From positions 1 through 50,194 of the forward strand of contig CAILCX010000054.1 of NCBI GenBank assembly GCA_903832775.1: a stretch of DNA of 50,194 bases, in the 5' to 3' direction. Source of the DNA: an uncultured Methylobacter sp. Lineage in GTDB: Bacteria > Pseudomonadota > Gammaproteobacteria > Methylococcales > Methylomonadaceae. Positions 1 to 50,194 of this stretch are shown piece after piece. The position numbers were made by a program, and so were the translations under genes. The notes beneath the pieces are model-generated. The model saw only the letters and a list, made by a program, of their open reading frames with translations, searched no databases and was not told the DNA's origin. How positions within the stretch are numbered: position 1 is the first letter of the stretch; each line of letters begins with the position of its first letter.

Positions 1-200
1 GATGATTCCACAAGGCTGTAATAAAGGTTGATCATCTATTGGCTGACCGGATACGACCCATTGCAGACAGCCCCCCCCCAACTTACGGATGCCTGCTGTC
101 TTACCTATAGCCGCCATTCAATTACAATTATCCAAGAATTTACTAAAAAATACCCCCCGTACTGTAGTTTGCAGTTTAGCCACGTAGACGGAATATCATT
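1..200. other. Intergenic, no gene recognised
   Basis: No convincing coding sequence is seen here. The stretch has a run of nine C at 71-79 and a second C run near 155. A 77-codon open frame crosses it but has no family resemblance and runs into the decayed antitoxin, so it is not called. This DNA may be degraded accessory sequence. Confidence 0.4.
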
Positions 201-484
201 ATGCCTATCACTCACCCTCTTAAGATTGCCAAGATACGCTCTTGAATTGATCCTGATTTAAAAGAAAATGCCACACGGATATTAGCTGCTTGCGGTCTAA
301 ATGTATCTGATGCTATCTGCTTATTCTTGAATCAGGTGGTCACTCACAATGGCTTACCTTTTGAAATTAAAGCACCAAATCCAGTGCCTGTTCAGCAATG
401 GAAGAAGCCGATTCCGGTAAATTGCCGATATTCGCAACTATACAAGATTTGTTTGATGACCTCGAAAAAGACAGTGCAGAGTAA
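201..484 (+). pseudogene. dinJ: Decayed RelB/DinJ-family antitoxin
   Basis: The conceptual product is a RelB/DinJ ribbon-helix-helix antitoxin, the DNA-binding partner that neutralises a YafQ-type mRNA interferase. It starts at ATG 201 and contains the family core IDPDLKENATRILAACGL followed by NVSDAICLFLNQVV and GLPFEIKAPN. The frame is broken twice. An in-frame TGA lies at 243-245, where the family usually has arginine. A frameshift lies between about 380 and 395, after which the C-terminal part AMEEADSGKLPIFATIQDLF continues in another frame to TAA 482-484. The yafQ remnant follows directly, as in intact dinJ-yafQ operons. The two lesions make it very unlikely that a working antitoxin is produced. 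Confidence 0.8.
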
Positions 485-785
485 ACCGCACTTATCCCCC
501 TCGTGAATTTACGCGAACGAAAGAGCTTCACAAGGACTGGCAAAGCTTGGCTCACAGTGGACGTTACGATCTGAATAGCTTAAAAGAGGCTATGCTCCGC
601 TTATTGATAATATTGCACCTTTACCAGCAGAATGGCTCGATCATTCATTAACTGGAAAATGGGCAAATCATCGAGAATTCCATATTGGTGGAGACCTCCT
701 TTTAATCTATAAGATTGAAGATAGCAGCAAAGATGAACAGGGTATATTCGTTAGAACTGGAACCCACACCGAATTATTCGAATAA
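485..785 (+). pseudogene. yafQ: Decayed YafQ-family mRNA interferase toxin
   Basis: This is the remnant of a RelE/YafQ-type toxin, a ribosome-dependent endoribonuclease. The first part reads REFTRTKELHKDWQSLAHSG and LNSLKEAMLR. A one-base loss near 598-602 shifts the frame, and the second part reads APLPAEWLDHSLTGKWANHR, EFHIGGDLLLIYKIED and FVRTGTHTELFE before TAA 783-785. The histidines and the C-terminal GTHxxLF motif of YafQ are still visible, with a longer loop before the last strand. No ATG start remains at the junction with the antitoxin. Toxin and antitoxin are both broken, which fits loss of the toxin after or together with loss of its antidote. Confidence 0.8.
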
Positions 786-836
786 TAAATATCTAAGGTT
801 CATTCCTACATATACAAATCAAGTGTCAAAGTTTTA

Positions 837-1355
837 TTAAGAGGGAAATTTCAAATTGGAATAAAAATATTTTTCATATACTTTGAAACTCTCGAAATCA
901 CCATACCCCCAATGAAAAGTATCTATTTGCTCATCAATTAAATTCTCAATTGAAACAAAAATCCATTTATTAGCATTATCAAGCATCCATAAATCATCCA
1001 TTATCCAAGGAAAAGTTATGTGCGTTGTAATTCCTTCAATGTTTGTTAATAATATTTGTGCGACAGAATTAAAATGAACTTCTTCAAGCTCTTCTCCTGA
1101 CTTAACTATAATAAGAGGCGGAGACACTGGTTCAGAAGTTACCCCCATAATAGGTGTAATTTTTTTCATTTTAAACTTATCGAGCCAGGATAAGTCAACA
1201 TTCACAATTATTATATTTGTTTTGTTTTCAATGTCTGAAATAATCCCAGCAGAAATAGACTTAGATGCCTGTAACGATCTACTTTCTAGGCAAATATATA
1301 AACTTGGGTTGTATTTTAAAAATGCAGTCAACCAACCAATATCAGGATGATTCAT
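837..1355 (-). CDS. Hypothetical protein, second gene of an overlapping pair
   Basis: The 172-residue product is soluble, with no signal peptide or membrane segment. I recognise no family. It is rich in Ile, Asn, Asp and Trp, and has an aromatic C-terminal part (FHWGYGDFESFKVYEKYF). The ATG at 1355 overlaps the TGA stop of the upstream gene in an ATGA junction, so the two are probably co-translated. The base composition is AT-rich like the rest of the accessory block and unlike the core genes after 6 kb. An immunity-type or cargo protein of the mobile element is possible, but nothing in the sequence proves it. Confidence 0.6.
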   Translation of the reverse strand: MNHPDIGWLTAFLKYNPSLYICLESRSLQASKSISAGIISDIENKTNIIIVNVDLSWLDKFKMKKITPIMGVTSEPVSPPLIIVKSGEELEEVHFNSVAQILLTNIEGITTHITFPWIMDDLWMLDNANKWIFVSIENLIDEQIDTFHWGYGDFESFKVYEKYFYSNLKFPS

Positions 1356-1774
1356 AAATTTTCCTCAAACTTTGGTAGAAAACGTGTTATCAAACCTCTT
1401 AAAGGATCAAAAATAGTGCAACCCTCCCAAACATGAATTATATTATTGTCATCAATGTTTTTTAAAAATACTTCTTGACCAATACCTGGATCAGGAGGTT
1501 GTTTTTCTAAGTTAATTCCAATAGCTCGCAATATCCATTCTTGGTAAGTTTCATTTTCTTGCATATCGCTGACATTTCCAGCATCAATGCTAAAGTAATC
1601 TGCTAAAAATTCAATTGAAGAATCAGGATTGCCACCAAAACAGAGACTTTCCCCATAAATGTATTTTGCTGCTTCAATTAATGCATTTTCATAATCCTCA
1701 ATTATTCCAGTATCCCACAAAATGGAACCCAGGTTAGCAGAAGGTGCTTCAGCTGCTATAACGCGATAACTCAT
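1352..1774 (-). CDS. Hypothetical protein, first gene of an overlapping pair
   Basis: I chose ATG 1774 (product begins MSYRVIAAEAPSANLG, 140 residues) because a GGAAG lies about nine bases upstream. The longer reading would start with TTG at 1846. The product is acidic and soluble, with no recognised domain; it includes FGGNPDSSIEFLADYFSID and a PPDPGIGQEVFLKNIDDNN segment. Its stop overlaps the start of the next gene by the ATGA junction at 1352-1355. The pair looks like a two-gene accessory unit. Function is unknown. Confidence 0.55.
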   Translation of the reverse strand: MSYRVIAAEAPSANLGSILWDTGIIEDYENALIEAAKYIYGESLCFGGNPDSSIEFLADYFSIDAGNVSDMQENETYQEWILRAIGINLEKQPPDPGIGQEVFLKNIDDNNIIHVWEGCTIFDPLRGLITRFLPKFEENL

Positions 1775-2273
1775 AATTAATAACTTCCGTAATATAGAAA
1801 TAAAGGAATCTAATGTTATTGGTTTTTTTATAAAATTTAGATACAAACGACCTAAAAAACTTTATCTTACATGGCATAATATTATTTAGAGAGTAGCAAG
1901 CGTGTCGCTATTATTAATACAATATTTTTTAGTTCCGTACCAAAAATTTATAGCTAATTTAATAGCTACATTTTTTACTGCGTGAAAATCATGCATTTAA
2001 AACGCCACTAACGATTAGACAACTAACGACTCCTATAGGTAAGTTGCTTCCCCTAATTACAGCGGGTGCAATGTGTAAAAAATGTTACATTATTTAAGCT
2101 TTGTTTTACCATAAGTCCATATTCTCAAAATAACAATATTCATTATGGAATGCTACCATATTAGTAGTATGATAATATTTCTACGTTTGATATGGTCAAA
2201 ATCCAGACTTTTAGATACTTATATTTTCCTGTAGGATTGATGTAATACAAAATATTTCGATTGGGAATTAAAT
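1775..2273. other. Intergenic gap, AT-rich, no gene seen
   Basis: About 500 bases lie between the divergent genes at 1774 (minus) and 2274 (plus). I see no open frame with family resemblance and no RNA gene. Short inverted repeats such as TATGG/CCATA near 2144-2160 are present but weak. It probably holds the two divergent promoters. Confidence 0.4.
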
Positions 2274-2696
2274 ATGCCATACCAATTGCGCAGATTTGAA
2301 TGCAATAACCTTAGTGGTATTCCGTCTTTTGATGAAATTGCTCGTTTTCCTGATCTTAACTCAGCAGTGATGATGGCAAAAGTTTTATTTCAAGTGGAAT
2401 ACGGCAGCAATAAATTTGCTCCGCTGTATTTTCATGAATCACTTGCTTCTTTTTTTAATATCACCATCCCAAAAGAATTTCAAAAAAACAATGGCTTCCC
2501 TATTTCATGGATTACAACCAGTGACGATATTAATGAGTTACTAGATGATTGGTGGGAATCAGAAGAACAATTCATAATGTACCCATACTGGGAAATAGTA
2601 AGTGATAATGAAGTTTCTGCTATTCTAGCGCCTTATTATTGCTATATTGATAATCGCATTTTTCTCGACATGTTTCTCGACATGTACATTACCTAG
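2274..2696 (+). CDS. Hypothetical protein
   Basis: The 140-residue product begins MPYQLRRFECNNLSG at ATG 2274. It is soluble, acidic and aromatic (DDWWESEEQF, MYPYWEIV), with no signal peptide and no family I recognise. The last codons contain an exact 12-base tandem duplication (2661-2684) that gives the repeated residues FLDM-FLDM just before the stop, so the C-terminus may be recently altered. It stands alone on the plus strand among minus-strand accessory genes. An immunity-like or orphan cargo protein is possible but unproven. Confidence 0.5.
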   Translation: MPYQLRRFECNNLSGIPSFDEIARFPDLNSAVMMAKVLFQVEYGSNKFAPLYFHESLASFFNITIPKEFQKNNGFPISWITTSDDINELLDDWWESEEQFIMYPYWEIVSDNEVSAILAPYYCYIDNRIFLDMFLDMYIT

Positions 2697-2814
2697 AGGC
2701 TATGTAAACTATACCCTTTGCTTTTTTTTAACATCATTAACCTTTAACGTTGTTAAAAATCAGAGTCTCGCTCATCAGCATGCATTGCTCGCAGTCTCCA
2801 TCCTATGCCTGGAA

Positions 2815-3183
2815 TTAAATCAACAAAGTAATAGGATGCCCCCCTAGCACAACAAATGTAAATATAGCAGAAACCCATGCTATCCATGCTTTTTTTGTAC
2901 GCTCATTTATAAATTCCCATGCCCATATTGATAGGGCAATTACTCCTAATGGAACCCCAAAGCGCAATATATTAGCAATAACATTCTCAAAAAAATCTGC
3001 AATGGGTCTGGGTTTCCCCCAAGCAACAATAACCCCCTCATATATCAAAGTAACAGAAATTAAACTTGCTATTGGGTGATTGCATAAAAATGATTTCATA
3101 TCTTCAACTTTATTACGGATATTTATATGGGTGTCTAGTAATTTAGCAACGACTCTACCTTGCTCTCCAGTTCCTTCGGCCAT
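2815..3183 (-). CDS. Small multi-spanning membrane protein, unknown function
   Basis: The 122-residue product has three likely membrane segments, at about 38-57, 70-91 and 100-120. A polar N-terminal part contains LLDTHINIRNKVEDMKSF. I recognise no family. It starts at ATG 3183, inside the 3' end of the upstream gene, with a 49-base overlap in another frame. That suggests translational coupling of the two membrane proteins. It lies downstream of the recombinase on the same strand and is probably cargo of the element. Confidence 0.5.
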   Translation of the reverse strand: MAEGTGEQGRVVAKLLDTHINIRNKVEDMKSFLCNHPIASLISVTLIYEGVIVAWGKPRPIADFFENVIANILRFGVPLGVIALSIWAWEFINERTKKAWIAWVSAIFTFVVLGGHPITLLI

Positions 3184-3713
3184 TGGTCTTGTGGCACGTC
3201 CAGAATTAATCCCACTTCCTCGTCCGTCAGTTCCTTTTCCAGTTCGTCCCGCGTAAATTTTGCCACTAAGGCCGCTGCTATCAGCCTGCCCTGAAGCGTG
3301 GGTTGGGTTGTGGATTCCGAGTTGCTCATAGTTGTTGTATCAACTATCAAATTATCAAACTTTCCTGTTTTTATCCATTTTAATAGCCGCGCGGTTGTCC
3401 ATTCATGAATCCAAGCAAGCCATATACCTATCGGAAATATAATTAACCCATACCAGGCTATTTTTAAATGAAAATTATAGTTCCTATGAAAATCGCTAAA
3501 TAGATTGCCAAAGAACCTACTGAAACTACGTGGGTAGTCAATAGCTATGTCATATATAAGGCCAATAGTAAACATAGTAAAACCAGTACATATAATAACT
3601 AGCCCAACTCTTTGCGCTGGAGTTACTATAACCTTAATGGCTTTATTATAAAATTTCATTACAGTAGCACCAGTACAAGCACTTATATCCTCTTCGTATA
3701 TAAATTTATTCAT
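3135..3713 (-). CDS. Membrane protein with acidic C-terminal domain, unknown function
   Basis: I start it at ATG 3713 (MNKFIYEEDISACTG, 192 residues); a longer frame would need TTG at 3824. Two membrane segments are likely, at about residues 36-57 and 85-103. A soluble tail follows, with a short helical acidic stretch (FTRDELEKELTDEEVGLILD). I recognise no family. Its 3' end overlaps the next membrane-protein gene by 49 bases. Both lie behind the large serine recombinase on the same strand, so they are likely accessory genes carried by the same element. Confidence 0.5.
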   Translation of the reverse strand: MNKFIYEEDISACTGATVMKFYNKAIKVIVTPAQRVGLVIICTGFTMFTIGLIYDIAIDYPRSFSRFFGNLFSDFHRNYNFHLKIAWYGLIIFPIGIWLAWIHEWTTARLLKWIKTGKFDNLIVDTTTMSNSESTTQPTLQGRLIAAALVAKFTRDELEKELTDEEVGLILDVPQDQWPKELESKVESLLNY

Positions 3714-4062
3714 CGTTACGTTCCAACCAAAAAGAGAAGTATGACTCAAAATCCGAAAGACATCATGGGATTTCATAAGCAATAGGTAAGAAATCTCGAA
3801 TAAATAACTTACTAATGCGACCAATTAGTTGAGCGACAGCAATAGCTCATATTGCCGACGTTGGTTGAGAGTAACCGACTGTCTACAGTTGGCCGTTACC
3901 TGCCTTTCAAACAGGATCATCCATCAAGTCACCCTCCGGTTCTATCCACAATAACGACCTACCGTCTTTAAAACGAATAACCAATTTAGGTGTATGGTAG
4001 TAAATGACAAGTTTTTATTTTCAGGTGAAGAACAATCTTATCGACTAACCGCCTAACAACTA
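3714..4062. other. Intergenic gap downstream of the recombinase
   Basis: No convincing gene is seen. On the minus strand near 3915-4010 a short open stretch reads KLVIRFKDGRSLLWIEPEGD and ends soon after at a TGA. It has no start codon, so it is at most a gene fragment. The remainder resembles degraded intergenic DNA. Confidence 0.35.
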
Positions 4063-5850
4063 CTAGATTCTTTTGAAAACCTTGAATGCCAAACTCTCAA
4101 ACAGGGTTGGCACATCCCATTCGGAGGGTGGTGCGGTTTTTTGATCTAATATTTTGCCCGATGATAGAACTGTCCTATGCTCCCCGTTCTTGAACACCAT
4201 CATAAAGAGCCTATTCTTTTTGTTGGGTTTAATGTCCAACTTGGAACACATATCAACTATCTGATCCTTTTCATACTCATCGGATGAAATCAAATCAAGC
4301 ATGTATTCCTCGACCTCATCATCTGAATACCACCGCCCCCCTACAAACGTTCGGATTTGAGCAACTACCCGTTTGATGGCTTCTGATAAACGAATTCGAA
4401 GTAGTTGCAGATCGTTTTCTTCTAGGTTATCCAACCTCCCAAGAAGATCTACAATTAAGTTTTGTTGAGCGGTGGCGTTAACACGATAATTAGTTAACCG
4501 TGTCACATCGTCTTTTTTTTGTTTTTTCTCCACCTCCAGTTTTTGGAGTTTGTCATTATTATCCTCAATTCTACCTATAATCATTTGAACCGCTGACCCG
4601 TCAGCAGCAGTTTCAAGGGCGTTAAGCAGCGTTTTATTGCGACTATCAATATCTAGCTTTTGTTGCTTGATGGATTCAAGGAGTAAATTCGTTTTATTTA
4701 ATTCATCTTCAAAGTCTTGCCTTACATCAAGTACCCTAGCTAAATCAATATCCTTGCAAAAACTCAGGACCATTCGCTCAAAGTCGGTGTATTCCCATTG
4801 AATGTACTTGCATCCAAGACCTCTTCTGGCATTACTGCAAGCTATATATTTTGATTTTTTATGTTTTCCCTTTTGGTTTTGAACATGCCCGCCCATATTC
4901 ATCGGACCGCCGCAATAACCACACTTTAATAGACCTGAAAAAAGATTACTAAGAGCCTGACCCTTTCTAACTCCCCCTCTATGTCGTCTTTCCGCACGAG
5001 CTGAGGCCACAAGAAACGACTCTTCCTTAGTCATAATCTCTGGATAGTAATTTGGAATGACCTCATAAAGTGACTCTTCACCATCACGCTGTAGTTTCAG
5101 ATGTATATCGCCATATATAGCAGGATTCTGTAGAGTTTTTTGAATGTATGAGTTCTGCCAGCCATTAGCTGTACTAGAAAAAAGTGGTACGCCCTCTGTA
5201 TTAAAAGTCTTTACAATTGTGGCAATACCGATGCCTTCAAGTGACATTTTGAAGATACGCTTTACGACTTCCACTCGTTCTGGAATAAACTCGAAACCTG
5301 TATCCCCATCACTTGGTTTTAACCAATAGGGGCAACGCTTTGTTAGACGCTTGTTATTGAGATTAAGCCTTTTTGCATCCCAGGCTGACCTTAGGCGATG
5401 GCTTTTCATTGCTGATTCTTCATTAGCCCGACTCATTATGGCTATCGAAACAATCAGGCTCGCCCAGTTATCATTTGCTTTCTTGTAGCTATAAACTTGG
5501 TTGTCAGAAAGTGTTACTATCACAATTCCATATCTCAGGATGCTTGTGAAAATCGTCAATGCATCTAACACCTTATCTCGGGACAATCGATCAAGGCTTT
5601 CAACTAAAAGATAAGAACCGACTTCGATTTGTTTTTCTTCTACGAGACGAAGAAAATGCCCTAAAGCTCCTTTTTCAAGATTTGATCTGTCGTAGGCTGA
5701 TATGCCTAGATCCCGAAGATTCAAATCCGTATCCAATTCCAATCCATTCTTTGCTGCATAATTCTCAGACAATTTGACTTGTCGATCAAGGGAGTCACCT
5801 GCTAGTTGTTTAGCACTAGAAAACCGAATGTATGAATAAGCCTTGGGCAT
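4063..5850 (-). CDS. Large serine recombinase / site-specific integrase
   Basis: The 595-residue product is a large serine recombinase, the type that integrates and excises phages and mobile elements at specific att sites. The resolvase domain (about 1-140) has the catalytic serine in RFSS (S11) and the ESLDRLSRD motif (84-92). A recombinase domain follows (about 165-285). A zinc ribbon has cysteines 310, 313, 338 and 347. A coiled coil spans about 375-470, as in phiC31/A118-type enzymes, and a C-terminal tail ends the protein. ATG 5850 is preceded by a strong GAGGAG. The gene starts about 60 bases from the point where comEC is cut, which is where such enzymes usually sit relative to their own attachment site. 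All key residues look intact, so the enzyme may be active. Confidence 0.92.
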   Translation of the reverse strand: MPKAYSYIRFSSAKQLAGDSLDRQVKLSENYAAKNGLELDTDLNLRDLGISAYDRSNLEKGALGHFLRLVEEKQIEVGSYLLVESLDRLSRDKVLDALTIFTSILRYGIVIVTLSDNQVYSYKKANDNWASLIVSIAIMSRANEESAMKSHRLRSAWDAKRLNLNNKRLTKRCPYWLKPSDGDTGFEFIPERVEVVKRIFKMSLEGIGIATIVKTFNTEGVPLFSSTANGWQNSYIQKTLQNPAIYGDIHLKLQRDGEESLYEVIPNYYPEIMTKEESFLVASARAERRHRGGVRKGQALSNLFSGLLKCGYCGGPMNMGGHVQNQKGKHKKSKYIACSNARRGLGCKYIQWEYTDFERMVLSFCKDIDLARVLDVRQDFEDELNKTNLLLESIKQQKLDIDSRNKTLLNALETAADGSAVQMIIGRIEDNNDKLQKLEVEKKQKKDDVTRLTNYRVNATAQQNLIVDLLGRLDNLEENDLQLLRIRLSEAIKRVVAQIRTFVGGRWYSDDEVEEYMLDLISSDEYEKDQIVDMCSKLDIKPNKKNRLFMMVFKNGEHRTVLSSGKILDQKTAPPSEWDVPTLFESLAFKVFKRI

Positions 5851-5884
5851 AGAATCTCCTCGAAAAAAAAACTATCAAATTGGA

Positions 5885-5919
5885 TTATATGTTATTACGT
5901 TTTAATAGATAACACATTA
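5885..5919. other. Candidate attachment-site end of integrated element
   Basis: Between the recombinase start and the last comEC-like codons lies an imperfect inverted repeat. TGTTAT at 5890-5895 and ATAACA at 5909-5914 match perfectly around a 13-base spacer, and the pairing extends to 9 of 11 bases. ComEC similarity ends just beyond it, near 5911-5920. The position and symmetry fit a hybrid attL/attR site for the adjacent serine integrase. The crossover dinucleotide cannot be fixed from one end alone. Confidence 0.45.
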
Positions 5920-6721
5920 CTACAAGATGAATAGTCCCGGTTTTACGAAAAACATCCCATTGCCCTTGTTTTATACCAGTGCCATCACCTATAGTCAGTG
6001 CTTTTATTAAAGCAAGACTCGGACTGTTAGCCAAATTGGTTGACAGCTCATCAATAATAGCCTGCCGCCAGACAGCAATACTGTTCCAGACTGAATCACA
6101 GCCTAATAAAACGGGCTTTGGATTTGGACGTATATAGCCCGTAGCGCCAATACCTTCAGTGAAAAGAAAACGCTCATAATCAAAGCCACCGAGATTCATC
6201 GTGCCATGAACGCGCTTTAATTTAACGGTAAAAGTCCACTTTTGACCTGCTTTGATGGGTTGATCAGGGTAATACCAACTTAATTTTAATTTAGCCGGCA
6301 GCTGTTGTTTTACATTCGTAACAGGAATCTCAACACCTGTTCCTGACAGACTTGTGGCATTCACCTCATCCGTGGGGATCGCCACGCTAACTCCAGAAAG
6401 CCTTGGGGCATAAATCTTATCCATAGGAATAAAATCAAAGCGCACACGCCTGTCATCAACTTCCGGCAAGTCAGCAATAGTGCCGGCAATTTGAATTTCT
6501 TTACCCTCCAGTGATTCCGGCAAACGATCGGACAACCGATGCATTGCAAACACTATCGCCCATATTGAGCCGACCAGAAAAAATAGACACCGCCAATAAC
6601 GCAACCATGCCATAATGCCCGCCACTAAAGCAATGACAATCAGCCATTTAATGACTGGCAATACCGACATTTGTTGCACAACTAATATTCCGGCTAGAAA
6701 TGACAGAGCAGAAACAACCAT
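5885..6721 (-). pseudogene. comEC: comEC/rec2 5' fragment, cut by an integrated element
   Basis: ComEC is the inner-membrane channel that brings transforming DNA into the cell. The open frame (ATG 6721) is 278 residues, against roughly 750 for the family. It has three N-terminal membrane segments (about 2-62), the DUF4131-type soluble domain with NLGGFDYERFLFTEGIGATG, and the start of the competence domain (SLALIKALTIGDGTG, FRKTGTIHLVV). Family members continue after HLVV with a serine/glycine-rich channel segment (typically ISGxHIG). Here the frame instead reads MCYLLKRNNI and stops. The large serine recombinase gene begins directly beyond. No 3' part of comEC is seen between position 1 and this point, so it lies past the window or is lost. 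Confidence 0.85.
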
Positions 6722-6787
6722 TTTGCACCTTAATATTTTTAGATTAACAAAATCTATTTCAATTAGCGCGAACTTAATAATTTAACG

Positions 6788-7312
6788 ATGCCAAAAGAAT
6801 TGATTCGAAAACTGATCCACCGGTTCATCCCTGACCCTGAAATCATCAAACGACACAAGCACCTTCAGTTTCTTGGTGAAAAATTACACGAACCTAATCT
6901 CTGGCATTTGAATCGACGTTCTATTGCGCTGGCTTTCGCCGTTGGTCTGTTTTGCGCCTGGATCCCTGCTCCAATGCAAATGGCGTTTGCCGCTACCGGG
7001 GCAATTTATTACAGAGCCAATATTCCCATTTCCGTTGCATTAGTCTGGATAACAAATCCTGTCACCATGCCGCCACTATTTTATTTTGCCTATAAAGTCG
7101 GACTATGGTTTATGAATCAATCAACAAACACACAGGAATCGCAGTTTTCCTTAAGCATGATGTTTTCAGAACTTGGCGATGCCTGGCAGCCTTTTTTAAC
7201 CGGTTGTTTTGTTATGGGTATTACTTCCTCGGTAATTGGCTACTTCGGGATTGAATATTATTGGAAATACCATGTGCGCAAAAAATGGGCAAAAAGACAT
7301 AAAATAGACTGA
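6788..7312 (+). CDS. DUF2062 family membrane protein
   Basis: The 174-residue product belongs to the DUF2062 family of small inner-membrane proteins of unknown role. It shows the family's conserved stretches: the cytoplasmic N-terminus, RRSIALAFAVGLFCAWIPAP, and NIPISVALVWITNPVTMPPL. Three to four membrane segments are likely, at about 47-62, 72-90, 97-112 and 140-160. It is divergent from comEC, an arrangement common in gammaproteobacteria. A strong hairpin separates it from the convergent lolD gene. Confidence 0.85.
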   Translation: MPKELIRKLIHRFIPDPEIIKRHKHLQFLGEKLHEPNLWHLNRRSIALAFAVGLFCAWIPAPMQMAFAATGAIYYRANIPISVALVWITNPVTMPPLFYFAYKVGLWFMNQSTNTQESQFSLSMMFSELGDAWQPFLTGCFVMGITSSVIGYFGIEYYWKYHVRKKWAKRHKID

Positions 7313-7320
7313 GAAAAAAT

Positions 7321-7353
7321 TAAAGGCAAAAAAACTTAACACTTTTGCCTTTA
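7321..7353. terminator. Bidirectional terminator between DUF2062 gene and lolD
   Basis: TAAAGGCAAAA (7321-7331) and TTTTGCCTTTA (7343-7353) are perfect 11-base arms with an 11-base loop. The stem lies between convergent genes, and its own A/T ends supply a U tract in both directions. Confidence 0.75.
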
Positions 7354-7364
7354 TACTTTTAACT

Positions 7365-8045
7365 TTAGCCTAATATAACTCCATCTTCCATGTGCAAAAC
7401 TTTGCCCATTCTCGCCGCAAGTTCATGATCATGAGTCACTACCAGAAAACTGACGTTCAACTCCTGATTTAATTCCAACATTAATTGGTAAACTTGGTCG
7501 GCTGTCTTACTATCAAGGTTTCCTGTGGGTTCATCCGCCAAAATTACACCGGGTTTGTTGATTAAAGCTCTGGCAACAGCGGCGCGCTGTCTTTCTCCGC
7601 CAGACAATTCGCCGGGTTTATGTTCAATGCGATGTTCCAATCCAACACGTTTCAATAACTCAATTGCACGAACAGTGGCGAGCTTTACCGACAGACCGGC
7701 AATTAACAGTGGCATTGCAACGTTTTCCAGTACGGTAAACTCACCCAATAAATGATGCGACTGATAAATAAAGCCCAAGGATTTATTACGCAACTTGGCT
7801 AATTGACCTGCACCAACTTGATTAAGATTTACACCGTCCAAAACCACGTTGCCACTGGTAGGCTTTTCCAGTCCACCCAGCAAATGCAACAAGGTACTTT
7901 TGCCAGAACCTGAGGCCCCCATTATGGCAACACGTTCACCAATACCAATATTTAAGTCAACGCCTTTTAAAACTTCAACATCCAATCCGCCCTGATTATA
8001 TCGCATGGTCAACTGCTGGCATTGCAAAATGCTAGTATTATTCAT
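7365..8045 (-). CDS. lolD: Lipoprotein-releasing ABC transporter ATP-binding protein
   Basis: LolD is the ATPase of the LolCDE complex, which extracts outer-membrane lipoproteins from the inner membrane and hands them to LolA. The 226-residue protein has Walker [10 protein letters not shown] (43-51), the signature [15 protein letters not shown], and Walker B with [15 protein letters not shown]. It also carries the MacB/LolD-type [19 protein letters not shown] region. It overlaps the upstream permease gene by 8 bases, so the two are translated together. Its length and motifs are typical of the family. Confidence 0.93.
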
Positions 8046-9285
8046 ATCTAAGGACTTCCGCAGGATTGATTTTAGCTGCCTGCCAGGCAGGATAAATGGT
8101 TGCCAATAAGGACAATAAAAAAGACATGCCGGCTATTGCATATACATCAGTCCAAACCAGTTTGGACGGCAATTCGGAAATATAATAAACATCAGCCGCC
8201 ATAAACTGAACGTGAAACAATTTCTCAATGGCAGGCACGATAGTTTCAATATTTAAAGCCAACAAAACTCCGCCTACAGTGCCAAGACCGGTACCAACAA
8301 CGCCAATCACAGCACCCAGTACCATAAAAATCCCCATTACTGAACCCGAGGTCAAACCCTGGGTTTTTAAAATAGCAATGTCGCCGCGCTTATCGGTAAC
8401 CACCATCACCAATGTCGACACAATATTAAAAGCTGCCACGGCGACAATCAGCAACAGGATAATAAACATAACCCTTTTTTCTGTCTGAATCGCCCGAAAG
8501 AAGTTACTGTGCGCCAACGTCCAATCACTAACCTGATATTCCTCATACAAAGCGGTTGCAAGCCCATGAGTTATTTTCGGCGCATTGAACAAATCGTCCA
8601 ATTTGATTCTAAGTCCCGAAACAGAACCTTCCAATCGAAACAACTTGGCCGCATCATCAAGATGAATCAGCGCCATGTTGCGATCGTATTCATACATACC
8701 GACTTTGAATACGCCCACAACTGTAAAGCGTCGCATCCTGGGCACAATGCCTGCTGGCGTGGAGTTAATCTGCGGACTGATGATGGTAATTTTATCACCC
8801 ATAAAAACGCCCAAATAATTAGCCAGCTCTACGCCTAAAATAATGCCATACTCACCAGGCACCAAATCAGACAATTTGCCTTCTTTCATTTTATCCGCTA
8901 CTTCTGACACTTTGGACTCGTAGTCTGGCAAAATCCCGGTCAGCATAGTGCCGCTAACGCGTCGATCGGCATTTATCATGACTTGTCCATTAATAAAGGG
9001 CGCAGTACCCTCAACATGCGGATAGTTTTTTAATTTTTGATCCAACTCCTGCCAATTATCCAATTGACCATATCTCCCCGTAACCGTCGCATGTGAGGTC
9101 ATGCCAAGAATTCGCTCGCGCAACTCAGCTTCAAAACCGTTCATCACCGACAACACTGCGATCAATGCAGTAACGCCCAGCGCTATACCCAGAACGGAAG
9201 TTAAGGTAATAAATGAGATAAATTGGGTTCGACGCTTAGCCCGTGTATAACGTAAGCCGATATAAAAAATAAGAGGTTTAAACAT
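8038..9285 (-). CDS. lolC: Lipoprotein-releasing ABC transporter permease (LolC/LolE family)
   Basis: This 415-residue protein is the membrane subunit of the Lol lipoprotein sorting system. It has the family start ([19 protein letters not shown]-like) with a first membrane segment at about 20-50 and a large periplasmic domain (about 50-270). Three C-terminal segments with the FtsX-type fold follow, ending NPAEVLRYE. Only one permease gene is present beside lolD, so it may form a homodimeric complex or a second permease may be elsewhere. LolC and LolE cannot be separated on sequence alone; the symbol marks the family. Confidence 0.88.
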
Positions 9286-9439
9286 GAAGCCTACAATTTA
9301 AAATTAAAAAATATAACTATTAGACAGTCAGAAAAATAGTACATAAATGGTTATGATTGAATTAAAAATGATTAAACCTTAAATCATCTAATTACCGCAT
9401 AGAAAAATCGGTCCCAAACTTTATAACCAGCCAATCCCA

Positions 9440-9886
9440 TCAAGTTATTGCCACTCGCGCAACATTCTGGCTTTCTCTGCACTGAGCGCAAAAACCGTAT
9501 AAATTGAGGCCGTGATCAGTTAACTCATAGCCCAATTTTTCTGCAATTTCTTTTTGCCGTGTTTCAATAACTTCATCGGTAAATTCATCGACTTTCCCGC
9601 ACTGCATGCAAAGTATGTGATCATGATGCGTACCTTTATCAAGCTCAAAAACAGAATTACCGCCATCAAAGTGATGTCGATTTACCAAACCCGCCGCTTC
9701 AAATTGGGTTAAAACCCGGTACACCGTAGCCAGACCGATCTCCTCATCTTCACTCAGCAAGATTTTATAAACTTGCTCAGCTGTCAAATGACGTTCATTA
9801 ACCTGCTTCTCTAATATTTGTAAAATCTTGATCCTGGGTATGGTAACCTTTAGACCAGCATTCCTTAAATCATGAGTTTCCAACAT
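9440..9886 (-). CDS. fur: Ferric uptake regulator Fur
   Basis: Fur is the iron-responsive repressor of iron-uptake genes. The 148-residue protein has the winged-helix DNA-binding domain (about 1-85, with GLATVYRVLTQFEAAGLV). The dimerisation domain carries the metal ligands HHDH (about 87-90), the CMQC pair, and the second CAQC pair near the C-terminus. A GGAG lies just before ATG 9886. It is divergent from bamE, the conserved fur-omlA arrangement of many gammaproteobacteria, so the 150-base gap probably holds both promoters. Confidence 0.95.
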   Translation of the reverse strand: MLETHDLRNAGLKVTIPRIKILQILEKQVNERHLTAEQVYKILLSEDEEIGLATVYRVLTQFEAAGLVNRHHFDGGNSVFELDKGTHHDHILCMQCGKVDEFTDEVIETRQKEIAEKLGYELTDHGLNLYGFCAQCRESQNVARVAIT

Positions 9887-10036
9887 TAATCTCCGTTTAC
9901 ATCATAGTGTGTGGACAGTTTTATAAAGAAGTCTGCTCATTGTAGCCTTTTTCAACTGCTTGGGCATGACAGTTTTATAGGAAAATTCTTTAACATCCTG
10001 TATGATTTTCAATTTTGAACCTATTCGCAGCCTCAA

Positions 10037-10591
10037 ATGAGAAAGCCGCTTTTCGCTTTAAACTTAAATAACCACTTCACCAGCGGTATCCTTGCAATCT
10101 TTGTAAGTCTGTCACTAGCCTCCTGCACAACAATTCTAACCAACTTGCCCGGCGTCTACACCGCTGATGTCCAGCAGGGTAATATGGTTGACCAGACCAT
10201 GATTGATCAGCTCAGACCGAGTATGAACAAACGGCAGGTGCTCTATATATTGGGCTCACCCATGCTGGTTGATTTTTTCCACCAGAAGCGCTGGGATTAT
10301 CTCTATTCTGCGCAAATTGATGGCGGCGACCGACAACAAAAAAGAATTTCATTATTCTTCGAAAATGATCAACTGGTTGGAATTCAAGGTGATTTCAAAC
10401 CTGGCGCAGTACCTGTTATCAAACCCTCCGAAGAAACCACGGTAGATGTTCCCAAAAGAGACCTTGAAAAAAGTCTTTGGGAAATGATTACCGGCTTATT
10501 TGGTTTCGATGGTATTGAAAACTCGCCAAAATCAAATAAATCAGATACTAAACCAGCACCCGGTTCAGTCGCTGACCAGTTACCTCTCTAA
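10037..10591 (+). CDS. bamE: Outer membrane assembly lipoprotein BamE (SmpA/OmlA)
   Basis: BamE is a lipoprotein subunit of the BAM complex that folds beta-barrel proteins into the outer membrane. The signal peptide ends in a lipobox LASC with the acylated cysteine at residue 30. The SmpA/OmlA domain follows, with [30 protein letters not shown] and RWDYLYSAQ. The C-terminal 50 residues are an extra polar tail, making this 184-residue version longer than the roughly 113-residue E. coli protein. It is divergent from fur. Confidence 0.92.
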
Positions 10592-10823
10592 TATTCAACA
10601 TGTTTTACAATACTGCCAATATGGCAATTTGTGTAACTGATTTCTGGATGCATTGAAAATACATATCTTATTGAAACGGTATTTATGGGTTTGTACAAAC
10701 TTACCTGATTTAATACTCATTGCTATAAAACCAGATTAAGTTACTGACTTAAAAATATAACGTTTTATTACTTCGACACCCTTTTACTTAAAAACCTAAA
10801 TTTTAAAAACTGGAGAGCTATTT

Positions 10824-11579
10824 ATGTCCGCACTTGAAATTATCACAATCCTGATTATTCTGGGTATAGCAATACAAATCTTTTTAAACTCAAGAAAAAA
10901 CTCAGAACAAGAATCGTCAAAGTACGTTAAACCCGAAGAAAAAGCAGAACAAACCACACAGCCAACTCAATCAGAAGTCATTGAACTTGTCGAAAATCCA
11001 CAAATCCCAGTAATTGACACCACAACTATTCCTGAACCTCAACCTACTGCGCATTCAAACCCAGACCTCCTTAGAATTTCTGCAACAGAAAACCATACTC
11101 ATCTTCCTCAGGACTCAATTCTGAAACGGCATTACCTGACCCATTTGTTCAGCATGATTGAATCACTTGCTCCCGAAAAACCAACGGACTCAGTGCTTAG
11201 CCGTCATTATGATGCAATGCTGGCTGCCAAACTGGCAGAATGCTCTATTGATCAAAATACCACAGAACAACTGCATCATGATTATGAAAAATGTAAAATA
11301 TTAGCTAATGGAGAGACTTCGTTAATTAAGCCACAAGAACAATTGATTGAAGTTTCTTGTACAAAAGACAACGTCAATCCACTTCCTCAGGATTCAATAC
11401 TGAAAAGACATTATCTCACCCATGTTACCAGCATGATTGAAGCTCTTGCTTCTCCACGTCCAACAGATTCTGTTTTATGCCGCCATCACGATGCTCTAAT
11501 TGCCGATAAGCTTGCGGAGTGCCTAAATAACCAGGCATCAATGCGGCAACTAGTTTGCGATTATGAAAGTCAAAAATAA
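10824..11579 (+). CDS. Membrane-anchored protein with internal tandem repeats, unknown function
   Basis: The 251-residue product has one N-terminal membrane segment (about 3-21) and a Glu/Gln/Thr-rich linker to about 90. Two copies of a 64-residue unit follow, at 94-157 and 187-250. Each unit has two half-copies of a DS[IV]LxRH[YH] motif, so the motif occurs four times, at about 97, 122, 190 and 215; each is followed by a predicted helix ending in MIExLA or KLAEC. I recognise no named family. A GGAGAG precedes the ATG. The gene stands alone between bamE and a hairpin near the end of kup. Cytoplasmic repeats tethered to the inner membrane are the simplest reading, but topology is not certain. 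Confidence 0.75.
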   Translation: MSALEIITILIILGIAIQIFLNSRKNSEQESSKYVKPEEKAEQTTQPTQSEVIELVENPQIPVIDTTTIPEPQPTAHSNPDLLRISATENHTHLPQDSILKRHYLTHLFSMIESLAPEKPTDSVLSRHYDAMLAAKLAECSIDQNTTEQLHHDYEKCKILANGETSLIKPQEQLIEVSCTKDNVNPLPQDSILKRHYLTHVTSMIEALASPRPTDSVLCRHHDALIADKLAECLNNQASMRQLVCDYESQK

Positions 11580-11599
11580 CAACTTTCACTAGAAGAACA

Positions 11600-11642
11600 C
11601 AGGCAACACGATAAACTATGACGCTACAGCGCGTGTTGCCTG
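11600..11642. repeat. Perfect 11-base inverted repeat in convergent gap
   Basis: CAGGCAACACG (11600-11610) and CGTGTTGCCTG (11632-11642) are perfect arms around a 21-base loop. The hairpin follows the stop of the repeat protein. It has no U tract, so it may be a weak terminator or the core of a dispersed palindromic repeat. Confidence 0.6.
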
Positions 11643-11725
11643 CATCGCACCAAAGTCCTCTCACTACCAAATAGTTTCGGCTCTAAAAATATACCCCTGC
11701 AGTCTTCTTCCAACAACTAACAGAA

Positions 11726-11753
11726 TATTTGTTATGAAAAATCATAACAAATA
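11726..11753 (-). terminator. Hairpin downstream of kup
   Basis: TATTTGTTATGA (11726-11737) and TCATAACAAATA (11742-11753) pair perfectly over 12 bases with a 4-base loop. It lies 20 bases past the kup stop. The stem is AT-rich and the U tract is weak, so termination may be partial. Confidence 0.55.
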
Positions 11754-11773
11754 ACCTTTCCTGTAAAAGTAAC

Positions 11774-13660
11774 CTAAAGTTCGATACGTATACCCAGCTC
11801 AATAACCCGCTCGACGGGAATTTTAAAAAACTCTATCGCACTTGAGGCGTTGTGAAATAAAAATCTGAACAACGGACGTCGCCATTTTGCCATCGGGCTT
11901 TTCTTCCTAAAAAAGAGTTTTTCACTACCGATAAAAAACGATGTCTTTTTAAAATCAATACTTAACCCTTCCTTAACGCACTGTTCTAAGGCTTGCCTCA
12001 CATCAGGACTTTGCTGAAAACCATAATAAAGTTTTACTCGAAAGAAATTGTGATTCTCACCAAAAGCACGAATTTTAATCCGGTGTGCCACATCAACGTA
12101 TGGTTCATCTTTAGTAACAATAGTTAGAACAATAATTTGTTCATGCAACACATGGTTATGCTCAAAATTATGTAAAAAGACCTGCGGCACACCATGCAAA
12201 CTCTTAGCCAGATAAACGGCAGATCCTTTAGCAGTAACCGCCTCATGGCTAATTATTTTATCCTCCAGATCTTCAAATAACATCCGCCGCTCATCCATGT
12301 GTTCCGCTAACATGGCGCGCCCCTTAATCCAGGTGGTCATCAATAAGAACAGCACAGATCCTATAACTAAAGGCAACCAACCGCCCGTCGGTATTTTTAG
12401 ACTGTTAGAGGAAAGAAACAAGAAATCTACCGTTAAAAAAATCGTCAAAAAAGTAAAACTGGCCAAAGCTTTCCATTGCCAAAGCTTTTGAATAACAATA
12501 AATACCAAAACAGTATCAACGATCATAGTGCCGGTAACCGCAATTCCGTAAGCAGAAGCAAGTGCGGATGAAGATTTAAAAGTCAACACCACTACAAAAA
12601 CACAAACCATTAAAATCCAATTTATCGCTGGAATATAAACTTGCCCTACTTCTCGACCTGAAGTGTGGAGAATATTCATACGAGGACAATAGCCCAACTG
12701 TATAGCTTGTCTGGTTACTGAAAATGCACCTGATATTACGGCTTGCGAGGCAATCACGGAGGCCAGTGTAGCCAAAAGCAGTAAGGGATACATAGCCCAG
12801 GTCGGCGCAAGCAAATAAAACGGATTTTTCACCGCTTCAGGATGTTCAAGAAGTAACGCTCCCTGACCAAAATAGTTAAGCAATAAAGCAGGAAAAACGA
12901 AACTGAACCACGCGTAACGGATAGGTTTTAGGCCAAAATGCCCCATGTCGGCATAAAGCGCTTCAGCACCGGTTATTGCCAAGACTACCGCACCCATTAT
13001 CAAAAACGATTCCCAGCCCAATTCCAACAGCAAATGAATCGCGTAATACGGATTAACCGCTGCCAATACGCCGGGAGCATTAATAATATTATTTACACCA
13101 AGACCGCCCAAGGTAACAAACCAAAGACACATAATCGGCGAAAACATTTTTCCAACAGTGCCTGTACCTTTAGCTTGGACTAAAAATAAAGCGACCAGTA
13201 CCGCAATTGCAATCGGTAATATATAACGGCTTAATGCGGGTGAAATTATTTGCAAACCTTCGACCGCACTTAAAACCGAGATTGCGGGGGTAATAATGCC
13301 GTCGCCGTAAAACAAGGCAGCACCGAGCAAACCAATAGTAATAATAAAGTTGGTTTTTTTGGGATTACCGGTAGCACTTTGTAGAGCAAAGGTCATAAGC
13401 GCCATGATTCCGCCCTCACCTTTATTATTAACCCGCATAATAAAAGTCGCGTATTTTATTGCTACCACCAAGGTTAGCGCCCAAAAAATAAGAGACAGTA
13501 CGCCTAACACATGAAGCTTATCAATTGGTAAATGGCTACCGAAAATTTCCTTAACCGCATATAAAGGACTGGTGCCAATATCTCCAAATACCACACCGAT
13601 TGCACTCAGTGCTAAAACGGTTACCTGTTGCTTGGAATGGCCCTGTGAACTTGTCGACAT
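11774..13660 (-). CDS. kup: Low-affinity potassium transporter Kup
   Basis: Kup (TrkD) is an inner-membrane K+ uptake system driven by proton symport. The 628-residue protein starts with the family motif AIGVVFGDIGTSPLYAVKEI and GEGGIMALMTFAL. It has about twelve membrane segments up to roughly residue 450, including FYGDGIITPAISVLSAVEGL, then a soluble C-terminal domain of about 170 residues. Its length is typical. The next gene upstream on the same strand, nhaD, is 177 bases away and has its own terminator, so kup is probably expressed alone. Confidence 0.95.
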   Translation of the reverse strand: MSTSSQGHSKQQVTVLALSAIGVVFGDIGTSPLYAVKEIFGSHLPIDKLHVLGVLSLIFWALTLVVAIKYATFIMRVNNKGEGGIMALMTFALQSATGNPKKTNFIITIGLLGAALFYGDGIITPAISVLSAVEGLQIISPALSRYILPIAIAVLVALFLVQAKGTGTVGKMFSPIMCLWFVTLGGLGVNNIINAPGVLAAVNPYYAIHLLLELGWESFLIMGAVVLAITGAEALYADMGHFGLKPIRYAWFSFVFPALLLNYFGQGALLLEHPEAVKNPFYLLAPTWAMYPLLLLATLASVIASQAVISGAFSVTRQAIQLGYCPRMNILHTSGREVGQVYIPAINWILMVCVFVVVLTFKSSSALASAYGIAVTGTMIVDTVLVFIVIQKLWQWKALASFTFLTIFLTVDFLFLSSNSLKIPTGGWLPLVIGSVLFLLMTTWIKGRAMLAEHMDERRMLFEDLEDKIISHEAVTAKGSAVYLAKSLHGVPQVFLHNFEHNHVLHEQIIVLTIVTKDEPYVDVAHRIKIRAFGENHNFFRVKLYYGFQQSPDVRQALEQCVKEGLSIDFKKTSFFIGSEKLFFRKKSPMAKWRRPLFRFLFHNASSAIEFFKIPVERVIELGIRIEL

Positions 13661-13770
13661 AGTAAATAATGTATTAATAAAAAATTAGCAAGAAATCAAC
13701 TGGATATCGTTATGCTTTTTACGCAACACTATTTCCTGTGTAACGTGGCATTAAAAAAACAAATAGCTCA

Positions 13771-13800
13771 GAAAAAAGCCGGACATTGCTGCCCGGACAA
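13771..13800 (-). terminator. Rho-independent terminator of nhaD
   Basis: Read on the minus strand, CCGGGCA, a GCAA loop and TGTCCGG form a seven-pair stem with one G-U pair, followed by six T. It lies about 40 bases beyond the nhaD stop. Confidence 0.7.
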
Positions 13801-13837
13801 ATAATTAATTTAATATCCCATAAACATTGGGAGCAGA

Positions 13838-15481
13838 CTAAAAATAACGCCCATTCAAAAGGAAATGCGCAACGATGCTACCAAAGTAACCCAATGCGAT
13901 AACAGGCGCCCATTTCAAATGACTAGTAAAGGTGTAAATTCCTTTGGCTTGCCCCATTAAACCCACTCCAGCGGCCGAACCTACCGCCAACATACTGCCG
14001 CCCACACCGGCGGTCAATGTTACCAGCAACCACTGTCCTTCCGAAATATCCGGCGCCATAGTCAATACTGATAGCATAATAGTGCCGTTATCCACGAATG
14101 CAGAAGCAATACCCACCAAAATATTGGCTACAGTGGGATCAATACTGCCATAAAGATGGTGGGATGCCAATTCCATATAGCCAATGAAACTTAAGCCACC
14201 GACACCAACCATTACGCCGTAAAAAAACAACAAAGTATCCCATTCAAGGTTGGCGACTTTCTGGAAAATATCAAAGGGTAGCTCCTTAGAAAGCTGCAAA
14301 TTCACCTCAACTTGCGGACTGTTCATGCGTTTCATTGCCCCGAAATAATCAATTTTGACATCAGTCAAATCCACTGGTGTCAATATAGGATGAGAGTCAC
14401 GGGTTTTTTGCAGGTAATAACTAAAAAACTTTAGATAGGTCAAGCCCATCATCATCCCAGCAGCAGGTGGCAAACCCAGAAAGTTTTCAAAGCAGGCCGA
14501 GGTAATAATGGTCAACACGAACAAAAATATAATTATCCAGCCGCCCCGCCTCATAGCCTGAACTTCCATTACTGCTGCGGGTCTTTCTTGCGGGATAAAG
14601 AAATTCATTACAGCTGCAGGTATTACAAAGTTGACAATAGCAGGAATCAACAGGGAAAAGAAATCGGCAAACGGCACTACGCCTTTTTGCCAAACCAGCA
14701 AGGTGGTGATATCACCAAAAGGACTGAAAGAACCGCCTGCATTAGAGGCTACCACAACATTTATACAAGATAAGGTAACAAAGCGAGGACAATCTTTACC
14801 CATAGCCAAAATAACCGATCCCATCAGTAAGGCGGTAGTAAGATTGTTACAACCGGACGAAATGAAGAACGCCTGAAAGCCTGTAATCCAGAATAATTGC
14901 CGATAACTAAAATTCTTACTTAACAACCAGACCCGCAAACTGTCAAACACTCCTCGATCTTCCATGGCATTCAAGTAAGTCATTGAGACCATGATGAACA
15001 AAAACAGTTCACCATAACTTTCAAGAGTCGTGCGGAACGCTACTCCGACTTGTTCGTTCATTCCATGCTTAGTATAAATAATGGCAATAAAAATCCAGAT
15101 GAGACTTGCCGCAAACACCATAGGCTTGGATTTTTTTAACTCAGTAACTTCCTCTGTCATGGCAAGAATGTAGGCCACAGCAAAAACAATCAACGCCAAA
15201 TAACCAGCCCAATGCTGAGTCAGATCCAGGCGTTGCGTTTGACTTATAGCAAGTGCTTCTTCAGCTGCTGTTGCTATAGAAGGAAGAAACAACGCGAGTA
15301 ACGATAGATTATATTTTGAGCAAAGTAGCGATTTCAGCCACTTAAAAAACAGATAAGTTTTATGAACAGTAAAGTCGTATTTATCAAATACATTTTTGAC
15401 TAGGAAGGTTTTAATAAATAATAACGAAAATATCGGTAACAAAAAAACGTATATAAACACTTCAATGAGATGAGGGAACAT
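13838..15481 (-). CDS. nhaD: Na+/H+ antiporter NhaD family
   Basis: NhaD exchanges cytoplasmic Na+ (or Li+) for protons and supports growth in salt or at alkaline pH. The protein has the ion-transporter fold with about 11-12 membrane segments, including AYILAMTEEVTELKKSKPMV, SSGCNNLTTALLMGSVILAM, NAGGSFSPFGDITTLLVWQ and the C-terminal FVDNGTIMLSVLTMAP. From ATG 15481 it is 547 residues, with an N-terminal extension of about 48 residues before a signal-like stretch (KSLLCSKYNLSLLALFLPSI). That stretch begins after a CTG codon at 15337, where relatives would be expected to start. The true start is therefore uncertain. Nearby kup and the nqr cluster fit a cation-balance role. Confidence 0.9.
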   Translation of the reverse strand: MFPHLIEVFIYVFLLPIFSLLFIKTFLVKNVFDKYDFTVHKTYLFFKWLKSLLCSKYNLSLLALFLPSIATAAEEALAISQTQRLDLTQHWAGYLALIVFAVAYILAMTEEVTELKKSKPMVFAASLIWIFIAIIYTKHGMNEQVGVAFRTTLESYGELFLFIMVSMTYLNAMEDRGVFDSLRVWLLSKNFSYRQLFWITGFQAFFISSGCNNLTTALLMGSVILAMGKDCPRFVTLSCINVVVASNAGGSFSPFGDITTLLVWQKGVVPFADFFSLLIPAIVNFVIPAAVMNFFIPQERPAAVMEVQAMRRGGWIIIFLFVLTIITSACFENFLGLPPAAGMMMGLTYLKFFSYYLQKTRDSHPILTPVDLTDVKIDYFGAMKRMNSPQVEVNLQLSKELPFDIFQKVANLEWDTLLFFYGVMVGVGGLSFIGYMELASHHLYGSIDPTVANILVGIASAFVDNGTIMLSVLTMAPDISEGQWLLVTLTAGVGGSMLAVGSAAGVGLMGQAKGIYTFTSHLKWAPVIALGYFGSIVAHFLLNGRYF

Positions 15482-15782
15482 GAAAATCCGCTATATAAAA
15501 AGTTAACTTAACAGTATGTTAATGTGCAATCACACTATTGGCAATCACTGTGAACCTTGAAGCCTTGATTTCGTTGACCACAGGACGGAAAATATCCAAC
15601 TTATCTGAAGTTCATATTTTCGGAAAAAATATTCGCCTATTTTATACTGCCCAATGAATAACACATGGCGAACATAGTTTTGCCATATACACTGCTAAAA
15701 GCCAATTGATATTAAATGAAAAGAAAATCGATAAGATCAAAAAAAATACTGTCAAATCAATGCTGACAACATTTTTATAACA
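15482..15782. other. Intergenic gap upstream of nhaD
   Basis: These 301 bases separate the GST gene stop from the nhaD start, both on the minus strand. I see no gene or clear hairpin terminator. The gap presumably contains the nhaD promoter. Confidence 0.4.
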
Positions 15783-16430
15783 CTATTTTTTTAGAAACTT
15801 CGCCATTGACGCAGCACGATCAACAGCGACTTTTTGCACATTGGGACGCGCTTCCAGAAGTAGCATATAAGCTTTCACATTAGGAATGTATTCTGCGATC
15901 AGATCAGTTCCGTATATTTTTTGACTGGTCGCACTGACCATGAAAAAATGCAGCCAAGCGACGCAATCTGCCGCAGTGTAGGCATCACCTGCAATATAAG
16001 GCGAAAACTTTGCCAGCCGCCCTAGGCCCTTTAAGCCTATAATCAAGCGCTCTTTTACTTCATTTTTGGTTTCTTCTGAAACTGTGCCTCCAAAAAATGC
16101 TTCTTTATACAATCGGCGTGCGTGCAATTCGAGATTAAGTTCCAGATGCTGAATTAATTCGCGACATTTTGCCCGCTCAAAAGTATCGGCCGGATAAAGC
16201 GATATTGCCGGATATGCGTCCTCCAAATATTCAAGAATAACTTGAGATTCCGACAAACTACCCTGTTCAGTTTCAATGAACGGTATTTTCCCCAGTGGAG
16301 AACGCTTCAACAATGCTTCATCTTGCGAGGGCAGCACTTCTTCCTCAGTAAAGGCTATTCCTTTTTCAAGCAATACAAGTTTGGTTTTATTATAATAATT
16401 GCTAACCGCAAATCCGCATAAATTAATCAT
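15783..16430 (-). CDS. Glutathione S-transferase family protein
   Basis: The 215-residue product has the N-terminal thioredoxin-like domain (1-80) with the glutathione-binding SPLGKIPFIET and the SESQVILEYLEDAYP motif. The all-helical C-terminal domain (about 90-205) has YIAGDAYTAADCVAWLHFF, the usual N-capping region. Its substrate cannot be told from sequence; it may serve detoxification or thiol chemistry. GGAG lies shortly before ATG 16430. The next gene upstream (16461-16919) is 30 bases away and may be in the same transcript. Confidence 0.88.
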   Translation of the reverse strand: MINLCGFAVSNYYNKTKLVLLEKGIAFTEEEVLPSQDEALLKRSPLGKIPFIETEQGSLSESQVILEYLEDAYPAISLYPADTFERAKCRELIQHLELNLELHARRLYKEAFFGGTVSEETKNEVKERLIIGLKGLGRLAKFSPYIAGDAYTAADCVAWLHFFMVSATSQKIYGTDLIAEYIPNVKAYMLLLEARPNVQKVAVDRAASMAKFLKK

Positions 16431-16460
16431 GGCATTCTCCGAATTGATATATAAGAAATT

Positions 16461-16919
16461 TTAAAATGATGCGTCAGAAACATATCTAACAGCTAGCTTA
16501 TTTGTGCTTTTTCGCCAAATGTCGACCACAAATTGTCTTGACCGTTTTTTATGTCGGCCTTTGGTCGTTTCAAGCAAAAAACTGACTACCGATAAATCAT
16601 CCATGAGACGAACCGATACATTTTGAATATTGACGCTTGCAAACTGTTTTGCAGTTTTCAACCATTCCGCCTTGGTCTGTCTCTCGTTAGGCTTAGCCGA
16701 ACAAACTTCAAAATCATAGGCTAATAGTGCATCTTCCTTGTTTACATTTTTAATCAATACCATCAATTCCTGTTCTCGCAACGTGTACTCTGCTACATCA
16801 CGAGGTCTAACTTGAGCACTTGAACCCGGAGGCACCAATGCCATTTCGTGACTAATAGCCGCTTCTGATAACAAAAGCATAATAATAAAAAGACATCCAT
16901 GTATTGGTTTTCTGTACAT
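16461..16919 (-). CDS. Secreted hypothetical protein, possible NTF2/SnoaL-like fold
   Basis: The 152-residue product has a signal peptide (about 1-23, ending EAAISH). The mature part has an N-terminal helix region (VAEYTLREQELMVLIKNVNK) and alternating beta strands near the C-terminus (VSVRLMDDLSVVSFLLE, RQFVVDIWRKSTNKLAVRYV). That pattern resembles DUF4440/SnoaL-like NTF2-fold proteins; the assignment is tentative. It probably acts in the periplasm. It precedes the GST gene by 30 bases on the same strand. Confidence 0.6.
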   Translation of the reverse strand: MYRKPIHGCLFIIMLLLSEAAISHEMALVPPGSSAQVRPRDVAEYTLREQELMVLIKNVNKEDALLAYDFEVCSAKPNERQTKAEWLKTAKQFASVNIQNVSVRLMDDLSVVSFLLETTKGRHKKRSRQFVVDIWRKSTNKLAVRYVSDASF

Positions 16920-16964
16920 TTTAAATCACCAAAATACAGCATAAAAAGTATCCAACAGCTATAC

Positions 16965-17001
16965 AAAAAAAGGGATTGTGACACATCACAACCCCTTTTT
17001 T
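16965..17001. terminator. Terminator at the end of the metY-pnp operon
   Basis: GGGATTGTG (16972-16980) and CACAACCCC (16987-16995) pair with one mismatch around a 6-base loop. A runs on the left and T runs on the right make it usable in both directions. It lies 40 bases beyond the pnp stop on the minus strand. Confidence 0.85.
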
Positions 17002-17040
17002 ATAAACTCAAAACCGCTTATTAATTAAAAACAATTTTGG

Positions 17041-19119
17041 CTATTCAACTTCGACTTCTTTCATACTTAATCGAACTCTGCCTTGACGGTCAATTTCAAG
17101 AACCTTGACCCTGACCAAATCGCCTTCATTCAATCTGTCGCTGACTTTATCAACGCGTTCATCTGAAATTTGCGAAATATGAACCAAGCCATCTTTACCG
17201 GGAAGAATGGTAACAAAAGCACCGAAGTCCATTAATCTGACTACTTTGCCTTCATAAACTTTACCCACTTCAACTTCTGCAGTAATTTCTTCGATCAAGC
17301 GACGTGCTTCTTCGCCGGCTGCTTTATCAACAGAAGCGACTTTAACTATACCATCATCTGTCAAATCAACACTGGCACCGGTCTGTTCAGTAATGCTGCG
17401 TATTGTTGCGCCGCCTTTACCGATAACTTCACGAATTTTAGCCGGATCGATTTTGAAAGTAATGATACGCGGTGCGAAATCAGACATTTCTTCACGCGTA
17501 GTCGACAAGGCTTTATTCATTTCTTCCAGAATATGCAAACGACCGTGTTTTGCTTGTTCCAGAGCTGCCTTCATGATTTCAGCGGTAATGCCATCTATTT
17601 TAATGTCCATTTGTAGCGCTGTAATGCCGTTTACGGAACCAGCAACTTTAAAGTCCATATCGCCAAGATGATCTTCATCACCCATGATGTCTGACAATAC
17701 AGCAAAGCTATCGCCTTCTTTAATCAAACCCATTGCAATACCTGCAACCGGTGATGTTATTGGTACGCCAGCATCCATTAACGCCAAACTGCTACCACAA
17801 ACAGATGCCATCGAGCTTGAACCATTGGATTCTGTAACTTCAGAAACGACGCGAATGGTATACGGAAACTCTTCCATGTTAGGTAACACGGCAGCAACAC
17901 CACGTTTTGCCAAACGACCATGACCAATTTCACGACGCTTAGGTGACCCAACAAAACCAGTTTCGCCAACACTGAACGGAGGAAAGTTATAATGCAACAT
18001 GAACGGCTCTTTATATTCACCCGCCAAAGCATCGATAATTTGAGCGTCACGTTGTGTACCCAAAGTAGCGATGACCAACGCCTGAGTTTCACCACGAGTA
18101 AATAATGCCGAACCATGAGTTCTTGGCAATACGCCAGTTCTAACGGTAATCGGTCTGATTTTATCTAAAGGACGACCGTCGATACGCTTGCCTTCGTTAA
18201 GGATAGCGCTACGAACAATGCTATATTCCAGATGCTCAATGATGCCGCGTATGTCACTTTCTGCATACTCGCCATTAGCTACAAGCTTTTCAACAACGGC
18301 ATTTCTAATATCTTTAAGTTGTTCTTGTCTAACCAGTTTTTCTGCAACTTGGTAAGAAGCTTTAATACCCGCTTCAACTTCTGCAGTAACCAATTTTTTA
18401 AGCTCGGCATTAACTTCTGGAGCAACCCATTCAACAACCCCAGCACCGGCTTCAGAAGCAAAATTATTAATCGCATTAATGGCAACCTGCATTTGCTGAT
18501 GCCCAAACAAAACAGCACCCAGCATCACTTCTTCTGACAAATTGTCAGCTTCAGACTCAACCATTAATACCGCATGCGCCGTTCCTGCAACAACTAATTC
18601 CAACTGCGAGTCTTTCAATTCCGAAGGTGTTGGGTTCAACAAATACTCACCATCTTTATAACCAACCGTTGCAGCGCCAACAGGTCCGTTAAAAGGTAAG
18701 CCTGAAACAGCAAGAGCAGCAGAAGCGCCTAATAAAGCAGGGATTTCAGGATCAACATCTGGATTTAATGAAACAACAGTTGCAATAATCTGGACTTCAT
18801 TGGTATAGCCCTCTGGGAATAAAGGACGAATTGGACGGTCAATCAGACGGGATGTTAATGTTTCCTTTTCGCTCGGACGTCCTTCTCTCTTGAAAAAACC
18901 ACCGGGAATTTTACCCGCTGCGTAAGCTTTTTCTTGATAATTGACTGTCAACGGGAAAAAGTCGCCACCGCTTGCCTGTTTTTTACCGACAACGGTGACC
19001 AACAATGTTGTGCCATCAACGTCAATCATGACCGCTCCGTCAGCTTGACGGGCTATTTCACCAGTTTCTAATTTAACAAGTCGATTGCCGTACTGAAATT
19101 CTTTCCGGATAGGATTCAC
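17041..19119 (-). CDS. pnp: Polyribonucleotide nucleotidyltransferase (PNPase)
   Basis: PNPase degrades RNA 3' to 5' by phosphorolysis and is part of the degradosome. The 692-residue protein has two RNase PH domains (about 10-230 and 320-545, with [16 protein letters not shown] and [20 protein letters not shown]). It ends with the KH domain ([20 protein letters not shown]) and the S1 domain ([20 protein letters not shown]). It begins with GTG at 19119 after an AAGGA site. It closes the metY-rimP-nusA-infB-rbfA-truB-rpsO-pnp operon. The 5' leader has a stem-loop like the RNase III target used for PNPase autocontrol in E. coli. Confidence 0.96.
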
Positions 19120-19160
19120 TATAAGGTTCCTTTGCGTAAGTTTATTGAGGAATGGTTGCA

Positions 19161-19193
19161 GGTTACACCAGAATAGTCTTCTCTGGTATAACC
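19161..19193 (-). promoter_or_regulatory. Long stem-loop in pnp leader, likely RNase III/PNPase control site
   Basis: On the minus-strand RNA, GGUUAUACCAGA pairs with UCUGGUGUAACC over 12 pairs, one of them G-U, around a 9-base loop. It sits about 40 bases before the pnp GTG. In E. coli the pnp leader forms a duplex that RNase III cuts and PNPase then degrades; position and shape suggest the same role here, as inference. Confidence 0.6.
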
Positions 19194-19205
19194 CGAACTA
19201 CAGGA

Positions 19206-19237
19206 AAAACGGCACAGGATGTTGTACCGTTTTTTTT
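19206..19237 (-). terminator. Terminator/attenuator between rpsO and pnp
   Basis: On the minus strand ACGGTACA and TGTGCCGT pair with one mismatch around a 6-base loop, followed by five T. It lies just after the rpsO stop, like the partial terminator at this place in E. coli, so part of the transcription must read through to pnp. Confidence 0.65.
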
Positions 19238-19243
19238 GTTCTG

Positions 19244-19513
19244 TTACTTACGTAAACCGAGACGTTCAATCAATGTACGGTAACGGGTTAAGTCTTTGTT
19301 TTTTAAATAGTCCAGCAATTTGCGACGTTGATTAACCATGCGCAATAAACCACGACGAGAATGATTGTCTTTTTTGTGTTCTGCAAAATGCGGTGTCAAA
19401 TGAGTGATGTGCGCTGTCAATAAAGCCACTTGGACTTCAGGGGAACCAGTATCGGTTTCAGACTGACGATATGCTTCAACGACTGCTTTTTTTTGTTCTG
19501 CTGTAAAAGGCAT
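19244..19513 (-). CDS. rpsO: 30S ribosomal protein S15
   Basis: S15 binds 16S rRNA early in assembly of the 30S platform. The 89-residue length is exact for the family. The conserved stretches [39 protein letters not shown] and [10 protein letters not shown] are all present. It lies between truB and pnp, as in other gammaproteobacteria. A hairpin in its leader may play a part in regulation. Confidence 0.98.
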
Positions 19514-19573
19514 TTGTAATCCCTATGTAGATTAAAATTTAAAATAAAGCCGCCTACAAGACGACTCCTTAAG

Positions 19574-19610
19574 TACACTGTTTCCACGATAGGGTGTAGA
19601 AACAGTTGTA
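19574..19610 (-). promoter_or_regulatory. Hairpin in rpsO leader
   Basis: ACTGTTTC (19577-19584) and GAAACAGT (19599-19606) are perfect arms, extended by TACA/TGTA with one bulge. The hairpin lies between truB and rpsO, where E. coli has promoter and leader elements for S15 autocontrol. There is no strong U tract, so processing or regulation is more likely than termination. Confidence 0.4.
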
Positions 19611-19638
19611 TTCTTGCTTATGTAGCCGGGTTTTGCAG

Positions 19639-20577
19639 CTACAAATTAAACATTCTTTTAGGGGTTAGTTTACCATCCAAAGACAGTTCCCCCAAGCCTA
19701 AAAACAGTGTTTCTTTATACATACGAACTGTATCCGGCTCTGTGCTTTGCATTATTCCCGAATTTATACTTGCCAATACAATGCACTGCCCCTGTTTTAT
19801 GCAACTTGCCTGATCCTCAGACAACTGTACCGCAGGCAAGCCTTCCAGGGGCTTATCAACATTAAGCAGGCATTGATTCAGACTTTGCTGATCCATAGCC
19901 TTTAACTGTTCAATGGTTGTAGCCTGCTCAATTTTAAATTGCCCGGCTGCAAGTCGACGCAATTCCTTTACCGTTCCACCGCAACCCAAATCATGCCCTA
20001 TATCTTCCGCCAAGGAGCGGATATAAGTACCTTTTGAACAATAAACGTCCAAAGACAACAACTCAGGTTCAGAAATCAATTGTTCGGAACTGGTCAGCAA
20101 TTTAAGCTCGAAAATAGTAATTCGCCGGGCTTTACGCTCAACCGTTTTACCCTCTCGCGCCAATTCATAAAGCTTTTTACCGTTAAGCTTCAAAGCCGAA
20201 TACATCGGAGGGACTTGATCAATCTCTCCGGTAAACTTTTCAAGACAGTTGTTTATATCGTCGATAGCTAGCTTGGGAACAGGCTTCGTCTCAATCACTA
20301 CGCCTTCCTGATCACCGGTATCAGTCATTACCCCGAGCTGAACTAGCACTTGATAACGCTTATTGTCATCGAGCATTAACCCCGATACCTTGGTCGCCTC
20401 GCCAAAACAAAGCGGCAACAAGCCGGTAGCCAAGGGATCAAGACTGCCGGTATGACCCGCTTTATTGGCATTAAACAAATGCCTGACTTCCTGCAAGGCT
20501 CGGTTTGACGAAACACCCAAACGCTTGTCCAATAATAAAATGCCGTGAACATTAAGCCCGGACTTACGCTTACTCAT
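19639..20577 (-). CDS. truB: tRNA pseudouridine(55) synthase TruB
   Basis: TruB makes pseudouridine 55 in the T loop of tRNAs and also acts as a tRNA chaperone. The 312-residue protein has the catalytic aspartate in GHTGSLDPLATG (D47), the QVPPMYSALKLNGKKLYELAR region, and YCSKGTYIRSLAEDIG. A C-terminal PUA-like domain (about 245-312) follows. It lies 3 bases after rbfA, so the two are likely coupled. Confidence 0.96.
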   Translation of the reverse strand: MSKRKSGLNVHGILLLDKRLGVSSNRALQEVRHLFNANKAGHTGSLDPLATGLLPLCFGEATKVSGLMLDDNKRYQVLVQLGVMTDTGDQEGVVIETKPVPKLAIDDINNCLEKFTGEIDQVPPMYSALKLNGKKLYELAREGKTVERKARRITIFELKLLTSSEQLISEPELLSLDVYCSKGTYIRSLAEDIGHDLGCGGTVKELRRLAAGQFKIEQATTIEQLKAMDQQSLNQCLLNVDKPLEGLPAVQLSEDQASCIKQGQCIVLASINSGIMQSTEPDTVRMYKETLFLGLGELSLDGKLTPKRMFNL

Positions 20578-20580
20578 CTA

Positions 20581-20982
20581 TTAACCTTGGTCTGGACTAT
20601 CCTGAACTGCTTCCAAAGGTCGATTCAAGTCACGCGTATCCAAATCACTTAAAAGTTCCGAAACCCGCATACCGGTATCAAAAGAATCATCGTAATGAAA
20701 TCTCAACTCGGATATATGTCTTAGACGCATCCTTTTTGCCAATTGATGTCGAATAACAGGCGATATCTCATTAAGCAATTTTACATTGGTTTTTTTACCT
20801 TGCTCATCGACATTCAAAACAGTGACATACACTTTAGCAACGGCAAGGTCTTTAGTTACCACAACTTCATTGATAGTTATAAAACCCAAGCGGGAATCAT
20901 CAATATCGCGTTGCAAAACCAACGAAAGCTCTTTTTGCATCTGTGATGAAACACGAGCATTACGACCAAATTCTTTAGCCAT
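20581..20982 (-). CDS. rbfA: 30S ribosome-binding factor RbfA
   Basis: RbfA is a KH-fold factor for late 30S maturation and cold adaptation. The 133-residue protein has RVSSQMQKELSLVLQRDI, the KVYVTVLN strand and the RMRLRHISELRFHYDDSFD motif. It starts at ATG 20982, five bases after the infB stop, within the nusA-infB operon. Confidence 0.95.
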   Translation of the reverse strand: MAKEFGRNARVSSQMQKELSLVLQRDIDDSRLGFITINEVVVTKDLAVAKVYVTVLNVDEQGKKTNVKLLNEISPVIRHQLAKRMRLRHISELRFHYDDSFDTGMRVSELLSDLDTRDLNRPLEAVQDSPDQG

Positions 20983-20987
20983 AAAGT

Positions 20988-23663
20988 TTATAGTTCCCGT
21001 TTAACTTCGATGCGTTCAAATACTTCGATTTGGTCACCCGGCTGCACATCATTGTAGTTTTTAACACCTATACCACACTCCATACCCATCTTGACTTCGG
21101 CGGCGTCATCTTTGAAGCGACGTAAAGATTCCAACTGTCCTTCATAAATCACCACGTTATTACGCAGCACACGAATAGGCAGATTTCTCTTCACAAAACC
21201 ATCAACAACCATACAGCCAGCAACTGCTCCAAATTTTGGTGATTTAAACACATCGCGCACTTCGGCAAGACCGACAATTTGTTCTTTAATTTCCGGAGCC
21301 AACATGCCACTGATGGCTTTTTTAACTTCATCAATCGCTTCGTAAATAATGCTGTAGTAATGCAGGTCGATGCCTTTCTCTTCGATCAGTTTTCGTGCAG
21401 TCGCATCCGCTCTGACATTGAAACCCATCAGAATCGCACCGGAAGCCAAGGCCAAATTGGCGTCACCTTCATTGATACCACCCACACCGCCAAATACGAC
21501 TTTAACTTCAACTTCATCATTCGACAAGGCAACCAACGAACCACGCAAGGCTTCCAAACTACCCTGAACATCGGTTTTAATTACCAAATTAACGCAGGCA
21601 AGATCACCCGTGGTCATTCTGGCAAAAACCTCATCAAGTTTTGAAGCTTGTTGAACTGCATGTCTGGACAATTTTTTACGGTCTTCACGATGCTTGGCCA
21701 AATCTTTGGCTATACGTTCGTTTTGTACCACCAAAAATTCATCACCTGCATTTGGCGTACCTGATAGACCTAAAATTTCAACTGGCGCACAAGGTCCGGC
21801 TTCTTTAATGACAACGCCATTCTCGTTAAACATGGCTCGAACACGTCCATACTCATGACCACAAAGCACCATTTGACCGCTTTCCAACGTACCTTTTTGA
21901 ATCAATACGGTTGCTACGACACCACGGCCTTTATCAAGTCTTGATTCTATAACAATACCTGAGGCGGCCCCTTCAATAGGCGCTTTTAACTCAAGAATCT
22001 CAGTTTGTACAATCAAGGCTTCGATTAAATCATCAATGCCTTCACCGGTTTTTGCTGAAATTTTCAGGAACTGAACATCACCACCCCACTCTTCGGCAAG
22101 CACGTCTATCGTAGATAGCTCCTGCATTACCTTATCAGGATTGGCATCGGGCTTATCGATTTTATTCATCGCCACAATAATCGGCACATTAGCCGCTCTG
22201 GCATGCTCGACAGCTTCCTTGGTTTGCGGCATTACGCCATCATCAGCGGCAACCACTACAATTACCACGTCAGTAACATCAGCGCCACGAGCACGCATTG
22301 CGGTAAACGCAGCATGACCCGGTGTATCCAGAAAGGTTACTGAACCATGATCGGTTTTAACCTGATAAGCACCAATATGCTGTGTAATACCTCCCGCTTC
22401 ACCTGCGGCAACGCGGGTTTTACGAATATAATCCAACAACGAAGTTTTGCCGTGATCGACGTGCCCCATGATGGTGACAATAGGAGCGCGCGGCATTTCA
22501 ACGCGATTATCCTCTTCTTGTGCCTCAGCCAGCATTTCCTGCTCAAGATCATCATCACTTTGCATGATGGCTTTATGACCCATTTCCTCAACCAAAATCA
22601 CCGCAGTTTCCTGGTCGATACTTTGATTGATAGTCGCCATAATGCCAAGCTTCATAAGTTGCTTAATCACCATCGCGGCTTTAACACTCATCTTTTGAGC
22701 AAGATCAGACACAATAATCATTTCTGGAATTGTGACTTCTTTTACAACAGGCTCTACCGGCATTTCAAATTGATGCTTACCATCAGCCTTTACAGATACA
22801 CGCTCGGCTTTCTTGCCTTTTTTCTTGGGCTTTTTCGAATCTCTGCCACCAGGAGCAGCTCTCGTACTCTCCTCCTGTTTTTTCCTATGCAGTACTTCCT
22901 GTTTAGCCGAGGCTTGTTGCCTTACTTTATCAGCGTTTCTTTTTATTGATTCTTCAAGCCGAATATCTTTTTCCTGCTGCCTTTTCTTGGCTTCTGAAGA
23001 TTCTTTCATTTTAGCCTGCTTTTCAACATCGAGCTTCACGTCTAATGCTAGGGGCAAATCATCAATGTCATCTTCAACATCAGAAGATTCCTGTTGCGCA
23101 ATCGAGGGTTCCACATCAATGCTTTCGACTTCAGACACTTCAATCTCCTCAATTTTCGAGATTTGTTCCACTATTGCCTCAACGACTGGCTCAACTATTG
23201 ATACATCAGACTTTGGTTGCAAGACGACTTCAGGTACTTTCACGGATTCTTCTGTTAATGCAACAGTTTCAACGACATTAGTTACCCGCTGATTAAGCGC
23301 AGCTTTTGCCAAATCCAAATTTCTTTGGTCGTCGGACTCAATTACTTCAGCACGCTTTACATAGGTTTTTTGTTTACGAACTTCTACACTGATTGTTTTT
23401 GTGCTACTACCCGGCACACTGACCTGCTTCAGTTCACTTACCGTTCTACGCTTTAACGTTACACGCTTTAGTGTGCCTTCAGCGGCATCTTCATCCTTGC
23501 CATGGCGTTTACGCAAATGCGCAAGCAACTGCATCTTTTCATCTTCATTGATAACATCATCAGGAGCACTCGCAGATAAACCCGCTTCTTTCAATTGCTC
23601 TAATAATCGTTCCAGAGGTATTTTTACTACCTCAGCTAATTGCCGTACCGTTTTATTACTCAT
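20988..23663 (-). CDS. infB: Translation initiation factor IF-2
   Basis: IF-2 is the GTPase that places initiator tRNA on the ribosome. I choose ATG 23663 ([20 protein letters not shown], 891 residues), preceded by AAGGGG; a longer frame adds 16 residues inside nusA and has no family support. Domains in order are an N-terminal IF2 domain, a long charged Lys/Glu-rich linker (about 60-320), and a second IF2_N domain. The GTPase follows, with [20 protein letters not shown] and NKID, then beta-barrel domains and the C-terminal fMet-tRNA-binding domain. Internal starts for shorter IF-2 forms are possible but not assigned. The initiator tRNA gene heads the same operon. Confidence 0.96.
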
Positions 23664-23673
23664 TTCATACCCC

Positions 23674-25191
23674 TTACCTACTCGCCTGTTCCTCAGCAAA
23701 CCAAGGCTCACGCGCCTTCATAATCAACTTTGCCGCCCGATCTTCGTTCATTCCCGAAAAATCCAACAAATCATCAACTGCCTGCTCTGCCAAATCATCC
23801 ATCGTAATAATGCCGTGACTGGCCATTTCATAAGCCAACTCACTGTTCATACCTTCCATTTCCAGCAAATCCTTTGCAGGCTCGGCTGTTTCAATCTTTT
23901 CTTCGGCTGCAATAGCACTAATTAATAACGCATCTTTTGCGCGGCTTCTAAGTGCAATAACCAAGTCTTCATCAAAGCCCTCAATTTCCAGCATTTCACT
24001 GACAGGGACATAAGCGATTTCTTCGACGGTATTAAAGCCTTCCTCAACCAGAATTAGAGCAATATCTTCATCGACACCCAACTGCTCAACGAACAACTGA
24101 ATAATTTTATCCGCTTCGGCCTCACTATTTTGTTCAGCTTTAGAAGCATCTATGACGTTCAATTCCCAACCAGTTAATTGCGTTGCCAGACGTACATTCT
24201 GCCCGCCACGACCAATAGCCTGCGACAAGTTTTCTGAACTGACTGCCAAATCCATGCTGTGTTTGTCTTCATCAACAACAATAGACTGAATTTCAGCGGG
24301 TGACATAGCATTGATCACAAACTGGGCATCGCTAGGATTCCACAGAATAATATCAACACGCTCTCCAGCAAGTTCATTAGAAACCGTTTGAACTCTTGAC
24401 CCTCTCATGCCTACGCAGGCGCCAACCGGATCTAATCGTGGATCATTACCCTTAACAGCAATTTTGGCTCTAGCCCCCGGATCACGAGCAGCACCCATCA
24501 CCTCGATCAAGCCTTCGCCAACCTCAGGCACTTCGAGACGGAACAAGGCAATCAACAGCTCTGGTGCCGTCCGACTAACAAATAATTGAGGTCCTCGTGG
24601 CTCTAAGCGCACATCTTTCAAGTAACCTCTGATTCTATCGCCAATACGAATGGCCTCACGAGGAATCATATCTTCTTTGGCAATATAGGCTTCAACATGC
24701 CCACCTAAATCAAGATAAACACTGCCTTTCTCAATTCGTTTTACAACACCGGTGATTAACTCACCTACACGACTACTATATGCATCGACAATTTTCTTGC
24801 GCTCAGCTTCCCGGACTTTATGAATAATAACTTGCTTCGCAGTTTGCGCAGCAATCCGACCAAAATCAACCGATTCTATTTCCTCTTCAACCAAATCGCC
24901 AATTTGCACATTCGAATCATCCAGTCTTGCTACTTCCAGTAAAACTTGTGATTCAGGGAATTCGACATCGCCGTCAATATTAATATTGGCGTCAACCACT
25001 TCCCAACCTCTGTAAGTTACATAGTCACCAGATTTTCTATCAATACATACGCGCGCTTTAATTTGATTCGCATGACGTTTAATTGTGGCAGCTTCCAAGG
25101 CAGATTCTATCGCCTGAAAAATTACTTCTTTTTCAATATCTTTTTCATTTGAAAAAACATCTACTACCAACAAAATTTCTTTATTTGCCAC
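23674..25191 (-). CDS. nusA: Transcription termination/antitermination protein NusA
   Basis: NusA binds RNA polymerase and controls pausing, termination and antitermination. The start is GTG 25191 ([17 protein letters not shown], 505 residues), chosen because GGAGGG lies just upstream and because it matches E. coli MNKEIL; a TTG at 25209 would add six residues. Domains are the N-terminal polymerase-binding domain (1-130), S1 (about 135-200), two KH domains (about 225-345), and two C-terminal acidic repeats ([20 protein letters not shown] and [20 protein letters not shown]). It overlaps rimP by 11 bases. Confidence 0.95.
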
Positions 25192-25666
25192 TACGCCCTC
25201 CTTTTCCAATTAAATACTCAGGAACCAATTTCGCCTTGCTCATCGCGATAAATGGAACCTCAAAAACTTGATCGCCTTCCTGAAGTGAAATAATTTCACC
25301 TTCAACTTTTACTATTAGCCCTGTAATTTTTCTACGACCGTCAATAGCTTTAAACAAATGCACGAGCACCGTACTGCCGACATATCGTTCAAACTGACTC
25401 ACTTTAAAAAAAGGCCTGTCTGCACCAGGTGAAGAAACCTCCAAATGGTAATTACTTGTTATCGGGTCTTCAACATCCATAACACCGCTTATTTGATGAC
25501 TGACCTTAGTGCAATCCTCAACCAAAATTCCATTTTCAGCATCAATATAGATTCGCAAAAGCCCATGTTTAGGGTGAGGATTATATTCAATGCCAACGCA
25601 TTCATAACCTAAACCTTCAACAATTGGCTCGATTAGATTAACCAAATGTTCAGGTGCCTGTTTCAT
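25181..25666 (-). CDS. rimP: Ribosome maturation factor RimP
   Basis: RimP is needed for 30S maturation. I choose ATG 25666 ([20 protein letters not shown], 161 residues) because GAGGA lies just upstream; a longer frame adds 19 residues without family support. Conserved parts are [30 protein letters not shown] and [12 protein letters not shown]. It is the first protein gene of the operon. Two terminator-like hairpins separate it from the initiator tRNA gene, so readthrough or an internal promoter is needed. Confidence 0.94.
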
Positions 25667-25689
25667 TTTGTCCTCACTTACTTTCGCAC

Positions 25690-25713
25690 AAAAAAAAAGA
25701 GCCGAAGGCTCTT
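25690..25713 (-). terminator. Terminator-like hairpin in rimP leader
   Basis: Read on the minus strand, AAGAGCC, a TTC loop and GGCTCTT form a 7-pair stem followed directly by about eight more T. It ends only about 24 bases before the rimP start. It looks like a strong intrinsic terminator inside the operon and may be an attenuator. Confidence 0.75.
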
Positions 25714-25760
25714 CCATTAACATTCAACCAACGGCCTCTATTCACCAAAGCCTAGAAAAT

Positions 25761-25781
25761 AAAAAACCCCAAAATGGGGTT
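25761..25781 (-). terminator. Terminator after initiator tRNA gene
   Basis: On the minus strand AACCCC, ATTTT and GGGGTT form a hairpin followed by six T. It lies about 57 bases past the 3' end of the tRNA. Confidence 0.75.
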
Positions 25782-25837
25782 CTAAGCAAAACATCCTTAT
25801 AATGCACTTATAACTGCATTCCTTGCAGCACCATATA

Positions 25838-25914
<77 letters not shown>

Positions 25915-25926
25915 ATTGATTTAATT

Positions 25927-25954
25927 ATTATAGGGCATTCTCAATTATAAGCAA
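25927..25954 (-). promoter_or_regulatory. Sigma-70 promoter of metY
   Basis: On the minus strand TTGCTT (-35, 25954-25949) and a perfect TATAAT (-10, 25932-25927) are 16 bases apart. The -10 box lies 12 bases before the tRNA 5' end, so the transcript would begin just ahead of it. Confidence 0.65.
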
Positions 25955-26050
25955 CTTATATTTCAATAACTAATGCCTGCCGACCATTTCACATATTCAT
26001 GCCTAATATAACATTGCCTTGCCAAATCAGTTATTTTTAACCGAAGACTT

Positions 26051-27526
26051 CTAAATCATTGCCATTTTATCCTGGACATAAGCCTCCAGATCCTCAAGAA
26101 TCTGAATATTTGCTTGCCCAGTACTTCGCAATTCTTCTAATCGACAAACATACTCGTCCAATAAAATCCCAGCTCCCAGCTGATAATCCTTTAATTTATT
26201 ATCACAAAACGTATTCCATTTTTGCAATTCAAATGAAGTTAATGTTTGCGGATAATTTCGACTGCGGTATCTGAACAACATTTCAGGCAACCGCTGATCA
26301 GTAAACGAAAAGACAGTCTTTGCCAATTGCTCTGAAGACATCTGTCTAATTTTATTCATTTGTTTTTTATCATTCTCAGAAAAAAAACCGCCACTGTAAA
26401 TCCTTAAATCAGGATCTAATTGGCCACGCTCACCGTCACTTCCATCCTGTTCCGTGTAATTCTGTCCGCTAAAAACCGCAGCAAGCTTTTCGCCTAAGCC
26501 GACCGCACTTTTTATTTTCTGACTATTGGTAATACACATATCAACATTCAGGCTTAGCCTCAATTTATCTTCATCCCTAATGACAGACAGTGGCGCCAAA
26601 ACAGGACATTTATTGATATGGATAGTCTTTAACGGAATTCTTGTTTCACCTTCCGGCAAATCAGCCGTTGCGGTAAAAATTCTTTTTTGTATCTCTTCTA
26701 CAGACAAGCTGAACATGGGTTCAGGGTCAACGGAAAGATCGTAAACGATAACACCATTATTATTAGTCGGGTGCTTACAAATCGCAACGACAATGGCAAG
26801 GCAACTCTTAATGGCTGGATATTTACCTGACACGTGCACCAAAGGCTTAAAACTATCCAGCATTAGCAAATTCAAAGCATCAGCTTTAACCCGATTTTTA
26901 AATAAAAAATCATAGAGTTTTGGCTGTGCCTGCTTGACCAACTTGGTTATTGCAATTGTGGCATAGACATCAGAAAGCGCATCGTGCGCCGCCTCATGGG
27001 CAATATTATTGGCTTGCGTCAACTGCTCCAACCTGAAACTGGGACCACCTTGCTCATTATCCGGCCAGTTAATTCCCTCTGGGCGCAAGGCCCTTGCCGC
27101 TCTGACGACATCTATCAAATCCCAGCGAGAATTTCCATTTTGCCATTCTCTGGCATAGGGATCATAAAAATTTCGGTATAAACAATTTCGGGTGACTTCA
27201 TCATCAAAACGTATGCTGTTGAAGCCTAAAGTACAGGTATTTGGCTGGGTTACTTGTTCATGAATTAAACGTATAAACTCTGCCTCACAAACACCTTTTT
27301 GATCTGCAAGCTGAGGAGTTATACCTGTAATAATACATGCATCAGGATGAGGGAGACAATCTGCGGCCGGCTTGCAATAGATGACTAAAGGATCATCGAC
27401 AATATTAAAATCTAAATCGGTACGAATCCCCGCAAACTGGACCGGCCGGTCTCTTCGAGGATCTGTACCAAAAGTTTCGTAATCATGCCAATAGAAAGTT
27501 TGATGATCATAACTACGGTTACTCAT
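26051..27526 (-). CDS. sbcB: Exodeoxyribonuclease I
   Basis: Exo I degrades single-stranded DNA 3' to 5' and takes part in recombination and mismatch repair. The 491-residue protein has the DEDD nuclease domain with D15 and E17 in FYWHDYETFG. Further motifs are LGFNSIRFDDEVTRN and HEAAHDALSDVYATI. The SH3-like and C-terminal helical domains (about 200-490) follow. Its length matches the family. It lies 5 bases downstream of the CBS-domain gene and is probably co-transcribed with it. Confidence 0.95.
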   Translation of the reverse strand: MSNRSYDHQTFYWHDYETFGTDPRRDRPVQFAGIRTDLDFNIVDDPLVIYCKPAADCLPHPDACIITGITPQLADQKGVCEAEFIRLIHEQVTQPNTCTLGFNSIRFDDEVTRNCLYRNFYDPYAREWQNGNSRWDLIDVVRAARALRPEGINWPDNEQGGPSFRLEQLTQANNIAHEAAHDALSDVYATIAITKLVKQAQPKLYDFLFKNRVKADALNLLMLDSFKPLVHVSGKYPAIKSCLAIVVAICKHPTNNNGVIVYDLSVDPEPMFSLSVEEIQKRIFTATADLPEGETRIPLKTIHINKCPVLAPLSVIRDEDKLRLSLNVDMCITNSQKIKSAVGLGEKLAAVFSGQNYTEQDGSDGERGQLDPDLRIYSGGFFSENDKKQMNKIRQMSSEQLAKTVFSFTDQRLPEMLFRYRSRNYPQTLTSFELQKWNTFCDNKLKDYQLGAGILLDEYVCRLEELRSTGQANIQILEDLEAYVQDKMAMI

Positions 27527-27531
27527 ATCAA

Positions 27532-27924
27532 TTAAATTGCAACCAGAGCCCTTAACACATCGGTACGACTGATGACGCCCACGAACACCGAATCTTCAAA
27601 AACAGGGATACTTCGGACTGAAGATTTCTGAAATTTCTCTGCCAGATCAACGATACTTGAAGAAGCATCTACACTGACAGTTTCCGTGGTCATATAATCA
27701 CCGACCTTACCACTCATACCCTGATTGTAGACGCTATCTAAAAACACCTTCATACCATCTTTTTCAGAAAACATGCCCAGCATATGTCCTTTTGAATCAA
27801 TAACCGGAGCACAGGTTATTTTATGCTCAAGTAATTTCTTGATCGCGTCAATAACATGAGTTTCCTGGCTCAGCGTAACCAATTTTTTCGTCATATAATC
27901 TGCAACAGTAATTTTTGCCAACAT
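27532..27924 (-). CDS. CBS-domain protein
   Basis: I choose ATG 27924 (MLAKITVADYMTKKLVTLS, 130 residues), which has AGGAG just upstream; a longer frame adds 19 residues. Two CBS motifs form one Bateman module (about 8-60 and 74-128), with GHMLGMFSEKDGMKVFLD and VGVISRTDVLRAL. Such modules usually bind adenine nucleotides and regulate a partner. The partner is not evident. It sits between nqrM and sbcB. Confidence 0.88.
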   Translation of the reverse strand: MLAKITVADYMTKKLVTLSQETHVIDAIKKLLEHKITCAPVIDSKGHMLGMFSEKDGMKVFLDSVYNQGMSGKVGDYMTTETVSVDASSSIVDLAEKFQKSSVRSIPVFEDSVFVGVISRTDVLRALVAI

Positions 27925-27985
27925 AGTGAACTCCTGATTGTTATTATTATAAAAAAACTTACCTGGGTCAGCGCACCCCAAAGGT

Positions 27986-28180
27986 CTAACCTACAACTCC
28001 TGAACTGGCCTCTGCTTCCATCTTTTTCCTTTTATCGCATTTCTCCACACAAACACATTCCGCCTTGCTCATGCCGCCGCCGCAAGAACCTTTAATTGCG
28101 CGTCGACCAAAAATAACACCTATTGCCATAATTGCAATAACAATTAACATCACTGCAAAAGTTATTAAAAACATAGTCAT
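27986..28180 (-). CDS. nqrM: Na+-NQR maturation protein NqrM
   Basis: NqrM is a small membrane protein needed to assemble Na+-NQR, probably by delivering iron to the NqrD/NqrE centre. The 64-residue product has one N-terminal membrane helix (about 3-24) and a cysteine cluster (GSCGGGMSKAECVCVEKC). AGGAGAAG precedes ATG 28180. It lies downstream of nqrF, past a hairpin terminator. The apbE gene that often neighbours it is absent here. Confidence 0.92.
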   Translation of the reverse strand: MTMFLITFAVMLIVIAIMAIGVIFGRRAIKGSCGGGMSKAECVCVEKCDKRKKMEAEASSGVVG

Positions 28181-28214
28181 GGCTGCTTCTCCTAAAATTT
28201 CTATAATTCACTAA

Positions 28215-28256
28215 TAAAAAAAACGAGGATAAGACTAAGCCTACCCTCGTTTTTAT
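28215..28256. terminator. Terminator after nqrF
   Basis: ACGAGG (28223-28228) and CCTCGT (28245-28250) are the core arms of a stem that extends to nine pairs with one G-U. A/T tracts lie on both sides, so it can act in either direction. It lies between nqrF and nqrM. Confidence 0.8.
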
Positions 28257-28315
28257 TTTTACATGCCCTTAGCTACCATTAATAACCACTCAAGTAGACA
28301 GGAACTATTTGTCAA

Positions 28316-29536
28316 TTAACCGCCAAAATCATCCAACATAATGTTTTCAGGTTCTACGCCATTATCCAACAACATTTTGATGACTGCCGAGTTCATCATT
28401 GGCGGTCCACACATGTAAAACTCACAATCTTCCGGTGCCGGATGATTTTTCAAATACTCTTCAAAAAGAACATTATGAATAAAGCCGGTGTAACCCGTCC
28501 AGTTATCATCCGGTAAAGGATCTGACAACGCAACATGCCATTCAAAATTGTCATTTTCTTTGGCTAGCATATCAAAATCTTCTACATAGAACATTTCTCG
28601 TTTGCTGCGCGCACCATACCAGAATGACATTTTTCGCGTCGATTTGATCCGGCGTAATTGGTCAAAGATGTGTGAACGCATCGGCGCCATACCTGCACCA
28701 CCGCCCACAAAAACCATTTCCGCTTCAGTTTCTTTGGCATAAAACTCGCCATAAGGACCTGAAATAATACATTTATCACCCGGTTTCAAGTCAAAGATAT
28801 AAGAAGACATGATACCAGGCGGAACGCTATCAGGTGCACCGGGAGGCGGTGTCGCAATACGCACGTTCAGCATAATTTCTTTTTCTTCAGGATAACTTGC
28901 CATCGAATAAGCACGCAAAGCAGGTTCTTTTACGTCAGAAACATAACGCCATAAATTAAACTTATTCCAATCATCGCGGAAACGTTCTTCAACAGCAAAG
29001 TCACTATATTTGGCAATATGCGGAGGACATTCAATTTGAATATAACCGCCAGCACGATAGTTGATTTCCTCACCAGAAGGCAATTGCAGTACCAGTTCTT
29101 TAATGAACGTGGCAACGTTGTTATTGGACTTAACGGTACATTCCCATTTTTTCACACCAAAAACATCGTCTTCAACTTCGATGCTCATGTTATGTTTTAC
29201 AGAAACCTGACACGATAAACGTTCACCATGTGCAGCTTCACGTTTGGTGATATGCGTCAATTCTGTTGGCAGAATTTCACCGCCACCTGAATGCACGACC
29301 ACTTTACATTGAGCACACGTTCCGCCGCCGCCGCAAGCCGAGGAAACAAACAATCCATTATCTGCCAAAGCAGTTAACAGCTTCGATCCCACCGGCACAT
29401 GAATTTTCTTTTCATTATTGATCAGGATCTCAACATCTCCTTCAGCGACCAATTTGCTCTTAGCACCGATAATTACAAATACCAGTGCAATAACAAAAAC
29501 CGTGAAAATAATGATCCCTAATAGAATTTCCAGCAT
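28316..29536 (-). CDS. nqrF: Na+-translocating NADH:quinone oxidoreductase subunit F
   Basis: NqrF takes electrons from NADH. The 406-residue protein has an N-terminal membrane helix (about 3-25), then a 2Fe-2S ferredoxin domain with cysteines in [11 protein letters not shown] and RLSCQV. The FAD-binding domain has [11 protein letters not shown]. The NADH domain has [17 protein letters not shown] and a C-terminal [15 protein letters not shown]. It is the last gene of nqrABCDEF; a terminator follows. Confidence 0.96.
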
Positions 29537-29547
29537 TACGCAATTCC

Positions 29548-30156
29548 TTAAAGTTGGATTCCAGAGAAAGCCATGAAGCCAAGCGACATCAGACCCGCAG
29601 TAATAAATGTAATACCCAGTCCTTGTAAACCGACAGGAATATCACTGTATTTCAGTTTTTCGCGTACACCGGCCATAACCGTAATAGCCAATGCCCAACC
29701 AAGACCACTGCCAACTCCGTAAGTGACACTTTCGCCGAAATTATAGTCACGCTCAATCATAAATAAACTGCCACCAAGAATCGCGCAGTTTACAGTGATT
29801 AAAGGCAAGAAAACGCCCAAGGCGAAATACAAGGCAGGAAAGAATTTATCTAAAATCATTTCCAGAATTTGCACCAACGCCGCAATCATCCCGATACAGC
29901 TTAATAACGCCAAAAAGCTTAAATCAACACCGGTTATGCCTAACCAAGACAAGGCATCTTCTTTTAACAAAGCATGATAAACAACGTTATTGGCCGGAAC
30001 AGTAATCGCCTGTACCACCATTACTGCAATACCCAAACCCATAGCGGTTGATATTTTCTTGGAAACCGCGATGAATGTACACATCCCCAAGAAAAACGAC
30101 AACGCAAGGTTCTCAATAAAGACAGCCTTAACAAATAAACTGATATAAGCTTCCAT
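29548..30156 (-). CDS. nqrE: Na+-NQR subunit E
   Basis: NqrE is a membrane subunit that with NqrD holds an intramembrane iron centre. The 202-residue protein has six membrane helices, with [17 protein letters not shown] and [20 protein letters not shown]. The cysteines in these two segments are the expected iron ligands of the family. The start overlaps the nqrD stop by one base. Confidence 0.95.
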
Positions 30157-30845
30157 TAGTGATGCCCTCCTTCACCATGAGAAATCGACATAATCTTAAA
30201 TTCTACTTTTTCAGTTTGCTCAGGCTTCCATTGACGAACAGCCCAGATAATCAAACCAATAATAAAGAATGCACTCGGTGGCAATAACATCAGGCCATTT
30301 GGATCATACCAACCGCCGTCTTTGGTCAGCTTGAACACTTCTATGCCCAACAATTTACCGGAACCCAAAGTTTCTCTAAAAAACGCAACGATGATCAAAA
30401 TCAAGCTATAACCCAGACCGTTACCGATCCCGTCCATGAAACTTTCCAAAGGTGGATTTTTCATCGCATAACCTTCAGCACGTCCCATTACGATACAGTT
30501 AGTAATAATCAAGCCAACGAATACTGACAATTGTTTACTCACATCGTAAGCAAAAGCTTTAAGCAACTGATCAACCACGATCACTAATGATGCAATAATC
30601 GTCATTTGTACAATAATCCGGATACTGCTAGGAATATGGTTTCTGATTGCACTAATTGCCGCGCTTGAAAACGCCGTTACCAAAGTCAAGGCCAGCGCCA
30701 TAATCAGCGAAGTCGACATTTGTGAAGTTACCGCTAACGCTGAACAAATTCCTAAAACCTGCAATGTAATAGGATTGTCATTAACCAGTGGAGCAACTAA
30801 TACTTTTTTTGTTTCATCATTTAATACTGCAGTTACTGCACTCAT
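30156..30845 (-). CDS. nqrD: Na+-NQR subunit D
   Basis: NqrD is a six-helix membrane subunit homologous to NqrE. The 229-residue protein has [20 protein letters not shown] and [20 protein letters not shown], each with a cysteine expected to bind the shared iron centre. ATG 30845 overlaps the nqrC stop in an ATGA junction. Confidence 0.95.
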
Positions 30846-31765
30846 GACTTAACTCCTTTAACTGTTCTTACTTTAGCTAAATACGGGGAAAAACCTTCTT
30901 TACTCATCCAGTATCTGACCAGATTAGTCACACCGGTACTGGTTAAAGATGCCCCTGCCAAACCATCAACCTGATATTGAGAACCCGGTTTGGAATTATC
31001 AACCACGCCTTTAATCAGACTTAACGCAGGCTCGCCCATTTCAGCACTTTCAATCAAACCTTTTTCTGCTGCAGGTTGATCGCTTTCCGCATAGACTTTT
31101 TTGCCCTTCCAAAGCTCACGCCATTTTGGATTAACGACTTCACCACCCAATCCAGGAGTTTCCTGTTGGTCATAGAAGTTGATACTTTGAACAGTTTGCC
31201 CGTCAGCATCCAGAGACAAGAAACCATAAAGCGTCGACCATAAACCATAACCGTTTATAGGCAGAATAATAGACTTGATCTCACCCGATTCTTTAACTAA
31301 AAACACCTTGGCATATTTAGCTTTAATCCGGATGTGAGCAATATCCTTATCTTTTGGAATGGCGACACTTAATGCAGGATCTTTAGCGGCTTTACGTTGA
31401 TCGTATTCACCGACATTCATATCCTCAACATAGTCACCTGTTTCAAGATTGACGATTTTGGCTTCAATTTTTTCTTTAAACGCCGAGTCAATATCTTTGC
31501 CATCTTCAAGCAAACCAGCCACATCAAGAATATTTTTCTTCATGTCCAGCTCTTTGTTATGGACTTGCATAGACTTCAAGGCAACTGCAGAAAATGAAAC
31601 CAGAACCGCGCAAACCAGACACAGCGCAACGGCGATGGCAATAGTCTTTTCCAGACTATCGTTGCCCATGGCCAGCACTTTTTCACAGTAAACTTTAAAC
31701 TTTTGGTATTTCTCGCACTTCTCGAGCGCCTCACACATTTTATTCATTTGCTGGCACTTAAGCAT
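30842..31765 (-). CDS. nqrC: Na+-NQR subunit C, FMN-carrying
   Basis: NqrC carries a covalently bound FMN on its periplasmic domain. The open frame starts at ATG 31765, overlapping the nqrB stop, with AGAAGG upstream; it gives 307 residues. The first 32 residues ([16 protein letters not shown] and on) form a cysteine-rich extension not seen in typical NqrC, which would start at M33 (31669). A membrane helix follows (about 40-62). The flavin motif reads [13 protein letters not shown] near residues 266-278, where Vibrio-type NqrC has SGAT. The acceptor position is therefore Ser273 (coded TCT) instead of Thr. Confidence 0.93.
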
Positions 31766-32959
31766 GACGTTTCATCCTTCTACTAATATTGGCCTGAATG
31801 ACAAAATAGTCGATCGTAGGCGCAAACATATTGGAAAACAAAATTGCCAGCATAATACCTTCTGGAAATGCCGGATTAACAACCCTGATTAAGACCGTCA
31901 TACCACCAACTAATGCACCATACACCCAACGTCCGGTATCGGTCATTGCCGCACTGACAGGATCGGTTGCCATGTAAACCATGCCAAACGCAAAGCCGCC
32001 CATGGTCAAATGCCAGTACCAAGGTAACGCAAACATTTGATTGGTATCGCTGCCGATAACATTAAACAACAAGGATGTCGCTACCATGCCGGCAAAAACA
32101 CCACCCATGATGCGATAAGAAGCTACTTTGGTGTACAACAGAAAAGCCGCACCAATCAAAATAGCCAAGGTTGACGTTTCGCCAAGACAACCCGGCTCAA
32201 ACCCAAAAAAGGTTTGTAACCAGCTGTAATGTGCAGAGTAAATCGCTTCCAGACCGCCATTTGCAGCCAAACCCAAAGGCGTTGCCGCTGTATAACCGTC
32301 AACCGCAACCCAAACCGAATCACCGGAAATAGACGCAGGATAAGCGAAGTATAAAAACGCACGCCCGGTCAAAGCAGGGTTCAAAAAGTTTTTACCCGTT
32401 CCGCCGAAGACTTCCTTACCGATAACAATACCGAAGGAAATACCCAGAGCCACCTGCCACAAAGGCATATCGGGCGGCATAATCAAGGTGTACAACATTG
32501 ACGATACCAAAAAGCCTTCATTGACTTCATGTCCACGAACGGTAGCGAACAATACTTCCCATACACCACCAACAGCCAGCGTGATTATATAAATAGGCAG
32601 GAAGTACAAAGCGCCGTGAACCATATTCGAAAACGGGTTCATGGTACTGTAGCCGAAGATCATCATCGGAATACTGCGCCAGCCTGGAGCTTGCTCCATA
32701 CCCATAGCAGCCATCGCCAAATTTGCTTGATAACCTGTATTATACAAGGCCATCAAAATACAAAAAAACGTTGCGATAACCACAAAAGTCATGGTTCGTT
32801 TCAGGTCATTACCATCACGAACATGCGTTGTGCCACGCGTGACATCAGCCGGTGTATAGATAAAAGTATCTACCATCTCATAGAGACCGTAATACTTCTC
32901 GAGCCGACCACCTTTGGTGAAATTCGGTTCTATGCTATCTAAAAAATCTCTAGGCGACA

Positions 32960-32960
<1 letters not shown>
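31758..32960 (-). CDS. nqrB: Na+-NQR subunit B, FMN-carrying
   Basis: NqrB is the large membrane subunit, carrying covalent FMN and non-covalent riboflavin and likely forming the Na+ path. The 400-residue protein has about ten membrane helices. The flavin-attachment region reads [10 protein letters not shown] (221-230) with the acceptor threonine T227 kept. [19 protein letters not shown] and the [18 protein letters not shown] segment are typical of the family. ATG 32960 shares one base with the nqrA stop. Confidence 0.95.
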
Positions 32961-34596
<1,636 letters not shown>

Positions 34597-37506
34597 ATGA
34601 CAAAAAAAACCATGACGACTGACTCAAGGCGCCAGCTTACGCAATCCAAGCCCTTTCCAATTGTAGGCTTAGGCGCATCGGCCGGTGGACTTGAAGCGTT
34701 CGAGCAATTTTTCAGAAATACACCCGCCAATACAGGCATGGCTTTTGTTTTAGTTTCACATCTTGACCCCAGCCACGCCAGCATACTTACTGAAATCTTG
34801 CAACGCACCACATCAATGCAGGTGGTTGAAGCCCAAGATCAAATGTCCATTGCTCCAAACTGTGTCTACGTCATTCCACCCAACCGAGACATGACTATTT
34901 TTCATGGTATTTTGCAACTTAGCATACCAGCCATGCCCCACGGGCAGCGCATGCCAATAGATGCTTTCCTGCGCTCACTGGCTGAAGACCAGCAAGAAAA
35001 CACAATTGGCATTATTCTGTCCGGTACCGGCACTGATGGCACACTCGGCTTACGAGCCATTTTGGGCGCAGGCGGCATCACTGTGGCCCAGGAACCGAGT
35101 AGCGCAAGATTCGATGGCATGCCTACCAGCGCCATACAAGCAGGCTATGTCAGTCATGTTTTAACCGCAGAAAAAATGTCAGAGATACTGCTCTCAGACG
35201 TTCATACACTGACCCAACAACCCGCCATGCCGGTCATCGCCTTAAGTGGCATCAATCGTATCCTCATGCAATTACGCAGCAGTACCGGTCACGACTTTTC
35301 ACTCTACAAAAAATCCACTATTACCCGGCGCATTCAAAGACGCATGACGCAAAACAACATAGAAGACACCGAAAGCTATGCACTGTTTCTGAAGGAACAT
35401 CCGGTTGAAATTTCTTCCTTATTCAAGGAACTACTCATTAACGTCACCAACTTCTTTCGCGACCCTGAAGCGTTTATGACGCTGAAAAACGATATTTTGC
35501 CAGCACTGCTGGCCAATAAACCTGACGACTACACTTTTCGCGTTTGGATAGCCGGTTGTGCCACCGGTGAAGAAGCTTATTCGCTTGCAATTGTGCTACG
35601 CGAATTAATGGATGAGCATAACTACGATTTTAAAGCCCAGCTTTACAGCACCGATCTTGCTGAAGACGCTATCAGCACTGCCCGTTCCGGTTTTTATCCA
35701 CCCAATATTACCCTGGATATTACCCCAGAACGGTTGCGCCGCTTCTTTATAAAGGAAGATGGCGGTTTTCGGGTAAAAAAAGAAATTCGTGAAATGGTAG
35801 TATTTGCTACACAGAACGTTATTAAAGACCCTCCTTTCACTAAACTCGATCTGCTGAGTTGCCGCAATTTGATGATTTATCTCGAGCCTGAACTTCAAAA
35901 CCGCCTGATTCCCGCTTTTCATTATGCGCTTAAGCCGGGTGGGGTTCTTTTTCTGTCACCGTCTGAAAGTATTGGCAGTCATACAGAACTTTTTGCGCCA
36001 CTTAACCGCAAATGGAAGTTTTATCGGTCGACTCCATCAATCAACTCAACCCGTGCTGTTTTAAATAACTCATTAAGCTGGACGCCACAACCAGCTCATA
36101 AAACTCCAGATGAAGTCATTGCATCCTCAAAGGAAACCAATATTGCCGAACTAACCCGGCGAACGCTATTGCAACTTTACGCGCCTGCTTCAATTGTAAC
36201 TGATCACAAAGGTCACATCCTTTACGTCTATGGTGAAACAGGAAAATATTTGCGACCCGCACCCGGCCAAGCGTCGCTTAACATGGTCGATATGGCCAAA
36301 GAAGGCCTGCAAACGGAACTGCGCTATGCGATTCAGTCAGTCGGCTCAGCCATGCCAATGCTTAACCGCGAAGTTTCCATCAAAACTAACGGTGATTTTC
36401 ATCCCGTATCACTCACTGTAAGAACGCTTTCAAATCCGAATAACCAATCCCATCTGCTACTGGTCAGCTTTCAAGAGTTAACTACACCCATAGCAAATAA
36501 GTCATTGCGTCCCACCCGCTCTTCAAAACCTGAACAGATAAACCAAATTGAAGAGCTTAAAATCGAACTGGCCTATACCAAAGAAAATCTCCAGGCCACT
36601 ATCGAGGAACAGCTCGCATCAAACGAAGAGCTTAAATGCACCAATGAAGAAATGCAGTCTACCAACGAAGAACTGCAATCAACTAACGAAGAACTGGAGA
36701 CATCCAAAGAAGAGTTACAATCGATTAATGAAGAATTGGTCACTGTAAACTCAGAGCTACAAGCCAAAATTATTCAATTGGCTGATATGCAAAATGACAT
36801 GAAGAATCTGCTCGACAACATCCACATCGGCACAATCTTCCTTGATCAACAACTTATCATCAGGCGTTTTACAAGAGACGCAACTCAAATTTACCGCCTG
36901 GTTGCCTCGGATGTTGGGCGCGCATTAAGCGACATCAAACCTGAACTGGAAGGCGAAGATTTATTGGACGCTGCAAATGCGGTACTTGACAACCTGATCC
37001 CCATAGAACGGGAAGTTAAAACGGCAAGCGGTAATTTATATATTGCCCGAATCCAGCCTTACCGAACCCTAGAAAACATGATCGATGGCGTAGTTATGAC
37101 CTTTACCAATGTCACAGAACACACCAAATCAATCGCCTCACAAGATTCGAGACTATTGGCTGAAAACATCGTCAATACGGTGCGAGAACCACTTTTGATC
37201 CTCAATGAGGCATTGCTGATCGTCACTGCCAATCGCTCATTTTATGATTTTTTTAAAGTCACTGAGGATCAAACACGAGGAAGACCTGTTTATGAACTGG
37301 GTAACGGGCAATGGAACATTACAGCCCTGCGTGACTTATTAAAAGTGGCTTTAGCAGACAACCAGACTTTTGATAACTTTCTGGTGGAATATGATTTTCC
37401 TTATATCGGCCATCGAAAATTGCTGCTAAACGCCAGAAACATTATCAACAACAATCACTTATCGGAATCGAAACTCATATTGCTGGCAATGAATGAAGTA
37501 AGCTAA
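34597..37506 (+). CDS. CheB-CheR fusion protein with coiled coil and PAS domains
   Basis: This 969-residue protein joins a methylesterase, a methyltransferase and sensor domains. The CheB domain (about 20-200) has the catalytic Ser28 (GASAGG), His55 (VSHLDPSH) and Asp147 (SGTGTDG). The CheR domain (about 215-480) has the SAM-binding IAGCATGEEAYSLA and LLSCRNLMIYLEPELQNRL. A PAS-like region (about 515-640) follows, then a coiled coil of repeated (S)TNEELQ units (about 650-720) and two more PAS domains to the end. No kinase or cyclase domain follows, unlike many relatives, so it may signal through a partner. It is transcribed away from nqrA. No other chemotaxis genes are nearby. Confidence 0.9.
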   Translation: MTKKTMTTDSRRQLTQSKPFPIVGLGASAGGLEAFEQFFRNTPANTGMAFVLVSHLDPSHASILTEILQRTTSMQVVEAQDQMSIAPNCVYVIPPNRDMTIFHGILQLSIPAMPHGQRMPIDAFLRSLAEDQQENTIGIILSGTGTDGTLGLRAILGAGGITVAQEPSSARFDGMPTSAIQAGYVSHVLTAEKMSEILLSDVHTLTQQPAMPVIALSGINRILMQLRSSTGHDFSLYKKSTITRRIQRRMTQNNIEDTESYALFLKEHPVEISSLFKELLINVTNFFRDPEAFMTLKNDILPALLANKPDDYTFRVWIAGCATGEEAYSLAIVLRELMDEHNYDFKAQLYSTDLAEDAISTARSGFYPPNITLDITPERLRRFFIKEDGGFRVKKEIREMVVFATQNVIKDPPFTKLDLLSCRNLMIYLEPELQNRLIPAFHYALKPGGVLFLSPSESIGSHTELFAPLNRKWKFYRSTPSINSTRAVLNNSLSWTPQPAHKTPDEVIASSKETNIAELTRRTLLQLYAPASIVTDHKGHILYVYGETGKYLRPAPGQASLNMVDMAKEGLQTELRYAIQSVGSAMPMLNREVSIKTNGDFHPVSLTVRTLSNPNNQSHLLLVSFQELTTPIANKSLRPTRSSKPEQINQIEELKIELAYTKENLQATIEEQLASNEELKCTNEEMQSTNEELQSTNEELETSKEELQSINEELVTVNSELQAKIIQLADMQNDMKNLLDNIHIGTIFLDQQLIIRRFTRDATQIYRLVASDVGRALSDIKPELEGEDLLDAANAVLDNLIPIEREVKTASGNLYIARIQPYRTLENMIDGVVMTFTNVTEHTKSIASQDSRLLAENIVNTVREPLLILNEALLIVTANRSFYDFFKVTEDQTRGRPVYELGNGQWNITALRDLLKVALADNQTFDNFLVEYDFPYIGHRKLLLNARNIINNNHLSESKLILLAMNEVS

Positions 37507-37527
37507 AAATCATAAAACCGAAGGATG

Positions 37528-37563
37528 CTTTTAACTCCAATCAGTAATATCTGGAGTTAAAAG
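37528..37563. terminator. Hairpin between cheB-cheR fusion and ssb
   Basis: CTTTTAACTCCA (37528-37539) and TGGAGTTAAAAG (37552-37563) are perfect 12-base arms with a 12-base loop. It separates convergent genes and probably ends both transcripts, with the stem's own T-rich ends serving as the tail. Confidence 0.7.
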
Positions 37564-37592
37564 ACACTATGCATATTTATTACAGATGCTTT

Positions 37593-38087
37593 TTAAAACG
37601 GGATGTCATCATCAAAATCATCATAATTTGGCGGTGGCGGTGGCATAGAGCCAGAACTGTTTTGAGGGGCCGACGGTTTGGATTGATTGAACGATTTTGT
37701 CGACGGTGGTTCAGTTGCGGCACTGGAATACTCACCGCCAAACTCCGAGGTACCGCCGCTACGGCTATCCAACATATTCATATTTTCGGCGACTATTTCA
37801 GTGCTATAGCGATCCTGGCCGTCCGGTCCCTGCCATTTTTGAGTGCGAATACGTCCTTCAATATACGCCTGACTGCCTTTTTTTAAATACTCACCCGCAA
37901 TTTCAGCCAAACGATTAAAAAACACCACCCGATGCCATTCCGTTTCTTCTTTGCGCTCACCGGTCTGTTTGTCTTTCCAGCGTCGGGAAGTGGCAAGACG
38001 AATAGTCGTAACCGCTGCGCCACTAGGCAAAAAACGAGCCTCTGGATCAGCACCCAATCTTCCGATTAACATCACTTTATTCAACAT
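37593..38087 (-). CDS. ssb: Single-stranded DNA-binding protein
   Basis: SSB coats single-stranded DNA in replication and repair. The 164-residue protein has the OB fold (1-110, with [40 protein letters not shown] and [12 protein letters not shown]). A Ser/Gly/Pro-rich linker follows, then the acidic tip DDDIPF that binds partner proteins. It has its own leader with a palindrome near 38116-38137. The neighbours are unrelated to replication. Confidence 0.96.
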
Positions 38088-38115
38088 CTATATCTCCTGT
38101 TATTTAAGCCTGTTC

Positions 38116-38137
38116 AATGACAATAATATTTGTCATT
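38116..38137. promoter_or_regulatory. Palindrome in ssb leader
   Basis: AATGACAA (38116-38123) and TTGTCATT (38130-38137) are perfect arms with a 6-base centre, about 29 bases upstream of the ssb start. It could be an operator or a leader hairpin. It does not match the LexA box. Confidence 0.4.
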
Positions 38138-38283
38138 TTGTATTCTTGAGGTCTACCTAGTGTATAGGCATGACTCCTATAAACAGCAATATTATGCATT
38201 TGTTATAAGATACAACAACAGTTTTTAGTTGGCACGTTTAGCCAAAAATGATATCTGGCAATTTTAATATGACGATTCCGAAT

Positions 38284-38448
38284 TTATTTAACTTCCAGTT
38301 TGACTCGCCGAATATATCTGCAAAATGCTTTAGCTTGTAAACCGTACAAACGACTCCAAGTATCTGACGGCACTACCGCGTTGTAACTTTTAATTTTAAT
38401 TATTTTATATAGTTTGAAGGCTTGATAGGTTAAATCTTGAGGACTCAT
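38284..38448 (-). CDS. Possible small protein, 54 residues
   Basis: An open frame from ATG 38448 to TAA 38284 codes MSPQDLTYQAFKLYKIIKIK and ends RYIRRVKLEVK. The product is basic, with no signal peptide and no family I recognise. No good ribosome site precedes the ATG. It fills part of a 545-base gap between ssb and the next gene, which otherwise shows nothing. Chance occurrence is quite possible. Confidence 0.3.
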   Translation of the reverse strand: MSPQDLTYQAFKLYKIIKIKSYNAVVPSDTWSRLYGLQAKAFCRYIRRVKLEVK

Positions 38449-38633
38449 AGTGACAATTTTCCATTTTTGTTAAAAATTTTAAATTCGTCGCTTATGCTAT
38501 ATTAAAAAATCGATTATCGGTATATCGTAAAATACTTAGATCATCACAAACTTTGCATTACTTACAATAACTACTGCCACCCAATAAAACTCCATAACCC
38601 TTGATTTAAAAGGATATCTACAGATTAAAATAT

Positions 38634-39146
38634 TTATTCTACAGGGACTCCATCCTTAAAATAAATCACGCCAATTTTAATTCCGTTCTCATCCCACATC
38701 GTAACCGGTCCATTCTTTTTTCCGTCTTTATATATTATCTCAATATACTTTTTATCTTTACGGCCATTATTTGATGATCCACTTTGTTTACTGTCATTAG
38801 AAATGTCTTTACCTGTATTAGCATGATATTCATAGTACGTCCCTGTAAAAGGTTTTACTTGATTAGGTAAATAGGCAATATCGTTTCTAATTTCCAAATC
38901 TTCAGAAGTAACAATTTCCTTATGCTTTACATCTTTAAAGGCCCGGTTTTCATTTGCACTTTTTAATTTTATTTTTTTTCGTTTTAGGCCATGACTTTTT
39001 GACTGTGCTTTCGCTACTATTGATTTTGAATCAGCTGCTTTATGTATAACTCGATGTTTAGACGTTAATTTTTCTAACACTCTTATATCAGCATCACATA
39101 CCGGGGCAAATAAAAACAACAGTAATAAACATATCATTTTATACAT
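38634..39146 (-). CDS. Secreted protein with MORN/YwqK-like repeats
   Basis: The 170-residue product has a signal peptide (about 1-19, ending CDA). A basic Lys/Ser-rich middle (about 25-75) follows. The C-terminal part (about 85-168) has MORN_2/YwqK-type strands: NQVKPFTGTYYEYHANTG, IEIIYKDGKKNGPVTMWDEN and IGVIYFKDG. Such repeats form beta-hairpin stacks of unknown binding role. A Ser/Asn/Lys-rich insert (DISNDSKQSGSSNNGRKDK) interrupts the repeats. The location is probably periplasmic or extracellular. It has no clear operon partner. Confidence 0.7.
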   Translation of the reverse strand: MYKMICLLLLFLFAPVCDADIRVLEKLTSKHRVIHKAADSKSIVAKAQSKSHGLKRKKIKLKSANENRAFKDVKHKEIVTSEDLEIRNDIAYLPNQVKPFTGTYYEYHANTGKDISNDSKQSGSSNNGRKDKKYIEIIYKDGKKNGPVTMWDENGIKIGVIYFKDGVPVE

Positions 39147-39508
39147 TGAGCTACCTCGTTAATTAATTTCATTCCCACATCTATTGTTAACGCTGAACTG
39201 CTTAGTCTCCGAACTGCCTTTAGTAACACCCAATCTAAAGAAATTGCACATATTCCCCTTAAATCGATTTGATTCAGCAACCATAATATTGAGTTTGCTT
39301 CAAAAATTTCATTTGATAAACCTTAACATTAGGAAGCAGTGCATTACAACCAATAACAAAAAAAACAATAGCTTGAGTAGCTTAATTAGAACGCGGGCGG
39401 AGACTTGTATTTTGATTCAATACATTCACCATTAAAAATATCAACAGTATCAACATTCCTACGAGTACAATACCAAAAAAATTCTATTTATCGATTGAGG
39501 AACTATAG
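39147..39508. other. Intergenic gap between divergent genes
   Basis: About 360 AT-rich bases separate the MORN-type gene (minus) from the coiled-coil gene (plus). An 83-codon open frame inside it has no family resemblance or good start site and is not called. No RNA gene or hairpin is obvious. Confidence 0.4.
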
Positions 39509-40678
39509 ATGCAAACCTACTTACCCCTTATCCAAACGATGCTTTCCGAATGGTATCTTGTTACCTTAAACAACCCGTTATACGCCGGCGCCTTGGTGGC
39601 ATCAGCCTGGTTGTTTACCGCAATACTTTATAGCATCCGAATCGGCGGTATTAAAAGAGCCAATACGGCCTCTGAGAAAAACAGCATCGAAAGTCTTAAT
39701 GAACTACAAAAACGTCTGCAAGATACACAGGAAGAACTCACCGCAGCTGATCTGCAAATGGAGAAAGCGGCAAGTACAGCGCAAGAAGAAACTCAACGGG
39801 CTTTAACCCTGGAACAACTTATTTATCAACGCAACAAACAAATTGCCGACATGATTCAACTGTTGGCAACCAACTTTGACTTGGGCGAACGCCCCTTACT
39901 GGCCACCGAAGACGTTAAAGCGGATCAACTGTGGCAACAGCATACCAAAGTAATAACTTTATTAATCGAGCGCCTCCGGACTGAACAACAAGCCAAAAAA
40001 GAGTTACAGCAAACCTGCCAGGCAGAAACTGCCAAACTGGCCGAAAAAGAAGTATTGCTTGATGCGCTACAATCAACCTTGGACACTCACGGTACTCAGC
40101 TTTCAAAATTGGAACGAGCACTGGAAGAACAAAAAACAATTCTGCAACAGCAAGATAACGCACAACAGGTTTTATCGGATACCTTAAAAAATTATAAGCC
40201 GGTTATTACAAGTCCCGCTGAACTCATACAAGAAGCTGTCAAACCTGCCATACAATTTGCAGCCAGCCCAAAACCGGTTGAAAGCTTTTTCACGCCTGCG
40301 GCACCGCAAAGCCCCGTTGTTGAAACACCAACAATTGCCGTTCAAATACCACCAGTTACCCCCATCAAAACGATGGAAGCTATAAAGCCGGTATTGCCCG
40401 CTAATAAACCTGAAGCGCCTTCAGAAGAACCTTCTTACGCATCCTTGGATCTGGAACAACAACCGGTTACTGCTACCAAAGGATCGCTGGGGAAAATTAA
40501 AAACCTGTTTGGCAAAAAACAAACTCCTGTCAAAACCGAACCGCAGTGGGCGGAAACAAAACCCGTTGAAACCGAGGTTCTACCTATGCCAGAACCTGAA
40601 CTAGCCATTAAGGAAGTTCAAAAAGCGCCGGGCAAATTGCAAGGGTTTTACAGTAAATTCAAATCTAAAAACAAGTAA
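39509..40678 (+). CDS. Membrane-anchored coiled-coil protein, unknown function
   Basis: The 389-residue product has one membrane segment (about 24-45) followed by a long coiled coil (about 55-225, rich in Glu, Gln and Leu). A Pro/Thr-rich stretch (about 240-330) comes next. Two similar basic motifs lie near the end: GSLGKIKNLFGKK (about 332-344) and APGKLQGFYSKFKSK. I recognise no family. The shape suggests an envelope or cell-division scaffold anchored in the inner membrane, but that is inference. A strong hairpin ends the gene against the convergent flavoprotein gene. Confidence 0.75.
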   Translation: MQTYLPLIQTMLSEWYLVTLNNPLYAGALVASAWLFTAILYSIRIGGIKRANTASEKNSIESLNELQKRLQDTQEELTAADLQMEKAASTAQEETQRALTLEQLIYQRNKQIADMIQLLATNFDLGERPLLATEDVKADQLWQQHTKVITLLIERLRTEQQAKKELQQTCQAETAKLAEKEVLLDALQSTLDTHGTQLSKLERALEEQKTILQQQDNAQQVLSDTLKNYKPVITSPAELIQEAVKPAIQFAASPKPVESFFTPAAPQSPVVETPTIAVQIPPVTPIKTMEAIKPVLPANKPEAPSEEPSYASLDLEQQPVTATKGSLGKIKNLFGKKQTPVKTEPQWAETKPVETEVLPMPEPELAIKEVQKAPGKLQGFYSKFKSKNK

Positions 40679-40710
40679 CCTCTAGATACATCTAGCCAAT
40701 AAAACCCAAT

Positions 40711-40758
40711 ATTTAGAGTCATTCATGGTGGTCTATTAATCCGTGAATGACTCTAAAT
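40711..40758. terminator. Bidirectional terminator, 15-base perfect stem
   Basis: ATTTAGAGTCATTCA (40711-40725) and TGAATGACTCTAAAT (40744-40758) pair perfectly with an 18-base loop. It lies between convergent genes and its last base touches the stop codon of the minus-strand gene. Confidence 0.75.
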
Positions 40759-41936
40759 TAACAATATTGACCCGCACACCAGGCTGACGACCAGGCCCAC
40801 TGAAAATTATAACCGCCCAACCAACCAGTCACATCTAACACCTCACCTACAAAATACAGCCCCGGTACCTGCTTACTTTCCATGGTTTTTGATGAAATAG
40901 CATCACAGTCAATACCACCAGCAGTGACTTCTGCAGTTCGATAACCTTCAGTGCCATTGGGTTTAATTTTCCAGTGATTGAGTCGTTCCGCAACACGCAG
41001 GATTTGTTTATCCGATAAATCCTGTAGCGACATTTCCAATAGTTCCTCAGGCAGAAAACAGCTGATCAAACGTTTGGGTAAATAGTTTTCCAATATCGTT
41101 TTTAACTTGTTTTTAAGCTTTTTTTGCCGCTTGGCTTTTAACTCTTCGTTCAGCTCAAGTTGCGGCAACAGGTTAATAGTCAATTCTTCTCCAGGATTCC
41201 AGTAAGAAGATATTTGCAAAATAGCAGGACCGCTTAAACCCCGATGCGTAAACAACACATTCTCAGCAAAGCTTTGATATCTAACAGTAACTACACAAGG
41301 TACGGCAATACCCGACAATACTGCAAACCGTTCTTTGTCGTCCGGCTGTAAAGTAAACGGTACAAGACCTGCTCTGGTTGGCAACACCTTAATGCCAAAT
41401 TGTTCAGCAATTTTATAACCGAATGGCGTTGCACCCATTTTAGGAATAGACAAACCACCGGTCGCAATGACTAAAGACTGGCAGATATAGCTACCCTGAC
41501 TGGTTGCCAACTGAAATTGATCTACCTGCCGTTCTATGCTATCGATACGGATATTCAACTGCACAACCACACCGACCTTGGCACATTCTGCCAGCAACAT
41601 ATTGAGAATATCTTTGGCGCTGTCATTGCAAAACAACTGCCCATGCTCTCTTTCATGAAAAGGAATTTGGTAGCGATCGATTAACGCCAAGAAGTCCCAT
41701 TGGCTAAAACGACTTAGGGCAGATTTGCAAAAGTGGGGATTATGCGAAATAAAGTTATCCGGCGTCACCGAATAATTGGTAAAGTTACAGCGTCCGCCGC
41801 CAGACATCAGGATTTTTTTTCCGGCCTTGTTCGCATGATCGAGAACCAGCACTTTACGGCCTCGTTTGCCTGCCTCAATGGCGCACATCAATCCCGACGC
41901 GCCAGCGCCGAAAATAATTACATCGGTTTCAGTCAT
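40758..41936 (-). CDS. HI0933/YhiN-family flavoprotein
   Basis: The 392-residue product belongs to the HI0933-like NAD(P)/FAD-dependent oxidoreductases, often annotated as aminoacetone oxidase family. The FAD-binding GxGxxG motif is at the N-terminus (VIIFGAGASGLMCAIEAGKR). The family motif GKKILMSGGGRCNFTN follows, with LVIATGGLSIPKMGATPFGY and the C-terminal GLYFVGEVLDVTGWLGGYNF. The substrate is unknown. Its length is typical, and it seems to be expressed alone. Confidence 0.9.
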   Translation of the reverse strand: MTETDVIIFGAGASGLMCAIEAGKRGRKVLVLDHANKAGKKILMSGGGRCNFTNYSVTPDNFISHNPHFCKSALSRFSQWDFLALIDRYQIPFHEREHGQLFCNDSAKDILNMLLAECAKVGVVVQLNIRIDSIERQVDQFQLATSQGSYICQSLVIATGGLSIPKMGATPFGYKIAEQFGIKVLPTRAGLVPFTLQPDDKERFAVLSGIAVPCVVTVRYQSFAENVLFTHRGLSGPAILQISSYWNPGEELTINLLPQLELNEELKAKRQKKLKNKLKTILENYLPKRLISCFLPEELLEMSLQDLSDKQILRVAERLNHWKIKPNGTEGYRTAEVTAGGIDCDAISSKTMESKQVPGLYFVGEVLDVTGWLGGYNFQWAWSSAWCAGQYC

Positions 41937-41990
41937 AAAATGCTATCAAAAAACAGATATAACTCCCTTCGGATCAAGGAAAAAACTATT

Positions 41991-42338
41991 TTAACTTTCT
42001 CCATTAATCCATCTTTTCATCAACACATATCCCGTCAAAGCGCCCCACAACATCATATAAATGCTGTGCAGCATAACTTCAAAATTAAAGCTGTTGACGT
42101 TTCTGGTGTAATCCCAAATATCATCTCCCAAAGCCAGCGCAATTAAAAACCAGATCGCAAATTTGAGTTTGATTTTATGGGCGTAAAAAACGCCAATGCC
42201 CAGCACCAGAAATCCGGCCATAAACCTTAAGCCACTATGGATAAACATCTCAGAATTAAACGGACTCAATTTAAAGGCCGAATCAATAAAATACAGCAAA
42301 ATAATGCCTGACAGGATGACGATACTGACTAACTTCAT
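41991..42338 (-). CDS. Small membrane protein, unknown function
   Basis: The 115-residue product has about four membrane segments (roughly 4-20, 33-52, 58-74 and 88-108). A charged loop between the third and fourth reads DDIWDYTRNVNSF. I recognise no named family. It lies 19 bases downstream of the Hsp70-family gene on the same strand and may be co-transcribed with it. Confidence 0.65.
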   Translation of the reverse strand: MKLVSIVILSGIILLYFIDSAFKLSPFNSEMFIHSGLRFMAGFLVLGIGVFYAHKIKLKFAIWFLIALALGDDIWDYTRNVNSFNFEVMLHSIYMMLWGALTGYVLMKRWINGES

Positions 42339-42357
42339 AGTGATTTTTCCTTAAACG

Positions 42358-45165
42358 TTACGCTTCATTGATAAGTTTTAAGCCTGGCGGCAAAGCCTCG
42401 CCAAAGATCTGTTTTTCTTCTTTTTCATCCAGCTCTTTTAACTGCTCAACCATTTCTATCCAGGATACTGGAGCTTTGCTAAGTTTTAATTTCTCGACGA
42501 TTTGATTGCGCATAGCCTGATCGATATCTCTGGCCCGATCACCGCTCATTCGGGCAATCAGTGTAGCAGCAAAGCCAGCTTGAGGAGTTTTCTTCCAATC
42601 TTCGGCCATAATCTGCGTTAACCATAGACAAACAATGTCAGCAGGAATGACATTATGACTGCTCCCATGAAAAGGCATTCTCGCCCCGATCCGACCTACT
42701 GCCCACCAGGTTTGAGCAGGCTCACAGGTTTTTTGCAAGCGAATTAACAGCCACCCACCCAATTGCATTTTCTTGTCGACCGGCAAACGCTCCAGAACTG
42801 CTGCCAGGCGCACCATATCGTCATAACCACGATTTTTGATTTGCTTGGCCACACCGGCTTGTCTTGCCGCTGCGGGATTTAGGAATTTGGCAATATCAGC
42901 AAAAATTCGTTCCTGCGACAACTGATCCAAACCTCCCGCAATCCGACGCCACAAGGTCCACCATTCTGTCCAGTTTTGAGTTTCGTTAACATACTGAATG
43001 CCTTGTGGATAGTTTTTCCATAACTGTTCAACCCGCCAGTCGTCAAGTGGATAGCCAAAACCGGGGCGCAAACAAAATCCCGCCAAACCAAGCCAGACAC
43101 GCTCGTGATTTTCTGAACGTCGTTGATATTTTGACCCTTCCAACAGAGCCCCAAACATCGTTCTTAGTAATGGCGTTGTCCATTCAGTTCGCGCAACACC
43201 CAGCGCTTTTTCCAGATCGGCTCGCAAACTTTTGACTGCTTTGGGATCGGCTTGTCTGGATTTGACCCCAAAAACCGTGTGTATCTGTTCAATGACTTGA
43301 TTGATATTGCCCGGCAAATTGGCCTGAACAGGCAAACTGGCCGCTTTTTTTCTAAGTTGAAATTCAACGTCCCAACGTTGCTGACTATCCTCAATAGAAA
43401 TACATTGAATTTTAAGCGTACCCAGTTCAGTTTGACTGACCGCCAATTCGACGACCACCTCGGCATTCGGTTTACTGTCATCGCCTTCAAAAGCAACAGC
43501 CAACGGCGGCAAGGAATGAAACAAATCGTTAATTTCAGTTACATCGCCGGGCTTGAAATCTCCATCACCAGACAAGGACACCAAATGAAAACGAACCGGC
43601 ACACCCAAGCGCAAGGCAAAGCGCCGGCCTTTTAGAATGACTTCGTCCCCTTCTTCACTGCCTTTGGGTAAAATACAGATGCCTTGCTGACCGGTTGACT
43701 TGTCAGTATCGACCTGCAAAAAATAACTGCGTGCCGAACCGCCGCCAATCTTGAGTCGCTTGTCCCGCCGGGCAATCGCATAACTGACCGCCCCAAAAGC
43801 AACAGACAATTCTGGATGTTTATTTTCAAGCAACAGCGGAGGATTCGAACGCCAGGAACCGATTAAATCAACCAGACGCTGAGTAATCGGTTGACTCCGA
43901 AATACGCCCCCATTAAGTAACAAAGCATCCGGCACACTGCCCTGGCCTAGCAAAGCCTCACCGGATGCGCCCTGATGTAATTTTAAAAAAGCAGCAATAT
44001 GCTTGCTGACCGCCGGTTCTGAAGCATAGGGCAAACCAAATTCAACCACTCCGCTACGTTTTCTATCAGGCAAATCATCAAGCGTTGATAACGGAAAGAA
44101 ACCATCCAGGGCAATGGCTCTGACTTCATCCTTTTTTAGCACAACTGATCGGGAGCCACCAATCACCTTGGAGCCGCCGCCAAGCAAGGTAACATTGATA
44201 TGTTCCGGCGCATCTTCGGCCAACAAGCGCTCTTTGGCGATGCGACATTGTTCAATCAACTGCGACAAATCCGCTGCGGAAAGATGCTTTTCCACATTAC
44301 CTAAACTACTTTCTACCAGATGCGCCAAGGCCAAGTCTATATTATCGCCACCGAGCATTAAATGATCGCCAACCCCAATGCGCGTTAATTTAGGCTCACC
44401 GTTGCCATGGTCTATTTTAATCAGCGTTAAGTCCGTGGTGCCACCGCCTACATCGCATACCAGCAATAAATGCGCCTCGGCCAGCGCATGTTTACCTGAC
44501 TCGGATTTTGAGTCCAGTGGATTACGACTCAACCAGTCATAACAAACCGCTTGGGGCTCTTCCAGTAACCGGACATTAGTCAGCCCGGCAAGTCTGGAGG
44601 CCTCAAGCGTCAACGCTCTCGCTCCCTCATCAAAAGAAGCAGGAACGGTAATGACAATATCCTGTTTTTCCAGCAGCGCCTCAGGAAACTTATGTCCCCA
44701 GACTACCCGGAGATGCGCTAAATAACTGGCGCTGGCTGCAATAGGTGAAACTTTGCTGATCTCCTCACTACTGCCCCACGGTAGTATTTCTGCATTATGA
44801 TCAACCGACGGATGCGACAACCAACTTTTGGCACTGGTAACAAAGCGACCTTTGGTTTTTGCGCCCAACATACGGGCAACCTCACCAATGACAGCCGTAT
44901 CTCCTGACAGCGAACCACTGGGGAATAAAAGATCCTCCTCGGCCAATTCACCAACAGCAGGATGATAACGCACCGACGGCAACAAGGGTCTTGCGGCAAC
45001 CTGACCGGGAGCAACCAGTTGTTCGATTTGGAAAATCTGAATTTCAGGGGAAGAATTATCGGCTTTAGCATATGCGACTACGGTGTGCGTAGTGCCCAAA
45101 TCAATACCGACTAAATATTGTGGTGTAAGTTTTTTCAAAATAATGATGCTTTTTTCGTGGTGCAA
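42358..45165 (-). CDS. Hsp70-family protein with DUF3731-like C-terminal region
   Basis: The 935-residue product has a DnaK-like ATPase domain: GIDLGTTHTVVAYAK near residue 19, VITVPASFDEGARALTLEAS, and VCDVGGGTTDLTLIKID. It lacks a standard substrate-binding tail. Instead a long C-terminal region (about 560-930) resembles DUF3731, with GLAGFCLRPGFGYPLDDWRV and WTLWRRIAGGLDQLSQERI. No ATG start is available before the ATPase motif; the candidates are TTG 45165 or TTG 45138 (LKKLTPQYLVGIDLG), and neither has a good ribosome site. The role is likely chaperone-like, client unknown. Confidence 0.88.
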   Translation of the reverse strand: MHHEKSIIILKKLTPQYLVGIDLGTTHTVVAYAKADNSSPEIQIFQIEQLVAPGQVAARPLLPSVRYHPAVGELAEEDLLFPSGSLSGDTAVIGEVARMLGAKTKGRFVTSAKSWLSHPSVDHNAEILPWGSSEEISKVSPIAASASYLAHLRVVWGHKFPEALLEKQDIVITVPASFDEGARALTLEASRLAGLTNVRLLEEPQAVCYDWLSRNPLDSKSESGKHALAEAHLLLVCDVGGGTTDLTLIKIDHGNGEPKLTRIGVGDHLMLGGDNIDLALAHLVESSLGNVEKHLSAADLSQLIEQCRIAKERLLAEDAPEHINVTLLGGGSKVIGGSRSVVLKKDEVRAIALDGFFPLSTLDDLPDRKRSGVVEFGLPYASEPAVSKHIAAFLKLHQGASGEALLGQGSVPDALLLNGGVFRSQPITQRLVDLIGSWRSNPPLLLENKHPELSVAFGAVSYAIARRDKRLKIGGGSARSYFLQVDTDKSTGQQGICILPKGSEEGDEVILKGRRFALRLGVPVRFHLVSLSGDGDFKPGDVTEINDLFHSLPPLAVAFEGDDSKPNAEVVVELAVSQTELGTLKIQCISIEDSQQRWDVEFQLRKKAASLPVQANLPGNINQVIEQIHTVFGVKSRQADPKAVKSLRADLEKALGVARTEWTTPLLRTMFGALLEGSKYQRRSENHERVWLGLAGFCLRPGFGYPLDDWRVEQLWKNYPQGIQYVNETQNWTEWWTLWRRIAGGLDQLSQERIFADIAKFLNPAAARQAGVAKQIKNRGYDDMVRLAAVLERLPVDKKMQLGGWLLIRLQKTCEPAQTWWAVGRIGARMPFHGSSHNVIPADIVCLWLTQIMAEDWKKTPQAGFAATLIARMSGDRARDIDQAMRNQIVEKLKLSKAPVSWIEMVEQLKELDEKEEKQIFGEALPPGLKLINEA

Positions 45166-45360
45166 TACTAATTACTAAAAAGGATACACGAAATATTTTA
45201 GATTTACATCTTCCAACACTACAGTGATCCTGATCATTGCATCAGTCAAACTCGATCAATCATTTAGGTTAGCCTTAATTGCATGGGCACAATAGATTGA
45301 CTTAACAGGGAGTAGTCGTAGAAAATAGGCAGTTGAATAGCAACCTTTAACTCTCAACGC

Positions 45361-46188
45361 ATGAATAACAGCGTCTCACCGCACAACAGTCTGGTTTCCG
45401 TTAAAAATTTGTCGTTTTCACGCGGCAACAAAAAAATATTTAACGACATTTCCCTGGAATTTGAGCGAGGTAAAATAACTGCAATCATGGGGCCGAGCGG
45501 CACAGGCAAAACAACGCTATTAAAACTGATAGGCGGACAATTGTTACCCGAACAGGGTTTTATTAATGTCGATGGCAATGATGTACACCGCTTACGCCGC
45601 TCAGATTTGTTCGATTTGCGTAAACGCATGGGCATGTTGTTCCAAAGCGGCGCCTTATTAACCGACATGAATGTGTTTGATAATGTTGCCTTCCCCTTAC
45701 GTGAACATACAAAACTTCCAGAGTCGATGATTCGCACTTTAGTGCTGATGAAATTACAGGCGGTAGGTTTAAGGGGCGCAAGAAACCTGATGCCTAACGA
45801 ACTTTCCGGCGGCATGGCCCGACGTATTGCACTGGCCAGAGCCATTGCGCTGGATCCGATGATGATCATGTACGACGAACCTTTTACCGGCCAGGATCCA
45901 ATATCCAAAGGGGCCTTGGTTCACCTGATCAAATCATTGAATACAATCCTGGGCTTAACCAGTATCATTGTTTCGCATGATGTGCAGGAAACAGCAGCCA
46001 TAGCTGATTACATTTATGTACTTTCCGATGGTAAAGTAGTCGGTCAAGGCACTCCCAAAGAAATTGAACAATCCGATTCCGACTGGGTACAACAATTTAT
46101 GACCGGTGCTGCTGATGGTCCGGCGCATTTTCATTATCCGGCAAGAGACTATGTTGATGACTTGCTTTCAACCGGAAAACGTTATTAA
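45361..46188 (+). CDS. mlaF: Mla phospholipid transporter ATP-binding protein MlaF
   Basis: MlaF powers the Mla system, which moves phospholipids between the inner membrane and the outer leaflet and keeps the outer membrane asymmetric. The 275-residue protein has Walker A GPSGTGKT (44-51), the Q-loop MLFQSGALLTDMNVFDNVAF, the signature LSGGMARRIALARAI and Walker B MIMYDEPFTGQDP. It begins the mlaF-E-D-B-murA-hisG run, divergent from the Hsp70-family gene. Confidence 0.94.
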   Translation: MNNSVSPHNSLVSVKNLSFSRGNKKIFNDISLEFERGKITAIMGPSGTGKTTLLKLIGGQLLPEQGFINVDGNDVHRLRRSDLFDLRKRMGMLFQSGALLTDMNVFDNVAFPLREHTKLPESMIRTLVLMKLQAVGLRGARNLMPNELSGGMARRIALARAIALDPMMIMYDEPFTGQDPISKGALVHLIKSLNTILGLTSIIVSHDVQETAAIADYIYVLSDGKVVGQGTPKEIEQSDSDWVQQFMTGAADGPAHFHYPARDYVDDLLSTGKRY

Positions 46189-46241
46189 AGTTCAAGGCTA
46201 ACCCTTAACCTTACACTCAGCACCTTAATCTTAATTTTAAA

Positions 46242-47024
46242 ATGATTGAATTTCTTCAACACTTGGGTAAAGAAACACACACCAGCTTTACCAAACTGGG
46301 TCGCGGCACTTATTTCCTGTTGCAGACACTTAACGGCATAGTCAGTGTAGTGACTCGTCCGAGACTATTGATTAACCAGCTATATTCTGTCGGTGTGCTA
46401 TCTTTCCTGATTATCACCATTTCAGGTCTGTTTGTCGGTATGGTTTTAGGCTTGCAAGGTTATTACATTTTGTCTGATTTTGGCGCCGATGAAACATTGG
46501 GCGTTATGGTTGCCGCTTCTTTGGTCAGAGAGCTAGGCCCTGTGGTTTCGGCACTTTTATTTGCGGGCCGGGCAGGCTCTGCCTTGACGGCGGAAATTGG
46601 TCTCATGAAAGCAACCGAACAACTTTCCGGCATGGAAATGATGGCGGTTGATCCGATCAAACGCATTATCAGTCCGCGTTTTTTGGCAGGCATTATTTCC
46701 ATGCCCTTATTGGCTGCGCTGTTTAGCGCGGTAGGCATTATCGGTGGACAAATCATTGGCTCTGGCCTGTTAGGCGTCGATGAAGGTGCCTACTGGTCGC
46801 AAATGCAAGCCAAAATCGATTTTCAGGATGACATTATCAATGGCATTATCAAAAGCCTTGTGTTTGGTTTTGTTGCGTCCTGGATTGCACTTTTTGAAGG
46901 CTATGACGCAATCCCGACCTCTGAAGGTGTCAGTCGAGCCACTACAAGAACTGTCGTCAACTCGGCTTTTAGTATTTTAGGTCTGGATTTTATTCTGACT
47001 GCACTTATGTTTGGAGATAATTAA
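46242..47024 (+). CDS. mlaE: Mla transporter permease MlaE
   Basis: MlaE is the membrane permease of the Mla complex. The 260-residue protein has five to six membrane segments and the family motifs FLIITISGLFVGMVLGLQGY, SLVRELGPVVSALLFAGRAG, ATEQLSGMEMMAVDPIKRI and FKSLVFGFVASWIALFEGY-like text near the C-terminus. It lies 53 bases after mlaF and ends one base before mlaD starts. Confidence 0.94.
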   Translation: MIEFLQHLGKETHTSFTKLGRGTYFLLQTLNGIVSVVTRPRLLINQLYSVGVLSFLIITISGLFVGMVLGLQGYYILSDFGADETLGVMVAASLVRELGPVVSALLFAGRAGSALTAEIGLMKATEQLSGMEMMAVDPIKRIISPRFLAGIISMPLLAALFSAVGIIGGQIIGSGLLGVDEGAYWSQMQAKIDFQDDIINGIIKSLVFGFVASWIALFEGYDAIPTSEGVSRATTRTVVNSAFSILGLDFILTALMFGDN

Positions 47025-47025
47025 C

Positions 47026-47493
47026 ATGCAACACACCAACACCCAGGACACGCTCGTCGGACTTTTTGTGGCTTCTGGCATCGTCGGGTTATTTTTTCTT
47101 GCCATGCAAGTCAGTAACTTAAGTTCTTTTACTGAAAATGAAAGTTATACCATTACCGCACGCTTTGAAAACTCCGGCGGTTTGAAAGTTAAATCTTTGG
47201 TTTCAGCGGCTGGCGTTAAAATTGGCAAAGTCAGCGCGATAAGCTTCGACCCCAAAACCTATGAATCAGTCGTGCAACTGAATATTGAATCAAAATACAA
47301 CACACTACCTGACGACACCACCGCCAGCGTTTTTACAGCAGGTCTTTTAGGTGAGCAGTATGTGAATCTGGAACCGGGTGGTTCAAGTGATTATTTAAAA
47401 AATGGCGGTAAGATAGAAATCACCCAATCTGCAATTATTCTGGAAAAAGCCCTGGGCCAATTCCTGTTTAAATCTGCGGAAGAAAAAAAGTGA
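47026..47493 (+). CDS. mlaD: Mla substrate-binding protein MlaD
   Basis: MlaD is an MCE-domain protein that forms a hexameric ring on the transporter and passes lipid through its centre. I choose ATG 47026 (MQHTNTQDTLVGLFV, 155 residues) with GGAG upstream, one base past the mlaE stop; a start at 47011 would overlap mlaE. A membrane helix (about 10-30) precedes the MCE domain (YTITARFENSGGLKVKSLVS, AAGVKIGKVSAISFD, AGLLGEQYVNLEPGG). Its TGA overlaps the GTG start of mlaB. Confidence 0.93.
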   Translation: MQHTNTQDTLVGLFVASGIVGLFFLAMQVSNLSSFTENESYTITARFENSGGLKVKSLVSAAGVKIGKVSAISFDPKTYESVVQLNIESKYNTLPDDTTASVFTAGLLGEQYVNLEPGGSSDYLKNGGKIEITQSAIILEKALGQFLFKSAEEKK

Positions 47494-47837
47494 GCAAACT
47501 TAATATCATTAAAGAAAGCGCCCGGCACTTTGTTATTGAGGGCTGCCTAACCTTTGCTACCATTGACAATCAGACGCTTAAATCATTTTCTTTTTTAAAA
47601 GCCCCGTCACAAATCACCCTTGACCTAAGCCGTGTAACGTCTACTGACAGTGCAGGACTTGCACTTATGATTGAATGGCTCAAATACTCACGAGAAAATA
47701 GAACGCAAATAGCTTTCAAAAATATACCTGCACAATTGCTCAACCTTGCCAAGCTAAGCGGTTTTGATCAATCCAGCCATTTTAATGAAGGCTCAATCGA
47801 ACAGGCCCAAGACGAAAACATAGACACAAATGCCTAA
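47490..47837 (+). CDS. mlaB: Mla STAS-domain protein MlaB
   Basis: MlaB is a cytoplasmic STAS-domain subunit that binds and controls MlaF. The 115-residue product has the STAS core, with ITLDLSRVTSTDSAGLALMI and the DSAGL motif, and KNIPAQLLNLAKLSGF near the end. It starts with GTG in a GTGA overlap with the mlaD stop, so no mlaC gene lies between them. murA follows after 53 bases, with no ibaG/bolA gene in between. Confidence 0.92.
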   Translation: MSKLNIIKESARHFVIEGCLTFATIDNQTLKSFSFLKAPSQITLDLSRVTSTDSAGLALMIEWLKYSRENRTQIAFKNIPAQLLNLAKLSGFDQSSHFNEGSIEQAQDENIDTNA

Positions 47838-47878
47838 TTTTCTCGTATTGAACCGTTAACCTTTAACCCTGACGCTAA

Positions 47879-49156
<1,278 letters not shown>

Positions 49157-49165
49157 GGTTTAACT

Positions 49166-49795
49166 ATGCTGACTATCGCCGTATCTAAAGGCCGTATTTA
49201 TGAAGATGCCCTGCCGCTATTGGCAGAAGCAGGCATTACGCCCATTGATGATCCAAATACCTGCCGTAAACTGATTTTACGAACCACTCGGGATGATGTG
49301 CAACTGGTGATTATCCGCGCTACCGATGTACCTACTTTTGTTGAATACGGTGCCGCAGATTTGGGCATCGCCGGAAAAGACATATTATTGGAACACGGCG
49401 CTGAAAGTCTTTATGAACCCTTGGACTTAAAGATTGCCTGCTGCCGTTTAATGACTGCTGCCCACAAAGATGCTCCTGAAATTTCCGGTCGCGTCCGGGT
49501 TGCAACGAAATACGTTAAAATCACCCAACGTTATTTTGCAAGTCTGGGCATCCAGGCTGAAATCATCAAGCTATATGGCTCGATGGAACTGGCGCCATTG
49601 GTCGGACTTTCCGATTGCATCGTTGACTTGGTTGATACCGGCAATACTTTAAAAGCCAATGACCTGGAGCCGCGTGATCTGATTATGAATATCAGTTCCA
49701 GATTGGTAGTCAATAAAGCGGCCATGAAAATGAAGCACCAGGCAATTCAGTCACTGCTAGATCAATTTGAAAAGACTTTGGCGAATAGAGCTTAG
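49166..49795 (+). CDS. hisG: ATP phosphoribosyltransferase, short form
   Basis: HisG joins ATP and PRPP in the first step of histidine synthesis. The 209-residue protein is the short form, which lacks the C-terminal regulatory domain and normally needs HisZ as partner; no hisZ is seen here. Motifs are [39 protein letters not shown] and [20 protein letters not shown] palindromic repeat separates it from hisD. Confidence 0.95.
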
Positions 49796-49835
49796 TAATT
49801 CATTTAATGTCCACGAAAAAACACGAAGCAGTTTT

Positions 49836-49911
49836 GTAGGCTGGGTTAGCGGTAGCGTAACCCAACATTTGCCGCGTTGATGTAATGGGTTACAGATCTT
49901 GCCCAGTCTAC
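49836..49911. repeat. Degenerate nested palindromic repeat (MITE/REP-like)
   Basis: Outer arms GTAGGCTGGG (from 49837) and CCCAGTCTAC (to about 49911) pair in 9 of 10 bases. Inside, TGGGTTA (49842-49848) pairs with TAACCCA (49858-49864), and TGGGTTA recurs at 49886-49892. This nested design is that of dispersed palindromic elements of the TGGGTTA/TAACCCA type that recur between genes in many proteobacteria. It splits hisG from hisD. Confidence 0.6.
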
Positions 49912-49938
49912 ATCGTTTAACAATTTTGGTTAAAGCTC

Positions 49939-50194
49939 ATGTCCAATATAAATATAACCCGACTCGACGCCTCATCAGCTGATTTTGATCATCAATTAAA
50001 AGGCTTGCTGGCTTTTGATGAAACCGATGATCTTGAAATTCAGCAGCGCGTTTTAGCTATCATTGCCGACGTCCGTAAAAACGGTGATCACGCGGTTATT
50101 GAATATACCAACCGCTTTGATCAGCGCAATGTTTCGCAAGTATCTGAACTGGAATTAGCTCCAGCAATTTTAAAAGCCGCCTGGGAAGGATTAC
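49939..50194 (+). CDS. hisD: Histidinol dehydrogenase, 5' part (runs off the window)
   Basis: HisD oxidises L-histidinol to histidine in two NAD-dependent steps. Only about 85 residues are present, beginning MSNINITRLDASSADFDHQL and including VLAIIADVRKNGDHAVIEYT and NRFD, which match the HisD N-terminus. The gene continues past the right edge. It follows hisG after 143 bases containing a palindromic repeat. Confidence 0.93.
   Translation, partial: MSNINITRLDASSADFDHQLKGLLAFDETDDLEIQQRVLAIIADVRKNGDHAVIEYTNRFDQRNVSQVSELELAPAILKAAWEGL

Follow-up and report, generated by a model that had tools for sequence, protein, structure and literature searches.

A predicted serine recombinase element within comEC of an uncultured Methylobacter sp. 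and related elements inserted at the same codon

The stretch of DNA analysed here (the window, 50,194 nucleotides) is the entire contig C54 of the genome of an uncultured Methylobacter sp., which comprises 215 contigs and 3.86 Mb. It contains the 5' part of comEC, the gene of the DNA-uptake channel, and next to it a gene for a predicted large serine recombinase. The following features were distinguished:

1–5918, no strand: left portion of the integrated element, whose remaining part (approx. 14.1 kb) is placed on contig C74 by a join based on an overlap
837–1355 (minus), 1352–1846 (minus), 2274–2696 (plus), 2815–3183 (minus) and 3135–3824 (minus): five element open reading frames (ORFs), function unassigned, no match
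4063–5850, minus strand: predicted large serine recombinase (integrase), 595 aa (PF00239, PF07508, PF13408; phrog_95; phylogenetic tree)
5885–6721, minus strand: comEC 5' part, a truncated frame of 278 aa (PF13567)
5885–5918, minus strand: element-derived tail of this frame, ten unrelated residues and a stop (translation compared with uninterrupted relatives)
5895–5912, no strand: predicted attP arm of 18 bp, TTACGTTTTAATAGATAA, the perfect inverted partner of C74 14165–14182
5919–5920, no strand: predicted attL crossover dinucleotide, AC on the plus strand and GT in the comEC sense, with equal arm spacing at both ends
5919–6721, minus strand: native comEC part including the GT core, homologous residues 1–268 (PF13567, relatives, junction)

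The domain order of the 595-aa protein, i.e. Resolvase (PF00239) followed by Recombinase (PF07508) and zinc ribbon (PF13408), all above the Pfam cut-off, together with an inverted-repeat attP with a 2-bp core (see below), identifies it as a predicted large serine recombinase; in the PHROGs scan it matched the integrase family phrog_95. Measured to the first base of its gene (5850), the distance is 34 bases from the comEC stop and 68 from the crossover dinucleotide, the gene lying past both. The 22 further genomes of the genus contain no relative of this recombinase at E ≤ 1e-30, and among 311 genomes of the order one was found, besides the window's own, at 1e-40. The relatives found in phage (17) and plasmid (18) records at E ≤ 1e-20 were all less than 60% identical, and scans of viral contigs, performed with the recombinase and also with a two-sequence alignment, revealed no relative.

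The truncated comEC frame contains the ComEC N-terminal domain (PF13567, E 1.2e-27). An earlier note made from the sequence of the window had recognized the ComEC family as far as FRKTGTIHLVV and had placed the rest of the gene outside the first 5.9 kb, and both observations were correct: homology stops at residue 268, alignments to genus relatives end at residue 269–270, and the last ten residues are unrelated. The 3' part expected beyond the HLVV codons is present on contig C74, where a family search gave the only match in the genome to the ComEC channel domain (PF03772; 14189–14908), and on this ground a second intact comEC was rejected. This part is an open frame (V-ISGSHIG...) that begins at the missing residue and ends with a stop at 15754. 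When the two comEC flanks are brought together at the GT, the frame is open throughout, encoding 788 aa without stops.

Both contigs also share an end. Positions 1–59 of the window equal positions 74–132 of C74 in reverse complement, and the orientation of this 59-bp overlap is that expected if C54 and C74 flank one insertion. C74 begins with 73 bases that have no match in the window, so that the direct join, and with it the 20-kb size, is inferred; joined at the overlap, the contigs would give an element of approx. 19,976 bp. These 73 bases form part of an 86-base repeat that is 99% identical on contig C6. They conflict with the continuation of the window past the overlap and may represent an assembly branch or a population variant.

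The insertion sites of the element could be read at both junctions. The 18-bp inverted repeat is exact at window 5895–5912 and C74 14165–14182, and the C74 arm stands six bases before the core of the comEC 3' part. The dinucleotide at C74 14189–14190 (attR) is the same GT as in attL. The predicted attP consists of 18-bp inverted arms, a 14-bp spacer and a central GT. A search for inverted repeats inside each junction alone gave nothing, which was to be expected with one arm on C54 and the other on C74. The core corresponds to the first two bases of the codon preceding Ile-Ser-Gly, which is Val GTG here, and Ser AGT, AGC or TCG in the related elements described below.

Uninterrupted versions of the gene are common in the genus. 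The comEC 5' part was found in 22 of 23 genomes (own included), being absent in G018, whose genome is 70% complete, and in all 21 relatives with comEC the sequence runs uninterrupted through the insertion site. All of these have a codon beginning with GT at the core (GTG in 17, GTA in 2 and GTC in 2), and 19 of the 21 have open comEC frames of 753–814 aa, comparable to the 788 aa joined here. The remaining two are G011, in which the end of the contig follows about 41 residues past the site, and G012, with a frame break further on. None of these 21 relatives combines the same short comEC with absence of the element, and the other flank of the insertion carries the comEC 3' part with the second att half. 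The proposal of the earlier note, that a serine recombinase element splits comEC and that this gene is its attB, was in this way borne out, the second half lying on another contig. An element residing in a transformation gene whose homologues are uninterrupted in relatives points to a putative competence-gene-disrupting element, with which transformation would be lost.

With a genome in 215 contigs, and with the first 73 bases of C74 unmatched in the window, the two comEC pieces might be suspected to be unrelated contig ends placed together by an assembly artefact or by chance. We regard this as extremely improbable: the 18-bp inverted repeat is exact at both junctions, the GT core is common to them, the 59-bp overlap is correctly oriented, and three other genomes (G313, G314 and G834) show the same split with the two comEC parts on a single contig. 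Chance was rejected, the arms and core being exact.

The part of the element located on C74 contains the following features (C74 coordinates):

102–1025: DNA/RNA non-specific endonuclease
1862–4053: predicted type II restriction-modification pair (restriction enzyme and C5 methyltransferase)
4885–6033: tyrosine integrase
10450–13482: primase/helicase-like protein, 1010 aa
14189–14190: predicted attR crossover dinucleotide GT

Further proteins encoded there contain DUF4240, DUF6876, DUF5131 and NADAR domains. The restriction enzyme of the pair had no Pfam match, and the five window ORFs (837–3824) matched neither Pfam nor PHROGs at E ≤ 0.01. Promoter scanning gave 3 sites compared with 2.9 in shuffles, while terminator-like sites numbered 6 compared with 1.0. 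In the PHROGs scan of 17 element proteins no structural or lysis family was matched, and the identification of the element as a phage was rejected on the lack of a structural family among these proteins, the inferred join leaving room for a missing piece.

To find related elements, a collection of genomes of 84,980 species was scanned with the two-sequence recombinase alignment, which gave 15 loci: five in which comEC adjoins the recombinase, L135 as a second copy, seven with comM and two with neither. Searches of 399 genomes from the order of Dechloromonas hankyongensis and 395 from its family brought in nine more genomes, of which two have comEC and five comM, while two have neither gene in the visible flank. 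All eight sampled members of the comEC clade, i.e. the Methylobacter element and seven others, are inserted at the codon before ISG[L/S]H. In six of the seven other genomes (G311, G313, G314, G315, G596 and G834) the match of the comEC 3' half begins at query residue 2, and in the seventh (G312) this half was not found; G313, G314 and G834 show the identical split within one contig. Wherever both ends can be read, which is the case in six elements, the attL and attR cores agree (GT in the Methylobacter element, TC in G311, AG in G313, G314, G596 and G834), the dinucleotide being located ten bases inside the 10-bp arm core; G315 (attR TC) and G312 (attL AG) have one readable end each.

Several of these loci have peculiarities of their own. 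L134 and L135 (JAQTWB010000006.1) are two equally oriented copies of a comEC element on a single contig; over the 9.15 kb compared their identity is 99.4%, and both attP-like sites are located in the stretch preceding the second copy. In D. hankyongensis (G313) the comEC 3' part is in two pieces (query residues 2–193 and 222–519) about 20 kb apart (L156–L158 on its contig C8, about 1065.5–1085.8 kb), so a second insertion of some kind is likely. In the Gallionella element (G315, L160:7264–9060) the recombinase adjoins the comEC 3' half, whereas the others have it beside the 5' half, which indicates that either the element or its core is inverted. Products of the G314 element (L154:12324–15023) include a DNA polymerase of family B (DNA_pol_B_2), a type ISP restriction enzyme and a CHAT-domain protein, and the G313 element encodes an 896-aa protein similar-looking to a protein of the G314 element.

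Twelve looser relatives of the recombinase reside in comM, five of them (L182, L183, L185, L189 and L190) seen at one junction only; both targets are therefore transformation genes. comM was in two separate pieces in each of the six comM-locus genomes tested and gave a single match in three others tested alongside, and the split in Methylococcaceae bacterium UBA6146 was read directly. Before the tree and counts were made, L135 (the copy of L134), L141 (the same as L041) and L181 and L187 (repeats of L136 and L133) were dropped. The resulting tree has 32 rows, of which the eight from comEC elements make up a single group (support 99/96); the comEC label requires one change, a number as low as this occurring in none of 500 shuffles. 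For the twelve comM rows seven changes are needed. Well-supported branches force three of these, so that comM targeting is not the property of one clade in this tree. On this sequence evidence comEC is the predicted attB of a recombinase clade.

Nucleases are a recurrent component of these elements. The endonuclease of the Methylobacter element has a hydrophobic N-terminus, by which it looks secreted when judged by eye, and a DRGH motif, which we take to be catalytic. Endonuclease_NS-type genes with DRGH are also present in the comM elements of UBA6146 (73% identical to it) and G562, and in the comEC element of G315, in all three cases directly after the recombinase gene; the G562 gene was found with the endonuclease profile only, being outside the Pfam scan. 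The G314 element encodes an SNase-domain protein. Altogether, a nuclease with a hydrophobic N-terminus was found on the Methylobacter element and four related ones. Nucleases occur on 5 of 20 comEC/comM element sequences and on none of 7 others, an excess that is suggestive only, with coverage unequal and many sequences of only 4–5 kb; in this count of 27 the pieces of the Methylobacter element were taken as one, as were the G312 copies, and the second insertion in G313 was left out. The profile was built from three of the four endonuclease hits and the SNase query from the fifth nuclease, so that members of other nuclease families would be missed.

The endonuclease had no match in phage records at E ≤ 1e-20. 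Its nearest plasmid homologues are encoded by one Methylobacter and one Methylomonas plasmid (71–74% identity; less than 60% in the other 25 plasmid records), and two predicted viral contigs carry homologues 66% and 71% identical (L178, L179, L053 and L054 for the plasmids and viral contigs together). A second endonuclease fragment, 59% identical over 97 aligned residues, resides in the same Methylobacter genome (L045:3584–3796, contig C63).

The split, the two att halves, their shared core, the open empty-site frame and the fact that seven related elements occupy the identical codon are all read from nucleotide sequence. We consider it probable that the locus represents an integrative element of approx. 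20 kb, inserted into comEC by its recombinase, which blocks DNA uptake and thereby protects itself from deletion by transformation. The recombinase would have joined the attP of the element to the attB inside comEC, at the Val codon before ISGSH. The split would remove the ComEC channel, leaving the cell unable to import DNA, including the element-free DNA whose uptake could lead to loss of the element by transformation. The seemingly secreted nuclease might add a second barrier. The reuse of one comEC codon, or of comM, suggests a parasite that protects itself by shutting down the DNA uptake of its host.

The conserved comEC motif could also be a stable landing site, loss of transformation being an unselected side effect. 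Serine recombinases often use conserved gene motifs, ISG[L/S]H occurs in the clade genomes read as well as in the 21 genus relatives, and several members of the sample have neither gene in the visible flank, namely the seven tree rows labelled "other" for this reason (L144, L147, L171, L172, L173, L184 and L186), and the plasmid rows L170 and L174. Against such neutrality, 20 of 27 site-labelled rows (20 of 29 with the two plasmid rows) are in comEC or comM, which is no unbiased rate because the sequences were collected for their resemblance to the recombinase of the window; some elements also carry the nuclease that looks secreted, and published sets of target genes are enriched for competence genes (PMC10083194). 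On balance we judge a neutral landing site unlikely.

The insertion might also act as a reversible switch. Phage A118 of Listeria, a complete phage with regulated excision, encodes a serine integrase and has its att site in the competence gene comK. By analogy, regulated excision would restore comEC when competence is needed. The recombinase frame is open, the predicted att sites are precise and self-consistent, and with an open empty-site frame excision would restore comEC; excision, and hence a switch, is possible in principle for this element. The differences from A118 are that another gene is occupied and that virion and lysis genes are lacking among the 17 proteins scanned, none of which belongs to a phage structural family. 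Moreover, in G313, where the comEC 3' part is in two pieces, excision of the element alone would not restore the gene. A reversible switch seems to us quite improbable, and lasting inactivation that blocks curing by transformation fits the observations better.

A further feature of the comEC clade concerns the attP-like sites themselves. Scanning for paired sites (arm, 22 bases, arm, in a 10-22-10 pattern that was fitted on the first examples, so that the count is not blind) gave 6 in 282,467 bases compared with 0.05 expected in shuffles. In five of the eight comEC elements there is a second attP-like site, and its central AG or TC represents the other serine-codon class for the target position: in G313, G314 and G596 AG is used and TC is spare, in G311 TC is used and AG is spare, and in G312 AG is used, the junction before the second copy having both a TC and an AG site. 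No spare site was detected in the Methylobacter element (70 kb of the window and C74 scanned), in G315 (27 kb) or in G834 (9 kb). We tentatively propose, as a possibility somewhat short of an even chance, a clade of comEC-dedicated elements in which paired AG and TC attP sites would match AGY and TCN serine codons and so hedge integration, insertion would disable DNA uptake, and on some elements a secreted nuclease would act as a second lock. If so, one element could integrate whichever serine codon its host uses at the conserved ComEC position, and where this residue is valine (always GT..), as in the genus of the window, a single GT site would suffice. The spare sites may instead bind the recombinase for regulation or have other roles. 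Twin attP sites or alternative cores in natural elements did not appear in the literature among the matches listed.

Insertion of serine recombinase elements into comEC is already known: in streptococci this gene is the integration site of Φ1207.3 and Φ10394.4, which enter it at a GA dinucleotide (PMC4260502). Pneumococci with Tn1207.1 in comEC (celB) are unable to import DNA, and in a pneumococcal clade with this insertion no sequence exchange was detected (PMC8321556). The Methylobacter element is like all three in having a serine recombinase, a position inside the comEC coding sequence and a dinucleotide core. It differs from Φ1207.3 and Φ10394.4, which are prophages of 52–59 kb with a GA core and two serine recombinase genes at the right end, in having one 595-aa recombinase, a GT core and no phage structural family found; its host, unlike streptococci, is from the family of Methylococcaceae bacterium UBA6146. 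In Piscirickettsia salmonis, also Gram-negative, comEC is broken by mobile DNA, described as various transposable elements and not as one site-specific recombinase as here (PMC12955456).

Other competence genes are likewise occupied. The comM gene of Acinetobacter is split by AbaR and by further elements (PMC11472951), and elements in comM, comK, comYC and comFA disable transformation according to Croucher et al. 2016, who proposed a model of conflict with an anti-curing logic and with secreted DNases as a second tactic; comEC is named only as the DNA pore in the accessible portion of that work (PMC4774983). Durrant et al. 2022 found DNA competence genes to be enriched among targets of large serine recombinases, 12.4% of predicted site-specific integrases targeting magnesium chelatase homologues (PMC10083194). 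comM is a magnesium chelatase gene; comEC is not named in the available text, and the present recombinases may already stand in the tables of that study. Neither comEC-targeting elements nor transformation assays in Methylococcales were encountered in the literature among the matches listed. Since elements splitting competence genes are known (e.g. Φ1207.3 in comEC, AbaR in comM, and the targets of Durrant et al. 2022), the present one is a variant. With it, a recombinase lineage of Gram-negative bacteria joins these systems, in which a single comEC codon is reused across genera, and this reuse fits the idea that mobile elements resist erasure by transformation. The paired att sites of its relatives, moreover, predict how an integrase may tolerate synonymous codon change in its target.
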